64,000 nt of DNA. Origin: Cytophagales bacterium Alg240-R148. GTDB lineage: Bacteria; Bacteroidota; Bacteroidia; Cytophagales; Cyclobacteriaceae. This document shows, piece after piece, positions 1 through 64,000 of the stretch. The stretch's first letter is position 1, and every line of letters starts with the position of its first letter. Under the pieces are notes generated by a model. It worked only from the letters and a program-made list of their open reading frames with translations, had not been told where the DNA came from and ran no database searches. The DNA is taken from assembly GCA_900537185.1 (NCBI GenBank), contig LS999828.1:186001-250000 (forward strand), given 5' to 3'. The position numbers and the translations under genes are program-made.

Positions 1-85
1 TCATTAGTTTTCCATAGCTCGCCTTCATAGGAGATTGTCCCCCACTCCAAATGCTGTCTTTTTTAATTGCTGTAACAGATGACAT
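1..85 (-). CDS. cytochrome c oxidase subunit III (second copy), N-terminal fragment
   Basis: An ATG at 85 opens a minus-strand frame that runs off the left edge of the window; only 28 codons are visible. The residues include WSGGQSPMKASYGKLM, which resembles the start of heme-copper oxidase subunit III proteins of Bacteroidota (a W-x-GG-x-SP segment followed by YGKLM). It lies 17 bp downstream of another subunit-III gene in the same direction, and paired subunit-III genes are usual in this operon type. The product would be an integral membrane subunit of the aa3-type terminal oxidase. The call rests on a short stretch plus context. Confidence 0.7.
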   Translation of the reverse strand, partial: MSSVTAIKKDSIWSGGQSPMKASYGKLM

Positions 86-102
86 AAACTATTTTTTTCA
101 AT

Positions 103-690
103 TTAAATATTTACAAACAAAAATATAAACAATATCAACCAAAGTCCACCTAAAAAGTGCCAATATGTAGCACACATCTCCATTCTATTGAGGTTCTTAG
201 AATGAACTTTTGCTTGAAAGGTATTAACAAACACTATTATCAAATATACAATGCCTCCAATCAAGTGGACACCGTGTAATCCTGAAATCACATAAAAAAA
301 AGATCCCGCTAAATTATCCCCACTAAAATATACCTTCATGGCAACTAGTTCCGTCCATGCATAATATTGCCCAGCCAAAAACAACAAGCCCAAGCCCATA
401 GTTATGGACATGTATATTTTAAGTGTACTTAAATTATCTTTTTTGGCACTTCTATATGCCAATTGCAGAAATATACTACTCAATACAATGATTCCTGAAG
501 TAAACCAAAGACTATCCGGCAACTGGTATTCTGCCCAACCAGCCTCGGCTTTGGCTACCAATATTGCACTTAAGTAGGCACCAAATAACATTACTACTGT
601 TGCCATGAACAACCAAAGATTAAATTTCCTTGGGTCCACCGACATGGGTCTTTTCGGCTGCTCTTGTATCATTTGTGCTTTGGCTTCCAT
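103..690 (-). CDS. cytochrome c oxidase subunit III (heme-copper oxidase subunit III)
   Basis: A 195-residue integral membrane protein with about five hydrophobic helices. The helix pair near residues 120-195 carries the family pattern F-Y-V-I-S-G-L-H-G-V-H (about 131-141) and a C-x-Y-W-H-F motif near residue 177. It is a small subunit III, like the quinol/cytochrome oxidase subunit III seen next to ctaB in Bacteroidota. It would stabilise subunit I in the inner-membrane terminal oxidase. The stop lies 17 bp before the next subunit-III gene, and the start is 1 bp from the ctaB stop, so it sits inside the act-cta operon. It binds no redox centre itself. Confidence 0.88.
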   Translation of the reverse strand: MEAKAQMIQEQPKRPMSVDPRKFNLWLFMATVVMLFGAYLSAILVAKAEAGWAEYQLPDSLWFTSGIIVLSSIFLQLAYRSAKKDNLSTLKIYMSITMGLGLLFLAGQYYAWTELVAMKVYFSGDNLAGSFFYVISGLHGVHLIGGIVYLIIVFVNTFQAKVHSKNLNRMEMCATYWHFLGGLWLILFIFLFVNI

Positions 691-691
691 C

Positions 692-1582
692 TTAAATCTT
701 ATCCAACAAATAGGCTATTTGCACAATAGGCAAATAAATAAACGAACTAAACATTATTTTTAGTGCAGACTTTCTGTTGCCATTTTTCATCAGACTAAAG
801 GTCTGAGCTAAAAACAACACCCCACATACGGTTACTACCACCGCCGAGTTTATACCAGTTATACCAAATTTTGCTGGCAATAATCCTAGAGGTATTAAAA
901 ACAACGTGTATATCATTATCTGAATGGCCGTATTAAGATCCTTCCCTCCTCCTGATGGCAAAAGTTTGAATCCAGCCCTTTTGTAATCTTCGTCTGCTAC
1001 CCAAGCAATGGCCCAAAAATGAGGGAATTGCCAGATGAACTGTATACCAAAAATAATAAGTGCTTCGTGGGTAATGGCTCCTGTAGCAGCCGTCCAACCC
1101 AACAATGGTGGCAACGCCCCAGGAATGGCTCCTACAAATACCGCTATCGGGCCCACTCTTTTAAGCGGTGTATATACAAAACTGTACAACACCATAGAAA
1201 CCAATGACAACACGGTTGTCAAAGGATTGGTATAAATGGCCAACAATAAAAGTCCTAAAAAGCCTGTAATGGTACCAAAAGCAAGCGCTTCTTTAACACT
1301 TAATCTTCCTGTTGGCAATGGTCGGTTCATGGTTCTAGACATTAATTTGTCCAAATCCTTTTCAATAATTTGATTGATGGTAATCGATGCGCCTGAGACC
1401 ATAAAACCTCCCAAACAAAGAATCAAAAACTTAGCCCAATCAAAAGCACCAGAATATCCTAATAGGTACCCGAATCCAGAAGAGAAAGCCACAAGAAAAG
1501 ACAAACGGAACTTCAATAGTTCGTAATATGCCTTTGCTTTCGCTCCTACCAACGCCAGTCTACTGGTTGTACTTGTTATCAT
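692..1582 (-). CDS. ctaB: protoheme IX farnesyltransferase (heme O synthase)
   Basis: A 296-residue UbiA-superfamily membrane prenyltransferase that transfers farnesyl from farnesyl diphosphate to heme B, giving heme O, the first step of heme A synthesis for the oxidase encoded alongside. The prenyl-diphosphate/Mg2+ motif is visible at residues 70-78 (N-Q-I-I-E-K-D-L-D) followed by S-R-T-x-N-R-P-L-P-T-G; a second loop contains YTPLKR. About eight to nine hydrophobic helices are seen. The first acidic position of the usual NxxxDxxxD motif is Glu here. It lies between ctaA (2 bp upstream) and a subunit-III gene (1 bp downstream), which supports co-transcription. Confidence 0.95.
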   Translation of the reverse strand: MITSTTSRLALVGAKAKAYYELLKFRLSFLVAFSSGFGYLLGYSGAFDWAKFLILCLGGFMVSGASITINQIIEKDLDKLMSRTMNRPLPTGRLSVKEALAFGTITGFLGLLLLAIYTNPLTTVLSLVSMVLYSFVYTPLKRVGPIAVFVGAIPGALPPLLGWTAATGAITHEALIIFGIQFIWQFPHFWAIAWVADEDYKRAGFKLLPSGGGKDLNTAIQIMIYTLFLIPLGLLPAKFGITGINSAVVVTVCGVLFLAQTFSLMKNGNRKSALKIMFSSFIYLPIVQIAYLLDKI

Positions 1583-1584
1583 TT

Positions 1585-2625
1585 TTATATTACTCTCTTT
1601 CTATTTAACTCAAATAAAATCCTTACCAAAAACCCAAAACTTATTATTGCAAAAAGAAGATGCAGTGGTTGCGCCAGAGCGGGGAGTCCTAGATAAGCCA
1701 AAACCATCCCAGTTACAATTGTAACCCCTACCAATAACAACAATCTTGTTACAAATTTCATTACTGCTGAATTTTCAAGCCTTTTCACATACAAATAAAT
1801 AGCACCATAAATAAGGAGCAATAAAAGCGAAAAAGATCGGTGCACATAAAATTTCATACCTACCAATTCTACCCATTCGGAGCGCCTTAATTGATTCATA
1901 TTTTCTGCTACTTGGTCTACCCCTTCTCGAACTTGAGTTCCTAAAACAATCTGGACCAATAACAAAACGATACCAGCTAAAACCAAACTGTTGAGCAAAC
2001 TCTGGTCGTACTTCCATCCCATCTGGCCTATATTACCACGGGCGGAAATAAAATCGAAATACACCAGTAGTGCTACGATAATCAAAGCAGGTAACATGTG
2101 TACTGTAACCATCCAAGGCATTAAGTTAGTGGAAACAACAATGGCACCCAACCAACCCTGAAAAACAACAAGCAATAAGTTAAAGAACGCTAAAAACTTT
2201 ATATTTCGATGTTCTGCTCCAAGTTGCAAAGCTCTAAACAATACAAGTATCACCAAAATACCAATGGCCACACCTACCAACCTGTTCACGTATTCTGTCC
2301 AGGTCTTGTACTTATTAAAGTCTTCTTCAACTAAGACCGACTCATCATTTAAAAGCTGATTGGCAAGGTCTTCAAAACCTAGTCCAGTTAATAATTTTGC
2401 AAATCGAATATTCTTTTTATTCCTTTTTGCAGCGTATATCTCCTTGTAATCAGCAGGTAATTCTCTGACATCCGTTGGTGGCACATAAGAGCCAAAACAC
2501 TTTGGCCAATCTGGACATCCCATCCCTGACCCTGTGCTTCGCACAATACCTCCAACCAATACCAGTATATAAACAGCCAATAACGCTATTTTACTAACGC
2601 TATTGAACCTTTTATTTTGTTTCAT
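1585..2625 (-). CDS. ctaA: heme A synthase (COX15/CtaA family)
   Basis: A 346-residue membrane protein of the CtaA/COX15 family that oxidises the C8 methyl of heme O to formyl, giving heme A. The N-terminal helix leads into G-G-x-V-R-S-T-G-S-G-M-G-C-P-D-W-P-K-C, typical of the family, and eight helices follow. Later His-containing helices (VHMLPAL, YVHRSFSL, QPLHLLF) fit the heme-ligand helices. The first ligand motif, commonly E-x-x-H-R, reads E111-Y-V-N114-R here, with Asn replacing His. Its start overlaps the last 14 bp of ctaD, so translation is probably coupled. It sits directly before ctaB, completing the heme B to O to A path. Confidence 0.93.
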   Translation of the reverse strand: MKQNKRFNSVSKIALLAVYILVLVGGIVRSTGSGMGCPDWPKCFGSYVPPTDVRELPADYKEIYAAKRNKKNIRFAKLLTGLGFEDLANQLLNDESVLVEEDFNKYKTWTEYVNRLVGVAIGILVILVLFRALQLGAEHRNIKFLAFFNLLLVVFQGWLGAIVVSTNLMPWMVTVHMLPALIIVALLVYFDFISARGNIGQMGWKYDQSLLNSLVLAGIVLLLVQIVLGTQVREGVDQVAENMNQLRRSEWVELVGMKFYVHRSFSLLLLLIYGAIYLYVKRLENSAVMKFVTRLLLLVGVTIVTGMVLAYLGLPALAQPLHLLFAIISFGFLVRILFELNRKRVI

Positions 2626-4498
2626 CTACTTGAATGGCACCCTCTTGTCCTGTTTCTGTCAAATTTTCTTCTTTTGCCATTTCATTTTCAATAGGCAAAT
2701 TAGATTCAGGTGTTGCAGAATAAGGAATGTGTTGAGGAATAAAATCGTCCTCAGCGCCTGGCTTACCATAGTCATAAGGCCATCTGTAAACCGTAGGTAT
2801 TTCACCCGGCCAGTTGCCGTGACCAGCATCTACTGGTGCTGTCCACTCCAAAGTATTTGAGTTCCAAGGATTTTGAGGCGCTTTTCTTCCTCTCCAAATG
2901 CTATAAAAGAAATTGAACAAGAAAACAAATTGAGCCGAGAACGTTACAATGGCAGCTATACTGACAAAGGTATTCAAATCCGTAAAACTGTTGAATGTAT
3001 CAAAGTTTGTAAAAGAATAGTACCTTCTTGGAAACCCAGCTATACCGATGTAGTGCATTGGGAAAAACACCATATACACCCCGATAAAAGTCAACCAAAA
3101 ATGAACATAGCCAAGTTTGGCATCCATCATTCTTCCATACATTTTAGGGAACCAATGGTATACACCAGCCAACATTCCGAAGAACGCTGCACTTCCCATC
3201 ACCAAATGAAAATGGGCCACTACAAAATAAGTATCATGCAATTGAATGTCCACGGCGGCATTACCAAGATGCAGTCCGGTTAGTCCACCAGATATAAAGA
3301 AAGATACCAAGCCAATTGAAAACAACATGGCTGGAGTGAACACTAAGTTTCCTCTCCATAATGTAGTCAAATAGTTAAAAACTTTCACTGCCGAAGGAAC
3401 CGCAATGATTAACGTTAACAACATGAATATGGATCCTAAGAATGGGTTCATACCTGTTACAAACATGTGGTGTGCCCATACAATAAAAGACAAGAATGCA
3501 ATTCCTAACATAGAACCAATCATGGCCTTGTAACCAAAGATCGGTTTTCTTGAATTGGTGGATATAATTTCCGATGTAAGCCCCAGTGCTGGCAACAATA
3601 CAATGTATACCTCTGGATGGCCTAAGAACCAGAACAAATGCTGGAATAAAATTGGGCTACCGCCTTGATTTGGCAGCGCCTCGCCAGCTATATAAATGTC
3701 TGATAAATAAAAGGATGTTCCAAAACTTCTGTCAAACACCAACAATAAAGCTGCTGCAAACAAAACTGGGAACGATAACAAACCTATTATTGCTGTTAAA
3801 AAGAACGCCCAAATGGTTAGGGGCAACCTAGTGAAAGACATGCCCTTCGTTCGCATATTAATAATGGTAGAAACATAGTTCACACCACCTAATAAGGTGG
3901 ACACTATAAAGAACACCATGGCCACCAACCACAACGTCATCCCTAGACCTGAGCCAGACATTGCTTTTGGCAATGCACTCAATGGAGGATATATAACCCA
4001 TCCACCCGATGCCGGACCTGTTTCAATAAACAGGGAAACAAACATGATCACACTAGATAAGAAAAAGAACCAGTAAGAAAGCATGTTCATAAAACCAGAA
4101 GCCATGTCTCTGGCACCAATTTGTAATGGAATTAAGAAGTTTGAAAAGGTACCACTTAACCCTGCAGTCAACACAAAGAATACCATTATGGTACCATGCA
4201 TAGTGACCAAGGCTAAATAAAATTCTGGATCAATTTTACCTTGGGTATCTATCCAGCTACCTAAAATAGGCTTAAGGAAAGACAGGTCCATATCTGGAAA
4301 CCCCAATTGTAATCTAAATATAACCGAAAGAGACCCTCCAATTAATGCCCAGAAAATACCCGTTACTAAAAATTGTTTCGCGATCATCTTGTGATCGGTA
4401 CTAAACAAATATTTTGAGAAAAAGTTATCGTCGTGCGCGTGATCGTGCTCATCGTGATGCGAAGCATCTTCTCCAATATGAATATCAGCAGTTGCCAT
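2612..4498 (-). CDS. ctaD: cytochrome c oxidase subunit I (aa3-type)
   Basis: The 628-residue catalytic subunit of the heme-copper terminal oxidase, reducing O2 to water with proton pumping in the inner membrane. It has 12 or more hydrophobic helices and the diagnostic motifs of A-family oxidases: HGTIMVF (low-spin heme ligand helix), GHPEVYI with the proton-path Glu and the cross-linked Tyr/His of the CuB site, WAHHMFVTG (CuB histidines) and HDTYFVVAHFH (heme a/a3 ligands). The N-terminus is unusually His/Asp-rich before the first helix, and the C-terminus is an acidic hydrophilic tail. It lies 18 bp after ctaC and overlaps ctaA by 14 bp. Confidence 0.97.
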   Translation of the reverse strand: MATADIHIGEDASHHDEHDHAHDDNFFSKYLFSTDHKMIAKQFLVTGIFWALIGGSLSVIFRLQLGFPDMDLSFLKPILGSWIDTQGKIDPEFYLALVTMHGTIMVFFVLTAGLSGTFSNFLIPLQIGARDMASGFMNMLSYWFFFLSSVIMFVSLFIETGPASGGWVIYPPLSALPKAMSGSGLGMTLWLVAMVFFIVSTLLGGVNYVSTIINMRTKGMSFTRLPLTIWAFFLTAIIGLLSFPVLFAAALLLVFDRSFGTSFYLSDIYIAGEALPNQGGSPILFQHLFWFLGHPEVYIVLLPALGLTSEIISTNSRKPIFGYKAMIGSMLGIAFLSFIVWAHHMFVTGMNPFLGSIFMLLTLIIAVPSAVKVFNYLTTLWRGNLVFTPAMLFSIGLVSFFISGGLTGLHLGNAAVDIQLHDTYFVVAHFHLVMGSAAFFGMLAGVYHWFPKMYGRMMDAKLGYVHFWLTFIGVYMVFFPMHYIGIAGFPRRYYSFTNFDTFNSFTDLNTFVSIAAIVTFSAQFVFLFNFFYSIWRGRKAPQNPWNSNTLEWTAPVDAGHGNWPGEIPTVYRWPYDYGKPGAEDDFIPQHIPYSATPESNLPIENEMAKEENLTETGQEGAIQVDETK

Positions 4499-4516
4499 AG
4501 TTATTCTGTTAATATT

Positions 4517-5635
4517 TTAAAGTGAAGCGTCAGCTTCGTTTAACTCTTCATTTTCTGTTTCTTCCACCACAACTTCTACTGGAGTAGGAGCAGGAGTTTC
4601 AGAGGAAGCTATACCAGCTTTTACCCTAGCCGCTTCTTTTAGATTATCAGGAACCATGTCCAGGTAGTCAGCATTCTGATTCAACCAAGCAGTTTGTTCC
4701 TTTTTCCATTTCTCATAGTCTTCCGGCTCATCTACCACTACCAACATCCTCATTGCAAAATGCCCTCTACCACAAATTTCTGTACAAGCAATCTCGTAAT
4801 TAAATTCTGGATTCCCTGTTTCTTCTCGCATTTCAGCAGTTGTTTTGGTAGGTACAAAGTGAAATTGTGTATACATACCTGGAACTGCATCCATTTTAAG
4901 TCTAAAATGTGGAGCAAAGACACTGTGAATTACATCTCTTGCCCGAATCTTGAATAAAACCGGATGGCCTTTAGGCAGGTGTACTTCTCTTGGAACAAAA
5001 TCATCGAACATATTTTGGTCGTCCAAATTTAGTCCGAATTCGTTGGTAGCATCAATATTTTGATAATCGAAAGATCCCAATTCGTTATCGGCTCCAGGAT
5101 ATCTGGCTTTCCAAGCAAATTGGTATCCCATCATTTCAATCACTTCTGCATCTTCCGGTGCTTTGGCTGTGATGTCATTCCAAACCAATAGGCCTTTAAA
5201 AATCAAAGCCGTTAACACCAAAGCTGGTATTACTGTCCACAACAACTCTAGTTTGTTATTGTCTGGAAAGAAATGGGCCCGGTTTTCCTTTTTATACCTG
5301 TATTTGAATGGGAATACAAACAACAGAATGTGTGTAATAACAAATACTACACCTGTAATAGCTGTTGTAACCCAAAACAACCAATCGGTTTCTGCGCCAT
5401 GCACCGAAGCCAAAGGCAGCGTATACTCATCGAAATAAGCAAAGCTGTACCAGAAAAACAATCCAAAAAGTCCGAACAATGAAAGTAGAAATAAGATGGC
5501 GTTGATCTTATTACTCTTACCTCCTGGCTCGTCGCTCGACCCTTTCACTATAGATAATAGTGTACCAATTCTGAATACTAAAAATAGTATTATCAGAACC
5601 AATGCAACTCCTAAGCCTATAACAAACTGAAACAT
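4517..5635 (-). CDS. ctaC: cytochrome c oxidase subunit II with CuA centre
   Basis: A 372-residue subunit II that accepts electrons from cytochrome c or directly from the ACIII complex through a binuclear CuA site. The periplasmic cupredoxin domain keeps the ligands H237 and C284-x3-C288-x3-H292-x2-M295 (context CTEICGRGHFAM). Three hydrophobic N-terminal segments (about 3-22, 45-65 and 84-110) are present, one more than the classical two-helix hairpin. No heme c domain is fused. The C-terminus is a low-complexity tail rich in Pro, Val and Glu of about 30 residues. It follows actF by 31 bp, which ties ACIII and the oxidase into one transcription unit. Confidence 0.95.
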   Translation of the reverse strand: MFQFVIGLGVALVLIILFLVFRIGTLLSIVKGSSDEPGGKSNKINAILFLLSLFGLFGLFFWYSFAYFDEYTLPLASVHGAETDWLFWVTTAITGVVFVITHILLFVFPFKYRYKKENRAHFFPDNNKLELLWTVIPALVLTALIFKGLLVWNDITAKAPEDAEVIEMMGYQFAWKARYPGADNELGSFDYQNIDATNEFGLNLDDQNMFDDFVPREVHLPKGHPVLFKIRARDVIHSVFAPHFRLKMDAVPGMYTQFHFVPTKTTAEMREETGNPEFNYEIACTEICGRGHFAMRMLVVVDEPEDYEKWKKEQTAWLNQNADYLDMVPDNLKEAARVKAGIASSETPAPTPVEVVVEETENEELNEADASL

Positions 5636-5666
5636 ATATCTTCTATTTTATATTTATTCTACTTTA

Positions 5667-7028
5667 TTAAATATGATGGTCTAAACTTTCCTCCAACATT
5701 GGGTGGTTCTTTGCAATCAAAGGCACCTTCGCTAAGTTGCTCAAAGTAACAAACAAGAATACCACAGCAAATATTAGGAACATTCCAATTTCCATCAAAC
5801 CAAATCCGCCTTTGTTTTGCATTACCCCTGGCGTAACCATCAAATAGAAATCAAACCAATGTCCAACGATTATAATTGGTGTCACCACCTTGATCATAGA
5901 CATGTGTCTCTTTGCATCTCTTGTCATCAACAATAAAAACGGCAACAAGAAGTTCAAAATTAAATTCAAGAAGAAAATCCAGACGTAATTAGAGGAACTT
6001 AATCGTTCAATAAAATATACTGTTTCTTCAGGAATATTAGCATAGTAAATCAACATGAACTGTGAAAACCAGATGTAAGTCCAGAAAATACTGAATCCAA
6101 ATATAAATTTACCCAAATCATGTATGTGGTTGGAGTTCACTATTTTCATGTACCCCGCTTCTTTTAACATCACTACAATTAAAGCAATTACGGACAATCC
6201 TGTTACCCACCAGCTTGCAAAAACATACCATCCAAACATAGTAGAGAACCAATGGGTGTCAATAGACATGACCCAATCCCATGCTGCGATGGAAGAAGAA
6301 TAACCAAAGAACACCAAAAATACAGCGGATAAGGTTCTTGCTTTTTTCCAATGCACCACGCCTCCATTGAGGTCTTCAGCCAACATTTGCTTTTTGATCC
6401 AAACAAAAAACAAGTACCAAACTCCAAAAAACAACACCATTCTTCCTATGAAGAATACTGGAATTGCTGATGGGTTGTCTGTCAATGGCCAGTACCACAT
6501 TCCTTTTTTGGCATTTATTATTTTATCAAATGTATCCGATCCTTCTTTGAATAAATCCAAGTGTGTCCAATGGAACACATCGTGCCCTACTACGAACCAA
6601 GAAACCAGCATCAAAACTCCGGCAATTGGCAACCAAGTGGCCATAGCCAATGGAACTCTTTTTATACCAGCCGACCAACCTGCCTGTGCAGCATACTGGA
6701 TGGCAATAAAAAACAAACCTATAATAGCCAAACCTGCAAAATATACATTGTTGACCCAAAGGTTAGAGTAAATATTTTTAACTAAGGTGGAGGAACCATG
6801 GTGCGCTTCTTCGGCGTGTGCATCGTGCCCTTCTGTAGCTGCTGGAGTTTCATCCGAACTGGCAACTAAATCTGTATTTTCAACAGAAATTAATGCATGT
6901 TCTTCCCCATGGTGCTCGGCACCAGGAAACAAAACAATACCTGCCACAAACAAAAGTATTCCAACAATACCTACGATTACTAATTTCTTCTTCGTAGCTG
7001 CCTGAAATATGTATTTTTCTTCAGTCAT
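5667..7028 (-). CDS. actF: alternative complex III subunit ActF (quinol:cytochrome c oxidoreductase membrane subunit)
   Basis: A 453-residue polytopic membrane protein with about ten helices, matching the ActF subunit of alternative complex III, a NrfD-related subunit that packs against ActC. An N-terminal helix is followed by a His/Glu/Ala-rich periplasmic stretch (about residues 34-78), then the main helix bundle with conserved polar spots such as WVVGHDVFHWTHLD-like segments. It is the last act gene and leads into ctaC after 31 bp. Assignment rests on its position in the canonical actABCDEF order and on overall sequence character, since few catalytic residues are defined for this subunit. 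Confidence 0.92.
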   Translation of the reverse strand: MTEEKYIFQAATKKKLVIVGIVGILLFVAGIVLFPGAEHHGEEHALISVENTDLVASSDETPAATEGHDAHAEEAHHGSSTLVKNIYSNLWVNNVYFAGLAIIGLFFIAIQYAAQAGWSAGIKRVPLAMATWLPIAGVLMLVSWFVVGHDVFHWTHLDLFKEGSDTFDKIINAKKGMWYWPLTDNPSAIPVFFIGRMVLFFGVWYLFFVWIKKQMLAEDLNGGVVHWKKARTLSAVFLVFFGYSSSIAAWDWVMSIDTHWFSTMFGWYVFASWWVTGLSVIALIVVMLKEAGYMKIVNSNHIHDLGKFIFGFSIFWTYIWFSQFMLIYYANIPEETVYFIERLSSSNYVWIFFLNLILNFLLPFLLLMTRDAKRHMSMIKVVTPIIIVGHWFDFYLMVTPGVMQNKGGFGLMEIGMFLIFAVVFLFVTLSNLAKVPLIAKNHPMLEESLDHHI

Positions 7029-7049
7029 AACTTTTTCCCTTTGTGTAGA

Positions 7050-7658
7050 TTATTGATTTTGAAGTTTTTGAACATATCTAACAATTTTCCAACGCTCTTC
7101 AATGCTTAGTTGAGAAGCATGGGCACCCATTCTTCCTTTACCGTGTGAAATAACATGGAATAAATGGCCTTCACCTTTATTTTTAATCGCAGCAGAAGTG
7201 TAGGCTGGTACTCCTAAAAACACCTCTCCTACTTTGCCTGGCTCTATTCCTTTTGCACCATGACAATGGTCACAAAATTTTTCGTACAACACCTTGCCTT
7301 CTTTTTCAACATTAGGCGTATTAGGCAATGGGCTTTTTAACACCCGCTCTGCCAAAGCAAAGCTATCTTTGTGAATTCTATTTGGAATAAATCCGAATTT
7401 ACTTCTTCTTACTGTATTGGCTACAGGCTCTCGCATATTCATTTCATGCGGATTGTTCGGGTTGGAACTGTAGTATTCGCCAACTCCATTGTCCAACGAA
7501 CTTACCCACATACCCGATTCTTTATTTTTTATCTGCTTCAATGGCTCATAAGCAACAGAATGGTACATGTTTGGAGCATATTCCTTCCCTGGGTTGTCAC
7601 CAGAAGCCGAGCAGCCAGCGATAACAACGCCTAGTGCTACAACCAAATATTTTTTCAT
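7050..7658 (-). CDS. actE: alternative complex III subunit ActE (monoheme cytochrome c lipoprotein)
   Basis: I take the ATG at 7658, giving 202 residues and beginning with a lipoprotein signal (basic MKKY, hydrophobic core, lipobox A-G-C16). An in-frame ATG 18 bp upstream would only add MYIYKS. One class-I cytochrome c heme site is visible, C129-D-H-C132-H133, with a possible Met ligand in the later GRMGAH segment. The protein would be anchored in the periplasmic face of the membrane and pass electrons from ACIII to the oxidase CuA site. It lies 21 bp before actF and 20-40 bp after actD in the operon. Confidence 0.93.
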   Translation of the reverse strand: MKKYLVVALGVVIAGCSASGDNPGKEYAPNMYHSVAYEPLKQIKNKESGMWVSSLDNGVGEYYSSNPNNPHEMNMREPVANTVRRSKFGFIPNRIHKDSFALAERVLKSPLPNTPNVEKEGKVLYEKFCDHCHGAKGIEPGKVGEVFLGVPAYTSAAIKNKGEGHLFHVISHGKGRMGAHASQLSIEERWKIVRYVQKLQNQ

Positions 7659-7696
7659 GCTTTTGTATATATACATTGTACTAATATTTAGACCGA

Positions 7697-8221
7697 TTAA
7701 CGTTGTGTTTCATTTACCTCTTCCGCACCTACATCTGAAAGGATGCTTTTAATATCATCCGAAGCCAAACTGTTGTTGCCCAAGTTGATGGCCATAACAT
7801 GTTTGTCATCTGTGCTGCGTTTGTCAAAAAGATTTGGATCTTTATAAGGTTTCAAATCACTTACCACCATAAAGGTTCCTACCATTCCGAATGCCGAAAT
7901 CAAAACTGTTAATTCGAAGGTAACAGGAATAAATGGAGGCAGGGATACGAAATCCTTGCCACCTATAATCATTGGCCAATCCACTCCTAACATCCACATT
8001 TGCATGGTCAATGCCAAGATTGTGCCGGTCAAACCAAATAGAAAAGCTGCAATTGGCAACCTTGTTTTTTTATAACCAAGCTCATCCTCCAATCCATGAA
8101 CCGGAAACGGAGTATATACTTCAAATATTTTAACGCCTTTCTCTCTTACCTGTCTAACAGCTTTAAGGAGAACGTCTTCGTCGTTAAAAATTCCTACTAG
8201 ATAATTTTGTCCTTTTTCCAT
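7697..8221 (-). CDS. actD: alternative complex III subunit ActD (DUF3341)
   Basis: A 174-residue protein with an N-terminal soluble segment and two hydrophobic helices (about 58-80 and 98-125), the architecture of ActD/DUF3341. ActD is a structural subunit without cofactors that binds the ActC/ActF membrane core of the menaquinol:cytochrome c oxidoreductase. It starts 7 bp after the actC stop and lies in the conserved actC-D-E order. The sequence alone carries no catalytic motif; the call depends on size, topology and operon position. Confidence 0.92.
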   Translation of the reverse strand: MEKGQNYLVGIFNDEDVLLKAVRQVREKGVKIFEVYTPFPVHGLEDELGYKKTRLPIAAFLFGLTGTILALTMQMWMLGVDWPMIIGGKDFVSLPPFIPVTFELTVLISAFGMVGTFMVVSDLKPYKDPNLFDKRSTDDKHVMAINLGNNSLASDDIKSILSDVGAEEVNETQR

Positions 8222-8228
8222 AATTCAA

Positions 8229-9593
8229 TTAGTCCTTCTTTTCTGAAGATGTTTTAATAATACTTTTAACTTCAGCCATGTTGATCACAGGGAAAAACTT
8301 AGCAAAAAGAAAGAAAAGCGTGAAGAAAATACCAAATGTGAATAAATAAACTCCTACATCGTACCGTGTAGCAGAGAAATAAGCCCAACTCGATGGAAGG
8401 TAATCTCTGTGTAAGGACGTTACGATAATTACAAAACGCTCAAACCACATGCCGATGTTCACAATAATCGAGATGATGAAGGTTGCTGCAATACTCGTTC
8501 TAATTTTCTTAATCCAGAAAAGTTGAGGTGAAATCACGTTACATGTCATCATAGACCAATATGCCCAAGAGTAAGGCCCTGCCATTCTGTTCAAGAAAGC
8601 ATACCCTTCTGCAGGCACTTGAGAGTACCATGCCATGTAAAATTCAGTAATGTATGCAATACCCACTATGGAACCTGTAATGGTAATTACAATGTTCATT
8701 AATTCGATGTGGTAGATGGTAATGTAGTCTTCTAGTTTGTATACCTTTCTAGTAACTATCATTAAAGTTAATACCATGGCAAACCCTGAGAATATCGCCC
8801 CAGCCACAAAGTAAGGAGGGAAAATAGTGGTGTGCCATCCTGGTATTACAGAAGTAGCAAAGTCAAAGGATACAATGGTATGTACTGATAGTACCAATGG
8901 TGTTGCCAGACCAGCCAATATCAAGGCCACTGACTCGTAACGCATCCATGTTTTAGCAGCACCGTCCCAGCCGAAACTCAAGGCACCGTATACCGCTTTG
9001 GACACTTTATTAGTTGCTCTATCTCTAATGGTTGCAAAATCTGGAATCAAACCGATGTACCAGAAAACCAAAGAAACTGAGAAATAAGTTGAAATTGCGA
9101 ATACATCCCACAAAAGTGGCGAGTTAAAATTCACCCAAAGGCTACCAAATGTATTTGGAAGAGGCAATGCCCAGTAAAATCCCAACCACAAACGGCCCAT
9201 GTGCAATGCTGGAAACATTAAGGCACAAATTACGGCAAAAATTGTCATCGCCTCAGCGGCACGGTTAATGGACATTCTCCATTTTTGCCTGAACAACAAA
9301 AGGATTGCAGAAATCAAAGTTCCCGCATGACCTATTCCTACCCACCATACAAAGTTGGTAATATCCCAGGCCCAGCCCACTGTTTTATTCAGACCCCAAA
9401 CGCCAATTCCATCCCATAAGAGCATAAATACAGCGTAGGCACCTATACCCAATGTAATAAGAGAAAGCGTCATGGCTCCCAACCATGTTTTATTAGGCTT
9501 GTCTTCAACCCGGCTGCAAATGTCCTGCGTTACATCATGGACTGTTTTGCCTCCAGTTACTAAACTTTCACGTAAAGAAGAAGTTGCTTGCAT
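8229..9593 (-). CDS. actC: alternative complex III subunit ActC (NrfD-like quinol-binding subunit)
   Basis: A 454-residue NrfD/PsrC-family membrane protein with about ten helices. It is the main menaquinol-binding subunit of alternative complex III and hands electrons to the iron-sulfur clusters of ActB. The conserved helix context FVWWVGIGHAGTLISA (His in a membrane helix near the periplasmic face) matches the quinol-site helix of NrfD proteins. It lies between actB (34 bp upstream) and actD (7 bp downstream). A distant paralogue of this subunit lies at 61847-63058 with its own ferredoxin partner. Confidence 0.95.
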   Translation of the reverse strand: MQATSSLRESLVTGGKTVHDVTQDICSRVEDKPNKTWLGAMTLSLITLGIGAYAVFMLLWDGIGVWGLNKTVGWAWDITNFVWWVGIGHAGTLISAILLLFRQKWRMSINRAAEAMTIFAVICALMFPALHMGRLWLGFYWALPLPNTFGSLWVNFNSPLLWDVFAISTYFSVSLVFWYIGLIPDFATIRDRATNKVSKAVYGALSFGWDGAAKTWMRYESVALILAGLATPLVLSVHTIVSFDFATSVIPGWHTTIFPPYFVAGAIFSGFAMVLTLMIVTRKVYKLEDYITIYHIELMNIVITITGSIVGIAYITEFYMAWYSQVPAEGYAFLNRMAGPYSWAYWSMMTCNVISPQLFWIKKIRTSIAATFIISIIVNIGMWFERFVIIVTSLHRDYLPSSWAYFSATRYDVGVYLFTFGIFFTLFFLFAKFFPVINMAEVKSIIKTSSEKKD

Positions 9594-9627
9594 ATCGTCA
9601 GATTTTTAAATCTTTTTTATTTATTAA

Positions 9628-12600
9628 TTAAGCTTCAGTTTTTTGGTCAACATTTCTCACTTTAGTTAAGTAAGTAACGTTCGGTTTAACACCAACTTCT
9701 TCCAATACATGGAAAGACCTTGGGTTGTCTGTCACCTTATCGGACGACTTACTACCTTCTCTTACTTTAACCTTAAGCAATTGACTTACTTTACTTTCTG
9801 GATCATTCATATCACCGAAGATCAAACCTCCAGTTGGACAAGAGCTGGCACAAGCAACATTCACTTCGCCATCTTTAACTTTTCTTCTGTCCAATTTGGC
9901 TTGCAGTTTACCAGCTTGGATTCTTTGGACACAGAAAGAACATTTTTCCATTACTCCTCTAGACCTAACTGTAACATCCGGATTCAACACCATTTTACCC
10001 AAATCAGTGTTCATTTGCGGATTGGCATCTGAGAACTGCTCGTTGTCATGGTATTTGAACCAGTTGAACCTTCTTACTTTGTACGGACAGTTGTTCGCAC
10101 AATACCTTGTTCCAATACACCTGTTATAAGCCATTTGGTTCAATCCTTCTGTACTGTGCATAGTTGCAGCAACAGGACATACAGTTTCACAAGGAGCATT
10201 GTTACAATGCTGACACATCATAGGCTGGAAGGTAACGTCAGGATTTTCTGCAGCTTGCTCCAATCCTACTCTATCGTCTACATCTGCATCGCTGCTGTAG
10301 TAACGATCAATTCTCAACCAGTGCATCTCTCTTCTGTTCAGCACTTCTTCTTTCCCTACCATTGGAATGTTGTTCTCAACATTACAAGAAACGATACAAG
10401 CGCTACACCCATTACAAGTGTTCAAATCGATCGCTAAGCCCCAATGGTGGTTGTTGTAATCGTGTCCGTGCCATAAGGACAAAGCACCAGGCGCTACTTT
10501 GTGGTCTTCTTCATCCAACCAAGTAGCAATCTCTGGTCGCTCATTTCCAGCGGCCGGGTCATTAACAAAATCAGCCAAAGTTGTTTCTCTTAACACATTG
10601 TCGCGCTCCATATGCGTTTCGTGTGTTTGAGTTTGTGCAATTTTGAATGGTTTGTCTGTTATTTTGTATGCAACGCCAGAAGTGACATTGAAAGATTGTG
10701 TTCCGTTAACTTCGGTAATAAATGGATAGGCATTTACCCCTACGCCATTGGCAACTTTACCTGCATTGGTTCTTCCATAACCGATGGCCAAACCTACGGT
10801 GCCCTTTGCTTGACCCGGCTGGATCAATACAGGTACCTCTATCGTAGTGCCGTTTACAGTTAACTCAGCAAGCTTAGTTTCACCTTCAAACATTTTTAAC
10901 CCTTGCGCATCTGCAATGGCAACCGTTAAGTAGTTGTCCCAAGTAGCTTTTGTGATAGGGTCTGGTAGTTCTTGCAACAATGGGTTGTTCGCTTGCGATC
11001 CATTTCCAATTCCTACGTTTTGGTAAATGGCCAATTCTACCCCTGAGTTGTCTGCCTTGTAATTTTTAGCGATAGACGCTCCAGCAGCACTTGTGTTGCC
11101 GGCAAAACTTGCAGAAGGAGCAGCAATGCTATCCACAGTGGTAGAATCTACCGCTACCGCTGAAGCAGTAGATTTGGTTTCATAAACCCCATTGTGCAAA
11201 ACAGTGTCCCAGAAAACCTGGAAGCTACCTAGTGTATTTTCAGCTGAGAACCATTGGTTCCAGTTGTTTTTTAAGAAAGAGAAATAGTCGCTGTCCTTAC
11301 CTGCCCAAGCCAAAAATGACGATGGTGCTTGTCTGGTTTGGAAAAGAGGTGCAATGGTTGGCTGTGCCACACTAAAGCTCCCTTTTCTTATTTCCGCATC
11401 ATTCCAAGCTTCCAAGTAGTGGTTGTCTGGTGCTAACACCTGACAAACAGAAGCAGTTTCGTCTTCCACCATATTGGTTGCTACTGACAATTCTGCCTTT
11501 GCAAGACCGCTGGCTATAGCCGCACCCATTGGGTGGTCGTAAACCGGATTGGCGTTGAAGAAAACAACCGCTCCTACACTTCCTTTAGAAAGGTTGGACA
11601 CAAATTGTTTCATGGAAGCATCATCTCCCTTACGCGTGTAAGAAGGAGTTGATAAATCGATGGTAGCACCGTAGTTGCTCAACATATCATTGATACCATT
11701 GACCAATACTTGAACCGCCTTGTCATTAGAACCTGAAACAACCAAGGATTTCCCTTTGGCCTTCCACAGTTCATCCGCCGCTTTTTGTAAGTGGTTGATT
11801 TCAACATCTCCCGTGCTTACTTTAGAACCACCTGCTTTTGATGCTATTAAATTATATAATTTAGCTACTGCTAATCCTTCTTGAGAAGGTTTAACAGCAA
11901 CTCTGTAATCTGCATTGGCACCAGTCAAAGACATGTTCGCTTCGAACTGATAATGCCTTGACATGGTCTTTTTCGTTGTTAAATCTCTTGTTTTGCTGTA
12001 CTGTCCAGAATGTTCTGCTGGAGATACCCAACCACCTAAAAAGTCAGCAGAAAAACTTACGATAACATCTGCTTTACTAAAATCATATGAAGGGATAGAT
12101 GCTGTACCGAAAGATTCTTTGTTGGCTTGTAACAAACCTGATGCCGACTGTTGGTCATAGGCTATGTGCTCCACCGTACTGTAGGTTTCTTTTAACGCTG
12201 CAATGGCCGCGTTGGTACTCGGGCTTGCAACTGTATTAGAAACAATTGCGATCGTTTTACCTTTACCATTTACGGATTTCAGCTTTTGTCCGACCAATTT
12301 ATCCACTTCTTCCCAGGAGGAAGACTTTTGATCAATCTTTGGACCTCTTAATCTGCTGTTGTCATAAAGAGAAAGCACAGAAGCTTCAACCTGACCGGTG
12401 ATACCACCATTGGTTATGGTTGACATTTCATTTCCTTCTACTTTGATTGGCCTTCCTTCTCTTGTCTTAACGACAACACTAACAACGTCACCACCATTAA
12501 AATAGGTAGAAGCATAATAGTTAGGAATACCAGGATCAATGTCTTCCGGTTTGTTTACATAAGGAATGGCATTTCTGATAGGTGCCTCACAAGCAGCCAA

Positions 12601-12771
12601 AGAAGCCGCTGCAATACTAAATCCCATCATTTTAAGAAAGTCCCTTCTAGAACTTCCATTGCCAGATTCGGTGATAGATTCAGGAAATTCCCTCTCTGCG
12701 TTTTTAACTACATCGGGGTCATTTCTTAATTCCTCGATCCCTTTCCAGTATGTTTTTTTATTATTTTTCAT
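9628..12771 (-). CDS. actB: alternative complex III subunit ActB (molybdopterin-like domain fused to iron-sulfur domain)
   Basis: A 1047-residue fusion. The N-terminus has a Tat-type motif (S-R42-R43-D-F-L-K) followed by a hydrophobic run and lipobox S-L-A-A-C61, so it is a likely Tat-exported lipoprotein. The large middle part resembles molybdopterin oxidoreductases but is known in ActB to lack the cofactor. The C-terminal third holds ferredoxin-type motifs: CNGCSACIVSC, CQHCNNAPCETVC, C885-I-G-T888-R-Y-C891 to C895 and CSFCVQRIQAG with a later CASSCP. In the third motif one Cys is Thr, which fits the three [4Fe-4S] plus one [3Fe-4S] content reported for this complex. It passes electrons from ActC to ActA. 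Confidence 0.96.
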   Translation of the reverse strand: MKNNKKTYWKGIEELRNDPDVVKNAEREFPESITESGNGSSRRDFLKMMGFSIAAASLAACEAPIRNAIPYVNKPEDIDPGIPNYYASTYFNGGDVVSVVVKTREGRPIKVEGNEMSTITNGGITGQVEASVLSLYDNSRLRGPKIDQKSSSWEEVDKLVGQKLKSVNGKGKTIAIVSNTVASPSTNAAIAALKETYSTVEHIAYDQQSASGLLQANKESFGTASIPSYDFSKADVIVSFSADFLGGWVSPAEHSGQYSKTRDLTTKKTMSRHYQFEANMSLTGANADYRVAVKPSQEGLAVAKLYNLIASKAGGSKVSTGDVEINHLQKAADELWKAKGKSLVVSGSNDKAVQVLVNGINDMLSNYGATIDLSTPSYTRKGDDASMKQFVSNLSKGSVGAVVFFNANPVYDHPMGAAIASGLAKAELSVATNMVEDETASVCQVLAPDNHYLEAWNDAEIRKGSFSVAQPTIAPLFQTRQAPSSFLAWAGKDSDYFSFLKNNWNQWFSAENTLGSFQVFWDTVLHNGVYETKSTASAVAVDSTTVDSIAAPSASFAGNTSAAGASIAKNYKADNSGVELAIYQNVGIGNGSQANNPLLQELPDPITKATWDNYLTVAIADAQGLKMFEGETKLAELTVNGTTIEVPVLIQPGQAKGTVGLAIGYGRTNAGKVANGVGVNAYPFITEVNGTQSFNVTSGVAYKITDKPFKIAQTQTHETHMERDNVLRETTLADFVNDPAAGNERPEIATWLDEEDHKVAPGALSLWHGHDYNNHHWGLAIDLNTCNGCSACIVSCNVENNIPMVGKEEVLNRREMHWLRIDRYYSSDADVDDRVGLEQAAENPDVTFQPMMCQHCNNAPCETVCPVAATMHSTEGLNQMAYNRCIGTRYCANNCPYKVRRFNWFKYHDNEQFSDANPQMNTDLGKMVLNPDVTVRSRGVMEKCSFCVQRIQAGKLQAKLDRRKVKDGEVNVACASSCPTGGLIFGDMNDPESKVSQLLKVKVREGSKSSDKVTDNPRSFHVLEEVGVKPNVTYLTKVRNVDQKTEA

Positions 12772-12805
12772 ATGATTAGTATGGAGTCGATTCTCTTTTA
12801 ATTAA

Positions 12806-14077
12806 TTAATAGTGACATTTAGAACATTCAAGACCACCAATGTCCTCAACCTTCATTTTACCTTTCCCTGCTTCATCGTGCATTTTCACAAGGTCGTCGT
12901 AATAGGCATTGCCTTTTACATTAACATCTGTTTTTCTATGGCATTCTATACACCAGCCCATTGTTAATAAGCTGTGTTGTTCCACTACTTCCATTTCCTG
13001 GACTTCACCATGACAAGTTTGGCATTCGATACCCGCCACGTTGTGGTGTTGAGAGTGATTGAAATACGCCAAATCTGGTAGGTTGTGAACTCTAACCCAC
13101 TCAATTGGTTTGTTGTTGTCAACCGCATCATATATTAATTTAATTTGTGCGGACTCTGTTTTAATCTGACTGTGGCAGTTCAAACAAATATTAGCTGAAG
13201 GGATGTTGGCATTTTTACTCTTCATAACACCGGTGTGGCAATAGTTACAATCTATTTCCATCTCACCAGCATGCAATTTGTGAGAAAACTTAATCGGTTG
13301 CTCTGGAGCATACCCTATTTGAATCCCTACGGAGTACACTTGCGATATTACCGCTTTAAATGCCAAGGCTGTAAATACAAAAGCCACCGCAAAAATAAAC
13401 GGCTTCGCTCTCAAAACACCTTCCATGGTGAAAGACTGCTTGGTAACTTCCTTTTCTGCCTCGGACAAATCTTCTTCCTTGTTGTTAAGGTGTTTTGTCA
13501 GGACAGAGATGATCATTACCAATACCACCAAGATCAATGCCAGCACTACAAGAAGTGCTATTAAGATGGCAGACACATAAGAAGAAGATACAGAATCTCC
13601 GCCAGCCTCAGTGGCACCACCTTCGGTTGCAGTTGCTGCAACTGCGGCGGTAGTTGGGTTGTCTGTTTCTTGTTTGATGTATGCCAAAATCGACAAAACC
13701 TCTTCATCGCTGAAGTCCGCAAATGCAGTCATTTGTGTTTGGTTGTACTCCGCATACAAATCGTTGGCATAAGCATCGCCCGACTGAATTACTTTTTGAG
13801 AGTTCTTTACAAACCCTAAAATCCATTCCACTGAAGGCGTGCGGTCGTAAACACCCTGAAGGGCAGGACCAACCAATTTCTTATCTATCGCATGGCACGT
13901 TTTACAGTTTGCGCTGAATAAGCTTTTGCCATTACCAATAGAGGCTTCATCAGTAGGTATGGTTGTACCCGCGGATGAAGCCTCTTGTGCCATCGCAAAC
14001 TGACTCGACATTATACAAACTAAAGCAAATGCAATGATAGCCTTAATTTTTCGAGCTTTGTGAAATCCTATCGTCAT
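12806..14077 (-). CDS. actA: alternative complex III subunit ActA (multiheme cytochrome c, six CxxCH motifs)
   Basis: A 423-residue exported cytochrome with a signal peptide (residues 1-30), a class-I cytochrome c domain with C58-K-T-C61-H62, an Ala/Thr/Gly-rich linker, a membrane helix (about 166-192), a second helix (about 225-247) and a pentaheme domain with motifs ending at H281, H302, H356, H380 and H422. The last heme site is the extreme C-terminus (CSKCHY). The classical ActA is pentaheme, so the N-terminal monoheme domain is an addition. It is the first gene of the operon, about 50 bp downstream of a good promoter match. It would take electrons from ActB and could relay them through the extra heme. 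Confidence 0.95.
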   Translation of the reverse strand: MTIGFHKARKIKAIIAFALVCIMSSQFAMAQEASSAGTTIPTDEASIGNGKSLFSANCKTCHAIDKKLVGPALQGVYDRTPSVEWILGFVKNSQKVIQSGDAYANDLYAEYNQTQMTAFADFSDEEVLSILAYIKQETDNPTTAAVAATATEGGATEAGGDSVSSSYVSAILIALLVVLALILVVLVMIISVLTKHLNNKEEDLSEAEKEVTKQSFTMEGVLRAKPFIFAVAFVFTALAFKAVISQVYSVGIQIGYAPEQPIKFSHKLHAGEMEIDCNYCHTGVMKSKNANIPSANICLNCHSQIKTESAQIKLIYDAVDNNKPIEWVRVHNLPDLAYFNHSQHHNVAGIECQTCHGEVQEMEVVEQHSLLTMGWCIECHRKTDVNVKGNAYYDDLVKMHDEAGKGKMKVEDIGGLECSKCHY

Positions 14078-14134
14078 GTTAAATTCCAGTTTTTTGAAAC
14101 TATTTTAACTGTTTACCGTTCTATTTAAGCGGTA

Positions 14135-14165
14135 CAAATCTACAACCCGCTTTATTTATTTCAAA
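14135..14165 (-). promoter_or_regulatory. predicted promoter of the act-cta operon
   Basis: Read on the minus strand: a -33 TTTG (14165-14162), a 19-base spacer and a -7 box TAGATTTG (14142-14135), an exact fit to the Bacteroidota housekeeping consensus TTTG-N-TAnnTTTG. The inferred transcription start is near 14129, leaving a leader of about 50 bases before the actA ATG. No other candidate of this quality was seen in front of actA. Confidence 0.6.
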
Positions 14166-14492
14166 CAGTATTTATCCACATTTCTGTTAATTTAATAGTT
14201 TTCGAACACACAAGCGAGTCCCTCTAGTTCAAAAAGTTCATTTCAGATAAAAAAAAGGCACAATGAGGAGTTATTTAGAATAGTTATAAATAAATTTTTA
14301 ATGCATTTGGTAGTCCATATGTTAAATACTTCCTTCGATTTGTACCAATCGCCCAACATATTAAACCTGCTTAAGCAATTACACTATTTCTGAACGGCAC
14401 CAATCGTACTATTTATTATTCACACAGCAACTATTTGCCACATTTAATTTCAATGCACTATTATTGCTCCATTCTTAATTTATTGAGCAATT
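14166..14492. other. intergenic region between the act operon and the envelope cassette
   Basis: About 330 bases of AT-rich DNA between the divergent units. I see no gene with support. A 30-codon ATG frame at 14301-14393 on the plus strand has no supporting feature. The promoter of the downstream plus-strand cassette should lie here, but I found no clean TTTG/TAnnTTTG pair for it. Confidence 0.5.
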
Positions 14493-15299
14493 TTGAGGTA
14501 TTTGATAATTTTTTCTGCTTTATTCTTCGGCAGTATCAAAGGCACAGCACAATCGCCATTTAATAATTGTGGCGCCTATGGCAGTGCCCAAGGCAACGTA
14601 AAATCCATTGATTTGTCGGAAGATGCTGCCTTTCGCACCCCTGCTGGAGGAGGGTTTTCTGATAAATTGGTTGCTTCCATCCACAGCAACCAATTTTTGA
14701 AGTTGCCGGATTTCAACGTAATTGCCTTTGCAATTACGCAAGGGTACAAACAAAAACTCCAGTTGGGCCTTTCTGTATCCAAATTTGGCATTGAAGCCCT
14801 ACACATCCATCAATTCGCCCTTACCTCTTCTTTTCTTCTCCACCACAAAAAATTTGGGGTAAGAGCGCAATATTTGGTCCCGTCCCCCACTACCCAATTG
14901 CCTGCATATTGGGCTTTTGATATTGGACTATTGTATCCAATTAACCAACAATTTACCTTGGGGTTGGTACTGTTCCAATTAAACTATTCTGAAACTACTT
15001 TTGGGTTTGACGAGCTTGCATTGGGCCTCGAGTTCCAACCTTCACCATCCTTTAATGGGACAATAGAATTATACGGCATACACCCGAAAGAACTTGCCCT
15101 TCGCAGCGGAATGAGTTTCTCCTACAACGAGCATATTAAAATAGCTGCAGGCGGAGATTGGCGTTTGGGGTCGTTCGCAATTGGGGTGCAATATAAATTA
15201 ATGTTAGGCCTCACACTTGCTTTGGCCTACCAACACCAAGATGCCCTAGGCCCTGCCATTTTCTCTACCTTAAATAGTGTCTTAAAACAACGCCCATGA
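14493..15299 (+). CDS. secreted, probably outer-membrane protein of unknown function (TTG start)
   Basis: A 268-residue protein I do not recognise as a named family. It begins at a TTG: an in-frame stop lies nine bases upstream and no ATG follows that would keep the signal peptide. Residues 1-19 form a Sec signal ending A-Q, and the rest is rich in alternating polar/hydrophobic strands with Gly and aromatic residues, as in small outer-membrane barrels. Its stop overlaps the start of the next gene (ATGA at 15296-15299), so the two are probably translationally coupled. The partner is a large barrel-like protein, which suggests a joint envelope role. Function is unknown. Confidence 0.75.
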   Translation: MRYLIIFSALFFGSIKGTAQSPFNNCGAYGSAQGNVKSIDLSEDAAFRTPAGGGFSDKLVASIHSNQFLKLPDFNVIAFAITQGYKQKLQLGLSVSKFGIEALHIHQFALTSSFLLHHKKFGVRAQYLVPSPTTQLPAYWAFDIGLLYPINQQFTLGLVLFQLNYSETTFGFDELALGLEFQPSPSFNGTIELYGIHPKELALRSGMSFSYNEHIKIAAGGDWRLGSFAIGVQYKLMLGLTLALAYQHQDALGPAIFSTLNSVLKQRP

Positions 15300-17269
15300 G
15301 AGTTTTACTGCTGCTATTTTGGTGCAATATACTGTTAGGACAGTCGATCCCTACCGCCGAGGACCTACACTTTGATAACAGCACAGAAACAAACGAAGAA
15401 ACCGTTTTGTCTGTAGTAGGCCGACCTTTTGAATATGATATCAACCGGGATTTCAACAACCCAAACCTTTGGAAACAACTGTACTTCTTAAATGCAATAC
15501 AGCAAGAACAAATTAGAAAACACCGCACCGCAACCGGCTACTTGCATTCCTTTAACGAGCTACAAATATACCCCTGCTTTAAAAGTGTGGATATTAAAAA
15601 TTTACAATCTATTTTGAGGATAAGCATGGCCAACAAAACATCCTCCTCCTTATCCAAAAAAAACAAACACATGCTTACCATTCGAAATGAAGGGTATTTG
15701 CAACCAACTAAAGGAAGTACCAACAAGAAATATTTGGGCAGTGGAGTTCGAAGTTTATTAAAGTACAAGTGCCAACCAACTTTAGGATTGGAAATAGGGG
15801 TTATAGCAGAAAAAGACAGAGGCGAGCCGATCAGTTTCAAACACAACCCATCGGGCTTTGACCACATTGGCTTTTACGTTTCAAAATCATTCCAACAACA
15901 CAACCTCCAACAACTTATTGTTGGAGATTATCAATTGTCTTTTGGCATGGGACTTGTTTTTGGAGGCACAGTACATTTGGGGATTACCGCCAGCCCTTTG
16001 TTAAACAGTGGTACTTTAACCAAGGGCATTGGCCCTTACCGCTCTTCTATGGAAACCGGTTATTTCCGAGGTGCTATTGCCACATTTAAATTCCAACAAT
16101 TGCGTTGGACGCCATTTGTAAGCCTTGTTAAAAAAGACGCACAACTAGACTCCCTCAACCAGGTTACCAGCATGCCTCCAACAGGGTACCACCGCACCTT
16201 ACTGGAACTGGAAAAGAAAAACAATTTACAACAACACAGCATAGGCAGCAATGTTGAATACCTCTCCAAAAATAACAAAATGAGTATTGGTATCCATTCC
16301 TTGTTCCATCGCTTTGACAAAGAGTTCTCTATCCAAAATGTGCCATTTTATAAAAAACCTGCAGCAAAGTTTCAAACCGACAAGTCCGGCTTACACGCTT
16401 TGTACTTTAAAGCGTATGCCAATGGCATTTGCATGTTCTCCGAAATAGCCAGCAACAATTTTAAAAACATTGCATCGGTGTCTGGAATAGCTGGGAGTGC
16501 TGGTCAAAACGGTTCGTTTTCTATCTTACACAGGTATTATCCCATCGATTTTTTGAGCAGGTATGGAAAGGCATTTAGCAATAAAAGCATGACCAATGAA
16601 CACGGCGTGTATGTTGGGTTTAAGAGCCCTATTACACATGAATTAACCATTTCTACCTACATCGACCAATCTTTTTCACAATGGATCCGATACAACCTCA
16701 ACCAACCAGCTACCAGTACCCTTGGACACCTTTCATTTCAATACAAAAAAAAACGACAACGTTCCATCCAGTTAACTTATCAGTTTAAAAAACAATACAC
16801 CAATTCGGCTTTGGTCCATTTGGACACAACTATTAACAGCGCTGCACACCAATTACAGCTTAAAATTGAAATTCAGGTCAAGACAAGTTTAAAACTACGC
16901 TCCCATTGGATTGGAAAGATTACTAAATCTACAGAAGCAAATCAAGGGTGGGCTTGGATACTTTCACTCCAAGGCAAAGGCAAAAGAATCCGATGGGAAG
17001 TACAAGCAAGCACCCACCAAAGCAGCAATTTTGACAGCAGAATGTACCACACTGAAAATAACATTTATCCTTTTAGAAAAACCAACCTATTATCTGGAGC
17101 CGGATTTAGATCTTATATTTTTATGAATTACAAAATAAAATACTTTGATTTGGGTATAAAATTGGATCATAACAACCGTTTTGATAAAAAAGAATTGGGA
17201 AGTGGGTACGGACTTATTACTAGCCCGGTGGCCAATTACTTAGTAGTACAATTAAATTACCAACTATAA
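15296..17269 (+). CDS. helix-hairpin-helix N-terminal domain fused to a predicted outer-membrane beta-barrel
   Basis: A 657-residue exported protein: a short signal peptide (about 1-16, ending G-Q), an N-terminal region (about 40-110) with paired hairpin-like segments (FLNAIQQEQIRKHRTATGYL, then LHSFNELQIYPC) typical of ComEA-type helix-hairpin-helix domains, then about 500 residues of alternating strands with no repeats, ending in a hydrophobic strand (VANYLVVQLNYQL) as in outer-membrane barrels. HHH motifs normally bind DNA without sequence specificity, so a DNA-handling role at the cell surface is possible but unproven. It overlaps the gene before it by 4 bp and the small ORF after it by 1 bp (TAATG). 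Confidence 0.8.
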   Translation: MRVLLLLFWCNILLGQSIPTAEDLHFDNSTETNEETVLSVVGRPFEYDINRDFNNPNLWKQLYFLNAIQQEQIRKHRTATGYLHSFNELQIYPCFKSVDIKNLQSILRISMANKTSSSLSKKNKHMLTIRNEGYLQPTKGSTNKKYLGSGVRSLLKYKCQPTLGLEIGVIAEKDRGEPISFKHNPSGFDHIGFYVSKSFQQHNLQQLIVGDYQLSFGMGLVFGGTVHLGITASPLLNSGTLTKGIGPYRSSMETGYFRGAIATFKFQQLRWTPFVSLVKKDAQLDSLNQVTSMPPTGYHRTLLELEKKNNLQQHSIGSNVEYLSKNNKMSIGIHSLFHRFDKEFSIQNVPFYKKPAAKFQTDKSGLHALYFKAYANGICMFSEIASNNFKNIASVSGIAGSAGQNGSFSILHRYYPIDFLSRYGKAFSNKSMTNEHGVYVGFKSPITHELTISTYIDQSFSQWIRYNLNQPATSTLGHLSFQYKKKRQRSIQLTYQFKKQYTNSALVHLDTTINSAAHQLQLKIEIQVKTSLKLRSHWIGKITKSTEANQGWAWILSLQGKGKRIRWEVQASTHQSSNFDSRMYHTENNIYPFRKTNLLSGAGFRSYIFMNYKIKYFDLGIKLDHNNRFDKKELGSGYGLITSPVANYLVVQLNYQL

Positions 17270-17376
17270 TGCATGCTACCGACCTTGTAACCAACGGAAA
17301 CTTATTGGCCTTAATCATAGGAGGCATCATTTGTATTGTGGTTATGAAATTACTTTTTAGAAAAAAAACCAAATGA
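17269..17376 (+). CDS. 35-residue single-pass membrane protein
   Basis: A short ORF beginning with the ATG that shares its A with the stop of the preceding gene (TAATG at 17267-17271) and ending in a TGA overlapping the next ATG (ATGA at 17373-17376). The product has a polar N-terminus (MHATDLVTNGN), one hydrophobic helix of about 18 residues (LLALIIGGIICIVVMKLL) and a basic tail (FRKKTK), so the tail should face the cytoplasm. Perfect packing between two genes at both ends argues that it is translated. I do not recognise a family. It may be a small partner or anchor for the envelope cassette. Confidence 0.65.
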   Translation: MHATDLVTNGNLLALIIGGIICIVVMKLLFRKKTK

Positions 17377-17822
17377 AATTAAGCCTGATACTTGTTGTTT
17401 TCGCTAGTATATTTTCTTTTACTAATGACAAAACCAGATTTTTAGATTACAATGGAAAAAAAGTAAAAACCACCTACGAAGTAGACCAGAAATTTATTGG
17501 CCTGTATTCAGGTAGTAAAAAAGGATACTTACAGCTCAATTCAGATGGCACAGGCACTTATTTGTACGATCGTTTTGGATTTGCCCAACCAGGTTGTACC
17601 AACACACCAGTAGCCTTCCATTGGGGTTTCATCTTAGACAAAGAGAATAAAATTGTAGAGTACCAAAGGGCATATGGACAATCCATCCCAATAGTGCTTC
17701 AGAGTACTACCACCCAGCAGTTTAAAGGCTGTAGAGAGGCTGCCATTGTGGACTTCCTAATGGTAAAAAAAGACAACACTATAGGTGTATCTTCTTCGGA
17801 TGATTGGGTAAAAAAAGATTAG
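17373..17822 (+). CDS. small secreted protein of unknown function
   Basis: A 149-residue protein with a hydrophobic N-terminal segment (about 1-17) that fits a Sec signal. The mature part is mostly beta, with a G-T-G-T-Y-L-Y-D-R stretch and two cysteines (in PGCTN and KGCRE) that could form a disulfide, and a lysine/aspartate-rich end. It is the last gene of the overlapping four-gene cassette and starts inside the stop of the 35-residue ORF. No family is recognised. The nearest downstream gene is convergent, 41 bp away. Confidence 0.7.
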   Translation: MKLSLILVVFASIFSFTNDKTRFLDYNGKKVKTTYEVDQKFIGLYSGSKKGYLQLNSDGTGTYLYDRFGFAQPGCTNTPVAFHWGFILDKENKIVEYQRAYGQSIPIVLQSTTTQQFKGCREAAIVDFLMVKKDNTIGVSSSDDWVKKD

Positions 17823-17863
17823 CCACCAACCAAAATACTGGAATGCCTCTTAATCTAGCGGGC

Positions 17864-19267
17864 CTATTTATCCCCTAAACCAAATAAGTTGTCTTTTTTG
17901 ATGGCATTTTTGACAAGAGAAGGAACTTTTGTTTCCCAGTCCTCATCGTTTTCACGAATCTGTTCGAGCACCTTATCAGAAATTATAGAAAGATTTTTTT
18001 CGTTTACGCTTTTGATTCCTTCCAGTTTGTTATTGTCCTTCAAGTATCCGAGCATATGTTTCATTTCATCTGGTACTTTTAAGTGCTCCAGATTGTATAA
18101 CGTTGCTTCCCCTGCTTTTAAAGTTGGGTAAACATATACTTTTACGTTGCCACCAAATAATTCTCCAAAGGCTCTTAACACCCCCCCACGAACATCTGTG
18201 TAGTATTTTTCCTGAAACACCTGCTCTAGATTGGCAATTCCCATAATGATACCAATTTTATTGCCATTCGTATACTGAGAAAGATACCGCACCAAACGGT
18301 AATATACCGGGTAGTTACTTATCAAAACATTTTGACCTAAAGAACAGATAATATCTACCCGAGCCAGAAAATCTTGTTCGTCTACCTGACCATCCATACT
18401 TAAGTCGGTCAAGGTGAGTTCTGAAAGTATCAGGATTTTCTTTTTGTCAACATCTGGCTCTTTCTTAAATATACCTCTGGCAGCAAGCAACATGTCTACA
18501 TTTACCAAGGTGACTGGCCTAAACCGGCCCCTAAGCACCAGTACATTCTTTTTATACAGGGCTTCAGATGGTTGCAATACCCGGCCGTCTGGTCCGAACA
18601 TGGCAGCCTTAGTCAAGCCATTTTTCACGAGTTTCAAGCTCATTAGCCTGTTGTCCACATGCTCAAAGTCTGGGCCCTCCAACCGGAACATATCAATTTC
18701 AAGGCGATCTCTATCTAAATTGTCCAACAAAGAGTTGAGAATCGTCTCCGGATCTTTGATGAACATACAGGCAAAAATCAAATTCACCCCAACCACCCCT
18801 AAAGTGGACTGCTGCAACAAATTGTCGTTGTCCAGCATCTTTACGTGTATAACACATTCGTTGGCTGGTGACATTGGATTCAGCTGAAAACGCACCCCAA
18901 TCCAACCATGTGGTTCATTGGTTTTTGAATAGTTAAGCGCTTCTACTGTGTTGGCAAATGAAAAAAACTTCGTGGTCTGTGCTCTTTCTGGTAACCGCTC
19001 TCCTAGCAACCCATACTCTTTATCGAGCATTTTAATCAGTCTGGGTTCGCAAACATACCGCTTAGAAGTACCGTAAATGGCATCTGAAAAAGACATATCG
19101 TATGCGGACATTGTTTTGGCCACAGTGCCCGAAGCACCGCCTGCTTTAAAAAATGTCGCTGCAACTTCCTGCCCAGCTCCAATTTCTGCAAATGAACCAT
19201 AAACATTCCGGTCCAAATTAATTTTTAAAGCTTTTTCTCTGGTGGTCAGTCTCCTGAACTCCTCCAT
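17864..19267 (-). CDS. conserved cytoplasmic protein of unknown function
   Basis: A 467-residue soluble protein with no signal peptide or membrane helix. The N-terminus (MEEFRRLTTREKALKINLD, then EIGAGQEVAATFFKAGGASGTVAKTMSAYD) belongs to a family I remember as widespread and strongly conserved in Bacteroidota, but deposited under inconsistent names such as nucleotide adenylyltransferase or TonB receptor, neither of which I can support from motifs. A Gly-rich segment follows the start and a later strand-rich region contains KKILILSELTLTDLS. It is monocistronic, with its own good promoter about 30 bp upstream. A nucleotide-binding or enzymatic role is only a guess. Confidence 0.75.
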   Translation of the reverse strand: MEEFRRLTTREKALKINLDRNVYGSFAEIGAGQEVAATFFKAGGASGTVAKTMSAYDMSFSDAIYGTSKRYVCEPRLIKMLDKEYGLLGERLPERAQTTKFFSFANTVEALNYSKTNEPHGWIGVRFQLNPMSPANECVIHVKMLDNDNLLQQSTLGVVGVNLIFACMFIKDPETILNSLLDNLDRDRLEIDMFRLEGPDFEHVDNRLMSLKLVKNGLTKAAMFGPDGRVLQPSEALYKKNVLVLRGRFRPVTLVNVDMLLAARGIFKKEPDVDKKKILILSELTLTDLSMDGQVDEQDFLARVDIICSLGQNVLISNYPVYYRLVRYLSQYTNGNKIGIIMGIANLEQVFQEKYYTDVRGGVLRAFGELFGGNVKVYVYPTLKAGEATLYNLEHLKVPDEMKHMLGYLKDNNKLEGIKSVNEKNLSIISDKVLEQIRENDEDWETKVPSLVKNAIKKDNLFGLGDK

Positions 19268-19293
19268 AGTTTTTAGGGGTTGAAATGATGTTT

Positions 19294-19323
19294 CAAAGGT
19301 AGATATATTTTAATACCACCAAA
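19294..19323 (-). promoter_or_regulatory. predicted promoter of the 17864-19267 gene
   Basis: On the minus strand TTTG (19323-19320), an 18-base spacer and TACCTTTG (19301-19294) match the Bacteroidota consensus exactly. The inferred start near 19288 leaves a leader of about 20 bases before the ATG. Confidence 0.55.
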
Positions 19324-19443
19324 ATTATATTTAACCTATTTTTCAATTCTGACAAAGATCACTTTTTTTAAAGGTTTTATTAAAATTCACAAATGCCACT
19401 TATATAATATTTGGATTTATAGCCGCCCAATTCCGAATATTCA

Positions 19444-19472
19444 TTTGCATTCCTTTTTATATAATAAATTTT
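19444..19472 (+). promoter_or_regulatory. possible promoter of the SNF transporter gene
   Basis: TTTG (19444-19447), a 17-base spacer and TAAATTTT (19465-19472), one mismatch from TAnnTTTG. It lies about 35 bp before the ATG at 19508 in very AT-rich DNA, where chance matches are common. Confidence 0.3.
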
Positions 19473-19507
19473 ATACATAATTTCAGCGTTTATAAATTTA
19501 AAAAACT

Positions 19508-20923
19508 ATGGCTAATAGAGGAGGTTTCTCCAATAAACTTGGATTCATTTTGGCTGCGGCAGGATCTGCCGTCGGCTTAGGCAATATTTGGAAATTCCCA
19601 TTTGAAGTAGGAAACGGTGGCGGAGCTGCTTTTGTTTTCATGTACTTGGGTTTTTGTTTCTTATTGTGTTTCCCAGTTATGGTTACTGAAATAGCGATTG
19701 GTAGGAAAACCCAACTCAACCCGGTAGGTGCTTTTAAAGCATTAGGTTATAACAATTGGAAATTCATAGGATTGTTGGGCATTGCCAGTGGCGTGATCAT
19801 CTTGTCTTTTTATAACGTAATAGCAGGTTGGGCCTTTGGTTACTTTTTTGAAATGGCCACAGGTAATTTTGAAATCGGCAAAAATTTCGGCCCTTTTGTT
19901 GCCAACGTTACCAAAGTTGGTCTTTATGCCATCTTGTTTATGGTTCTAACAGCTTTTATTGTTTCTAGAGGGGTATCAGGTGGTATTGAAAAAGCCGCTA
20001 GGCTTTTAATGCCTGCACTCATCATTATGATATTGTGTTTGGTTGGGTATTCCCTAACACTGCCCAACGCCATGACAGGGCTTAAATTCTATTTATTCCC
20101 TAACTTTAGTGCAATCAATGGTGCTACATTGGGTGGTGCCCTGCGGCAAGCTTTTTTCTCTCTTTCCCTAGGGATGGGGGCATTGATTACCTATGGTAGT
20201 TATGTCAGCAAAAAAGACAACATTGTTAGTTCTGCTGCATTTATAACTTTAACCGATGTAGGCATTGCATTTATAGCCGGTTTAATGATGTTTCCTTTGG
20301 TTTCGTATAGTACACAGGGTAATATGAGTGACATGGAAGGTGGTGCCGGTTTAATATTCGCTACTCTCCCAGGTGTCTTTGAAACATTAGGACCTCTTTT
20401 AGGTATTATTGTTGGCGCTTTTTTCTTTTTATTGCTTTCTTTTGCTGCTTTAACTTCGACAGTTTCATTGTTGGAAGTTCCAGTTGCTTATGTTGTAGAT
20501 GAATTCAAAATACGCAGGAGCAACGCCGTAATTTTAGTTGCCATAGTAGTCTTTTTATTTGGACTCCCTTCGTTGTTAGGAAATGGCGCGGTTGACTTTT
20601 TCACCAATAACTTTGCTTTGCCATTTGGTTCAGACAGCAGTGCAACAGGATATTCTTCGGACTTTCTAAGTTTTGTTGCAAAAATTGCGGATACTTTGTT
20701 GTTGTTTGGTGGATTGGCCATTAGCATTTTTGCCGGGCATGTTTGGAAAAAACACAATTTGGATGAAGAAATAAGCTTTGGTTTCGAAAATTATAAAACA
20801 AGTTTGGTAAGAAAACTAATCAACCTTGGCGTAACCATCATATGTCCTTTGGTACTTTTCTTATTGCTAGTAGTTGTTTTGTTAAGCAATTTTGCGGGGA
20901 TAGACGTATTTACAATGTTCTAG
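19508..20923 (+). CDS. sodium-dependent transporter, neurotransmitter:sodium symporter (SNF) family
   Basis: A 471-residue membrane protein with about 11-12 helices. The N-terminal pattern G-F-I-L-A-A-A-G-S-A-V-G-L-G-N-I-W-K-F-P is the first-helix signature of LeuT-type symporters, with the unwound segment that binds Na+ and the substrate. FFSLSLGMGALITYGSY matches the sixth helix and substrate loop. It would import an amino acid or amine with Na+; the substrate is not predictable. The gene stands alone and ends at a strong hairpin terminator 18 bp after the stop. Length is typical for bacterial family members. Confidence 0.92.
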   Translation: MANRGGFSNKLGFILAAAGSAVGLGNIWKFPFEVGNGGGAAFVFMYLGFCFLLCFPVMVTEIAIGRKTQLNPVGAFKALGYNNWKFIGLLGIASGVIILSFYNVIAGWAFGYFFEMATGNFEIGKNFGPFVANVTKVGLYAILFMVLTAFIVSRGVSGGIEKAARLLMPALIIMILCLVGYSLTLPNAMTGLKFYLFPNFSAINGATLGGALRQAFFSLSLGMGALITYGSYVSKKDNIVSSAAFITLTDVGIAFIAGLMMFPLVSYSTQGNMSDMEGGAGLIFATLPGVFETLGPLLGIIVGAFFFLLLSFAALTSTVSLLEVPVAYVVDEFKIRRSNAVILVAIVVFLFGLPSLLGNGAVDFFTNNFALPFGSDSSATGYSSDFLSFVAKIADTLLLFGGLAISIFAGHVWKKHNLDEEISFGFENYKTSLVRKLINLGVTIICPLVLFLLLVVVLLSNFAGIDVFTMF

Positions 20924-20941
20924 TTACAAAGGACCCTACAT

Positions 20942-20977
20942 AAAAAAAGCTCTGATTTTCCAATCAGAGCTTTTTTT
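20942..20977. terminator. bidirectional intrinsic terminator
   Basis: A perfect 16-bp inverted repeat, with arms 20942-20957 and 20962-20977 around a TTCC loop. The core GCTCTGATT is flanked by A7 and T7 runs, so it can stop transcription of the transporter gene (plus) and of the TerB-like gene ending at 20989 (minus). Confidence 0.9.
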
Positions 20978-20988
20978 ATTTCAGTATA

Positions 20989-21420
20989 TTATTTTAAGAA
21001 CTCTTTTCTTACTTTGTCTAGTGCTTTGTCCCAATCGTCTGGATGCGGCGGTGTCTTTTTTCCGAACATTTCCAACAGCCACGAAACCATCGCTTTTTTG
21101 TAACCAAATCGATCTACTACATTTTCACAGAAGGCTACTTCGTTGTCATCTACAACCCCATCGGCGTATACCATTTGGGCTATGTCATACAACTGTTTTA
21201 GTTTGTCTTCATCAGAATCTGGAACAAATAACTCGTGTTCTTTTTGTGAAATGATGATTTGATTGATTTGTTTTTCTTTCAATCCATACTGTTCCCCTAA
21301 ACGGTATAACAATTCTTGTTCATCTTCGTGCAAATGACCATCTGCTTTGGCCAAAGCCACTAGATTTCTCATATGCTTCTTTTTATAGGACACAAACTGG
21401 TGTTCAAAAAAACCTATCAT
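20989..21420 (-). CDS. TerB-like protein (tellurite-resistance TerB family fold)
   Basis: A 143-residue all-helical protein with the acidic pattern LVALAKADGHLHEDEQELL (residues 20-38) and its second half AQMVYADGVVDDNEVAFCE, the duplicated helical unit with the A-D-G-x-x-x-x-x-E signature of TerB-like domains. The domain is thought to bind metal or membrane partners, and its exact biochemical role is open. No signal peptide. It lies 24 bp after a second TerB-like gene in the same direction, forming a tandem pair. The C-terminus adds a PPHPDDWDKAL segment that the neighbour lacks. No other ter genes are present, so a tellurite role is not implied. Confidence 0.82.
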   Translation of the reverse strand: MIGFFEHQFVSYKKKHMRNLVALAKADGHLHEDEQELLYRLGEQYGLKEKQINQIIISQKEHELFVPDSDEDKLKQLYDIAQMVYADGVVDDNEVAFCENVVDRFGYKKAMVSWLLEMFGKKTPPHPDDWDKALDKVRKEFLK

Positions 21421-21444
21421 GGTATTACTTTATTTTAATTAAAA

Positions 21445-21801
21445 TTAATCTTCAAATACATTTGCCATTTTTATTACTTGGTCGAGCTCGGCTTTGCCCA
21501 TATCTAACTTTTCCGCTACATGGATTAACACCTCATATTCTTTTGCCTCTATTACCCCATTGACCATCGTTATACATACAATGTCCGACAAATGTTCTTC
21601 CATATCTTCCTCATTTCCAGGGACTTCAAAATTTAGAGAGGCCGCTTGGTTGATAATGGTTTTAATATTTTCAGACTGCAGCCCCAATTCAGCGGCCCTT
21701 TCTAGCAAAAATTGTTTTTCCTTTTCATCCAATACTCCATCCGCTTGTGCTACTGCTACCAAATTTCTGAAATGTCTTTCACTTACATTTCTTTTTTGCA
21801 T
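21445..21801 (-). CDS. TerB-like protein, second copy
   Basis: A 118-residue helical protein with two TerB half-units: FRNLVAVAQADGVLDEKEKQF (about 10-30) and SDIVCITMVNGVIEAKEYEVL (about 68-88). In the second half the Asp of A-D-G is replaced by Asn, so any metal site would be weakened there. It is the first gene of a two-gene unit with the TerB-like gene at 20989-21420, and the sequences are diverged rather than a recent duplication. A related helical unit also begins the ABC transporter at 26405. Function unknown. Confidence 0.8.
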   Translation of the reverse strand: MQKRNVSERHFRNLVAVAQADGVLDEKEKQFLLERAAELGLQSENIKTIINQAASLNFEVPGNEEDMEEHLSDIVCITMVNGVIEAKEYEVLIHVAEKLDMGKAELDQVIKMANVFED

Positions 21802-22016
21802 GTTATTGATTATTTAAAATGACACTTTAATTTAAGACAATACCTTATTTAAACAAAAGATTATATTTAAATATTGGCTACCAGACTCCAAAGCAGCTAC
21901 CTAGTCACCTGCTTTTAACAAAAATTATCTTTTTTTTTGTTAAAAAATGTTTGAATTTTGAAATGCAAGTAGTCAATTAATTAGTTGCTTGTTTAAAATT
22001 AAAAACAAACTGCAAT

Positions 22017-22667
22017 ATGAAATTACGTTTTTTAATGATCTTTATATATGCCTCGCTCCTGCTTGGAGCTTGTGGTGGCCATCAGAGTGATGAACACGGG
22101 CATGAGCACGACGGAACACAGGAGGAAGGAGCAGAACATGCTCACGAAGAAGGAGACCATGAGCACGAAGAAGGAGACCATGAACATGAAGAAGGAGACC
22201 ATGAACATGAAGAAGGAGACCATGAACATGAAGAAGATGCGCACGAGCACGAATCGGGAGAACAGGAAGTTAGTTTGAACGAATCCAAAACACAGGCATT
22301 GCTGGATGCTTATTTCGCCCTGAAAGACGCTCTTGTTTCTACCAATTCTGAAGAAGCCCAAAGCAGCGCTGGAATCATGCTGGCATCCTTAAAAGAATCT
22401 GATGAAGCGGAGATTTGGACAGAAGTAGAAGTCATTTCCAATTCTACCGATGTGGAAGAACAAAGAACTCAATTCAAACTAGTTTCTGAAAAAGTATACA
22501 ACTATGTAAAAGAATCTAAGAGTGGAGAAATCCAAATCTACAAACAATTTTGTCCGATGGCCTTTGATAACACTGGTGCCTTCTGGTTGAGCAATTCCAA
22601 AGAAATATTAAACCCATATTTTGGTGATAAAATGCTTCATTGTGGTAGTGTTCAAGAAAAACTATAA
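22017..22667 (+). CDS. His/Glu-repeat lipoprotein with DUF3347-like domain
   Basis: A 216-residue lipoprotein: signal peptide with lipobox L-G-A-C19, then a His/Glu/Asp-rich region (about 22-82) with four exact G-D-H-E-H-E-E heptads, then a folded domain (about 85-216). The end CPMAFDNTGAFWLSNSKEILNPYFGDKMLHCG matches the DUF3347 pattern, a domain linked to Cu/Ag efflux proteins. The repeat should bind divalent or cuprous metal outside the inner membrane. It faces a Spy/CpxP-like gene across a shared terminator region, which fits an envelope metal-stress role. The substrate metal is inferred, not shown. Confidence 0.82.
   Translation: MKLRFLMIFIYASLLLGACGGHQSDEHGHEHDGTQEEGAEHAHEEGDHEHEEGDHEHEEGDHEHEEGDHEHEEDAHEHESGEQEVSLNESKTQALLDAYFALKDALVSTNSEEAQSSAGIMLASLKESDEAEIWTEVEVISNSTDVEEQRTQFKLVSEKVYNYVKESKSGEIQIYKQFCPMAFDNTGAFWLSNSKEILNPYFGDKMLHCGSVQEKL
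22146..22250 (+). repeat. in-frame 21-bp tandem repeat encoding G-D-H-E-H-E-E
   Basis: Units GAAGAAGGAGACCATGARCAY at 22146, 22167, 22188 and 22209, followed by a degenerate fifth unit at 22230-22250. Units 3 and 4 are identical and unit 2 matches them, which points to recent slippage expansion inside the DUF3347 gene. Copy number may vary between strains. Confidence 0.9.
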
Positions 22668-22671
22668 CACT

Positions 22672-22705
22672 AAAAAGCCTTTCTAATAATTAGAAAGGCT
22701 TTTTT
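22672..22705. terminator. intrinsic terminator
   Basis: The inverted repeat AAAAAGCCTTTCTA (22672-22685) pairs with TAGAAAGGCTTTTT (22691-22704) around a 5-base loop, followed by T. It lies directly after the DUF3347 gene stop and, through its A-run, could also serve the convergent gene. Confidence 0.88.
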
Positions 22706-22753
22706 CATCCAATGTGTTAGGATCGTATTAACCCCCAACACAACCTACATCCA

Positions 22754-23200
22754 TTAGTATCTGCGTCCTCTACCCTCTTTTAATTGCAACATCCGCCCTG
22801 CCTTCATTTGTTGTTCCGGAGTTAAAACAGATTTAGTTTCGAACAACATAAGCACTCTATTTTTCATAATTTCCGACTCTAAAACTGCAATTTGCTCTAC
22901 CACTTTATTCAATTCTTTTTCGTTCAGTTGGTCTTCCAATAACATTTTTTGCACTTCCAACTTTGCTCCCTTCACTTCCAATTGATGGAACATCTGTTTT
23001 TTCTGGTATTGGATGCGAATTTGCTCCAGTTCTTTTTCTTGCTGCTCGGTTAAATCGAGCAATTCAGCCATCTTGTGCTTGTGTTGCAACTGCATCTCTT
23101 TTCCGTGTTTCGGGCCCCCTCTTCTTTTCTGATCTTGTTCTTGTGCACTGCTGCTCCCTACCACTAGTATAAAAGCAAGCATTAACATTAAATTTTTCAT
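22754..23200 (-). CDS. Spy/CpxP-like periplasmic protein (LTxxQ type)
   Basis: From the ATG at 23200 the product has 148 residues and a clean signal peptide (MKNLMLMLAFILVVGSSSA-Q); a TTG-started extension of eight codons upstream spoils the signal and is not used. The mature part is highly charged and helical, with two LTxxQ-type motifs (LDLTEQQEKEL and SVLTPEQQMKAG) separated by a long coiled helix pair, the plan of Spy/CpxP/CnrX proteins. Such proteins are periplasmic chaperones or metal sensors. It is convergent with the metal-binding lipoprotein gene at 22017, so a shared envelope-stress theme is likely. Confidence 0.78.
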   Translation of the reverse strand: MKNLMLMLAFILVVGSSSAQEQDQKRRGGPKHGKEMQLQHKHKMAELLDLTEQQEKELEQIRIQYQKKQMFHQLEVKGAKLEVQKMLLEDQLNEKELNKVVEQIAVLESEIMKNRVLMLFETKSVLTPEQQMKAGRMLQLKEGRGRRY

Positions 23201-23415
23201 ATCTATTTTTTTGTTTTCATCCAATCAAGGAAAAAAATTTATGACTTTAAAAAGAAATCAACAGACCATTAAAAGCAATCTACCAACCCGCAACAAATGT
23301 AAACGAAAAGGAAATTTTGTAATTTAAACGGTTAGTTGAAGGTTCGTGGCTGTTCATTGAAAATATTTTGCCTTTGATCAATTGCTGGTATCTTTACAGC
23401 AACAACCACAGATAT

Positions 23416-24504
23416 ATGTTGCAAACAGAAAAAAACAAGACGCTCGCACTTACCCATGGCTTTATATGGCTGTTGTACCTCTGTTTTATGTGTAGTTTTT
23501 TCGTTATTGTTTCGCCCAAAAATGCGGTCATTAACATCCAGGCTATAATGCTTCGGTCCTCTGTATTTATAGCCTCCCAAATGCTACTTTTCTATACCAA
23601 CCATTTATGGACAGGACCAAAATTCATGCTTACAAAAAAATACAAAAAATACATTGGGTACACTTTTGTTTTGACTCTGGCACTCACATTTCTTATTTTC
23701 ATACTCTCCTCTCACAATCTGGACCGTCTTCTCAATGGAGATGAATTGAAACCCTTTACCTCTGGCAGGGCTTTTCGAAAGGGCCCGGGCAACCGCCTTT
23801 TTGGAACAAGCCTGCGGTTGTTCTCTAACTTTGTTCTCAATTGTGTTCCTACTCTAATTTCTTCCTTGATTCTACTCATTCGACAGAATAAAATTAAGGA
23901 AAATGAAACTGCTGCCCTGCTCAACAGCAACTTGCAACAAGAATTGAAGTATTTAAAATCTCAGATCAACCCTCATTTCCTATTTAACTCCCTCAACAAC
24001 GTTTATGCCTTGGCTTTGTCCAATTCAAAGGATACGGCCAATACCATCCTGCAACTCTCCTCACTCTTGCGGTACAATTTGTACGACAGCAAAGAATCAT
24101 CTGTTCCAATAGAAAAAGAAGTGGAGTATTTGGAAAATTATATTGAATTTGAAAAACTAAAAGACGAGGACGTTGCAAATGTACAAACGCAATATGCTGG
24201 TTGTCAAAACTTCAAAGTACCTCCTTTGTTATTTTTACCTTTTGTGGAGAATAGTTTTAAATTTGCTCGTTTGGATTTGGAGCGGGAAGGATGGATTAAA
24301 CTAAGCATAACAAAAAAAGAGCAATATGTAATAATGGACCTTCAAAACACGATCGGTTCCACCCAACCTTCACACAACGGGGGGCTAGGCATTAACAATT
24401 CCAAACGCAGGCTCTCCCTTCTTTACGACAATGATTTCGACTTGAAATACGGCAGTAAAGGTGGTATCTTTTCAGTTCAATTAAAAATTAGAGCATGGGA
24501 CTAA
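23416..24504 (+). CDS. LytS/YehU-type sensor histidine kinase (His_kinase family)
   Basis: I take the ATG at 23416 (362 residues) rather than a TTG 48 bp upstream, because MLQTEKNK leads directly into the first membrane helix. Four membrane helices (within about 10-155) are followed by a coiled linker and the kinase core, with phospho-acceptor H187 in SQINPHFLFNSLNN and the ATP-lid motif GGLGINNSKRRL near the C-terminus. No periplasmic sensor domain is visible, so the membrane part itself probably senses. The stop overlaps the start of the response-regulator gene by 10 bp, giving a coupled two-component pair. Confidence 0.92.
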   Translation: MLQTEKNKTLALTHGFIWLLYLCFMCSFFVIVSPKNAVINIQAIMLRSSVFIASQMLLFYTNHLWTGPKFMLTKKYKKYIGYTFVLTLALTFLIFILSSHNLDRLLNGDELKPFTSGRAFRKGPGNRLFGTSLRLFSNFVLNCVPTLISSLILLIRQNKIKENETAALLNSNLQQELKYLKSQINPHFLFNSLNNVYALALSNSKDTANTILQLSSLLRYNLYDSKESSVPIEKEVEYLENYIEFEKLKDEDVANVQTQYAGCQNFKVPPLLFLPFVENSFKFARLDLEREGWIKLSITKKEQYVIMDLQNTIGSTQPSHNGGLGINNSKRRLSLLYDNDFDLKYGSKGGIFSVQLKIRAWD

Positions 24505-25181
24505 AGTGTTTAATTGTAGACGACGAACAGCTGGCTAGGCAAATTATAATTGAGTTTATTAGTAAAATACCACAGCTGGAGGTAGCTGCTTCATGCAAAA
24601 ATGCACTAGAAGCCAATATTGTTTTACAAAAGGAACCAATTGACCTCCTTTTTTTGGACATCAACATGCCGGATTTAACTGGTTTGGACTTTTTACAAAG
24701 CTTAACCCATACGCCGCCCGTTATACTCACTACTGCCTATGAAGAGTATGCCTTAAAAAGCTATGAATACAATGTAGTGGACTATTTGCTTAAACCATTT
24801 TCATTTCATCGGTTTCTTAAAGCCATCAACAAATTACCCGTTTCTCAAAAGGGTTTTGGGGCAGCAACAGAACCCGTGGCTTCTTTAAACATAAAGGCCA
24901 ACAACAAACTATACAGAATTAATAAATCAGATATCTTGTACATTGAAGGCCTAAAAGAATACCTCTCTATCTTTACTGTAAAAGGAGAAAAGTTGGTTAC
25001 TCTAGACTCTCTTAAAAAATATGAAGATTTATTGGGTCCTGATGGCTTTGCAAGGGTCCATAAATCTTATATTGTTGCACTGCAACACATACAATATTTG
25101 GAGGGGAATTTTTTACAGGTTAAAAACAAACAAATACCGATTGGAAAGTCCTATAAAGGAGCACTTTTGGCCCGCCTTTGA
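24495..25181 (+). CDS. LytTR-family response regulator
   Basis: A 228-residue regulator with a receiver domain (about 1-120) holding the acidic pair D9-D10 and phospho-acceptor D55 in LLFLDINMPD, the switch Thr in ILTTAYEEYA and the K in LLKPFS. A LytTR DNA-binding domain (about 130-228) contains DILYIEGLKEYL and FARVHKSYIVAL. It would bind promoter DNA after phosphorylation by the overlapping LytS-type kinase. Target genes are not evident, and the next gene downstream (a lipoprotein, 165 bp away) is only a neighbour. Confidence 0.93.
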   Translation: MGLKCLIVDDEQLARQIIIEFISKIPQLEVAASCKNALEANIVLQKEPIDLLFLDINMPDLTGLDFLQSLTHTPPVILTTAYEEYALKSYEYNVVDYLLKPFSFHRFLKAINKLPVSQKGFGAATEPVASLNIKANNKLYRINKSDILYIEGLKEYLSIFTVKGEKLVTLDSLKKYEDLLGPDGFARVHKSYIVALQHIQYLEGNFLQVKNKQIPIGKSYKGALLARL

Positions 25182-25346
25182 CTTTTTTAATTCTGATATT
25201 TTAAGGATAATACGTTATTTTCTATTTTATACTTTATATTGCAGAGCAAAGGCGAAATTATTTGCCGTTGGATTTTATTATTTAGTAAAAATTAGATACT
25301 TTAACGTCCTAAATTTAAGCTGGACTACCTTGATCAAAACCAAAAA

Positions 25347-26252
25347 ATGAGAACTATGAAATTTAAAAAGTTTGGGACCATTGCCTTGAGTGCTATTTTT
25401 GCAACTTCCTTACTTTCATGTGGGTCGGGAGACAAAAAAGAGGCCGATTCTACTGAAGAGGAATTCACCAAAGCAGAACAAGAACAACTTATTGAAAAAG
25501 TAGAGGAAGTAGTTTACAACATCCCATCTCCTTCTGAAATCCCATTCTTATTGGAATCAACTGGAGCAGAGTTTAACAATGCTTTTGTAAGCGATATAAA
25601 TAAATCTTCTTCATACGAAACTACCAATGACAAAGCTGCCTTAAACCTCGGTATATACACCACTGATATTGGTTATTTCGCATCCTATGAAAAAGCGCAA
25701 GATGCATTGAACTACCTAAACTCATCAAGGAACCTTGTGGATTATTTAGGTTTGACCAACGCATTTGATTTAGATTTCATCAAAAGGTTTGAAGGTAACT
25801 TGGACAACAAAGATTCGTTGGCCTATGTGTTGAATGAAGCGGTTCAAAGAACAGATAAGTTTTTAAAAGAAGATAACAGAACCCACCATGCTGCCTATAT
25901 TATTTCTGGTAGTTTCATAGAAGGTCTTTTTATCTCTACCCAATTAATTAAGACATATCCAAAAGATGTATTGCCAGAAGATGCTAGAAACTTGGTGTTG
26001 ACGCAATTGATAAGAGTGATATTGGAGCAAGAAAAAGCACTTACTGACTTGATCAAATTATTGGAATCATTAGACAAAAATGATATTACAACCAATCTTT
26101 TGAGCCAATTAAATGAACTTAATGGGTTATACAGTGAGTTAAACATTGCAGAACAAATAGAGAACAACAATGGCAATTTAGTGTTGACTGATGAGACACT
26201 TATTGGCATCACAGAAAAAGTGGAAATAATAAGAAACTCGATAACAGAGTAA
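25347..26252 (+). CDS. lipoprotein of unknown function
   Basis: A 301-residue lipoprotein: basic start, hydrophobic core and lipobox L-L-S-C (Cys near residue 27), then an acidic linker and an all-helical mature domain. A second ATG at 25356 would also leave an intact signal. Segments such as LNLGIYTTDIGYFASYEKAQDALNYL suggest TPR-like helix pairs, but no strict motif repeats. I do not recognise the family by name; it resembles hypothetical lipoproteins of Cytophagales. It ends 12 bp before a strong terminator and lies downstream of the LytTR gene without evident coupling. Confidence 0.75.
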   Translation: MRTMKFKKFGTIALSAIFATSLLSCGSGDKKEADSTEEEFTKAEQEQLIEKVEEVVYNIPSPSEIPFLLESTGAEFNNAFVSDINKSSSYETTNDKAALNLGIYTTDIGYFASYEKAQDALNYLNSSRNLVDYLGLTNAFDLDFIKRFEGNLDNKDSLAYVLNEAVQRTDKFLKEDNRTHHAAYIISGSFIEGLFISTQLIKTYPKDVLPEDARNLVLTQLIRVILEQEKALTDLIKLLESLDKNDITTNLLSQLNELNGLYSELNIAEQIENNNGNLVLTDETLIGITEKVEIIRNSITE

Positions 26253-26264
26253 TCGAATTAATTC

Positions 26265-26302
26265 AAAAAAAAGGTGGTCTATAACAGACCACCTTTTTTT
26301 TT
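26265..26302. terminator. intrinsic terminator
   Basis: The stem AGGTGGTCT/AGACCACCT (26272-26280 and 26286-26294) with loop ATAAC is flanked by A8 before and T8 or more after. It ends the lipoprotein gene and is symmetrical, so it would also block read-through from the right. Confidence 0.9.
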
Positions 26303-26404
26303 GTGTTAACTTTTTTAGCATGCCTACTTTTTTAGCTGTCTCATTCCCGATTGACGTTTTTTTTCATTATTATTAAGTAATAATCACAACCAAAACTAAC
26401 ACCT

Positions 26405-29400
26405 ATGAGTGAGGCTTTACTAAAGGCAATATTGCAAATTTTCGCATTGGTAGCTAAAGAAGATGGACTAGAACAACAAGAAATTGACATAATAAAAAAG
26501 TTTTTAACTTTTAACCTAAGTGAAAGTGAAGTCCCACCGTATTTCGAAGAGTTTGTCCAAAACACCAAACGCGTAGATACCGAAAATAAAGAAGCAATAG
26601 TAGCGCAGATTTGTAAAAAAATTAACGCAGAACTCACCACCCAACAAAAAGTAATAATTGTAAACCAATTGGTCAGTATTATTTTGGCCGATGAAAAAAT
26701 ATCTGACACAGAAGAAGCCCTACTTTTATCCATCATCGACCAAATGAAGTTGCACCGTTTAACCTACGAAAGATTAAAGGTGTTCACTTTAGCCAAAAAC
26801 ATTGATGATTTTAACTACGATAGTACGCTTTTCATATCCGAATACGACATTCCCATTGCCGATAAACATTTAAAGAAAAATGACCTGCCAGGGCTCATCG
26901 CTATTGAATACACCAGTGAAGGCGCCTTGTATTTCATCAAACACATTGGAGCTGGTGAAATTTATTTAAATGGATTGCCATTGCCCGAAGCTGCTATTAC
27001 CATATTTTCTCCTGGAAGTACCATTAGAGGCCAAAAGTTTGAGCCAATTTACTACAGCGACGTAATTAGCAGCTTCCTTAAAGACAAAGACACCACCCCT
27101 ATTTCATTTGAAGCAAGAGACATTCTTTTTAAATTTAAAAGCGGAAAAACTGGTCTCCGCGATATAAATATTAGAGAAAAAGGAGGTAGGTTAATTGGCT
27201 TAATGGGCGCTTCAGGAGCTGGAAAATCCACCCTCCTCAACGTCTTAAATGGCAGTGAAACCCCGAGCAAAGGTTTTGTTGAAATTAATGGCATCAACAT
27301 CCACAAACCAAATGCTCCAACCGATGGGGTGATTGGGTTTGTACCCCAAGATGATTTGCTTATAGAAGATCTTACCGTTTTTCAAAACATGTATTATTCA
27401 GCCAAATTGTGTTTCAACAAGATGCCTGAAAAAGAAATCAACAGTTTGGTCATCAAAACCCTCCATGCTTTAGGACTCACCGAAACAAAGGACCTAAAAG
27501 TAGGTTCTCCTTTAGAAAAAACGATTTCAGGTGGCCAACGCAAAAGGCTCAATATAGGTTTGGAACTGCTTCGGGAACCAGCAGTTATGTTTGTGGACGA
27601 GCCCACCTCTGGTTTGTCCTCGAGGGATTCTGAAAACATAATGGATTTGTTAAAAGAGTTGTCTTTAAGAGGCAAGCTTATTTTTGTTGTTATCCACCAA
27701 CCTTCTAGCGACATTTTTAAAATGTTTGATAAATTAATTATTCTGGATGTTGGAGGGTACCCAGTTTATTACGGCAACCCAGTAGAAGCGGTAGTATATT
27801 TTAAAGAAAGAATTAGTTTAATAGATAGCCAAAAAGGGGAATGCATAGAATGCGGTAATGTTAACCCAGAATTGATTTTTAATATTTTAGAAGCCAAAGT
27901 TGTAAACGAATACGGCTACCACACAGACAAAAGAAAAAGACAACCTGAGCAATGGTACACCGATTATAAAGCACATCAAAAGATACCTTCCATAAAACCA
28001 ACCCTTAGCCCTCCACCGAGTAGTTTGGATATACCAGGCCGATTAAAACAGGTATTCTTATTTGCGGTAAGGGACGTTAAGGCGAAATGGCACAACAGGC
28101 AGTACATGTTCATCAACTTGTTAGAAGCTCCGGTTTTAGCCATGTTACTGGCCTATATTGTGCGGTACTACAACATACATGACACCGTTCATGATGGATA
28201 CATATTCAGTAAAAACATCAACCTACCCGCCTATTTATTTATGAGTGTGATTGTGGCACTCTTTATGGGGCTTACGGTTAGTGCTGAGGAAATCATAAAA
28301 GACCGCAAAATTCTAAAACGAGAAAAATTTCTACATTTAAGTAGAAGCAGCTATATTTTGAGCAAACTGCTCATTTTGTTTACATTGTCTGCCATACAAT
28401 CCCTCAGTTTTGTTATCATAGGAGCCTGGATATTAGAAATGAAAGACATCGTGTTGGAACACTGGTTCATTCTATTTACCACATCTTGTTTGGCCAACCT
28501 TATTGGGCTTAACATTTCTTCTTCTTTCAATTCTGCTGTTACCATATACATCATCATTCCTATTCTGCTCATACCCCAACTCATTTTAAGTGGCGTGGTG
28601 GTGAAGTTCGACAAACTAAACCCGTCGCTGGCAAGCGATGCCCATGTCCCAATTATAGGAGAATTTATGGCATCCAGATGGGCATATGAAGCTTCTATGG
28701 TAGCACAATTCAAGTACAATGGATTTGAAAAACAATTCTATATCTACAATAAAATAATGGCGCAAGCAGATTACTACAAAATCTACTATCTCCCAACATT
28801 GGAATCAAAATTAGAATATTGCCTTAATAATTTCCATTCCGACGACTCCGAGGTCATTCTAAAAATGCACCATAATTACGACTTGATTCAGCATGAGCTG
28901 GCTGTAACCTTGAGCAAAATAAAAAGTAAAACCCAGCCCGAATTAAACCTATTAAACAATACGGACTTTGATTCTTCAGTATACGAAACAACCATACAGT
29001 ATTTAGAGGAAATTAAGAAACACTACATCCATATGTACAATTCGGCCGACCAGGCGAAAGAAAAAATAATAGGGCAAGCTACTGCTACACCTGAAAAGAA
29101 AAAAGCATTCGATCAATTCAAAAACGAGCACTACAACGAGGTAATTGCTCAGATTGTTAAAAACCAAAATGAACAGCACCGAATTGTCGAAGTAAATGGC
29201 CAATTGATTCAAAAGGTATTTCCAATATACATGACTCCTGACCCGGAACATTGGTTCGATTTTAGGGATCAATTTTATACGCCTACAAAACACTTCATGG
29301 GTACCCACATCGATACTATTTGGTTCAATATGGGCATACTTTGGCTCATGTCCATTATTTTAGTGGTCACCCTTTATTTTGATGTTCTCAGAAAAATTAT

Positions 29401-29440
29401 TGAATCTGGAGAAAAATTATTTCACAAACCTCAGTACTAG
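26405..29440 (+). CDS. ABCG-type ABC transporter with N-terminal TerB-like domain
   Basis: A 1011-residue half-transporter. Order: TerB-like helical domain (about 1-140, with ALVAKEDGLEQQEID and IILADEKISDTEE), a small beta domain (about 140-220) that looks FHA-like, an ATPase of ABCG type (about 235-450) and an ABC-2 membrane domain (about 560-800) whose last helix lies near the C-terminus after a long soluble loop (about 740-960). ATPase motifs: Walker A G268-A-S-G-A-G-K-S, signature SGGQRK 375-380, Walker B VMFVDEP 394-400 and H431. Substrate unknown. The soluble loop contains coiled helices and may face the periplasm. A C-I-E-C pair lies near residue 477. Confidence 0.88.
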   Translation: MSEALLKAILQIFALVAKEDGLEQQEIDIIKKFLTFNLSESEVPPYFEEFVQNTKRVDTENKEAIVAQICKKINAELTTQQKVIIVNQLVSIILADEKISDTEEALLLSIIDQMKLHRLTYERLKVFTLAKNIDDFNYDSTLFISEYDIPIADKHLKKNDLPGLIAIEYTSEGALYFIKHIGAGEIYLNGLPLPEAAITIFSPGSTIRGQKFEPIYYSDVISSFLKDKDTTPISFEARDILFKFKSGKTGLRDINIREKGGRLIGLMGASGAGKSTLLNVLNGSETPSKGFVEINGINIHKPNAPTDGVIGFVPQDDLLIEDLTVFQNMYYSAKLCFNKMPEKEINSLVIKTLHALGLTETKDLKVGSPLEKTISGGQRKRLNIGLELLREPAVMFVDEPTSGLSSRDSENIMDLLKELSLRGKLIFVVIHQPSSDIFKMFDKLIILDVGGYPVYYGNPVEAVVYFKERISLIDSQKGECIECGNVNPELIFNILEAKVVNEYGYHTDKRKRQPEQWYTDYKAHQKIPSIKPTLSPPPSSLDIPGRLKQVFLFAVRDVKAKWHNRQYMFINLLEAPVLAMLLAYIVRYYNIHDTVHDGYIFSKNINLPAYLFMSVIVALFMGLTVSAEEIIKDRKILKREKFLHLSRSSYILSKLLILFTLSAIQSLSFVIIGAWILEMKDIVLEHWFILFTTSCLANLIGLNISSSFNSAVTIYIIIPILLIPQLILSGVVVKFDKLNPSLASDAHVPIIGEFMASRWAYEASMVAQFKYNGFEKQFYIYNKIMAQADYYKIYYLPTLESKLEYCLNNFHSDDSEVILKMHHNYDLIQHELAVTLSKIKSKTQPELNLLNNTDFDSSVYETTIQYLEEIKKHYIHMYNSADQAKEKIIGQATATPEKKKAFDQFKNEHYNEVIAQIVKNQNEQHRIVEVNGQLIQKVFPIYMTPDPEHWFDFRDQFYTPTKHFMGTHIDTIWFNMGILWLMSIILVVTLYFDVLRKIIESGEKLFHKPQY

Positions 29441-29478
29441 TTTTAGAAAAAACAAGCCCAACCACTGAACTAAGACCT

Positions 29479-30255
29479 ATGTATTTTTTTCTTTCCAAAA
29501 CTATAGGGTTAATGGCCAATCCATTGGCCATTATTTTACTTTTTATGCTGATGGGATCGGTTTTCCGCGTAAAAAAATATAAAAAATGGAGCTATAGATT
29601 GGGGGTATTGTCCTTTCTTTTTTTTAGTAATTTTTACTTAGCCAACCTTGCAATGAGTCTATGGGAAAAACCAGCCGTCCCTTTGGACGCTATACCGCGC
29701 CAGTACGAAGTGGGCATTGTGCTAAGTGGGATAGTGAACCTGGATCATTTTCCAAGGGACAGAACCTACTTCAACAAAGGAGTTGACAGAATTTACCATG
29801 CAGCGCTTTTGTACCAGCAAAAATCCATCCATAAGATTTTGATTACAGGTGGTACGGGTAAAATTGTTCCGGACAATTGGGACAATTCCGAAGCCCTGCA
29901 TTTAAAACAATTCCTAATAGACTTTGGTATTCCTGAACGAGATATTCTCTTAGAACACCAAGGACAAAACACCTTTCAAAATGCCAAGTATTCCAAACAA
30001 GTTCTGTTGGATGTTTATGGCCAATTACCACCGGCCATTATCATTACTTCTGCATTTCACATGCAACGTGCTGAGGCTTGTTTTAAAAAACAAGGATTTT
30101 CAGATTACATGGTTTTTCCTGCAGACTATTACGGAAAAAAAACAAGCTTTACTTATAGGTATTGGATACCACAAATAGGAGCACTCCACTTTTGGCAAAT
30201 TCTTATTAAGGAATGGGTGGGTATTTTGTCCTACCGCGTGGCGGGTTATTTATGA
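29479..30255 (+). CDS. DUF218/YdcF-ElyC family membrane-anchored protein
   Basis: A 258-residue protein with two N-terminal hydrophobic helices (about 1-30 and 40-60), then a DUF218 domain: VGIVLSG, RIYHAALLYQQ, ILITGGTG and an Asn-rich segment ENTF-like (GQNTFQNAKYSKQ) followed by IIITSAFHMQRA. This is the plan of ElyC/SanA/YdcF proteins, which act in envelope polysaccharide or lipid-carrier metabolism; the biochemical reaction is not settled. It starts 38 bp after the ABC transporter stop and may be co-transcribed with it. Its last 10 bp overlap the end of the convergent DUF2911 gene. Confidence 0.85.
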   Translation: MYFFLSKTIGLMANPLAIILLFMLMGSVFRVKKYKKWSYRLGVLSFLFFSNFYLANLAMSLWEKPAVPLDAIPRQYEVGIVLSGIVNLDHFPRDRTYFNKGVDRIYHAALLYQQKSIHKILITGGTGKIVPDNWDNSEALHLKQFLIDFGIPERDILLEHQGQNTFQNAKYSKQVLLDVYGQLPPAIIITSAFHMQRAEACFKKQGFSDYMVFPADYYGKKTSFTYRYWIPQIGALHFWQILIKEWVGILSYRVAGYL

Positions 30256-31097
30256 CCCGACCACTTTTTAATATTCTCTAAATTCTCCTCAATTTCAAAT
30301 TCATGTTGGGTTCTTTTACACACTTCAATGGCCAACTCTGCTTGTTCCACTGCCTCTTTAAATTGTTTCATTGTGGCCAAAATTTGTGATTTCAACATCC
30401 AGGGCGCAGGGTTTGGTGGGTCCATTCCAATAGCTTTATTGATATAAAACAAAGCTTTCTTGGAGTCCTTTAAATCATAAAAATAATATTGGGCCGATGC
30501 AGAATAGGTGAACCAATACCCATCCACTTTTTCGGTTGCATCCTCTATGGAAGTTTTAGCGTCTTGTTCCGTATTGGTTTCAATTAATACCTCCACTTGG
30601 CTGGTAGCCCAACGCAACTTTAACCATCCCGAAGCACGCTTTACAGCAACAAAATCAAAAACCAGCTGCTCTTGATGAGGTACTGTAGAAACAGGAACCT
30701 CCACCCTGAATAGGTCTTTTTCACTAGAATAATTGTAAGCACCCCATTGGTTCCATTCTTTGTTAATTATCAATTCCCAATCTTCTTTCTTGGGCACTAA
30801 AAATATACTGTACTTTCCGGCAGGAACAGGAAAACCCCCAATTTTAGCATCGTACTGTAAAGCTATTGTAGTAGCTTCGTTGGCCCCAGCCCTCCAAACT
30901 TTCCCATAAGGTACCAACGCCCCAAACACTTCGCGCCCTCTAACGGAAGGCCTAGAGTAGTCAATTGCTATCCTATTAACACCAATAAACTGGATAACTT
31001 CGGCCTTTGGGCTGCTTCGTGGAACTTCTACATTTTGACCAAAAACCAGTGATATATGCAACACCAATAAGGGTAGAATAAAAAATTTACAATTCAT
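30246..31097 (-). CDS. DUF2911 protein with C-terminal TPR-like helices
   Basis: From the ATG at 31097 (283 residues) the protein has a signal peptide ending F-G-Q; an upstream start at 31121 adds eight residues and is not needed. DUF2911 occupies about 20-180 with IDYSRPSVRGREVFGALVPYGKVWRAGANEAT and GGFPVPAGKYSIF; helices in the last 90 residues look like one or two TPR units (SKKALFYINKAIGMDP). A paralogue of identical length lies at 60923-61774. The family is exported and of unknown function. It is convergent with, and overlaps by 10 bp, the DUF218 gene. Confidence 0.88.
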   Translation of the reverse strand: MNCKFFILPLLVLHISLVFGQNVEVPRSSPKAEVIQFIGVNRIAIDYSRPSVRGREVFGALVPYGKVWRAGANEATTIALQYDAKIGGFPVPAGKYSIFLVPKKEDWELIINKEWNQWGAYNYSSEKDLFRVEVPVSTVPHQEQLVFDFVAVKRASGWLKLRWATSQVEVLIETNTEQDAKTSIEDATEKVDGYWFTYSASAQYYFYDLKDSKKALFYINKAIGMDPPNPAPWMLKSQILATMKQFKEAVEQAELAIEVCKRTQHEFEIEENLENIKKWSGHK

Positions 31098-31262
31098 ATC
31101 CAATAATAATATAGTAAACACTAAAAAATGTGAAATTATAACTTTCAGATTATCAACAATGTAGAACTTTTAACTAAATAATTCAATTATAAAGACCGTA
31201 AAAAGCTATTAAAATCCTTTAAAAACTTAGATTTTAAACATATATTAATTAATAATAAATTT

Positions 31263-31270
31263 TATTTTTG
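31263..31270 (+). promoter_or_regulatory. possible -7 promoter element for the 31288 gene
   Basis: TATTTTTG fits TAnnTTTG exactly and lies 17 bp before the ATG. No convincing -33 TTTG stands at the right distance, so only the -7 box supports it. Confidence 0.35.
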
Positions 31271-31287
31271 CATAAAAAAAGAACGAC

Positions 31288-31770
31288 ATGAGTACGGAAT
31301 TAATGGAGGTAATAGCAGGACAGGGCCTTGGTGGGATCAAATTTGGCATGCAAAGAGAAGATGTTAAAGCCATCCTAGGTGACCCTGATGAAATTGAAAT
31401 ATTTAATTTTGAAGAGGATGAAGAAATTTTAAATGAATCATGGCATTATGACGAACTCAACATCTCTTTGTCTTTCGACCAAGAAGAAGATTGGAAATTG
31501 GTGAACTTGGCAGTAAGTGGAGAAGAATACAAATTAGGTGCAACCAATGTTATTGGCATGGAAAGAGAAGATTTGATTAACTTTTTAAGAAGCATGGGGT
31601 ATACCGAATTGGAATACGAAGATGTTTCTACGCTAGAAAGCCCTGATCATAAACTAATTTCTTCAGAAGCTTTGGGAATGAATTTCTGGATGGAAAAAGG
31701 GATATTATCCGAAGTACAATGGTCTCCAATTTTTGAAGATGAAGAAACAATTTTGTGGCCACAACTATAA
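31288..31770 (+). CDS. acidic cytoplasmic protein of unknown function
   Basis: A 160-residue acidic soluble protein with no signal peptide. Two similar halves are visible: GGIKFGMQREDVKAILGDPDEI (about 16-37) and IGMEREDLINFLRSMGYTELEYED (about 90-113), each a G-M-x-R-E-D helix followed by a beta region. The first resembles the short helix-turn segment of SmpA/BamE-like or immunity-type folds (G-M-x-x-x-x-V-x-x-x-L-G-x-P). It may be an intracellular partner or immunity-type protein, but no toxin gene lies nearby. The gene is single, with a -7 promoter box just upstream. Function unknown. Confidence 0.7.
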   Translation: MSTELMEVIAGQGLGGIKFGMQREDVKAILGDPDEIEIFNFEEDEEILNESWHYDELNISLSFDQEEDWKLVNLAVSGEEYKLGATNVIGMEREDLINFLRSMGYTELEYEDVSTLESPDHKLISSEALGMNFWMEKGILSEVQWSPIFEDEETILWPQL

Positions 31771-31781
31771 TTTTAAACACC

Positions 31782-31831
31782 CAATAAGATGATGTAAGTG
31801 TCAAGCAAATTACATTTACGTCATCTTATTG
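31782..31831. repeat. 20-bp inverted repeat (long hairpin)
   Basis: Arms 31782-31801 and 31812-31831 pair over 20 positions, with two G-T wobbles, around a 10-base loop. No T-run follows on either strand, so it is not a typical intrinsic terminator. It lies between the acidic-protein gene and msrB. Confidence 0.7.
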
Positions 31832-31909
31832 TAAAAAACTTCCCTGTTCATCAAATCTGCGGCAACCTTTTTGCGTATTTTGGGTTATTAAGCTACAAAC
31901 CCTTATGCA

Positions 31910-32392
31910 ATGAAACTATTAGTAACTTTATCAGCCATTTTCACGATCCTTTCCTGCTCTGCACAAAACAGCGCACAAGACGCTCTTCCACCTTTTCAAA
32001 AGGTTTCAAAATCTTCTTCAGAATGGAAAAAAGAATTGACCCCTTTTCAATTCCAAGTATTGCGAAACAAAGGAACTGAAAGAGCTTTTACAGGTGAATT
32101 TAACGATTTCAAAAAGAATGGCATGTTTGTTTGTGCCGCATGCGCGCATCCACTTTTTAGCTCCTCCACCAAGTACGACTCCAGGTCGGGCTGGCCATCT
32201 TACTACCAGCCGGCCTATAGCAACAGTGTTGAAGTAATTCGAGATACCAGCCATGGCATGATTAGAGAAGAAGTTGTCTGTGCAAAATGTGATGGCCATT
32301 TAGGACATGTGTTTGAGGATGGGCCAAAGCCCACAGGTTTGCGGTATTGCATCAACTCGGCCAGTTTAAGTTTTGTTAAAAAAGATAAATAA
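31910..32392 (+). CDS. msrB: peptide-methionine (R)-S-oxide reductase, lipoprotein form
   Basis: A 160-residue MsrB that reduces the R-epimer of methionine sulfoxide in proteins. Zinc is held by C75-x2-C78 and C124-x2-C127, and catalytic C147 lies in [11 protein letters not shown]. The usual RSGWPSYY and GHLGHVF motifs are present. A signal peptide with lipobox I-L-S-C16 precedes the domain, so it acts in the periplasm or at the membrane rather than the cytosol. The stop is 3 bp before msrA, which repairs the S-epimer, so both epimers are covered by one operon. Confidence 0.96.
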
Positions 32393-32395
32393 TCC

Positions 32396-33043
32396 ATGGC
32401 TTTATTTATGAAAAATATATTTTCTTTAGTATTGATAAGTCTTTTTTTCACCACTTGTAATGGTCAAAAAAAGAAAAAAACAGCAGACATGAATGTTTCA
32501 AATTTAGATAATACAGAAATAGCTACACTAGGAGCTGGATGTTTTTGGTGTGTTGAAGCTGTATTCCAAGAGTTAAAGGGCGTTTACAAAGTAGAATCTG
32601 GTTATATGGGTGGTACCGTAGACAACCCAACTTACAGCGCTGTTTGCTCTGGTACAACAGGCCATGCGGAAGTAGCCCAAATAACATATGACCCGAAAGT
32701 GGTAAGCTTTAAAAAAATTCTTTCTGTGTTTTTCACCACCCATGACCCTACTACATTAAATAGGCAAGGAGCAGATGTTGGGAGCCAATACAGATCGGCT
32801 ATTTTCTACCATTCCGAAAACCAAAAAAACACTTCAAAAGAAGTAATAGAGGCGCTTAATCAAGAAAAAGCTTATCCCTCCCCTATTGTTACAGAAATAA
32901 CCAAAGCCTCTACTTATTATCCCGCAGACGACTACCACCAAGATTACTTTATCAACAACCCCAACCAAGGATATTGTAGGTATGTTATTCAGCCCAAAAT
33001 GGAAAAATTCAGAAAGGTATTCAAAGACGATTTAAAACAATAA
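32396..33043 (+). CDS. msrA: peptide-methionine (S)-S-oxide reductase, lipoprotein form
   Basis: A 215-residue MsrA with the active-site motif G-C49-F-W-C52-V-E-A, followed by GYMGGTVDNPTY and the D-P-T-x-x-N-R-Q-G-x-D-x-G-S-Q-Y-R-S segment of the family. The N-terminus is a lipoprotein signal with C21 in T-T-C-N; the ATG at 32408 (MKNIFS) is an equally good start. It reduces the S-epimer of methionine sulfoxide and would act with the adjacent MsrB outside the cytoplasm. Electron supply to this periplasmic pair is not encoded nearby. Confidence 0.96.
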   Translation: MALFMKNIFSLVLISLFFTTCNGQKKKKTADMNVSNLDNTEIATLGAGCFWCVEAVFQELKGVYKVESGYMGGTVDNPTYSAVCSGTTGHAEVAQITYDPKVVSFKKILSVFFTTHDPTTLNRQGADVGSQYRSAIFYHSENQKNTSKEVIEALNQEKAYPSPIVTEITKASTYYPADDYHQDYFINNPNQGYCRYVIQPKMEKFRKVFKDDLKQ

Positions 33044-33064
33044 AAAGAGGGGGAACTCCCCCTC
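33041..33064 (-). terminator. intrinsic terminator of the PorP/SprF gene run
   Basis: On the minus strand the GC-rich stem GAGGGGG/CCCCCTC (33064-33047) ends in TTTTTA, the order expected of an intrinsic terminator for the minus-strand genes ending at 33081. On the plus strand no T-run follows, so it serves msrA poorly. Confidence 0.75.
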
Positions 33065-33080
33065 CTTGCCAACTAAAACC

Positions 33081-33986
33081 TCAATATATGGTACTGCTCT
33101 TTTTTTGAAAAGAGAACAAGTTCCAATCTACTCTAAAGCTCAACTCGTGGGTGTTCAATGGTAAACCGGAAGGTGGCTTTGTAGCCCATTCATAATAGTA
33201 CATGAGGGTCATTGAGTCCATCAACCGCATACCTGCCGATGCCTGGTAGGCATCCAACGACCGCGTTCCTACACCAGCCCAAAGCACATTTTTAAAGAGA
33301 AAATTACCATTTACTTCCCAATCCATTTTACTTCCCAATCCGTAGTTTACCATTGCTGTTGGTTTGAAAACAATTCTGTCCTTGTCACCAAATATTTTGG
33401 CTGCATATCCATAGATATGCTGGCCCATAATAGCTTCACCGTCTTTTCCTTTGACAGGCATTATAGAAGGCATGGACAAACCCAAAATAAAGGTATTGTT
33501 GCTGTACAACAATCCGGCACCAAAATTTAATCCTTGGCTGTTTTCATCGCTGTGCTGAAGCCTGGTATCGTCTTGGTGTTCCAGTGTAAGCAATTGGTAA
33601 TCTGTCTTCATTTGGTTGTAACCAGCGTTTACGCCAAGCGCTAAGGTTCCATTTCTTCCTCTAATGCGATAGGCATAAGAAGCATTGATGGCAGTCATTT
33701 TATTGACTCCTATTTGATCCATTACCAACCTCAACCCAGCTCCCGCATTATTTTTTGCAAACGAAGATTGCATTGACAACCATTGTGTTTCTGGTGCCCC
33801 CGGAACGTTATTCCATTGTTGTCGACTACCAACTGCTACAACAGCCTGCTCAGCATATCCAACTTGGGCTGGGTTGATTAGCGACAAATCTTGCCAAAAA
33901 CTATTTCCATAGGGTGCATACTGTGCTTTTGCGCTATAGGAAAGTAAACATGTCAGTATAAAAGATGTAACAATAATATGCTTCAT
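33081..33986 (-). CDS. PorP/SprF family type IX secretion-associated outer-membrane protein
   Basis: A 301-residue exported barrel-type protein: a signal peptide (about 1-21, ending AKA-Q), then the family start PYGNSFWQDLSLINPAQVGY (the INPA motif of PorP/SprF), followed by strand-rich sequence ending in a hydrophobic strand. PorP/SprF proteins help the type IX secretion system display particular partner proteins. The gene starts 4 bp after the stop of the PKD/T9SS-sorted protein, the usual arrangement for a dedicated substrate/PorP pair. It is the last gene before a terminator. Confidence 0.93.
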   Translation of the reverse strand: MKHIIVTSFILTCLLSYSAKAQYAPYGNSFWQDLSLINPAQVGYAEQAVVAVGSRQQWNNVPGAPETQWLSMQSSFAKNNAGAGLRLVMDQIGVNKMTAINASYAYRIRGRNGTLALGVNAGYNQMKTDYQLLTLEHQDDTRLQHSDENSQGLNFGAGLLYSNNTFILGLSMPSIMPVKGKDGEAIMGQHIYGYAAKIFGDKDRIVFKPTAMVNYGLGSKMDWEVNGNFLFKNVLWAGVGTRSLDAYQASAGMRLMDSMTLMYYYEWATKPPSGLPLNTHELSFRVDWNLFSFQKKSSTIY

Positions 33987-33990
33987 AGTA

Positions 33991-35775
33991 TTAATTTTTT
34001 ATAAATAAGTACCCTACAATTGGTTCGGTATTGTTGCCCAATGATATTTGGTAATAGTAATTGCCATCCGGTAATTGTTTGTTATCTGCATCTTTGCCTT
34101 CAAACTTCACTACGTTGTTATCATATCCTTTTTTATCGAACACAATGGATCCAAACCGGTCCAACACTACTACTTGATTGTCAGAAAATTTTTCAATATT
34201 GCTTATGTTAAAGAAATCATGTTTTCCGTCTTGGTAAGGAGTAACTATGTTGTAGATGGTCAACTCTCCTTGTTCTCCAGAAGAAAGTACCACTGCCTCC
34301 ACTTCTATCAATTCAGACAAACACCCTTCCAAGCTTTCCGCTTCTACCTGAAATACTTTTGTTTCATCAATACTCGCAAATAAAATAGCTGCCCGCTCAT
34401 TGGGTATCAAATCAAATGAGCCGCTATTGCCTTCATACCAATTGTAGGCCGCGTCTGTCGCATTAAGAACGGAAAGCGTTACTTCCCCTGGTTCGTCAAT
34501 TGTTACATCCTCTACTTCTGGCAAAGCGGGAATGCCATAAACACCATAGTCCACTACTACACTATCCAAACAACCATCGTCGTTTGTTACTGTTAGCCTT
34601 GCATTGTATACATTCGCACTTAAATTATCGATAGAGAATTGAGCCTCAGTTGCATCTGGAATCCCGTCGTTTTCTATATCCCAACTGTAGGTGCTGTTTG
34701 CATCTGTTCCTGTGGATTGGTTTTGAAAAGCAATAGCAGTCCCTTCACAACCACTCGAAATTGCCGCCAATGCAACAGGTGGAGCATTGATGGTTAGGGT
34801 TTGATTGGAAGTGCCGACACAACCTGACAAAGGTGTAACAAGGAGTGAGACAGTGTGGTCTCCTACCACATTAAAAGTATAACGCGCTTCCGTTGGATCG
34901 GTTGATTCTGGCAAACCATCCCCGTCAAAATCCCATTCGTAAGTTGCTCCGTCAACCATTCCTGTTGATGTATTTGTAAATACAATTTCTTGTTCTGAGC
35001 ACAAAAGGGTTGTATTAAAATCTACGTTGGGACCATCACAAACATCAATTAAATTTACCACAGTAGTGGACCAATTGTTTTGATCGTCCAATACCCTAAT
35101 ACCCAAAACATGCTGTCCTATAGCCAAGTTGCCAACATCCAAATCAATATCGAGGTCAACGGATGCAACGGGGGCGGCAAGGTTCTCCCGATTGGCAGCG
35201 CCAATACCTGGGTCTGTATCAATAAAAAACTCATACGCTACTAACAATGGGGCAATTAAAACCGCGGGTGGTGCAATAATGAAAGGCCGCGCTTCAGAAG
35301 TACCCCAATCGCCATTAGCGTCTTTAGTTCTAAAGTAAAGAAAATGCAAACCAGCGCTTAAACCTGACATATCTAGGCTCTCTATTTTATCAACAGTGAG
35401 ACCTGCAGGAATAGAAATAGAGGTTCCAGCTCCAAAACCCGGATCTATATCTATAAAATACTCCATTTCAGTTAAATTGGGTTGAGGAGGTAAAGTTGTA
35501 ACCGGTTGAACAATAAAAAATCGCACATCGGTCATGGACCAGTCTCCATTCGCATCTTTAGCTCTAAAATAAATGGCATGCAGCCCGTCTGAAAGCCCAG
35601 CGGTAGGCACAGTAAAATCAGCTTGAACGGACGGACCTGCTGCGATTGAAATGGCTGTACCGTTTCCAACACCTGGATCTATGTCCATAAAATATTCCAT
35701 CGATGTAATGTCCGGCTGGGCTACCCCGTGCATTGCATATACCACCAACAGAAATGTCGTTATATATTTATACAT
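33991..35775 (-). CDS. large surface protein with PKD domains and type-B gliding C-terminal sorting domain
   Basis: From the ATG at 35775 it has 594 residues and a normal signal peptide (MYKYITTFLLVV to VA-Q); the upstream start would overlap the previous gene by 47 bp. Order: three N-terminal repeats of the EYFxDxDPGxG type (about 25-240), two PKD domains with W-D-F-D-G-D-G and W-D-I-E-N-D-G (about 255-415), an Ig-like stretch, and a C-terminal domain (about 505-594) with the gliding-motility CTD pattern (YNIVTPYQDGKHDFFNISNIE, LPDGNYYYQI). It would be exported by T9SS and tethered at the surface. The PorP/SprF gene follows at 4 bp. Confidence 0.92.
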   Translation of the reverse strand: MYKYITTFLLVVYAMHGVAQPDITSMEYFMDIDPGVGNGTAISIAAGPSVQADFTVPTAGLSDGLHAIYFRAKDANGDWSMTDVRFFIVQPVTTLPPQPNLTEMEYFIDIDPGFGAGTSISIPAGLTVDKIESLDMSGLSAGLHFLYFRTKDANGDWGTSEARPFIIAPPAVLIAPLLVAYEFFIDTDPGIGAANRENLAAPVASVDLDIDLDVGNLAIGQHVLGIRVLDDQNNWSTTVVNLIDVCDGPNVDFNTTLLCSEQEIVFTNTSTGMVDGATYEWDFDGDGLPESTDPTEARYTFNVVGDHTVSLLVTPLSGCVGTSNQTLTINAPPVALAAISSGCEGTAIAFQNQSTGTDANSTYSWDIENDGIPDATEAQFSIDNLSANVYNARLTVTNDDGCLDSVVVDYGVYGIPALPEVEDVTIDEPGEVTLSVLNATDAAYNWYEGNSGSFDLIPNERAAILFASIDETKVFQVEAESLEGCLSELIEVEAVVLSSGEQGELTIYNIVTPYQDGKHDFFNISNIEKFSDNQVVVLDRFGSIVFDKKGYDNNVVKFEGKDADNKQLPDGNYYYQISLGNNTEPIVGYLFIKN

Positions 35776-35782
35776 ACTATTT

Positions 35783-36889
35783 TTAATTTGAAGTTGCTTT
35801 GATTGTAATTTTAAGGGGTTCCCCTTCATTCAAATGTGCAGGAACTACCGTTTCAACTATTACCGGAATTGTTGTACCCTTGGGACTACCACCATTTTTC
35901 AACATAAATGGGAATGCTCCTCCCGTAGGCCCAATATCGGTTCCATCTGTTCCTCCATTTAATGCTGGAGATGTGGGATCAAGTCGCAAATCCAGGGCTT
36001 TATAATTATAGGTATAAGGATCTGAAATTACAGGAACATTTCCATACATCGGATCCGTGTACTCCAAGTTGCCTCCTCCATCAAAATTTTGTTGTGGATA
36101 CCCCAATGGAGGCATGGCACCACTTTCTGGAAAAGTCTGAAATGTCATGTTATTTGAAAAGGTGTTTAAGTCAAATGTACCTCCAGAGTAGATGGTATTC
36201 CGCCGGTAATAAATATTATTGAATACCAAACAGTTGTCAAGTGAACCCCAATCTCCTCTATTCGAATTTGGTCCATAACCCACAAATAAATTATTTTTTA
36301 TAACAGCATTGTTTCCTGCTGTAACCATTCTACCTACAGTGAAAATATTATTGGCTATAATGGTTCCAAAAACGTTTGCCGAAGGAAGGCCCACAACAGA
36401 ATAATCTCCTTGACCAGGATAGGAAAAGTTGATGCAATTAGACACTCTGATGTTTTCAATTCTATTCCAATACCCCCGTATTTGAGCAAAATGACAATTT
36501 TCAATGATGATATCGGAAAGTGTATAAGCAGAACCAGCGTTAATCCCTAATTGAATGTGTCGAACATTAGATATACCATTGATACGGGTTCCCGAAGCGT
36601 TGTATACATTGATTCTGTATACACTCGACACATTTGGAGATTCGGCATCCGGAAAAAGCCCAACTCCAACCAATGTAACCGGTGTATGAACTTCTACACT
36701 CCCATAAGAAGTTGGACTGGGAGCAACATATATACTGTCTCCAGGGTCAGCAGCGTCTAAAGCTTCCTGTAATGTAGGGTAAACATAGGCACCTTCTGGC
36801 GCGTTTGCATTATTATTGGCTACCCTAATCGTTTGCGCTTGAACTATAAAAGTTAAACCAATTAAGGCCATTGTAAGTAATAATCTCAT
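35783..36889 (-). CDS. secreted right-handed beta-helix protein
   Basis: A 368-residue exported protein with a signal peptide (MRLLLTMALIGLTFIVQA-Q). The start TIRVANNNANAPEGAYVYPT-LQEALDAADPGDSI is the usual N-terminal cap of parallel beta-helix proteins, and the body holds repeated N-x-I-I-x-N-x-x-F and VIKNNLFVG rungs. A D-G-T-D-I-G-P-T-G-G segment and a final I-K-A-T-S-N follow. It is 7 bp before the PKD protein gene and has a close paralogue upstream, so it probably belongs to one surface-protein operon. No catalytic residues are seen; adhesion or polysaccharide contact is possible. Confidence 0.85.
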   Translation of the reverse strand: MRLLLTMALIGLTFIVQAQTIRVANNNANAPEGAYVYPTLQEALDAADPGDSIYVAPSPTSYGSVEVHTPVTLVGVGLFPDAESPNVSSVYRINVYNASGTRINGISNVRHIQLGINAGSAYTLSDIIIENCHFAQIRGYWNRIENIRVSNCINFSYPGQGDYSVVGLPSANVFGTIIANNIFTVGRMVTAGNNAVIKNNLFVGYGPNSNRGDWGSLDNCLVFNNIYYRRNTIYSGGTFDLNTFSNNMTFQTFPESGAMPPLGYPQQNFDGGGNLEYTDPMYGNVPVISDPYTYNYKALDLRLDPTSPALNGGTDGTDIGPTGGAFPFMLKNGGSPKGTTIPVIVETVVPAHLNEGEPLKITIKATSN

Positions 36890-36991
36890 AAAATTTCAAC
36901 GTTTTATTATTTTCTCTAATTTTTAAATAGGGTGCTTTCTCCTATTAGACAACCGACTTTCAATTTTTAAACCGACTTGTTTTTGTGAAAA

Positions 36992-38113
36992 TTAATTGTT
37001 GGACTTTGCACTTATACTAATCGGAAGCACTTGGCCTTGATTTATTAAACCTGGCACAACTACTTCTTGAATGGTGGGAATATTAGTGCCAAATATTTTT
37101 CCTTCTAAATCTACTGTAAACGGAAACTGGCCACCAGTAGGCCCTATGTCGGTTCCATCAGAACCGGCATTTATTATGGCCGCCCCATCCACCGGAGTGA
37201 GGTCATTATTTGTAAAAGACCAAGCATAAAATGCAAGGGCCGTATAGCCCGGATCCGTTTCTATTATATTCCCACCGCCATCCAGATTTGCCTCTCCTCC
37301 CACTGGATCGGGTGGAAAATCTTGATATGCATCGTTCACATTAAAAGTAAGATTGTATGAAAATGTGTTTTTCTCAAAATAATCTCTTCCCCGAACAGGT
37401 TTGCCATAAAAAACATTGTTGCTGATAATGCAATTAACAACCGAACCAAAGGTGTAGTTACCAGAACCTTCTCCTGCCCCAATAAACAGGTTGTTCTTTA
37501 TTTGTGTATAGTTGCCTGCATTAATAAGCGGAAGGTCCGGTCTGATCCAAAAAGTATTTTCCATTATATTATTGGCAATAACACAGTTTTGTAATTTTGT
37601 ATCCGTAGCAAGGGTAATGATATAAGTATTGGCAGTATGGCTAACACAATTAGAAATACGGAGCCCATCGATGTTATTGGTAGTAGTATTTTGTACTATG
37701 CGCCCAAACCTACTGAACTCTATTACTATATCCGATAAAGTATATACAGGGCCAGTTCCGGAAGCCAAATTCGTTAAGACAATGTTCAACCCTCTAATGA
37801 CTGTACCGGAAGCTGCTGCAGTGTTTAAATCCATGCTATTAACATGCGAAGTATAATTGAAGGTTGTATTGGGGTTGTACCCTATTCCTTTAAAGGTTAA
37901 CTGTTTGTCCACAACAACGTCACCATAAGTAGTTCCACTTGGTATTACATGTATGATATCTCCTGCAGTTGCCGCATCTATTGCGTCTTGTAAACTGGAA
38001 AAAACATGGCTTCCCTCCGAGGCGTCTGCATTGTTGTTGGCTACCCAAATATTCTGTGCCAACCCTAATTGGACGGTGCCTAATAAGCCCATTAGTAAAA
38101 TAAATTTCATCAT
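36992..38113 (-). CDS. secreted right-handed beta-helix protein, paralogue
   Basis: A 373-residue protein with a signal peptide (about 1-19, ending LA-Q) and the same plan as the gene after it: IWVANNNADASEGSHVFSS-LQDAIDAATAGDIIHV at the start, beta-helix rungs in the middle, DGTDIGPTGGQFPF and a C-terminal V-x-P-x-x-I-x-Q-G-x-x-L-P-I-S-I-S-A-K-S. The two proteins are clearly homologous but strongly diverged. A gap of 102 bp separates them, with no terminator in it. It is divergent from the ECF sigma gene, sharing a 103-bp intergenic region. The role is probably surface or extracellular. Confidence 0.85.
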   Translation of the reverse strand: MMKFILLMGLLGTVQLGLAQNIWVANNNADASEGSHVFSSLQDAIDAATAGDIIHVIPSGTTYGDVVVDKQLTFKGIGYNPNTTFNYTSHVNSMDLNTAAASGTVIRGLNIVLTNLASGTGPVYTLSDIVIEFSRFGRIVQNTTTNNIDGLRISNCVSHTANTYIITLATDTKLQNCVIANNIMENTFWIRPDLPLINAGNYTQIKNNLFIGAGEGSGNYTFGSVVNCIISNNVFYGKPVRGRDYFEKNTFSYNLTFNVNDAYQDFPPDPVGGEANLDGGGNIIETDPGYTALAFYAWSFTNNDLTPVDGAAIINAGSDGTDIGPTGGQFPFTVDLEGKIFGTNIPTIQEVVVPGLINQGQVLPISISAKSNN

Positions 38114-38216
38114 CGTTTTGTAGTTTTGTGTTTAATGCTTATTTCGTTGTTTGTTAAAAGGTTAACAGCGCATTGAAAAAAAAATGTTTACCTTTTTTCA
38201 TTTTTAGTAATAAGCA

Positions 38217-38762
38217 ATGACAGAACAGGAAAAAGCAGCCACGATAGAAAGCCTAAAACGGGGGGATGAAAAAGCCTTTAAGGCCATCTATTTGGATACT
38301 AAGAGTCAATTTATACCATGGATTAAAACACAATATGGTTTAAACGAAGACAATGCCCTGGACCTCTATCAATCTGCATTTTCAGTTTTTTATGAAAAAG
38401 TGGAGGGTGGTAGTTTTAATTTTAGTCAATCGGCTCCAGCTACTTATATTATTGCGATTGGCAAAAATTTGGCGTTAAAAACATTGAAGCAAAATTCAAA
38501 AGTATTGGACCCAAAAGAATTAATTTTCCAACATTACACACAGGAAGATGGGGAAGAAAAAAAGGTTTTACTTAAGAAAATGCTGCTGGGTTTGGAACAG
38601 TTAAAAGAACCGTGTAAAACATTGTTGGAGATGTACTATTACAAAAAAATGTCTTTGAAAGAAATTGGAAATAAAATGAACCATGGTAACGCCAATGTAA
38701 CCAAGACACAAAAATCCAGGTGTTTAAATTATTTGAAAAAATTAATAAAAAAGGACAAATGA
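38217..38762 (+). CDS. ECF-type sigma-70 factor
   Basis: A 181-residue sigma factor with region 2 (about 10-95, including NALDLYQSAFSVFYEKV and a T-Y-I-I-A-I-G-K-N-L segment) and region 4 (about 120-175, LEQLKEPCKTLLEMYYYKKMSLKEIGNKM followed by N-V-T-K-T-Q-K-S-R-C). No region 1 or 3 is present. Its stop overlaps the next gene start (ATGA at 38759-38762), a membrane TPR protein that probably acts as its partner or anti-sigma factor. It diverges from the beta-helix gene at 38113 across 103 bp. Sequence-specific targets cannot be read from the window. Confidence 0.92.
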   Translation: MTEQEKAATIESLKRGDEKAFKAIYLDTKSQFIPWIKTQYGLNEDNALDLYQSAFSVFYEKVEGGSFNFSQSAPATYIIAIGKNLALKTLKQNSKVLDPKELIFQHYTQEDGEEKKVLLKKMLLGLEQLKEPCKTLLEMYYYKKMSLKEIGNKMNHGNANVTKTQKSRCLNYLKKLIKKDK

Positions 38763-39466
38763 ACTTCGAAGAAAACAAAGACCTTTTTATTAGGGGTGCA
38801 TTAAATGAAGAAGAAACCTTAAAGTTTCTAGATTCGTTAGATAAGGCTCAAAAAAAAGAAATAGAGGAAGCAATGGAGTTATCTGCGGCTTTTCAAATTA
38901 AAAAAGCCGAGTCCAACTTAAAAAAGATCCAACAATATGAATCTAAGAAAACCAAGGTTGTTGCATTTCGGGCATGGGCAGCTGCAGCGGCTAGTTTGTT
39001 GTTGTTGGCCGTTTTTATTTGGATCTCCAAAGACTCCGGAGCAGAGAAGCTTGCCAACCAGCATTTTTCTCCCTACCCCAACATAGCGCAACCAACCATG
39101 CGCAATGCTTCCGAAGCAGCAAAGGACCCAGGTTTTCTTGCATACGATGCAAAGGACTACCACTCTGCCTTAAATGCATTTAACAACAAAGATTCTGAAT
39201 TAGACACCATTGCTTTCTATAAAGTCAATTGTTTGTTGGCCCTTAAAGAGCCACAACAAGCTTTAGCACTTCTCGAAATGCTCAATCAAAAAGAAAGCAC
39301 TGCTTTTATACTTCCTAGAAAATGGCTGGAGGCCCTTATTATGCTAATGAACAAAGAATACGATCAAGCTATAATTGCTTTGAACCAATACTTTGCTTCT
39401 GGAAATGCCATTGAAAAACAAAAAGCCAAAAATCTAATTAAAGAAATTGAACAACTCAGGCCTTAG
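38759..39466 (+). CDS. membrane TPR protein, probable anti-sigma partner
   Basis: I take the ATG at 38759 (235 residues), which overlaps the sigma-factor stop; an upstream frame extension has no support. A cytoplasmic N-terminus (about 1-65, acidic then basic, FIRGALNEEETLKFLDSLD) resembles the N-terminal part of Bacteroidota anti-sigma-type membrane partners. One membrane helix (67-90) follows, then a periplasmic TPR-like region (about 130-235, ALNAFNNKDSEL and KEYDQAIIALNQYF). The position directly after an ECF sigma gene is typical of anti-sigma factors, but no zinc-binding anti-sigma motif is present. Its end overlaps the convergent CHAT gene by 11 bp. Confidence 0.75.
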   Translation: MNFEENKDLFIRGALNEEETLKFLDSLDKAQKKEIEEAMELSAAFQIKKAESNLKKIQQYESKKTKVVAFRAWAAAAASLLLLAVFIWISKDSGAEKLANQHFSPYPNIAQPTMRNASEAAKDPGFLAYDAKDYHSALNAFNNKDSELDTIAFYKVNCLLALKEPQQALALLEMLNQKESTAFILPRKWLEALIMLMNKEYDQAIIALNQYFASGNAIEKQKAKNLIKEIEQLRP

Positions 39467-42400
39467 ATTTCAATCGTTGTCTTCGTTTGTAAATAGCAAA
39501 GGCAAATACCCCTAAAAACATTACAAATAGCGCATTTTGTATCCATAGACTGTGGTTATTTAGTTGAATGGTTTGGTTTTGTCCATAGTACATCCAGCTC
39601 CCCCATATAAACGGATTGTCGTACAGGTCTGGGTAGCGATTGAGCCAAGCCATTCTCGTATTTTTGAGGGCATGGGATGCCGTTTGTCCATCGGCTATTT
39701 TTGTGTAATACAAATCAAAAAATTCTGCTGTGGCTTGGTCCGACACTTCCCATCTAGCCGAGAGCAGGTTTTGACTCCCTGCAAAAGCAAATGCTCTATT
39801 CAGACTCATCATGCCCTCTCCCCCTAAAAATTCATCTTTACCAGCACTACATGCAGAAAGCGTTAGCAGCAAAGTCCGAAAATTCAAATTATAAATCTCT
39901 TCTGCTGATAAGGCGTGTAGCCCTGTGGAGTCAGAAAAGTAAAGGGCATCAATACCAGCGTACTCGGCACCAGTATGGGTTGCAAGGTGAACGATTGATT
40001 TCCCATCGGCCTGGTCAATAAAATTATGAACAGAAGCTTCCTGCCCAACAAAAGACTCAATATTAAACTTTTCTGACAAAGTAGCTACTTCCACTGCTGC
40101 AGATGGCAATAGTTTAAAACGGGTACCCTCAAAACCCGGAGCAAATGCTACTCCCTCGCTCAATTCAAAATCGGGTTCCACAGAACGCACTATCCAATTA
40201 CAAGAAAAAGAATAACTCACGGCCACTTCTTCAAAAAGATACCGCTCCTGCTTTAGCAAATCGAAGGGTACTTTGTACAAGATCCCATCGGGGATCACAT
40301 ACATATTATCAATTTCTACTGGTATGCTACTAGGCAATAGTGCGCCATAGAGTTGTGCAGATAATGAAGTAAATTGGCTTTGGTTTCTTGTAAGTATGGC
40401 ATTGTTTAACTGCTCTACAGCAGCACTTTTTACAGCATTAATATTGTGCATAGTACAGCTTTCTTTGCGGATGTCAAACCGAACCACAAAACCATCCAAC
40501 TCCTGATAAAAAAGAACCAAATCTCCATTGTTTAAAGACGATTGGAATTCTTTCAATTCTAAGTTTGGCATTTCATACCGCAGTTGGTAATACTGCGCAT
40601 GGTTTTCCTTAAATATTTGCACAACAGAATCTATTTTCCCCCTTACCTCAACCAACGCATCTACTTCTTGTAAGTCTTTTGATTTATAGCGGTTCCAGAG
40701 CAATTGCTCCTGGATAAGAAGTGCCCGTTCTGTTTCCAACAAATGTGGTGGAACTCCGGCAAAAGATTGCAATCGGGTTTCATTTTGTGCCAACTTTAAC
40801 TTTTGCGCCTTTCCGTACTCCGACCAATACCAAGCCTTTTCGATTAAGTCTTTTGAAGGCTGTTTGTTGTGGCGTGACACAAAAGTCTGCACACAAGATT
40901 TAAAAAAATCATTTATTTTGTTCAGCACAAAATGGGAAGTCTTGCCTCTGGTAAAAGAGGCATTTATTATCTTGATTACCTCTACACCATACTTCATAAT
41001 GGGTTCTATTACCAGAGCACCTTCCCCTTTTTGACTTACCAGTTTTAAGTTAAAAGATACAATTTCCAGCAACAACAACTTTTTAAACGTTAATGCCGGA
41101 TTGGGATACCCGTTGGGTAAATGGTGTTGGCTTATGTTGTGGTAGGCCTGTTGCATCCATTTATCGGATTCCTCCAGTTTCCCTAAATTAAAATAGAGCT
41201 GTGCCATTTCTAAACTCACTTCGGCCTTTTGAGGATGCGCTCCTTTAAATTGACGGTCTAAATAGTGGATGGACTTTTTGAAATAGACTACTGCTGCGTC
41301 CTTTTCATGCAGCCCAACCAACACTTGAGCCATTGCCCAATTCGACTCAAAACTTTCGTTTCCATCGGGCTTATCCATAAGAATTTCCTGGCTCTTTTGA
41401 ATATAAATTAATGCCGAGTCATACTCTTTTTTGTGTGCCAATACTTGCGCAATTTTTGTATAGGCAGAAGCCGTAAAAGGATGGCTTGGCCCGTTGGCTC
41501 CTTCCATTTCCTTTAATTCCTTTTTGTGGTACTCGAGCGCTTGGTCAAAATTACCCACCTGCATGGCAGTTGTACCTACTTGGGCATAAGAATGCCCTAA
41601 TGTGGTATGGGGAGAAGCCAGCAAAGCCTGCTTCGATTGTAGGCCTTGTTGCATATAATCCCAAGCTTTCTCCAACTCCCCCATCTCGGCATATACACTT
41701 GCAATGTTGTTGTAGCTGGAACCTATGCTGCTATGGGTGGGGTCCATGGAACGGAGCTTAACTTCAAGCCCTTTTTCAAAGTATTCAATCGCCTCCGCAT
41801 AATATCCTTTGTAATACCAAACTGCTCCCAAATTATTAATAGAAGAACCATAATCGGGGTGTCCAATTAAATCTAAAGATTCAAAAATACCTTCGGCTGT
41901 GCTATAATGCACGATGGCTTGGTCATAGTCCGACTTTAAAAAATAGGCATTGCCTATTATTACCGATGTTTTACCGATCGAACGCAAATTGCTGACACTA
42001 TCAATTAATGATACCTCAATCGCCTCGTTCAATATGCTAATGGCCGTATCGTACTCGGTAGTTCTGTAATATACCTGACCAATATTGAGCAAAGAATTGG
42101 CTAACAACCCTGCACTTGCATTTGCAGACTTCCTTAATTCGTAAGCTTCTGTAAAAAAGTCAATTGCTGCCGCGTATTGGTTGTTTTCTAAATTGGCCTT
42201 GCCGATATAGTTTATTTGAGTAGATTTTTCTATTACAAATTCATTGGGAACTTCGTAACCGCGCAGGTAGTCCAAAGCTTTTTTATAATTCCCCTTGTTG
42301 ATGTAACATTCCGCAATTTTATTTTTTGCTTGGTAATGTCTATTGGACGATTCGTCCAATAGAAGGTACCGTTCAAAACCAGCGATTGCGCTATCGTACT

Positions 42401-42506
42401 TAGATTGGACTCTGTTTAATTCGGCTTTGTCAAAAATGGCATCTTGTGCTTGTACATTGGCCCACAACAGCACAGCCCACAAAACCAGTAGGTGTTTTTT
42501 TATCAT
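39456..42506 (-). CDS. TPR-CHAT protein (caspase-like peptidase domain with C-terminal membrane helix)
   Basis: From the ATG at 42506 (1016 residues; a TTG two codons upstream is not used): signal peptide (about 1-21, ANVQA-Q), about nine to ten TPR units (about 25-470, NIGQVYYRT, NNLGAVWYYKGYY and similar), a helical linker, and a CHAT domain (about 715-980). Both catalytic residues are kept: H844 in VHLATHTG and C886 in LSACSAG. A membrane helix (about 990-1008) and a basic tail (YKRRQRLKSKA) end it. CHAT proteases are cysteine peptidases related to separase and caspases. The signal peptide and C-terminal helix place the TPR/CHAT part outside the cytoplasm. It is convergent with the sigma/anti-sigma pair. 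Confidence 0.9.
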   Translation of the reverse strand: MIKKHLLVLWAVLLWANVQAQDAIFDKAELNRVQSKYDSAIAGFERYLLLDESSNRHYQAKNKIAECYINKGNYKKALDYLRGYEVPNEFVIEKSTQINYIGKANLENNQYAAAIDFFTEAYELRKSANASAGLLANSLLNIGQVYYRTTEYDTAISILNEAIEVSLIDSVSNLRSIGKTSVIIGNAYFLKSDYDQAIVHYSTAEGIFESLDLIGHPDYGSSINNLGAVWYYKGYYAEAIEYFEKGLEVKLRSMDPTHSSIGSSYNNIASVYAEMGELEKAWDYMQQGLQSKQALLASPHTTLGHSYAQVGTTAMQVGNFDQALEYHKKELKEMEGANGPSHPFTASAYTKIAQVLAHKKEYDSALIYIQKSQEILMDKPDGNESFESNWAMAQVLVGLHEKDAAVVYFKKSIHYLDRQFKGAHPQKAEVSLEMAQLYFNLGKLEESDKWMQQAYHNISQHHLPNGYPNPALTFKKLLLLEIVSFNLKLVSQKGEGALVIEPIMKYGVEVIKIINASFTRGKTSHFVLNKINDFFKSCVQTFVSRHNKQPSKDLIEKAWYWSEYGKAQKLKLAQNETRLQSFAGVPPHLLETERALLIQEQLLWNRYKSKDLQEVDALVEVRGKIDSVVQIFKENHAQYYQLRYEMPNLELKEFQSSLNNGDLVLFYQELDGFVVRFDIRKESCTMHNINAVKSAAVEQLNNAILTRNQSQFTSLSAQLYGALLPSSIPVEIDNMYVIPDGILYKVPFDLLKQERYLFEEVAVSYSFSCNWIVRSVEPDFELSEGVAFAPGFEGTRFKLLPSAAVEVATLSEKFNIESFVGQEASVHNFIDQADGKSIVHLATHTGAEYAGIDALYFSDSTGLHALSAEEIYNLNFRTLLLTLSACSAGKDEFLGGEGMMSLNRAFAFAGSQNLLSARWEVSDQATAEFFDLYYTKIADGQTASHALKNTRMAWLNRYPDLYDNPFIWGSWMYYGQNQTIQLNNHSLWIQNALFVMFLGVFAFAIYKRRQRLKSKA

Positions 42507-42527
42507 CAACAATTATTATTTTATACT

Positions 42528-43061
42528 CTAAAAGGACTCGTACTTAAACTTCTGCCCACCAACCGAAGCTTCGTACATCAACCCTCCTTTTTGTGTTGTA
42601 AATACTGCAACCCCATCAATGTACTTAGCATCAAGTGAAGCACCTGCGGCAGCTGCTACCGCTGATAATTGAGCCGAAAACTCTAGTTTATTCCCTTTAA
42701 ACCGATCCATATCGGCCTTCTTTTCAAAAAAAACAACCTCCCTATAGGCTTGTCCTCCAGCCTGCAAACCAATACTTACTTGAGACAATTTGGCGGTGCC
42801 AATTTCGGCTCCTTTTTGAAAGACTATCCCATGGCCACTAGCTGCACCAACCCCAAGCCCGCCTTTGCCAACATTTGGAAATATGGCATAGCCATAAGCA
42901 GATGAAAAGAAAGTAGCTAGATCTGGGTCTTTTTTTAAAAAAGCAGCTTTTGCTTCTTTTGAATCTGCCTTAATTTCAGCTATTTTTTTGTCTGATTGGG
43001 CATTCGAATTTGCAGATATGCTCAAAACTAAGAAGACCAAAAAGTATTGTAAGTATTTCAT
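42528..43061 (-). CDS. SYLF/Ysc84 domain protein
   Basis: From the ATG at 43061 the product has 177 residues with a signal peptide (MKYLQYFLVFLVLSISANSNAQ); a TTG two codons upstream is rejected. The mature protein has AYGYAIFPNVGKGGLGVGAASGHG and a later LGA-like Gly/Ala stretch, the SYLF (Ysc84, DUF500) lipid-binding domain. Bacterial members are exported and their role is poorly known. It ends 21 bp before the CHAT gene start in the same direction, so the two may form an operon, placing a lipid-binding protein next to a membrane-anchored peptidase. Confidence 0.85.
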   Translation of the reverse strand: MKYLQYFLVFLVLSISANSNAQSDKKIAEIKADSKEAKAAFLKKDPDLATFFSSAYGYAIFPNVGKGGLGVGAASGHGIVFQKGAEIGTAKLSQVSIGLQAGGQAYREVVFFEKKADMDRFKGNKLEFSAQLSAVAAAAGASLDAKYIDGVAVFTTQKGGLMYEASVGGQKFKYESF

Positions 43062-43170
43062 ATTCAAATAATGGTTATGTGAGTGCCAACTACATTACAA
43101 AATAAATATACTTATTTTCAATTTCATTCAAATAAAAAACAATCAGAATTGTTTTCTGCTGCTACAAATA

Positions 43171-43195
43171 AAAAAGGCCTCTAAAATTAGAGGCC
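43171..43195 (-). terminator. intrinsic terminator
   Basis: On the minus strand the stem GGCCTCTA/TAGAGGCC (43195-43176) with a 4-base loop ends in TTTTT, fitting termination of the gene ending at 43226. Confidence 0.85.
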
Positions 43196-43225
43196 CCAAT
43201 AAGCTATTACCAAATCTATACAATT

Positions 43226-43666
43226 CTATTTATTAAACACCCAGCGCAAGTTGAGGCCAAAACCACCGGTACGAAAATCAGTATCTTCAATTATAACAAA
43301 GGTAGGCCTCCAATCTGCTCCTAGTGCCAGTGGCACTCCATTAAAATGGTATTCAATACCAATTTCTCCACTCACACCTAATAAAAAAGGATCCCCTAAA
43401 AACAAGGATGGCCCTGCCCCAACATACCAGTAAAATGCTTCTCCCCCGAGTGGTTTATACAAGAAATCCCATAACGCTTCTACGCCTACACCATTCCCAA
43501 AGGAAACATCGGCATGTATTCTACTGAATTCTCCCAGGCCAAAGACAGCGTCCACGGCAGCACTATTGCTACCCAGCGCATCTCCAAACCGCACACCCAA
43601 TTCTTGTGCATTTACTCCATAAAACATCGTACATAACAGCACTATTAAGTATACTTTCTTTAACAT
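43226..43666 (-). CDS. small exported beta-barrel-like protein
   Basis: A 146-residue exported protein with a signal peptide (about 1-20, YGVNA-Q). The body has Gly/aromatic alternating strands (GVRFGDALGS, FYWYVGAGPSLFLG, GIEYHFNGVPLALGADWRPTF) and ends FGLNLRWVFNK, with a terminal aromatic strand like small outer-membrane barrels. It is not assigned to a named family here. Single gene, ending at a clear terminator on the minus strand and separated from the SYLF gene by that terminator. Function unknown. Confidence 0.75.
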   Translation of the reverse strand: MLKKVYLIVLLCTMFYGVNAQELGVRFGDALGSNSAAVDAVFGLGEFSRIHADVSFGNGVGVEALWDFLYKPLGGEAFYWYVGAGPSLFLGDPFLLGVSGEIGIEYHFNGVPLALGADWRPTFVIIEDTDFRTGGFGLNLRWVFNK

Positions 43667-44056
43667 AACAAAGGGTTTAGGTTGTAATTAATTTAAGATT
43701 GTTGTTTAGTGAAAATCATTTTTATTTACCTACAAGAACAAACTCGGAGGCACAATGTTTTTAAAATACAAAAAAAGAACTTAAACACCAACAGAAACAC
43801 AAGAACTTAAACAACTGAAATACAAACCATAAAGCGTACAAAACAGCAAAAGCATACGAAACAACTCTATTAAAATAATACCAACATTCATTTAAATATT
43901 ACGAACACATTATTAGAAACACCACATTGTTTAGACAACGAATTTCAATATTTCACAAAAGGAATCGGATTATTTGCTCTAAATTTCTAAATTTGCTGAC
44001 CTTTTATTCAAAGGTGGAATTGTTTGAAATTGATCGCACTTGCACGAGGATACTGA
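43667..44056. other. long intergenic region before the decarboxylase gene
   Basis: About 390 bases with no gene I can support. Roughly 43755-43870 is A/C-rich and nearly T-poor on the plus strand, and holds the direct repeat AAGAACTTAAACA at 43775-43787 and 43801-43813. The right end (43988-43995, TAAATTTG) is an exact -7 promoter box for the decarboxylase gene at 44057, though no -33 TTTG stands at the right distance. Confidence 0.55.
43988..43995 (+). promoter_or_regulatory. possible -7 promoter box of the decarboxylase gene
   Basis: TAAATTTG matches TAnnTTTG exactly. The nearest TTTG (43973-43976) is only 11 bases upstream, too close for a standard promoter, so support is partial. The inferred leader would be about 55 bases. 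Confidence 0.35.
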
Positions 44057-45445
44057 ATGAAAAATTATATTGACCTCATTGAACAAACCTTCGAATGGCC
44101 TCAAGAGGAATTCCAAGTTAAAAATAATGAATTGATATTCCATGGTGTCCCTTTAATGGACATCATTGAAAAATATGGCACCCCATTAAAAATTACCTAT
44201 TTGCCTAAAATCGGGGCCAATATTAACAAAGCAAAATCACTTTTTAACGCAGCAATAAAGAAACACAATTACAAGGGGGATTATATCTATTCTTATTGCA
44301 CCAAATCTTCCCATTTCAGTTTTATAATTGAAGAAGCTTTGAAGAATGATGTGCACTTAGAAACTTCCTCCGCTTATGACATCCCCATCATAAGAAAAAT
44401 GGGAGAAAAAGGACTTCTAAATAAAGCGCTTTATGTCATTTGCAATGGATATAAACGCACCCTTTACAAACAATACATATCAGAACTGATCAATGATGGT
44501 TACGGCAATTGTATCCCCGTGTTGGATAATTTAACTGAAATAGACCACTACGAAACCCATGTAGAAGGGCCTTATCAGGTAGGGATAAGAGTTGCTGCCG
44601 ATGAAGAGCCTAATTTCGAATTTTACACGAGCCGATTGGGCATCCGGTATAGAGACATTACAGAGTTGTACCGGGATAAAATCCGCCCGAGTAAAAAAGC
44701 ACAATTAAAATTGCTCCACTTCTTTATTAATACAGGTATTAAAGACAATGCCTATTACTGGAGTGAACTAGACCGTTTTGTAAGCAAATATTGCGAATTA
44801 AAAAAAGAATGCCCCTCGCTAGATTCAATAGACATCGGAGGAGGGTTCCCAATTAAAACTTCGCTCACTTTCGAGTATGATTACCAATACATTACAGAAC
44901 AAATAATAGAAAACATCAAAGGAATTTGTGACAAACACCAGGTGCCCACACCCAACATCATTACAGAATTTGGGAGCTTTACAGTTGGTGAAAGCGGGGC
45001 AGTTTTATACGACGTAATGGACCAAAAGCTTCAAAACGACAAGGAATTGTGGTATATGATTAATGGGTCCTTCATTACACACCTTCCAGATTCTTGGGGT
45101 TTGAATCAAAAATTTGTTATGTTGGCCATCAACCACTGGCAAGAAGCTTTCCATAAGGTAAACATTGGCGGTCTTACCTGTGATAGCATGGATTACTATA
45201 ATTCAGAAGCACATATTTCAGAAGTCTTTTTGCCCAAAATTAAAAGCAAAGAATGTTTGTACATTGGTTTTTTTCATACCGGGGCCTACCAAGAATCGCT
45301 GGGTGGGTTTGGTGGCCTTCAACATTGCCTAATTCCAGCACCGAAACATGTACTAATTGACAAAGATGCCCAAGGCCAAATCAGCACCAGTTTGTTTGCG
45401 GACGAACAGAGCAGTGAGGACATGCTGAAAATATTGGGGTATTAA
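44057..45445 (+). CDS. PLP-dependent decarboxylase (Orn/DAP/Arg type III fold), probably arginine decarboxylase
   Basis: A 462-residue protein of the alanine-racemase-fold decarboxylases. The PLP Lys is K83 in YSYCTKSSHF, the phosphate-binding Gly-rich loop is SIDIGGGFPIK, and the substrate/dimer motif with the conserved Cys is GGLTCDSMDYY near the C-terminus. The sequence resembles the proteins of Bacteroidota annotated as arginine decarboxylase (arginine to agmatine plus CO2); it is shorter than the 630-residue SpeA of proteobacteria. Diaminopimelate decarboxylase is the main alternative. No agmatinase gene lies beside it. It stands alone after a long leader. Confidence 0.82.
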   Translation: MKNYIDLIEQTFEWPQEEFQVKNNELIFHGVPLMDIIEKYGTPLKITYLPKIGANINKAKSLFNAAIKKHNYKGDYIYSYCTKSSHFSFIIEEALKNDVHLETSSAYDIPIIRKMGEKGLLNKALYVICNGYKRTLYKQYISELINDGYGNCIPVLDNLTEIDHYETHVEGPYQVGIRVAADEEPNFEFYTSRLGIRYRDITELYRDKIRPSKKAQLKLLHFFINTGIKDNAYYWSELDRFVSKYCELKKECPSLDSIDIGGGFPIKTSLTFEYDYQYITEQIIENIKGICDKHQVPTPNIITEFGSFTVGESGAVLYDVMDQKLQNDKELWYMINGSFITHLPDSWGLNQKFVMLAINHWQEAFHKVNIGGLTCDSMDYYNSEAHISEVFLPKIKSKECLYIGFFHTGAYQESLGGFGGLQHCLIPAPKHVLIDKDAQGQISTSLFADEQSSEDMLKILGY

Positions 45446-45457
45446 TAAAGTGTAAGT

Positions 45458-46186
45458 CTAATTTAGTCTTTTAGAAATTTTAATAATGCTTCTCATCATT
45501 TTGATGGAGTCGCGTACCACACTCACTTTAGATCCGGGAACTTCCTTCCACTTTAAAGGAAGAGATTTTACTTCTACCCCTTTGTTTTTCAGCCGCATGA
45601 GTACTTCTACATCATGTGCAAAACCAACGTCTTCTAACTGGCTGAATACTTCTTGTGCCAAAGCAGTAGGGTACAATTTAAACCCGCACTGCGTGTCATC
45701 CAAAGTCAAACCAGTCAACATCCTTTGCAAAGTATTAAAAGCCACTCCTATTATTCTTCTTGCCACAGAATATCGAACCAACTTATACTGAATTCCTTTT
45801 TCTCTAGATCCAATATACACGGTATCTTGTTGGTTCAAATCCAACCCAAAGTGTTCTTTCCAAAACACCAACACATTTGGATGGGCAGCCAAATCAGCAT
45901 CTAAAGTGAGTACCCAATTGCCTGTTGCTGCATTTACACCACTTCTCAGGGCGGCACCTTTCCCTCCATTCTGAGCACACTGCACAACCTTAACACAACC
46001 TGCATTGGATTCCAATTTTGCAAAATCATTCAAAATTGCTGCCGTGTTGTCTGTACTGCCATCGTCTACAAAAATATACTCGTATTGCTCGGGGTAGGCG
46101 GCAATAAATTTTTGTAGTTTCGATAATGTAGTTTCTAATCTATGGGACTCATTAAAGCAAGGAAAAACAAAACTCACTAAATTCAT
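45458..46186 (-). CDS. GT2-family glycosyltransferase (dolichyl/polyprenyl-phosphate sugar synthase-like)
   Basis: From the ATG at 46186 it has 242 residues; a TTG 24 bp upstream would overlap the preceding gene. GT2 features are clear: FVFPCFNESHRLETTL at the start, YIFVDDGSTDNT, NGGKGAALRSGV, L-D-A-D-L-A (the DxD-like metal site) and CGFKLYP. The pattern with QCGFKLY resembles dolichyl- or undecaprenyl-phosphate glucosyl/mannosyltransferases. It uses a nucleotide sugar to make a lipid-linked sugar. It sits 2 bp after the methyltransferase gene, and a GT39-like membrane glycosyltransferase gene lies divergently upstream, a likely consumer of the lipid-linked sugar. Confidence 0.9.
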   Translation of the reverse strand: MNLVSFVFPCFNESHRLETTLSKLQKFIAAYPEQYEYIFVDDGSTDNTAAILNDFAKLESNAGCVKVVQCAQNGGKGAALRSGVNAATGNWVLTLDADLAAHPNVLVFWKEHFGLDLNQQDTVYIGSREKGIQYKLVRYSVARRIIGVAFNTLQRMLTGLTLDDTQCGFKLYPTALAQEVFSQLEDVGFAHDVEVLMRLKNKGVEVKSLPLKWKEVPGSKVSVVRDSIKMMRSIIKISKRLN

Positions 46187-46188
46187 CC

Positions 46189-47028
46189 CTATGCTTTTTG
46201 AGCCATACAATATACAGAGGTGCCAAATGGAAGCGGGACATGTAGGGAAATTTGAACTTCCAAATTGCCAACAAACGTTAACAAACCATTTATTCCCGGA
46301 ACTATCTTCAATTCTTCAGCTTCAATTTCTTCACCAGACTTATCGCTCATTTTCCCCAAAACTTTTCTGCCTATGTAAGCCGGAGCAAATAAATGGGAAA
46401 ACAAATAGTTACATTTCACAACATCAAATCCGGCTTTTGTCACCATGTCTTTAAGGTCGCGTTTCCCATACCGCTTGCGGTGTCCTAAAAAAACGTCCCG
46501 TTCGGACCACAACGCCATACTGGCGGGAACGCTAATTAACAACACCCCTCCTGGTTGCATCAGGTCAAAACACTGTTGCAGCACATTCAAAGGTGCATCC
46601 AAATGTTCTAAAACATCTGCAAACACAACCACATCGTATAAATTATCCGGCTTTAGCTCGCGAAGTTTGTTGATATCCTTCAATATTAAAATGGAGTTCT
46701 CGGACCTTTTTCTGGCATTTAACAATGCTTGAGGGTAGCCATCGATACCTGTAACTGTCTTAAATTGCTCCCCTTTTTGGAAGTATTTCACAATGCTTCC
46801 ATTACCGCAGCCAATATCCGCTAAGTGATCGAAAGAACCCTTTTTAGAACTAGACAACAACTTTGAGAACAACCTTTTTCGGTTTTTGTGCCAAAAATGA
46901 TTGTCTTCCATTTTTTCTAGCCCGTCCAACGAAGTAGCACTAAAATGTAAATCAAAGCCTCCAATCTCTTCTTCAACACCAATCTTATTTGACTCCAACA
47001 GCTTTAAAAAATCCGTTTTTTCTGACAT
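46189..47028 (-). CDS. SAM-dependent class I methyltransferase
   Basis: A 279-residue methyltransferase with motif I ADIGCGNGSIVKYF (about 70-83), the acidic residue after beta2 (GIDGYPQAL), and a motif IV-like VVVFADVLEHL. Downstream are KRYGKRDLKDMV and a hydrophobic segment. The fold is that of Methyltransf_11/23-type enzymes acting on small or lipid-linked substrates. It is in one unit with the GT2 gene (2 bp apart), which suggests a role in glycan or lipid decoration. Substrate unknown. Confidence 0.88.
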   Translation of the reverse strand: MSEKTDFLKLLESNKIGVEEEIGGFDLHFSATSLDGLEKMEDNHFWHKNRKRLFSKLLSSSKKGSFDHLADIGCGNGSIVKYFQKGEQFKTVTGIDGYPQALLNARKRSENSILILKDINKLRELKPDNLYDVVVFADVLEHLDAPLNVLQQCFDLMQPGGVLLISVPASMALWSERDVFLGHRKRYGKRDLKDMVTKAGFDVVKCNYLFSHLFAPAYIGRKVLGKMSDKSGEEIEAEELKIVPGINGLLTFVGNLEVQISLHVPLPFGTSVYCMAQKA

Positions 47029-47100
47029 ACTTCTCCAATCTAATTAAGTTGCAAGTTTAAGATTATTCATCTAATATTGCAAACAATATATGTTCAAGAA

Positions 47101-48567
47101 ATGATCCAGAAACACGCCACGCTACTATTCTCATTTACCTTTTTAGTATTTATTGTTAGTTTAGTTTTAGGTATTTCTAGCACCGCTATGGACGAAACCA
47201 TTTTAGCGGAACAAGCGTATTGGTTTTCAGAACTTGGGTTTGTAAAATCCAAACTTTTCACCGGCATGGGCCAAGGCTGGGAAACAAGACAATACCATTA
47301 CCACAAGCTTTTTATATGGACTGGGGCTTTTTTCATACAACTTTTTGGTTGGTCTTTGTATGTTATCAAAGCGGTTCCACTAACATTTACTGCCGTTTTA
47401 TTTTTCACTTTTTACAGGTGGATTAAAAACAATTTCAACCAACAATGGGCATTGGTTGGGGTTAGCATATTATTGATGCAAAATGAGCTTTTGAGCTTCA
47501 CTTTTTATTTCCGACCAGAAGTAATGTTAATGGCGTCTGGCCTCTTAAGTTTCATTTGCTTTCACTATTATTTAAAAAAATCCAAAACGACCTACCTTTT
47601 AGCGGCTGCAGTTCTTTCAGGTCTTTCTGTACTCATTCATTTAAATGGTATTGTATTTTGTGTGGCACTTGGATGTGTACTACTATTCAATAAAAAATTT
47701 AAAGGATTTGTTTTTTTTGGGAGTGCATCGGCATTGATAGCACTCTTATATTTGGCGGACTTAGGTTCATTGGAAGCATTTGAAAACTTAAAACTTCAAT
47801 TTGCTGCGGACCCCAATTTGGAAAAAAAGGATTTTAGTTTGCTTGCCCCTATAGTAAAGCTACTTAACTTTCATCTTTTTTTCTTTTGGAGCCCTAAGGA
47901 AGCGGTATTATTCATTCCTTTTTTGTTAACTATTGTGGTCTATTTTAAAACACTTATGAAAGAGCACCGCAATTTAATGCTCTTTACAACTGCCTTGATT
48001 CTGTCCTTATCGGCCTTGGCCCATGGGCATTCCACCAAATATGCCATGATTTTTTACCCCTTTGTTGTTTACATTATAATTATAGGAATTAACAAGGCGC
48101 AACAAACCAAGCCCATGGTAAGTAAATTATACCTAGCCACCTTAATCTTATTTTTTGTAACCCAAGGGGTGTATGCTGTCCGTCAGATGAAAGAATATGA
48201 CAACGCAGTTGCCATCAACAACCAAATCAGCCAGCACATCGATTACCACCACAATAGCATTTTAGCCACCGATTCCTATGTTTTTAATGAACTTCCAAAG
48301 GCAGATGTCATTAGCTTTTTAGGTTATAGATACGGAAGGTTCAATTACCAGGGCTTAGAACCAGACCAAATTCAAAAGGAAGATGTGGTCGCATTTGCTA
48401 ATGAATACAACCGAGACTATATAATTATCATCCCTCGATTCGAAGACAAAAGAGTACTGTCCATTCTAAAAAGTGACCAACTTCGTACAGGAGATCGCAT
48501 TTTAAACTTTGAAGTTACAGCGCAGGAAGAGGCTTATATAGTACTGAAAAAAATGAATACTCAATAA
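47101..48567 (+). CDS. polytopic membrane protein, GT39/PMT-like glycosyltransferase
   Basis: From the ATG at 47101 (488 residues; a TTG 24 bp upstream is less likely) it has about ten to twelve membrane helices and a soluble C-terminal part of about 110 residues. The first extracellular loop has an acidic pair in STAMDETILAEQAYWFSELGF, as in GT-C enzymes such as ArnT/PMT family proteins. GT-C enzymes transfer sugar from a polyprenyl-phosphate donor. The gene is divergent from the methyltransferase/GT2 pair, and the two units may work in one lipid-sugar pathway. Family assignment is by topology and motif only. Confidence 0.75.
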   Translation: MIQKHATLLFSFTFLVFIVSLVLGISSTAMDETILAEQAYWFSELGFVKSKLFTGMGQGWETRQYHYHKLFIWTGAFFIQLFGWSLYVIKAVPLTFTAVLFFTFYRWIKNNFNQQWALVGVSILLMQNELLSFTFYFRPEVMLMASGLLSFICFHYYLKKSKTTYLLAAAVLSGLSVLIHLNGIVFCVALGCVLLFNKKFKGFVFFGSASALIALLYLADLGSLEAFENLKLQFAADPNLEKKDFSLLAPIVKLLNFHLFFFWSPKEAVLFIPFLLTIVVYFKTLMKEHRNLMLFTTALILSLSALAHGHSTKYAMIFYPFVVYIIIIGINKAQQTKPMVSKLYLATLILFFVTQGVYAVRQMKEYDNAVAINNQISQHIDYHHNSILATDSYVFNELPKADVISFLGYRYGRFNYQGLEPDQIQKEDVVAFANEYNRDYIIIIPRFEDKRVLSILKSDQLRTGDRILNFEVTAQEEAYIVLKKMNTQ

Positions 48568-48581
48568 TATACGTGGTCAGA

Positions 48582-48612
48582 TTGTTTACAATAAATATTT
48601 TCATTACCTTTG
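48582..48612 (+). promoter_or_regulatory. predicted promoter of rpsF-rpsR-rplI
   Basis: TTG (48582-48584), a 20-base spacer and TACCTTTG (48605-48612) fit the Bacteroidota consensus. The inferred start near 48618 leaves a leader of about 20 bases before the rpsF ATG. A strong promoter is expected for a ribosomal operon. Confidence 0.65.
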
Positions 48613-48639
48613 CAGGCTTAAAATAAACTATTTTAAATC

Positions 48640-49008
48640 ATGTTTAAATACGACTACGAGACGGTATTCATCCTTAATCCCGTTTTATCTGATGATCAGA
48701 TGAAGGATACTGTCAGCAAGTTCAAGCAAGTTCTTGTGGACAACGGAGCGGATATCATTAACGAAGAGAAGTGGGGGCTAAAAAAATTAGCGTACACTAT
48801 TCAGCACAAAAACACTGGGTTCTACAGCATGTTCGAATATTCAGGTACAACTGATTTGATCGACAAGTTGGAAACAGAATTCAGAAGAGAAGAATCGATC
48901 TTGCGTTTTTTAACGATAAGATTGGACAAGCACGCTGTTGCTTACAACGCCAGAAGAAGAAATGGTGAATTTAACAAAAAAGCGAAAAAAGAGGAGGCTG
49001 CATCATGA
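48640..49008 (+). CDS. rpsF: 30S ribosomal protein S6
   Basis: A 122-residue S6 protein: [22 protein letters not shown] at the start, [33 protein letters not shown] in the middle and [14 protein letters not shown] near the end, all family hallmarks. The C-terminal extension is basic and ends KKEEAAS. S6 binds 16S rRNA with S18 in the small subunit. Its stop overlaps the rpsR start by 4 bp, and a good promoter stands about 35 bp upstream. Confidence 0.98.
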
Positions 49009-49256
49009 CATTAATGAACGAACCGATCAACAGAGATCAAAATCAAAAAAAATACTGTCGTTTTAAGAAAAACGGTATTAAGTACATTGATTACAAAGAC
49101 GCTAACTTTTTATTGAAGTTTGTTAATGATCAAGGTAAGATTCTTCCAAGAAGACTTACTGGTACTAGTGTTAAATATCAAAAGAAAGTTGCACAAGCTG
49201 TTAAAAGAGCAAGACACCTTGCTTTGTTGCCTTACGTTGCGGATTCTTTAAAATAA
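49005..49256 (+). CDS. rpsR: 30S ribosomal protein S18
   Basis: An 83-residue S18 with the signature [17 protein letters not shown], the RIL-P-R-R-x-T-G-T core and the basic tail [12 protein letters not shown]-x-L-A-L-L-P-Y. It binds the 30S platform beside S6. It begins inside the rpsF stop and is followed by rplI after 13 bp, the standard order in bacteria. Confidence 0.98.
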
Positions 49257-49269
49257 TGTTCTTAGAAAG

Positions 49270-49713
49270 ATGGAAATAATTTTAAAACAAGATATAAAAG
49301 GACTAGGGTATAAAAATGATATCGTATCAGTTAAGCCTGGTTACGGTAGAAATTACCTTATCCCTCAGGGATTCGCGATCATCGCCAACAATTCAAACAA
49401 AAAGATGATTGCTGAAAACGTACGTCAAGCGGCTCACAAAGCTGAAAAAATCAAAAGTGATGCTTTGGCAATAGCTGAAAAAATCGGTGATTTGACACTT
49501 GAAATTGGTACTAAAGCAGGAGAAAGCGGTAAAATATTTGGTGCAATAACTGCACTTCAAGTTGCTGATGCCCTTAGTGCAAAAGGAATAGAAATTGACA
49601 GAAAAAAGATAGCATTTTCTTCTCAAGTAAAAGAAGTAGGTGAATATTCTGTAAAACTTGATTTACACAGAGATGTAAAACACGACATCACTATTAAAGT
49701 GGTTGCCGAATAA
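49270..49713 (+). CDS. rplI: 50S ribosomal protein L9
   Basis: A 147-residue L9 with the N-terminal domain (MEIILKQDIKGLGYKNDIVSVKPGYGRNYLIPQGFAI), a long connecting helix rich in Ala and Lys, and the C-terminal domain with KIFGAITALQVADAL and VKLDLHRDV. L9 binds 23S rRNA at the L1 stalk side. It ends the ribosomal operon, with a clear terminator hairpin starting 26 bp after its stop. Confidence 0.98.
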   Translation: MEIILKQDIKGLGYKNDIVSVKPGYGRNYLIPQGFAIIANNSNKKMIAENVRQAAHKAEKIKSDALAIAEKIGDLTLEIGTKAGESGKIFGAITALQVADALSAKGIEIDRKKIAFSSQVKEVGEYSVKLDLHRDVKHDITIKVVAE

Positions 49714-49738
49714 GTTTTTATTCTGAATAATATTATAG

Positions 49739-49767
49739 AGCCATGCAAATTGCATGGCTTTTTTTAT
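49739..49767 (+). terminator. intrinsic terminator of the rpsF operon
   Basis: The inverted repeat AGCCATGCAA/TTGCATGGCT (49739-49748 and 49750-49759) is followed by T7. It overlaps the beginning of an apparent in-frame extension of the next gene, one reason to place that gene's start further right. Confidence 0.9.
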
Positions 49768-49796
49768 TTCTGAACTTTTTTACTCTATTTTTGGGT

Positions 49797-50780
49797 ATGT
49801 TCAGAACTGAAGTTACTCCCTCCCCTTCTATCCAGCAGTTGTCTTTCGGACAAAAAGTTTTTTCAATTGGTTCTTGTTTTGCCAATTCCATGGGCCAGCG
49901 ATTAAAAGACCATAAATTTGATACCCTCAGCAATCCCTTTGGTATATTGTTTAACACCCATGCCATTAGGCAAGCCTTGGTTACAAGCATCCAAGCTACA
50001 ACTTTTCCTGAAAGACTCTACGGCCATCATGAAGAGAGGCATTTCCATTACTGGACCCATTCCGAATGCAATGCACCCAGCAAAGCTGCATTGCACAACG
50101 CTTTAACAACAAGGGTGCACAACACCCAAAAATACCTAAAAGAGGCCAATTGGGTTCTATTAACCCTAGGAACGTCTTGGGTGTACCGGTATAAAAAAAC
50201 TGGTGACCTCGTTGCTAATTGCCACAAAGTGCCCAACAATCAATTTGAAAAAACACTCTTAAGTCCAGAACAAAACCAACAAGAACTGCATGCACTGATT
50301 GAATCTTTGTTATCCATTAACCCAAATTGTAAAATTGTTTTGACTGTAAGCCCGGTGCGCCACATAAAAGACACACTGGTTCTCAACAATGTGAGCAAGG
50401 CTTCTCTTTTATATGCGGTGCATGAAATAGACAAGCAATTCGAAGCTGTCCAATACTTTCCATCCTACGAGCTACTACTCGACGATTTGAGAGATTATAG
50501 GTTTTTTGCAGATGACATGCTCCACCCATCCAATAAAGCAGAGGAATATATTTGGAATAAATTTATACAAACCTATGTTTCAGAGCAAGACAGGGCCCTT
50601 ATGGCAGAATGGTATAAAATAAGGCAAGGTCTTCAACACCGTCCATTTCAAATTAAAAGCAACGCATACGATAAATTCATTACAAATCTTTCTATTAAGT
50701 TAAAGCATTTCGAAGGAATTGTAGATATTAGTAGTGAATTAGAGGAGATTGAGCAAATTAGAATTAAGATCAATGAATAA
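49797..50780 (+). CDS. GSCFA domain protein
   Basis: From the ATG at 49797 it has 327 residues. Frame extension to 49743 would put the start inside the terminator hairpin and add a hydrophobic leader that the family lacks. The family name motif G-S-C-F-A is at residues 25-29 ([13 protein letters not shown]), followed by [12 protein letters not shown] and a later SPVRH segment; the protein is of the GSCFA type, related to SGNH hydrolases (Ser/Gly/Asn/His blocks). It would be a cytoplasmic acyl-hydrolase-like enzyme of unknown substrate. It overlaps the next gene start by 8 bp. Confidence 0.88.
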
Positions 50781-52869
50781 ATTATTTTCCCTTATCATAA
50801 TAGCAACACTTTTGTCTTGCCAAGGCCAAAATTCAGATAAAATGAGCGAACACCAACACACCAATAGATTAGTGGATGCTTCTAGCCCCTATCTACTGCA
50901 ACATGCCCACAACCCGGTTGATTGGTACCCTTGGGGTGAAGAGGCATTGGAAAAAGCTAAAAAAGAGGACAAGCCAATCCTGGTCAGCATCGGTTATGCG
51001 GCTTGTCATTGGTGCCATGTAATGGAAAGGGAATCTTTTGAAAATGATTCTATTGCAGCAATAATGAATGCCAATTTCATTTGCATAAAAGTAGATAGAG
51101 AAGAAAGACCCGATGTGGATCAGGTTTACATGGAAGCAGTTCAAGCCATGGGCGTCAATGGCGGGTGGCCTCTAAATGTATTTCTAACACCGGAGCAAAA
51201 ACCATTTTATGGTGGCACTTACTTCCCCCCGAATTCGTGGGTGAAACTATTAAACTCTATCCACAAAGCCTACACCGAGGACAGAGACAAAGTGGAATCT
51301 TCTGCAAACCAGGTTACAGGTTCTTTAAATGCTTCGGAATTGGAGAAGTACGGAATGGTAATGGGCGAAAAAGCTTTTAAAATAGAGCAACTGGACACTG
51401 TTTTTCAAAACCTTGCCAACAACTTTGATAGAAAATTTGGAGGCATGAACCGTTCTCCTAAATTTCCAATGCCTTCTATTTGGGAATTTCTTTTAAAATA
51501 CCACAGCAGCAACAACAACCAAGAGGCATTAAATCAAGTGGTTACCACTTTAGATAGAATGGGCCAAGGCGGTATTTACGATCCCATTGATGGTGGGTTT
51601 GCCCGCTACAGCGTTGATGGCATCTGGCATGTACCCCACTTTGAGAAAATGTTATACGACAATGGCCAATTATTGTCTCTCTATGCAAATGCCTATGCCA
51701 TAACGAAAAATGAAAACTATGCACAGATAATAGAGGCAACGGCCAATTGGATTAAAAATGAAATGACCCATGAAAATGGCGGGTTTTACTCTTCACTTGA
51801 TGCAGATAGCGATGGAGAAGAAGGAAAATACTATGTTTATTCCACAGATGAATTTAAAAAGGTGGCAGGAGATCAATACGAAGTTTTTAGTAATTTCTAC
51901 AACATTGCCGACACCGGAAACTGGGAACATGGCAACAACATTTTATTAAAAGAACAATGGCCAGATCAGTTTGCTTCCTCTAGAAATTTAGACCCCACTG
52001 AGTTCAATATGCAGTTACAAAAAATCCATGTCGGTCTCAAAGAAATGAGAAAAGACAGAATAAGACCTGGCTTGGACGACAAAATTCTAGCTGGTTGGAA
52101 TGGATTGGTGCTCAAAGGATTGGTAGATGCTTACGATGCCACTGGAAAAGAGTCTTACTTGGAACTGGCTTTGAAAAATGCCAATTTTATAGAAAAAGAA
52201 TTAATACAAGAAGAACGCCTTTTCCGACTGCATAAAGATGGAAAAGCCAGTATTCCTGGATATTTAGAAGACTATGCTGCGGTTATCAAAGGATTCTCAG
52301 CACTCTACCAAGCCACTTTCGATGAAAAATGGCTTAGGGCAGCAGATAAATTGCTCCGCACTGCGGTAGCTGATTTCTACGATGAAAAAGAAAATTTATT
52401 CTTTTTCACCGCACAGGATGCAGAGCAACTCATTGCTCGAAAAAAAGAGGTTTTTGACAATGTCATTCCTTCTTCCAATAGCATCATGGCTGAAAATTTA
52501 TACATACTAGGGGTCCTTCTGGACAATACGGAATACAAACAGAAGTCAGAATCCATGGTTGCGACAGTTGCTTCCTTGATGCAACAAGAATCTGGGTATC
52601 TAACCAATTGGGCCAGCGTATTTTTTATGCATGCCCAACCAACTGTCGAAGTTGTAATCGTGGGCAATGATTATTTAGCCCAGCGCAAATTGATTGCCGA
52701 AAATTTCATACCAAACAAAGTGATGTTGGGAGCAAAAGATTCCAGCACATTGGCTTTAATGGAAAATCGTTATGCATTGGATGGAAAAACTACTTTTTAC
52801 ATCTGTTATAACAAGGCATGTAAACTACCTGTTTTCACATCAAATGAAGCACTTAACCTTATCGATTAG
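50773..52869 (+). CDS. thioredoxin-domain protein (DUF255/YyaL, SPATA20-like), lipoprotein
   Basis: From the ATG at 50773 (698 residues): lipoprotein signal with C16 (ATLLSC), a thioredoxin-like DUF255 domain (about 25-180) with the C78-H-W-C81 motif in AACHWCHVM, then an (alpha/alpha)-barrel region (about 250-690) with [21 protein letters not shown] and [13 protein letters not shown]. The motif suggests disulfide or metal chemistry; the barrel resembles glycan-epimerase/glucoamylase folds. Its job is unknown. It overlaps the GSCFA gene by 8 bp, and priA starts at the base right after its stop. Confidence 0.9.
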
Positions 52870-55344
52870 TTGAATAAATTTAGTTTCGCAGAAGTCATTG
52901 TACCGGTTCCGGTACCCAACACCTTCACCTACAAACTCCCAGAAGAGGACCAAGAGATACAGGTAGGGGTGCGGGTGGTTGTGCCCTTTGGAAAAAGACA
53001 AATTGTTACAGGAGTTGTCATCCGTTTGCACAACGAAAGACCGGAAAAGTACAGTGCTAAAAGTATTCTGGAAGTTTTAGAAATCACCCCTTCCATTACG
53101 CCTTTGCAAATAAAGTTTTTTCAGTGGATGGCCCACTATTACATGGGGTTTGTTGGCGAAGTGCTCAACAACGCCTTGCCTTCAGGCCTTAAAGTACACT
53201 CCGAATCCAGAATGTGCTTGCACCCTGAATATGACATCGAGGCAAATTCAGAATCCTTAAGCGACCAAGAATTTCAATTGCTAAGCACCCTTAAAACGAG
53301 TGAAACCTTGACCTACGAAGAGGCTAAATCCATTACAGGGGTAGATTCTATATACAGATTAATAAAATCACTTTATTACAAAGAAGCCCTGCTGCTTTTT
53401 GAACACTTTAAAGAAAAATACAAACCCAAAATTGAAAAACGCATCCGACTATCGGCTGCCTACCTTGCGGATTCCGCATTGGACGATCTAATTTTAAAAT
53501 TAGATAAAAAGCAAAAACAAGCCGATGTACTACTAAAATACCTGCAGGATTGTCCTGTGTTTCAGGCTCCAGAAAAAAACGACCTCGGAATGGCCTATGC
53601 CACCATCAAACAAAGTGGGCTATCTGAAAGCAGCTTAAAAACTTTAGTGAAAAACGGAGTTTTTGAATTGTTCACTAGAACCATTCCAAGAGTTAGTTTT
53701 GACAACAACACAAACGAAGTAAACCCTTTATCGAAGGAGCAAAATGCTGCCCTAGACAAAATATTCCAGTGTTTTGAAGATAAAAACATTGCGCTTTTAG
53801 AAGGTGTTACGGGCAGTGGCAAAACGGAAGTATACATCCATTTAATAAAAACGGCATTGGAAAATGGCGGGCAGGTTCTGTATATGCTGCCTGAAATAGC
53901 CCTTTCAACTCAAATTGTAAATCGACTTTCAAAAATATTTGGCCCCGAAATGGGGGTCTACCATTCTAAATATTCAGATAATGAACGCATTGAAGTTTGG
54001 AATGGACTCTTACGAAATAAAATCAATTTAGTGGTTGGGGTGCGGTCTTCTGTTTTTCTACCATTTAGCAATTTGGCCTTGGTAATAATAGATGAAGAAC
54101 ATGAACCTTCTTACAAACAATTTGAAAAAAGCCCTCGATACCAAGCGAGAGATTCCGTTTTAAAACTTGCACAACTCACAGGTGCCAAAGTTCTTATGGG
54201 CTCCGCCACTCCATCTATTGAAACCTTGTACAATGTTGCGCAAAAAAGGTTTGCCCACGTTGATTTGAGCGGACGGTACCAGGATGTAACCATGCCAAGT
54301 ACGCAAATTATAGACCTAACTAGGGCACAAAAAAAGAAACAGTTAAAAGGAAGCTTTAGCCAAGAACTACTAGATGCCATCGGCGCTTGTCTTGAAGAAA
54401 AACGACAAGCTATAATTTTTCAGAACAGAAGAGGGTATGCACCGCTGCTTAACTGTAATGATTGCGGGTGGATTCCAAGCTGTGAAAGTTGCGCAGTATC
54501 CTTAACCTATCATTTGCATCGCAACGAATTAAAATGCCATTATTGCGGTTTTACAGAATTTGTGCCTAAAAAATGTGAGAGTTGTGGTTCTACCAATATT
54601 CAAACCATTGGTTTTGGAACAGAAAAACTCGAAGAAGAACTCGAAATACATTTTCCAGAAGCTAGAATTTCTAGAATGGACCAAGACACTACTAAGAACA
54701 AATACGGTTACCAGCAGATAATATCAGATTTCGAGAATGGCTCTATTGATATCTTGGTAGGAACTCAAATGGTTTCTAAAGGACTAGATTTCGCTGGGGT
54801 AAAAATTGTTGGCGTGATGAATGCCGACAGCTCCTTGTTTTTTCCAGATTTCCGATCGCATGAAAGGGCTTACCAATTGATGGTTCAAGTAAGTGGTCGA
54901 GCAGGTAGAAAGGAAGGGGACGGAATGGTTTACATCCAAACAAGGCAACCAGAACACAATATTTTCCAACAGGTTATTAACGCTGATAATAGAGCATTTT
55001 ATGATTTGGAGATAGAAGAAAGGAAAGCCAACCACTACCCTCCATTCGTTAGACTAATAAAAATTACGATAAAAAATAGAGAAGAACATTTAGCGGAAGA
55101 ATCTGCACAGAAATATTGCAACCTTCTCAATTACCATTTGGGCGCAGGTAGGGTATTGGGGCCCATTACCCCTATTATATCTAGAATACGCAACCTTTAC
55201 ATTAGGGAGATATTGGTAAAAGTTGAAAAAAACGGAGTAAACATCCAAAAAGTAAAACAAATATTATTTACCCAAAAAGGAGAATTACTCCACGAATTAA
55301 AATTAAAGTCAACAAAGGTTATTTTTGATGTAGATCCTTATTAA
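52870..55344 (+). CDS. priA: primosomal protein N' (replication restart helicase PriA)
   Basis: An 824-residue PriA that rebuilds stalled forks by unwinding lagging-strand DNA and loading the replisome. The TTG at 52870 is used as start, directly after the TAG of the preceding gene; the usual F-A-E-V-x-V-P-V-P-x-P-x-T-F-T-Y sequence follows immediately, and no nearby ATG would keep it. The N-terminal DNA-binding domain is followed by helicase motifs (Walker A G312-V-T-G-S-G-K-T, DEEH in VIIDEEHEPS) and the zinc region with C-x2-C pairs (CNDCG, CESCA, CHYCG, CESCG). All expected cysteines are visible. Confidence 0.97.
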   Translation: MNKFSFAEVIVPVPVPNTFTYKLPEEDQEIQVGVRVVVPFGKRQIVTGVVIRLHNERPEKYSAKSILEVLEITPSITPLQIKFFQWMAHYYMGFVGEVLNNALPSGLKVHSESRMCLHPEYDIEANSESLSDQEFQLLSTLKTSETLTYEEAKSITGVDSIYRLIKSLYYKEALLLFEHFKEKYKPKIEKRIRLSAAYLADSALDDLILKLDKKQKQADVLLKYLQDCPVFQAPEKNDLGMAYATIKQSGLSESSLKTLVKNGVFELFTRTIPRVSFDNNTNEVNPLSKEQNAALDKIFQCFEDKNIALLEGVTGSGKTEVYIHLIKTALENGGQVLYMLPEIALSTQIVNRLSKIFGPEMGVYHSKYSDNERIEVWNGLLRNKINLVVGVRSSVFLPFSNLALVIIDEEHEPSYKQFEKSPRYQARDSVLKLAQLTGAKVLMGSATPSIETLYNVAQKRFAHVDLSGRYQDVTMPSTQIIDLTRAQKKKQLKGSFSQELLDAIGACLEEKRQAIIFQNRRGYAPLLNCNDCGWIPSCESCAVSLTYHLHRNELKCHYCGFTEFVPKKCESCGSTNIQTIGFGTEKLEEELEIHFPEARISRMDQDTTKNKYGYQQIISDFENGSIDILVGTQMVSKGLDFAGVKIVGVMNADSSLFFPDFRSHERAYQLMVQVSGRAGRKEGDGMVYIQTRQPEHNIFQQVINADNRAFYDLEIEERKANHYPPFVRLIKITIKNREEHLAEESAQKYCNLLNYHLGAGRVLGPITPIISRIRNLYIREILVKVEKNGVNIQKVKQILFTQKGELLHELKLKSTKVIFDVDPY

Positions 55345-55357
55345 TTTTGTTTCATAA

Positions 55358-56023
55358 ATGCAGCGATTACTTTTATTTTATTTTTCGATGGTTATGGTGT
55401 TAGCGGGTTGTGATGAGGATCTACTTCGAGCACCAGGCACGCCAGAACCTCACTTTATTGCGAAATTCTACAATGCAGATAGTTTGATGACCATTAGTGC
55501 ATTACTAGTAGAAAATGAAGCCAGAAAAAGTGATATTGACAGCGCATTGCAAGTGGTCAACGATTCTATTAACAATGGAAACACAGACCCCATTTACCAA
55601 GAGTTAAAAGAACTTCTTATTGTTTCTAGCGATTCTAATGCCGTTATTAACAAGGAACTAACCTATACTTCTGGAGCCATTCAAGAGGGAAGAGTGGTTA
55701 TTAGTAAGGTCGTTTCGAGTATTAATAAAGAGATACTTGGTGCAGAAGACTCTGTAGATAGAATGGTACTTCCTCTGAATATGGCGGCTGGAACGGCAGG
55801 GTATGACATTTATTTACTTGGAGCAGACGGGAAGGAATTAAAAAATAAAATAACGCTTGAATATGCGTTGTTAAAAGAGATAAGAAACAATTATTATGTA
55901 ATTAGGGCTTCTGACATTCAATACAATAGCCTTCAAACGGATTATGATTCCGTCAAAATTATTTGCAACAGACCCGACAGTATTTGTAATAGCAATGAAA
56001 CACTGGTTGAACTTTATTTTTAG
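55358..56023 (+). CDS. lipoprotein, possibly DUF6452-like
   Basis: A 221-residue lipoprotein: signal with lipobox L-A-G-C18, then D-E-D-L and a folded mature domain with strands near the end (VIRASDIQYNSLQTDYDSVKIICNRPDSIC) and paired cysteines that may form a disulfide. The gene lies 14 bp after priA and its end overlaps the DUF6048-like gene. In Bacteroidota DUF6452 lipoproteins are often neighbours of DUF6048 proteins; I base the guess on this context and the general plan, not on a strong motif. The middle (about 70-130) is of a type I do not recognise. Confidence 0.6.
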   Translation: MQRLLLFYFSMVMVLAGCDEDLLRAPGTPEPHFIAKFYNADSLMTISALLVENEARKSDIDSALQVVNDSINNGNTDPIYQELKELLIVSSDSNAVINKELTYTSGAIQEGRVVISKVVSSINKEILGAEDSVDRMVLPLNMAAGTAGYDIYLLGADGKELKNKITLEYALLKEIRNNYYVIRASDIQYNSLQTDYDSVKIICNRPDSICNSNETLVELYF

Positions 56024-56648
56024 TATTGTATTTTTAGCAACTTCTGGGACAGCTTTGGCGCAGCAAGATTCTGTAGTTGTACAAGAATCCAATAACTTTT
56101 CAGTGAATTTGTACATTGATTACGGCAAGTTATTTACCCTCCCCTCTGATTTCGAACAAAAGCTAGAAGCTGGCGTTGGTATCAGCATAAAAAAAATCAA
56201 CATTGCAGTAGAAGCTGGGTATGCCAACCTTACCCCAGAAGACGCTATTAACAATGGGACCTACCAGTCCACTGGTAATTACGCACGTATTGGAGCGGAT
56301 TATGTGCACACCTTCCGTTCCCAATTTAGAGTTTATGGTGGCTTGCGATATGCCCTTTCCCAGTATGAAGACCAAGGTACGGCCGAAATTAAAAGTGAGC
56401 TTTGGGACACGCAAACCATAACTTTTGAAAGGAAAGATGAAACTGCGCAATGGGCAGAAATTGTTCTTGGCACCGATGCTAAATTTTTAAAACAAAATTG
56501 GCTTTGGATTGGGTGGAGAATGCGCATTAAAATTCTAACACAAAAAAACAGCTACGAGCCCATAGATATCCTTGCCATCCCTGGTTATGGTCGAACATTG
56601 AATAAGTCCATTCCTTCTTTTAACTTTTATTTGATGTTCAAAATTTAA
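55995..56648 (+). CDS. DUF6048-like outer-membrane protein
   Basis: From the ATG at 55995 (217 residues; an earlier in-frame codon at 55944 spoils the signal and sits inside the previous gene) it has a signal peptide (MKHWLNFIFSIVFLATSGTALAQ) and a strand-rich body with the small-barrel sequence FSVNLYIDYGKLFTLPSDFEQKLEAGVGI and a C-terminal FYLMFKI. This is the plan of DUF6048 family proteins in Bacteroidota. It overlaps the previous lipoprotein gene by 29 bp, so the two are probably made together. Function unknown. Confidence 0.75.
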   Translation: MKHWLNFIFSIVFLATSGTALAQQDSVVVQESNNFSVNLYIDYGKLFTLPSDFEQKLEAGVGISIKKINIAVEAGYANLTPEDAINNGTYQSTGNYARIGADYVHTFRSQFRVYGGLRYALSQYEDQGTAEIKSELWDTQTITFERKDETAQWAEIVLGTDAKFLKQNWLWIGWRMRIKILTQKNSYEPIDILAIPGYGRTLNKSIPSFNFYLMFKI

Positions 56649-56909
56649 TATTGCATTGATTTTTAAAAAGTACCCATCTACCAACAGTCCTTCTTATTTA
56701 TTGTAATTACCCGTTTCGAAACCAAGTAACTCCAGGATGTTTTGTGGTTTATAATTGTAGCATCGGCTGGTATCGGGCACATACCAACGGTTGCTCTCCT
56801 ATTCAAAAAAACATGAATACCAATGCGCTTATCTCTAAAAAGCTATACTTGGAATATTATTTTTTAAAGGATTCCTAAACATTTTGAATACCAAGACTGT
56901 TTGATTCTC

Positions 56910-57434
56910 ATGATAGTTTCGGTAGTAACAATTTGTTTTTATATGGTTTTTAATACACCAACCCTTTTTGATTTTAATGCCCATTCCAAACCGTGGACAA
57001 TTGTAAACGATGTGGTGATGGGTGGAAGATCACAAGCTCAATATTTCATAAACGAAGCCGGTCATGCCTTATTCAAAGGAAGGGTTTCCTTAGAAAACAA
57101 TGGCGGTTTCGCTTCCATTCGGTACAGGTTCCTACGACAAGATATTCGCAAGTACAACCAAATTATAATAAGGTTAAAAGGAGACGGTAAACGCTACCAA
57201 TTTCGGGTAAAAGCTGACCAATACCATCGTTTTTCTTATGTACACAATTTTAAAACTAGTGGAGAATGGGAACAAATAACCATTGATTTGGATGCTATGG
57301 TTCCAAAGTTTAGAGGCAACACTTTGAACATGCCCAATTTTCCTGGCCTATTTATCGAAGAAACTGCTTTCCTAATAGGAAATAAGAGAGCAGAATCTTT
57401 TCAACTTGTAATAGATCGCATCGATATGCAATAA
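56910..57434 (+). CDS. CIA30-like (complex I intermediate-associated 30) protein
   Basis: From the ATG at 56910 it has 174 residues; a TTG three codons upstream is ignored. A hydrophobic N-terminal segment (about 1-14) leads into a jelly-roll domain with NDVVMGGRSQAQYF and SLENNGGFASIRYRF, followed by KGDGKRYQFRVK, the signature of CIA30/NADH-ubiquinone assembly-type domains in bacteria, which bind carbohydrate-like ligands. In bacteria the role is not known. It stands alone between a 260-bp gap and the Lacal_2735 gene. Confidence 0.85.
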   Translation: MIVSVVTICFYMVFNTPTLFDFNAHSKPWTIVNDVVMGGRSQAQYFINEAGHALFKGRVSLENNGGFASIRYRFLRQDIRKYNQIIIRLKGDGKRYQFRVKADQYHRFSYVHNFKTSGEWEQITIDLDAMVPKFRGNTLNMPNFPGLFIEETAFLIGNKRAESFQLVIDRIDMQ

Positions 57435-57481
57435 AATAATTCGAAAAAAATTTATTATTTCAAATCTCAAACCAACAACAC

Positions 57482-57667
57482 ATGTTTAGTTTTTTTAAAA
57501 AAAGATCGAAAATTGACAGATTACAGAGCAAATACAGAAAACTTATTGCAGAAGCATTTGAACTGTCAAGAATAAGCAGAGCCCAAAGTGATTACAAATA
57601 CGCCATGGCGCAAGACGTTTTGAATGAGATTGAATCCATTCGGTTGAACAACATGAAAAGAGGTTGA
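57482..57667 (+). CDS. Lacal_2735 family small protein
   Basis: A 61-residue protein with a hydrophobic-basic start (MFSFFKKRSKIDRLQSKYRKLIAEAFELS) and a helical core ending NEIESIRLNNMKRG. This matches the short Bacteroidota family named after Lacal_2735, of unknown function, probably cytoplasmic or membrane-peripheral. It is a single small gene 48 bp downstream of the CIA30-like gene and may share its transcript. Confidence 0.85.
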   Translation: MFSFFKKRSKIDRLQSKYRKLIAEAFELSRISRAQSDYKYAMAQDVLNEIESIRLNNMKRG

Positions 57668-57729
57668 TCCCAGAATAGGAGCTTTGGGAGTGTTTCCATG
57701 GTGCCTCCCAATGTTGCTAGTAAAGTGGT

Positions 57730-59349
57730 CTACTGATTGAATTTTAAAACTGTAAATTCAACGCGTCTGTTTAATTTCCTTGTCTCCTCGTTTTTATTTG
57801 AAGCAATGGGCTTGGTACCACCATAACCTTTTTCAACAATGCGTTTCTTTTTAACTCCATTTTTAACCAAATAAGACTTGATTGATTCGGCTCTTTCTCT
57901 GGACAATTTCATGTTTACATGTGGGTTCCCCAGGTTATCCGTATGACCGGCCAGTTCAATTTCCATTGTAGGGTTGTTCTTTAACAAATGAATCACAGCA
58001 TTCAAATCTTCAAAGCTTTCTTCCAGTAAATCAGTAGACCCTCTCGCAAATAGAACGTGTTCTAAACGTACGGTTTTTCCTACTTCTATGGGATCAAGAT
58101 AACAAACAAGTTCTTTTAACTCTGCCAAATCTAAGCTGTCAAATTTTTGTTCGTACATAAAAAAGCCCTTCGCATCTACCTTTATTTTTACATAATTCAA
58201 ATATTGAGAAGAAAACTCAAACATACCGTTTTCTGAATTGAACGTCCCTTTTTGGTCTGCAGATTCAAATGAAAACCCAACATCCACCGTATTTCTATTG
58301 ACTGCATTTACAAACTTTATGTTCCGGCTATAGTCCACTGTTTTAATTGGTTCAACTGGGGCTGCCGAGCTATCCACCACCACCATGGCCGTTGCAGTAG
58401 TATCTGGATTGGCAACAATTTCAGTAACATTTGTTTCGGTTGGCACCGCCACAATTTCAAAGTCATCTTCAAATGTTGGTGCCAAAGACATGTATTTCAA
58501 ATCGCCATAACCATCACTGTCTTTGGTTGAAATGAAATTAACAACTTCCCTTTCGTGGTTGTATACAATACTCATTTCTCTAGCTGAAGTATTCACGAAA
58601 GGTCCTAAATTCTCAGGTTGAGACCAATTTCTCCAACTTTCATCCAACCTTTGCGAAGCATAAATATCAAAACTACCAAAGCCGGCATGTCCATTGGAAG
58701 CAAAGTATAAGGTTTTATTATCAGGAGCTAAAAAAGGAGCCATTTCCTGGTATTTGGTATTCACCACGTTCCCTAAATTCTTGGGCTCAGTCCAATTTCC
58801 ATTCTTAAAAAATGAAACATACAAATCTTCTCCCCCAACTGTACCATAAGATTCAATTGAAAACACCAGCACTTTTCCGTTGATGGATAAGGAAGCGGTT
58901 TGGTTGTCTGATTTATTTACGAAATATGGGATTTTTATATCTTTCGGTTCAGACCAAAAATTGCCCACTTTTTTGGAGACGCTTATACCTTGCGATTTTG
59001 GGTTCTGATAATGTCCATGAAGCAACATTGTTTTGTTATCTGGCATTAAGCCAATTACTCCATTCCAGTTTTTATTGTTCCAACTTTTAATTTTTTGAGG
59101 CATTCCAAATTTTCCATTGGATTGTTTTTCAGCCAACCACACATCTCCTTTATCCGACTTCCCTCCAATGTTATCTGGGTGGAATGCCCTTGATACTGCT
59201 ACCACATTACAGTCGTAATTAACGTAAAGATTGTGTTCATCATAAGGTGTATTGATGAACCTAACTGCCGTAGTATCCGTAATTTGAGCAGTGGACAAAT
59301 TAACTAAAGCCAATAAAAACCAGCAACACGATATTCCCTTTAACAACAT
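57730..59349 (-). CDS. OmpA-family protein with PD40 beta-propeller repeats
   Basis: A 539-residue exported protein: signal peptide (about 1-21), PD40/WD40-like propeller repeats (about 90-290; VWLAEKQSNG, APDNKTLYFASNGHAGFGSFD, NLGPFVNTSAREMS), a linker, and a C-terminal OmpA domain (about 425-539) with IELAGHTDNLGNPHVNMKLSRERAESIKSYL and the closing NRRVEF, which binds peptidoglycan diaminopimelate through its D and R. It would anchor an outer-membrane or surface complex to the cell wall, a plan common in T9SS/gliding bacteria. It starts 4 bp after the Usp gene. Confidence 0.93.
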   Translation of the reverse strand: MLLKGISCCWFLLALVNLSTAQITDTTAVRFINTPYDEHNLYVNYDCNVVAVSRAFHPDNIGGKSDKGDVWLAEKQSNGKFGMPQKIKSWNNKNWNGVIGLMPDNKTMLLHGHYQNPKSQGISVSKKVGNFWSEPKDIKIPYFVNKSDNQTASLSINGKVLVFSIESYGTVGGEDLYVSFFKNGNWTEPKNLGNVVNTKYQEMAPFLAPDNKTLYFASNGHAGFGSFDIYASQRLDESWRNWSQPENLGPFVNTSAREMSIVYNHEREVVNFISTKDSDGYGDLKYMSLAPTFEDDFEIVAVPTETNVTEIVANPDTTATAMVVVDSSAAPVEPIKTVDYSRNIKFVNAVNRNTVDVGFSFESADQKGTFNSENGMFEFSSQYLNYVKIKVDAKGFFMYEQKFDSLDLAELKELVCYLDPIEVGKTVRLEHVLFARGSTDLLEESFEDLNAVIHLLKNNPTMEIELAGHTDNLGNPHVNMKLSRERAESIKSYLVKNGVKKKRIVEKGYGGTKPIASNKNEETRKLNRRVEFTVLKFNQ

Positions 59350-59353
59350 TCTT

Positions 59354-60157
59354 TTATTTTATAATCAGCATTGGCAAATTTGAATAATAAGCCAATTGAT
59401 GGGTAACACTTTTATGAAACAATTGTGCAAAAATATTTCTTTTTTTATGAAATAAGGCTAAAAGTTCTGCATTTTTTTGCTTTACAACCGACTCTATTCC
59501 TTCTGCAACGTCTTCTACCTCCCCTATGCAATCATAGGACAACTTATCATTTTGGGCAAAAGAAAGTATTTCTTCGGCCAATTCTGTATTTGGTTTGTGC
59601 GCCAAATGGACCACATTGATCTTCGAATTAAAATAGGCAGCCAAGGCCAGTACATCTTGCAACTTGTATTTATCGTCTCGGTCTAAATCCGATGCATACA
59701 CAATTTTTTTCAATGGTTGCACCACACAATTTTCAGGTACACATAAAATCTTACCATCGTATTTTTTAATTACTTCAACAGTATTGCTCCCTGGCATATA
59801 AGTGCCTTTTTGGCCCATTCCAGAGGTTCCCATGATCAAGTATTCAAAAGTGTTCTCAGAAAGATACTCTAAAAACTTATTAGGAAAATCCCCGGTATCA
59901 ATTTTATGGGCAACTTCTATTTCATTTTCCTTTGTTATTTCGGCCTTTATTGATTCCAGTCGTTTGTTTATTTCTGCTAACCGGGCATTCAAGGTTTCAC
60001 CAACATGATCTGTCTCCAAAATTTGGTCAAAATCCTGTTCTGTAAAAGTAAAATACATCAATACTTTTAATTTCGCATGGTTCGCCAACATAACACAAAA
60101 CTCTAAGGCTTTTAATGAAGAAGGTGAAAAATCAATAGGGCAAACTATCCCGTTCAT
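59354..60157 (-). CDS. universal stress protein, tandem Usp domains
   Basis: A 267-residue cytoplasmic protein with two Usp domains in tandem (about 1-145 and 148-267). The first begins MNGIVCPIDFSPSSLKALEFCVMLA, the Usp strand-helix start, and ends with IMGTSGMGQKGTYMPGSNTVEVIKK (G-2X-G-9X-G/S/T type ATP-loop). The second half starts KKIVYASDLDRDDKYKLQ and has no clear G-rich loop, so only one ATP site is likely. The gene is followed after 4 bp by the OmpA-type gene and preceded by mpg. Confidence 0.9.
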   Translation of the reverse strand: MNGIVCPIDFSPSSLKALEFCVMLANHAKLKVLMYFTFTEQDFDQILETDHVGETLNARLAEINKRLESIKAEITKENEIEVAHKIDTGDFPNKFLEYLSENTFEYLIMGTSGMGQKGTYMPGSNTVEVIKKYDGKILCVPENCVVQPLKKIVYASDLDRDDKYKLQDVLALAAYFNSKINVVHLAHKPNTELAEEILSFAQNDKLSYDCIGEVEDVAEGIESVVKQKNAELLALFHKKRNIFAQLFHKSVTHQLAYYSNLPMLIIK

Positions 60158-60192
60158 GGCTTTAATATTTTCTTAAACTTACCAACAATATA

Positions 60193-60801
60193 CTATTTTG
60201 TATTATAACGACTCACAAATTTACTCATTTTCAAGTAAAATCTCCAAGGCAAATGGGCATCTTCTCCGGCATAATCCACTCCTATTCGTTTAGACACTCC
60301 TATGCCCCGTTCATTTACATTTTGTCCTTCTTCAATCCATAAGTCTGCTGAAGAACAAGGTTTTGCATTCTGTATCAAATTAACCTGCATGGCTTGACAA
60401 GTCTTGCCTGGGCCTGAAGCAAGTTCGTAAATATTGTTCTTTTTCCTGTTCGACTGCATTCTCTTTACCCCATCCAAAGGTTCAACAGCCCTAATCAACA
60501 CCGCATCCGGTATACCTTGGACATTGGTTACAACATTGAGCATGTGGTGTACACCGTAACATAAATACACATAAAACACGCCTCCTTTCAAAAACATGGT
60601 GTCCGTACGTTTTGTTCGAAGCAAATTATAGGCATGGCACGCTTTTTCTTGATGGCTGTAGGCCTCTGTTTCTACTATCATGGCTTTTAGCACAACATTT
60701 TCCACTCGGCGACAGAGCAGCTTTCCTAGCAAACCACGCGCAATAAAGGTTGGGTCCGAACCGGTATAAAACTCAGTAGGAAGATGATTTTTTTTAGACA
60801 C
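60193..60801 (-). CDS. mpg: DNA-3-methyladenine glycosylase (AAG/MPG family)
   Basis: A 202-residue AAG/MPG-family glycosylase that removes alkylated purines and hypoxanthine from DNA. The motifs present are ARGLLGKLLCR, VETEAYSHQEKACHAYN (with the catalytic Glu), FYVYLCYGVHHMLNVV, VLIRAVEPL and GPGKTCQAM. Length is typical. It is followed by a 35-bp gap and the Usp gene on the same strand, a possible stress-repair unit. No odd residues were seen. Confidence 0.96.
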   Translation of the reverse strand: MSKKNHLPTEFYTGSDPTFIARGLLGKLLCRRVENVVLKAMIVETEAYSHQEKACHAYNLLRTKRTDTMFLKGGVFYVYLCYGVHHMLNVVTNVQGIPDAVLIRAVEPLDGVKRMQSNRKKNNIYELASGPGKTCQAMQVNLIQNAKPCSSADLWIEEGQNVNERGIGVSKRIGVDYAGEDAHLPWRFYLKMSKFVSRYNTK

Positions 60802-60922
60802 ATTAAATATCTTTTCAATAAGTCGAAGGTTTTTAGCTTCTCATCTAAATTATTGTTTCAACTTTAAACTTAATACTGTAACTTATCGTATCTATACCAA
60901 AATAACAAAACCTATTTTCACA

Positions 60923-61774
60923 ATGAAAAAATCATTACTTTCAATTGCCCTGACGCTATTTGCTTTTGCAGGATACAGTCAGATTCAAATGCCAGCTCCT
61001 AGCCCAACCGCTACTGTACAACAGAAGGTTGGTCTTACAGATATTTCTGTAGTATATTCCAGACCGGGTGTCAAAGGAAGAACAGTTTTTGGAGACATGA
61101 TTCCTTATGGAAAAGTTTGGAGAACAGGCGCTAATGCTTCTACAAAAATAACTTTTAGCGACAATGTAAAACTAGGAGGTAAAGATGTTCCTGCTGGTGA
61201 GTATGCTTTGTATTCTATTCCAAACCAAAACGAATGGACTATTATTATCCATAAAAACACCAAACTTTGGGGTGCAGGTGGATACGACGCCAAAGATGAC
61301 CTTGTAAGATTCACTGCAAAGGCAGAAGCGATGCCTATGAGTGTTGAATCTATGGTTATTGATTTCGGTAATTTCAAGAATACAAGCGGTGAGATGTACA
61401 TCATTTGGGACAAAGTTGCTGTAACTATTCCTATTGAAGTGGAAATCGAATCCAAAGTAATGGCACAAATCAAAGAAAAGGTAATTGACGCCAGCGCTCC
61501 AAGTGGAAACGATTTGGCTGCTGCTGCTAATTTCTACCATCAATCTGGAAAAGATTTGAAACAAGCCTTGACTTGGATGGACCAAGCATGCAAAGCAAGA
61601 CCTGAAGCATTTTGGTTGTTGCATACTAAAGCAACTATTCAGAAAGATTTAGGAGACAAAAAAGCGGCCATTGCCACTGCCAAAAAATCTATTGAACTTG
61701 CTAAGAGCAACAAAGACGGAGATTTCGGATACATCAAAAGAAACGAAGACTTAATTGCTTCTTTATCGAAGTAA
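60923..61774 (+). CDS. DUF2911 protein with C-terminal TPR-like helices, second copy
   Basis: A 283-residue exported protein (signal MKKSLLSIALTLFAFAGYS-Q) with DUF2911 (about 25-180; VVYSRPGVKGRTVFGDMIPYGKVWRTGANASTKI, KDVPAGEYALYSI) and a helical C-terminus (KQALTWMDQACKARPEAFWLLHTKATIQKDLGDKKAA) that looks like a TPR pair. It is homologous to the product at 30246-31097, which has the same length of 283. The function of DUF2911 is not known. The stop is 11 bp before a terminator. Confidence 0.9.
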   Translation: MKKSLLSIALTLFAFAGYSQIQMPAPSPTATVQQKVGLTDISVVYSRPGVKGRTVFGDMIPYGKVWRTGANASTKITFSDNVKLGGKDVPAGEYALYSIPNQNEWTIIIHKNTKLWGAGGYDAKDDLVRFTAKAEAMPMSVESMVIDFGNFKNTSGEMYIIWDKVAVTIPIEVEIESKVMAQIKEKVIDASAPSGNDLAAAANFYHQSGKDLKQALTWMDQACKARPEAFWLLHTKATIQKDLGDKKAAIATAKKSIELAKSNKDGDFGYIKRNEDLIASLSK

Positions 61775-61785
61775 TAATAGCTATT

Positions 61786-61821
61786 AAAAAAAAAAGGCAT
61801 CCGAAATGGTGCCTTTTTTTT
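61786..61821. terminator. bidirectional intrinsic terminator
   Basis: The stem GGCATC/GGTGCC (61796-61801 and 61808-61813, with one G-T wobble) is flanked by A10 to the left and T8 to the right. It ends the DUF2911 gene (plus) and, read on the other strand, the NrfD-family gene ending at 61847. Confidence 0.85.
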
Positions 61822-61846
61822 GAATAAATTTTATAACGAGCTATAC

Positions 61847-63058
61847 CTAGCTTCCTTTGTACCTCATTTTACCTGTTTCTATCGGGATAGCTGCTTTCAC
61901 TAATACTGTAAACACAAAACAACCCATAGCCCACACCCCTAAAGTGACTCCTATTTCTACCCAACTAGGAGCGTACTCCACTACCTTACCCCATGGGCCA
62001 GGAATAAAACCAGGAATAATTAACCCCATCCCTTTGTCTATCCAAATACCTATAAAAAGTAAAATACACGCTAGAGACAACCACTTAAAGTTCTTTCTGA
62101 GTGAATTCAACGTTAATATTCCTGTACCAACTATATTCAATACTAATGCCGTATACACCCATGGTGTCAAAGCATTTTTACCATCCAATCCAAAATAGAG
62201 GTATACTGCGCTACTGCTGTGGTGGGTTGGGAAATAGAACTCCTTAAAAAGCTCTGAAAACAACATAATAAGATTTATTTGTGCTGCCACCGTAACCACC
62301 ATGGATATTTTTCGGATGGTCGTATCGGCTATAGAATACTCTGTATATTTTCTAATTACTTCTAAAACCAAAATAATTAACGCCGGACCAGCTGCAAATG
62401 CAGAAGCTAAGAACCTCGGCCCCAACAAAGCATTGTTCCAAAATGGCCTGGCTGGAAGACCTGCATACAAAAAGGCAGTCACCATGTGGATGCCAACAGC
62501 CCAAAACACGGAAATAAGAACACCGGGTATATAAATTCTTTTATCTGGTGTTTTGCCTCGATAGCGGGTGTACAAGATGTACATTGGAATGGTAATGTTG
62601 ATAAATAAATAACCATTTAGCACCAACACATCCCAAGCCAGCATCGAGTTAGGCCAATTGAATGTACCGATTACGGGAATCAAATGCCATGCTCTAGCTG
62701 GCCCACCCAAATCTACCACTACAAAAGCCAAGCACATGACCAGTGCGGCCACCGCAAGGCCCTCACCAATTAAAACTGCTCTGGAGAAATCCGTGTCTTT
62801 CAAAACATAGGTGGGCAAAACCAACATAACCGCCGCCGCTGCTACCCCTACTAAAAACGTAAAATTACTTATGTACAAACCCCAACTCACTCGATCGCTC
62901 ATGCCAGTGACGGCTAGGCCTTCTTGCAGCTGAACTGAGTAACAAAATGCTCCAAACAACATAAGCAATGTAAGAGCGCCCATCCAAAAATGGTAGCGCT
63001 TTCCTCCAATAAGTGCTGCTCCAAGGCCATCTTTTATTAAGTGTAAAAATATTTTCAT
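61847..63058 (-). CDS. NrfD/PsrC-type membrane subunit of a quinol-linked oxidoreductase
   Basis: A 403-residue polytopic membrane protein with about ten helices of the NrfD/DsrP/PsrC family. Typical segments are SWGLYISNFTFLVGVAAAAVML and VVDLGGPARAWHLIPVIG (the G-G-P-x-R-x-W-H/L family box), followed by SMLAWDVLVLNGYL and GTGILT. It binds menaquinol or menaquinone and pairs with the ferredoxin-like gene 11 bp upstream (63070-64000). It is related to ActC but lacks the ActD-F neighbours. Likely donors or acceptors (polysulfide, sulfur compound, or cytochrome) cannot be chosen, because the rest of the operon lies outside the window. Confidence 0.9.
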   Translation of the reverse strand: MKIFLHLIKDGLGAALIGGKRYHFWMGALTLLMLFGAFCYSVQLQEGLAVTGMSDRVSWGLYISNFTFLVGVAAAAVMLVLPTYVLKDTDFSRAVLIGEGLAVAALVMCLAFVVVDLGGPARAWHLIPVIGTFNWPNSMLAWDVLVLNGYLFINITIPMYILYTRYRGKTPDKRIYIPGVLISVFWAVGIHMVTAFLYAGLPARPFWNNALLGPRFLASAFAAGPALIILVLEVIRKYTEYSIADTTIRKISMVVTVAAQINLIMLFSELFKEFYFPTHHSSSAVYLYFGLDGKNALTPWVYTALVLNIVGTGILTLNSLRKNFKWLSLACILLFIGIWIDKGMGLIIPGFIPGPWGKVVEYAPSWVEIGVTLGVWAMGCFVFTVLVKAAIPIETGKMRYKGS

Positions 63059-63069
63059 CTTGTTAATGT

Positions 63070-64000
63070 TTAGTCCATGAAATACCAGAATTTCGGCTCA
63101 GTACCTAGGTCTTCTTTTAATCTAAAAACTTTTTTATTTTCTAACACCCACCTAATTTCACTCTCTGGGTCCAAAAGATTGCCAAATATTCTTGCTCCAG
63201 TTGGGCAGGCTTCAACACATGCAGGGTTCTTCCCAGACCGGCTGCGTTGTACACAAAAGGTACACTTTTCCATTACGCCTTTTTTTCTGAGTCGATTGCC
63301 TAAATAATGTTGGTCTTTGTTAACTTCCTGTTCTGGAACTTGAGGTTCGTTCCAATTGAACCTTCTGCCATCGTAAGGACAAGCTGCCATGCAATACCTA
63401 CAGCCAATGCACCAATCGTAATCAATCACCACAATACCGTCTTTTTCTTTCCAAGTAGCCTCCACCGGGCAAACTTCTACACATGGAGGGTTTTCGCAAT
63501 GGTAACATTGTGTACCCATGTAAAAATGGCCGGATGCCGGAACTTCATGAAAGAAATTATCGTCTGCATTTTCAAAATTCATTTGACCATTTTGGTGTTC
63601 ATGAATCCGAATGTATTGCATTTCTGAACTTCTATCTTGGTTGTTTTCTTGTACACAAGCATTAATACAATCCATATACCCTTGGCATTTGGATATATTA
63701 AAAGCATAACCATACAGAACATCCTGGTGGGCGTCTTTGGAAGATACATTGATCTTTGTGCCATTATTGACCTCATACAATCTTTCCAATCTGCCAATAG
63801 TTTCCAAGCGTTCTTCTTTGCTCATCAACTTATAATTCCCTTTGAAATACTCTTCCCAATTCATATCGGCCTTGGCCTTAGAATCTTCGCCTGAAGTTAC
63901 ACTACAGGAGCTGTTAACCGCAGCCGCGGCTGTGAAGAAGCCCAGCCCAAGCTGTTTCAGCATTCCTCTCCTATCAGATTTCTTTTCAAACACCTGATTA
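63070..64000 (-). CDS. Tat-exported iron-sulfur subunit (four ferredoxin-type clusters), 5' end outside window
   Basis: At least 307 residues. The frame stays open to the right edge; the GTG at 63993 is not trusted, because codons before it continue (N-Q-V-F-E-K-K-S). A Tat motif (S-D-R-R-G-M-L-K-Q) and hydrophobic run end at a lipobox-like S-S-C, so it is exported. Cys motifs: CQGYMDCINAC, CYHCENPPCVEVCP, CIGCRYCMAACP and CTFCVQR with a later CVEACP, enough for four [4Fe-4S] clusters (ActB has Thr in the third set). It would carry electrons between the NrfD subunit at 61847 and an unseen periplasmic partner. Confidence 0.92.
   Translation of the reverse strand, partial: NQVFEKKSDRRGMLKQLGLGFFTAAAAVNSSCSVTSGEDSKAKADMNWEEYFKGNYKLMSKEERLETIGRLERLYEVNNGTKINVSSKDAHQDVLYGYAFNISKCQGYMDCINACVQENNQDRSSEMQYIRIHEHQNGQMNFENADDNFFHEVPASGHFYMGTQCYHCENPPCVEVCPVEATWKEKDGIVVIDYDWCIGCRYCMAACPYDGRRFNWNEPQVPEQEVNKDQHYLGNRLRKKGVMEKCTFCVQRSRSGKNPACVEACPTGARIFGNLLDPESEIRWVLENKKVFRLKEDLGTEPKFWYFMD

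What the first reader, a model, noticed from the sequence alone, without database searches (positions are those of the whole stretch)
33081..43061. Candidate surface-signalling system: ECF sigma, membrane TPR partner, SYLF and TPR-CHAT peptidase beside T9SS surface proteins
Seen: an ECF sigma gene overlapping (ATGA) a one-helix membrane protein with a periplasmic TPR region. A SYLF/TPR-CHAT pair is convergent to it, with an 11-bp overlap of the 3' ends. The CHAT protein keeps H844 and C886. Divergent to the sigma gene are two beta-helix proteins, a T9SS type-B protein and PorP/SprF. Known: CHAT peptidases regulate partners by cleavage, and in type III-E CRISPR systems a CHAT protease cleaves a protein controlling an ECF sigma factor. 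Inference: the CHAT protein may cleave the membrane partner on an envelope signal and release the sigma factor to control the divergent surface genes.
Basis: partly seen in the sequence, partly recalled or inferred. Interest (0 to 1): 0.8.

Follow-up and report, generated by a model that had tools for sequence, protein, structure and literature searches.

The report
Protease-triggered sigma switch in Bacteroidota
A gene-control switch, its membrane-bound lock and a separase-like protein cutter sit side by side in this bacterium and in many relatives, and the DNA suggests that the cutter opens the lock so that the cell makes particular surface proteins.

Summary
The ECF sigma and its ATGA-coupled one-helix partner recur with a TPR-CHAT gene in 64 of 95 decidable loci. 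In a phylum sample of 296 genomes, 37 of 106 related sigma genes have CHAT within 6.5 kb, in several gene orders. CHAT keeps its His-Cys dyad in 63 of 63. The partner has a juxtamembrane loop whose Arg (R115 here) is kept in 57 of 64 CHAT-linked loci and 16 of 31 others. In one small group Met motifs replace it, and there CHAT loses Glu806, at the clan-CD S1-pocket position: 97 Arg loci have Glu/Asp, 11 Met loci Leu/Ser/Ala. That is only 1-2 evolutionary events. A promoter-like motif precedes sigma in 78 of 111 loci and the divergent gene in 32 of 79 (controls 39 of 707), but CHAT in 3 of 65. The divergent genes are often secreted, some with T9SS tails. Best reading: CHAT is the site-1 protease that cuts the membrane anti-sigma after R115. 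SYLF is not part of the module. No cleavage was measured.

The parts
38217..38762 (+). ECF sigma factor, 181 aa
   Evidence: the 111 comparison loci were chosen by similarity to it
38759..39466 (+). Membrane anti-sigma candidate: cytoplasmic N-terminus, one TM (res. 72-90), conserved linker, periplasmic TPR
   Evidence: relative next to sigma in 105 of 111 loci; weak anti-sigma match NF047528 E 0.0028, far below cut-off
39101..39103 (+). Codon of partner Arg115, proposed P1 of the cut (NIAQPTMR|NAS)
   Evidence: Arg at this column in 57 of 64 CHAT-linked, 16 of 31 unlinked and 9 of 10 undecided loci; function is inference
39456..42506 (-). TPR-CHAT peptidase, 1016 aa from ATG 42506, with N-terminal hydrophobic segment and C-terminal TM-like helix (985-1015)
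39582..40358 (-). CHAT domain (res. 717-975)
   Evidence: Pfam PF12770 128.8 bits
40089..40091 (-). Codon of CHAT Glu806, proposed S1-pocket residue
   Evidence: helix 803-814 after strand 785-790 in the model
39975..39977 (-). Codon of catalytic His844
   Evidence: invariant 63 of 63
39849..39851 (-). Codon of catalytic Cys886
   Evidence: invariant 63 of 63
38185..38214 (+). Promoter-like site of the sigma gene, TGTTTAC-N14-AGTAATAAG, 2 bases before the start codon
   Evidence: 13.4 bits with the family matrix; exact pattern match, by construction
38138..38167 (-). Matching outward-facing site for the divergent genes, TGTTAAC-N14-CGAAATAAG
   Evidence: only 4.7 bits with the family matrix
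36992..38113 (-). First divergent gene, protein without known domain; 34% identical counterpart divergent to a sigma gene of this family in L099
35783..36889 (-). Second divergent gene, related to the first
33991..35829 (-). T9SS type-B CTD protein with PKD/Ig domains
33081..33986 (-). PorP/SprF family outer-membrane protein
   Evidence: 161.2 bits
42528..43067 (-). SYLF/Ysc84 protein upstream of CHAT; not a conserved part

Best explanation
A cell-envelope signalling module. The 181-aa ECF sigma is held at the inner membrane by its co-translated partner, an anti-sigma with a cytoplasmic N-terminal part, one TM helix and a periplasmic TPR domain. The TPR-CHAT protein is a membrane-anchored periplasmic peptidase of the separase/Csx29 type. 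On an unknown envelope signal, probably sensed by its TPR part, it cuts the anti-sigma in the exposed loop about 25 residues after the TM, most likely after Arg115 (site-1 cleavage). The stub would then be removed by a general site-2 (M50) protease and cytoplasmic proteases. The freed sigma transcribes its own operon and the divergent secreted/T9SS genes from two outward-facing promoters. Shown by sequence: genes, conserved association, predicted topology, invariant dyad, conserved linker Arg, linker-pocket covariation, shared promoter-like motif. Inferred: inhibition, cleavage and its site, signal, site-2 step, regulon.
For: Association: CHAT within -150 to +3000 bp of the partner in 64 of 95 decidable loci, 62 convergent and 2 co-directional. 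Phylum sample (which includes the window's genome): 37 of 106 sigma matches in 23 of 64 genomes, as 14 downstream convergent, 7 downstream same strand, 15 upstream divergent, 1 upstream same strand. Partner relatives found in 20 of the 20 non-convergent regions fetched, of 23. Dyad 63 of 63. Topology: 96 of 102 CHATs with N-terminal hydrophobic segment, 96 of 102 with a C-terminal one; 109 of 110 partners with a TM. Arg at the R115 column in 57 of 64 CHAT-linked against 16 of 31 unlinked loci. Col. 806: Glu/Asp in 97 Arg-linker loci, Leu/Ser/Ala in 11 Met-linker loci; the only one of 343 compared columns without overlap; Glu in 34 of 34 distinct CHATs outside the linked sets. CHAT distances follow the partner's periplasmic part more than its cytoplasmic part after allowing for sigma (partial r 0.45 against 0.22). 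Motif over 12 bits: sigma 78 of 111, divergent gene 32 of 79, control genes 39 of 707, CHAT 3 of 65. Signal-like N-termini in 65 of 103 divergent genes against 44 of 141 controls. Model matches separase domain 5fby Z 26.5, Csx29 8eex Z 30.8.
Against: No experiment. Linker and pocket each changed only 1-2 times on the CHAT tree, so the pairing is clade-level; columns 961 and 922 separate the two groups almost as well as 806 (overlap 0.054 and 0.067). The separase P1-Arg Asp lies 41 residues after the Cys; the window has Ala927 there, so Arg specificity is not proved. 31 of 95 loci have the pair without CHAT in range, and 16 of these keep the Arg; the strict linker pattern is in 77 of 110 CHAT+ and 21 of 80 CHAT- partners. 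The sigma site of the window (13.4 bits) is one of 13 places over 12 bits in the 64-kb window, several of them higher and inside genes, and its divergent site scores only 4.7 bits. The anti-sigma role rests on gene order, topology and one weak match.
Confidence: 0.6

Rival explanations
1. CHAT binds the anti-sigma through TPR-TPR contact and controls it without cutting it; the linker is a docking or hinge segment.
For: Both proteins carry TPRs, and CHAT distances follow the partner's periplasmic part. In the Craspase work the N-terminal part of Csx30 can still bind sigma after cleavage (passages of PMC10028731 and PMC9729208).
Against: Dyad invariant in 63 of 63. The pocket-position residue changes together with the linker residue.
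Confidence: 0.16
2. CHAT cuts something else (a surface protein, a T9SS substrate, or the third gene found between partner and CHAT in some loci) and is merely a neighbour of the sigma pair.
For: CHAT is not under the sigma motif (3 of 65). 27 of 62 convergent loci have an extra same-strand ORF of 60 aa or more between partner and CHAT.
Against: CHAT accompanies this sigma-partner pair in several gene orders. In this genome the other four CHAT genes are not beside a Sigma70_r2 gene. The window has no third gene (11-bp overlap).
Confidence: 0.14
3. The partner is cut by other proteases (DegS-like or fused trypsin-like) and CHAT only modulates the response, as the CHAT-less forms suggest.
For: 31 of 95 loci have no CHAT in range. 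In five CHAT-less loci the partner is fused to a Trypsin_2 domain, 5 of 5 tested.
Against: Where the partner is fused or truncated the linker motif is, by eye, absent, as expected if the motif serves CHAT.
Confidence: 0.07

Closest known systems
CASP / Craspase: Csx29 (TPR-CHAT), Csx30, CASP-sigma of type III-E CRISPR
   Same: A TPR-CHAT peptidase beside an ECF sigma and its inhibitor; the authors support a model in which cleavage of the inhibitor relieves sigma (passages of PMC10028731). Fold match Z about 31.
   Different: None of the nine proteins scanned around the window's sigma gene matches a Cas family (no CRISPR-array search was made); predicted periplasmic and membrane-anchored; the partner is a TPR membrane protein with no match to Csx30 in the libraries used; the trigger is unknown, not target RNA.
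DdvA, transmembrane anti-sigma of Myxococcus xanthus with a CHAT domain (PDB 8rot, 8rw5)
   Same: Membrane CHAT protein tied to an ECF sigma; sequence match E 1.1e-9, Foldseek matches 8rw5 and 8rot; DdvS is active when DdvA is inactivated, signal unknown (passages of PMC4374960).
   Different: In DdvA the CHAT is part of the anti-sigma chain (from the PDB titles); here it is a separate gene, usually convergent in the window's relatives.
RseA/DegS-RseP type regulated intramembrane proteolysis
   Same: One-TM anti-sigma, periplasmic site-1 cut near the membrane (recalled); M50 proteases present in this genome.
   Different: The proposed site-1 enzyme is a CHAT cysteine peptidase, not a PDZ serine protease; the anti-sigma has a TPR domain.
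ECF54 sigma factors
   Same: CHAT proteins reported in the gene context, proteolytic control proposed (one passage of PMC8999054).
   Different: [quoted passage not shown] here a membrane partner is present. I could not compare the sigma sequences with an ECF54 model.
Separase
   Same: Protease-domain fold (5fby, Z 26.5, rmsd 3.2, 312 residues aligned) with TPR-like N-terminal part; cuts after Arg in an unstructured stretch (passages of PMC10317155).
   Different: The separase P1-Arg Asp (Cys+41) is not conserved here; different substrate and compartment.

Membership tests
CHAT peptidase (PF12770) | CHAT domain above gathering score | tested here: met
   128.8 bits, cut-off 24
CHAT peptidase (PF12770) | His-Cys dyad | tested here: met
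   H844/C886, invariant in 63 of 63
CHAT peptidase (PF12770) | Proteolytic activity | not testable with these tools
   needs an assay
ECF sigma factor | sigma70-ECF model above cut-off | tested here: met
   TIGR02937 48.9 bits, cut-off 42.9
ECF sigma factor | Own gene preceded by a two-block promoter-like motif | tested here: met
   78 of 111 loci over 12 bits, shuffled sequences 4.6 on average; matrix trained on these regions; window 13.4 bits, not unique in the window
Membrane anti-sigma factor | Coupled to its sigma gene, one TM | tested here: met
   ATGA overlap; 109 of 110 partners with TM
Membrane anti-sigma factor | Recognised anti-sigma domain | tested here: inconclusive
   NF047528 E 0.0028, 16.9 bits against a cut-off of 200; no Pfam anti-sigma match; Foldseek's 50 shown matches have no E <= 0.001 and the best ones are TPR domains
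Membrane anti-sigma factor | Inhibits the sigma factor | not testable with these tools
   needs an assay
Type III-E CRISPR CASP system | Csx30, Cas7-11 or other type III-E genes in the module | tested here: inconclusive
   PADLOC gives only a generic TPR model for CHAT and nothing for sigma, partner or SYLF; nine proteins scanned with Pfam, none Cas-like; whether PADLOC holds a Csx30 model was not checked and no CRISPR array was sought
RseA-like RIP substrate | Site-1 cut near the membrane, then site-2 cut | not testable with these tools
   R115 lies about 25 residues after the TM helix; two M50 proteases in the genome
ECF54 | Membership of the ECF54 sigma group | not tested
   no ECF group models at hand; only a passage of PMC8999054 seen

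The most novel reading that the evidence does not exclude
A widespread non-CRISPR class of Bacteroidota envelope signalling in which a separase-like periplasmic peptidase is the dedicated site-1 protease of a membrane anti-sigma, with two matched specificity classes: Glu806 enzymes that cut after Arg, and enzymes of a small group that lost Glu806 and cut after Met.
Probability: 0.48. Interest if true: 0.85.

Novelty: new variant of a known kind. Interest (0 to 1): 0.74.

Why it matters
ECF sigma factors are a major route by which Bacteroidota sense the envelope, and the proteases that open their anti-sigmas are, as far as I know, mostly unidentified. If right, CHAT peptidases, best known from CRISPR defence, have a common chromosomal role as envelope sensors, and the CASP arrangement would be one branch of a broader theme. 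The prediction is sharp: one Arg in the partner and one Glu in the enzyme can be mutated and assayed.

Tried and rejected
SYLF as a component: rejected. Defence system: PADLOC gives only a generic TPR match. D923 as the P1-Arg residue: dropped. I first took it for the separase D2151, but by spacing from the Cys it is the earlier Asp (Cys+37); Ala927 is at Cys+41. The separase spacing is recalled; the residue role is from passages of PMC9729208 and PMC10317155. CHAT as a sigma target: motif in 3 of 65, background; a same-strand upstream neighbour has it in 5 of 30. Beta-helix label for the two divergent genes: no library match.

Linker typing: the rule fixed gave on the 26 new loci 21 Arg/Glu, 2 undecided/Glu, 1 undecided/Leu, 1 Arg/Leu and 1 CHAT too short to align. 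By eye the two Leu loci carry Met motifs (GLPVKMS, GVPVLMS) and both undecided Glu loci have an Arg, so I loosened both patterns (Met pattern; Arg pattern by one more following residue and a longer stretch) for the final count. The test is therefore not fully blind. In one search two loci (L099, L215) have no residue at column 806 and are not in the 97 + 11; L215 is typed Arg there but looks Met-like by eye. The independent-pairs test has too few changes to reach significance. The loose linker pattern is permissive (52% of shuffled linkers match); the strict one is 77 of 110 CHAT+, 21 of 80 CHAT-, 11% shuffled (84 CHAT- partners, 4 shorter than 150 aa dropped; one locus, L115 = L211, is in the CHAT- set twice). 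R115 as 'invariant': true only for A6, a selection I made for the structure job that leaves out the Met-linker loci and holds 5 loci with no CHAT in range; on all 105 partners it is 57 of 64, 16 of 31 and 9 of 10. First count of CHATs outside the linked sets was 36; two genes were in it twice, so 34, of which 9 lie in a locus that also holds a sigma of the family (tandem or farther off). Of the 31 loci called CHAT-less, three (L075, L158, L169) hold a CHAT farther away.

Outside the window's family the pair often lacks CHAT: 52 of 78 newly counted pairs, although 13 of the 80 regions (L238-L250) had been chosen because one search showed CHAT there. The two-site pattern with up to 2 mismatches is expected 1.07 times in the window by chance, 28 of 100 shuffles having two or more, so the count alone is no evidence; what counts is that both are exact, adjacent and outward-facing, and the pattern was made from them. 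On checking, I lowered the main confidence from 0.62 to 0.60 and the novel reading from 0.50 to 0.48 because R115 is conserved, not invariant, and unlinked loci keep it in half of the cases.
Full report
WHAT IS THERE. The sigma gene 38217-38762 overlaps the partner (from ATG 38759) as ATGA. The partner and the CHAT gene overlap tail to tail by 11 bp. H844 and C886 are correct when CHAT is counted from ATG 42506. The partner model (mean pLDDT 88.1) has a helical N-terminal part, one helix 72-90 that fits the membrane span, a short helix 94-102, a loop, and TPR-like helices from 124. The CHAT model (mean pLDDT 80.7, pTM 0.75) has an N-terminal helical-repeat part, a caspase-type domain and a last helix 985-1015 that fits a membrane anchor. 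Foldseek's best matches are Csx29 and human separase; 8rw5 and 8rot, the transmembrane anti-sigma DdvA, rank 8 and 9. The second-look aligner gives Z 30.8 for Csx29 (8eex) and Z 26.5, rmsd 3.2, 312 residues for the separase protease domain 5fby.

CONSERVATION OF THE MODULE. I gathered 111 distinct loci by sigma similarity alone: the window, 40 regions from sigma hits in 98 relatives, and 80 named genome loci, less 10 duplicates. A partner relative follows sigma in 105 of 111. Of these 105, 64 have CHAT between -150 and +3000 bp of the partner's end (62 convergent, 2 same strand), 31 have none in that range although more than 4.5 kb is held (three of them have one farther off), and 10 cannot be decided because the contig ends. 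No other gene family comes close: the next is in 17 of 111 loci, at scattered positions. In a second sample, 296 genomes drawn evenly from the phylum (the window's genome and a few earlier relatives among them), 106 sigma matches at E <= 1e-15 lie in 64 genomes; 37 of them, in 23 genomes, have a CHAT match within 6.5 kb: 14 downstream convergent, 7 downstream same strand, 15 upstream divergent, 1 upstream same strand. The CHAT list was cut at its end, so this is a lower bound. I fetched 20 of the 23 non-convergent places and found the same partner next to sigma in 20 of 20. Association that survives changes of gene order is hard to explain by an inherited gene order alone. In this genome there are 5 CHAT genes and 38 Sigma70_r2 matches besides the window's sigma, and only this CHAT is beside a sigma gene. 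The association is not universal: in a class-wide set 52 of 78 new pairs had no CHAT within 6.5 kb.

THE PARTNER'S LINKER. Just after the membrane helix the CHAT-linked partners share a motif, roughly Y-x-x-Y-F-x-P-Y-P-N-x(6)-R-(G/S). The Arg column (R115 here) holds Arg in 57 of 64 CHAT-linked loci, 16 of 31 without CHAT in range and 9 of 10 undecided ones; in A1, 31 partners of the first set, it is among the columns conserved at 90% or more. In the model R115 lies in the loop between helix 94-102 and the helix from 124, in a block of lower confidence (mean 77). A strict form of the motif is in 77 of 110 CHAT-linked partners, 21 of 80 unlinked ones, and 11% of shuffled linkers. These rows are related, so I give no p-value.

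COVARIATION WITH THE ENZYME. In 9 of the first 84 sigma-partner-CHAT sets the Arg is replaced by Met motifs (PGLPxTMS and similar). Of 343 CHAT columns compared, one separates the two groups without overlap: position 806 is Glu or Asp in all 74 aligned Arg loci and Leu, Ser or Ala in the 9 Met loci; columns 961 and 922 come next with overlaps of 0.054 and 0.067. New loci gave 23 Glu loci, each with an Arg in the linker by eye, and 2 Leu loci, both with Met motifs by eye; my frozen pattern missed four of these and I loosened it afterwards. All together: 97 Arg with Glu/Asp, 11 Met with Leu/Ser/Ala, 2 unaligned. Among 34 distinct CHAT proteins outside the linked sets, 34 have Glu806, so Glu is the ordinary state in the sample and was lost only where the partner lost its Arg. 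In the model Glu806 is at the start of the helix that follows the first core strand, the place of the P1-binding residues of caspase 3 (Arg64), gingipain (Asp163) and, a little further along the helix, MALT1 (Asp365) (passages of PMC4626109 and PMC4357240). Against this: on the CHAT tree both traits change only twice, once if only well-supported branches count, so this is a clade-level change and not repeated coevolution; and the separase Asp for P1 Arg has no counterpart at the same spacing.

PROMOTERS AND TARGETS. Upstream of the sigma genes there is a two-block motif, GGGTTAC or TGTTTAC, 14-15 bases, then CATTAAG-like: 78 of 111 loci exceed 12 bits, against 4.6 on average in shuffled sequences. 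On the opposite strand, before the divergent gene, it is in 32 of 79, against 39 of 707 control genes and 5 of 30 upstream neighbours on the sigma strand; before CHAT it is in 3 of 65, that is, background. The matrix was trained on the sigma upstream regions, so their count is favoured; the other counts are not trained, though the divergent gene shares the intergenic DNA (read on the other strand). In the window the sigma site is 38185-38214 (13.4 bits); 13 places in the 64 kb exceed 12 bits, several of them higher, so position, not score, singles it out. The divergent site 38138-38167 scores only 4.7 bits in the family matrix but differs from the sigma site at two of the 15 fixed positions of the pattern, with the same spacing. 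A pattern covering both finds no third exact match in the 5.3-Mb genome and 8 more places with one mismatch (the pattern read backwards: 1). The -10-like block ends 2 bases before the sigma start codon, so the sigma mRNA may be nearly leaderless; in 46 of 78 loci with a site an ATG follows within 15 bases. Divergent operon genes of CHAT-linked loci have signal-like N-termini in 65 of 103 cases (first gene 37 of 49) against 44 of 141 control genes, by a simple rule of mine. In their last 250 residues 13 of 103 have the T9SS tail Por_Secre_tail and 2 have CHU_C; neither family is among the 25 most frequent in 103 of the 141 control genes. Another genus has a 34% identical counterpart of the window's first divergent gene at the same place, with the motif at 13.8 bits (L099).

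HOW IT PROBABLY WORKS. Sigma and anti-sigma are made together under sigma's own promoter. CHAT, expressed independently of sigma, sits in the periplasm on the same side as the partner's loop (96 of 102 full-length CHATs have an N-terminal hydrophobic stretch, 96 of 102 a C-terminal one, 5 of 102 an internal one). A signal switches it on; it cuts the loop after R115; general proteases finish the stub (two M50 proteases in the genome); sigma turns on itself and the secreted products next door. CHAT-less relatives show the anti-sigma is modular: five carry a Trypsin_2 domain in place of the TPR part (5 of 5 tested), and a few are short and sit in an operon with a penicillin-binding protein and a TPR protein. 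This fits a family in which the protease input has been exchanged.

WHAT IS KNOWN. Searches of the paper library for this combination (of the 607 papers only 20 were listed) gave the type III-E work (passages read), a review sentence that CHAT, carboxypeptidase and subtilase proteins occur beside ECF54 sigma factors (passage read), and, in the listings, no paper on this Bacteroidota module. The library lacks most subscription journals and holds no bioRxiv preprints. The DdvA structure is known to me here only from PDB titles; its biology from two passages. I therefore call the module a new variant of a known kind: CHAT control of an ECF anti-sigma, split over two genes, in the envelope, without CRISPR genes among those scanned.

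LIMITS. Everything is comparative. The host is probably a member of the Cytophagales (Cyclobacteriaceae in GTDB terms, recalled), inferred because genomes labelled 'same family' have contigs of the same length as named loci (for example Splendidivirga and Chryseolinea). Topology and signal peptides were judged by simple hydropathy rules.

Noticed in passing
L098, L104, L105, L106, L110 (partner genes): CHAT-less loci where the anti-sigma-like N-terminus and TM are fused to a trypsin-like (Trypsin_2) domain: an anti-sigma carrying its own protease domain.
   Followed up: partly
L081, L100, L164, L168, L174, L180: Sigma gene in an operon with a TPR protein of about 880 aa and a penicillin-binding protein of about 788 aa; in four of the six the partner is only about 100 aa long.
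   Followed up: partly
27 of 62 convergent loci, e.g. L117:11328-11756, L092:9587-10015, L124:11330-11527: A variable extra ORF between partner and CHAT, on the partner's strand; several small families, no Pfam match for the one tested (L117).
   Followed up: partly
window 38185-38217: The -10-like block ends 2 bases before the sigma ATG; in 46 of 78 loci an ATG follows within 15 bases, which suggests nearly leaderless sigma mRNAs.
   Followed up: partly
G000:C3:434866-435384: A second sigma gene of the same family elsewhere in this genome, with none of the five CHAT genes near it.
   Followed up: no
L179 (PBYL01000458.1): Record titled Thalassovita sp. (an alphaproteobacterium) carries this Bacteroidota-type sigma and partner; probably a misbinned contig.
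   Followed up: no
L134, L086, L092: Two CHAT genes beside one sigma pair.
   Followed up: no
CHAT column 922 (window numbering from ATG 42506): In the nine Met-linker sets this column is Asp (8) or Glu (1), against Asn or Ser in most Arg-linker sets; it may be a second specificity position.
   Followed up: no
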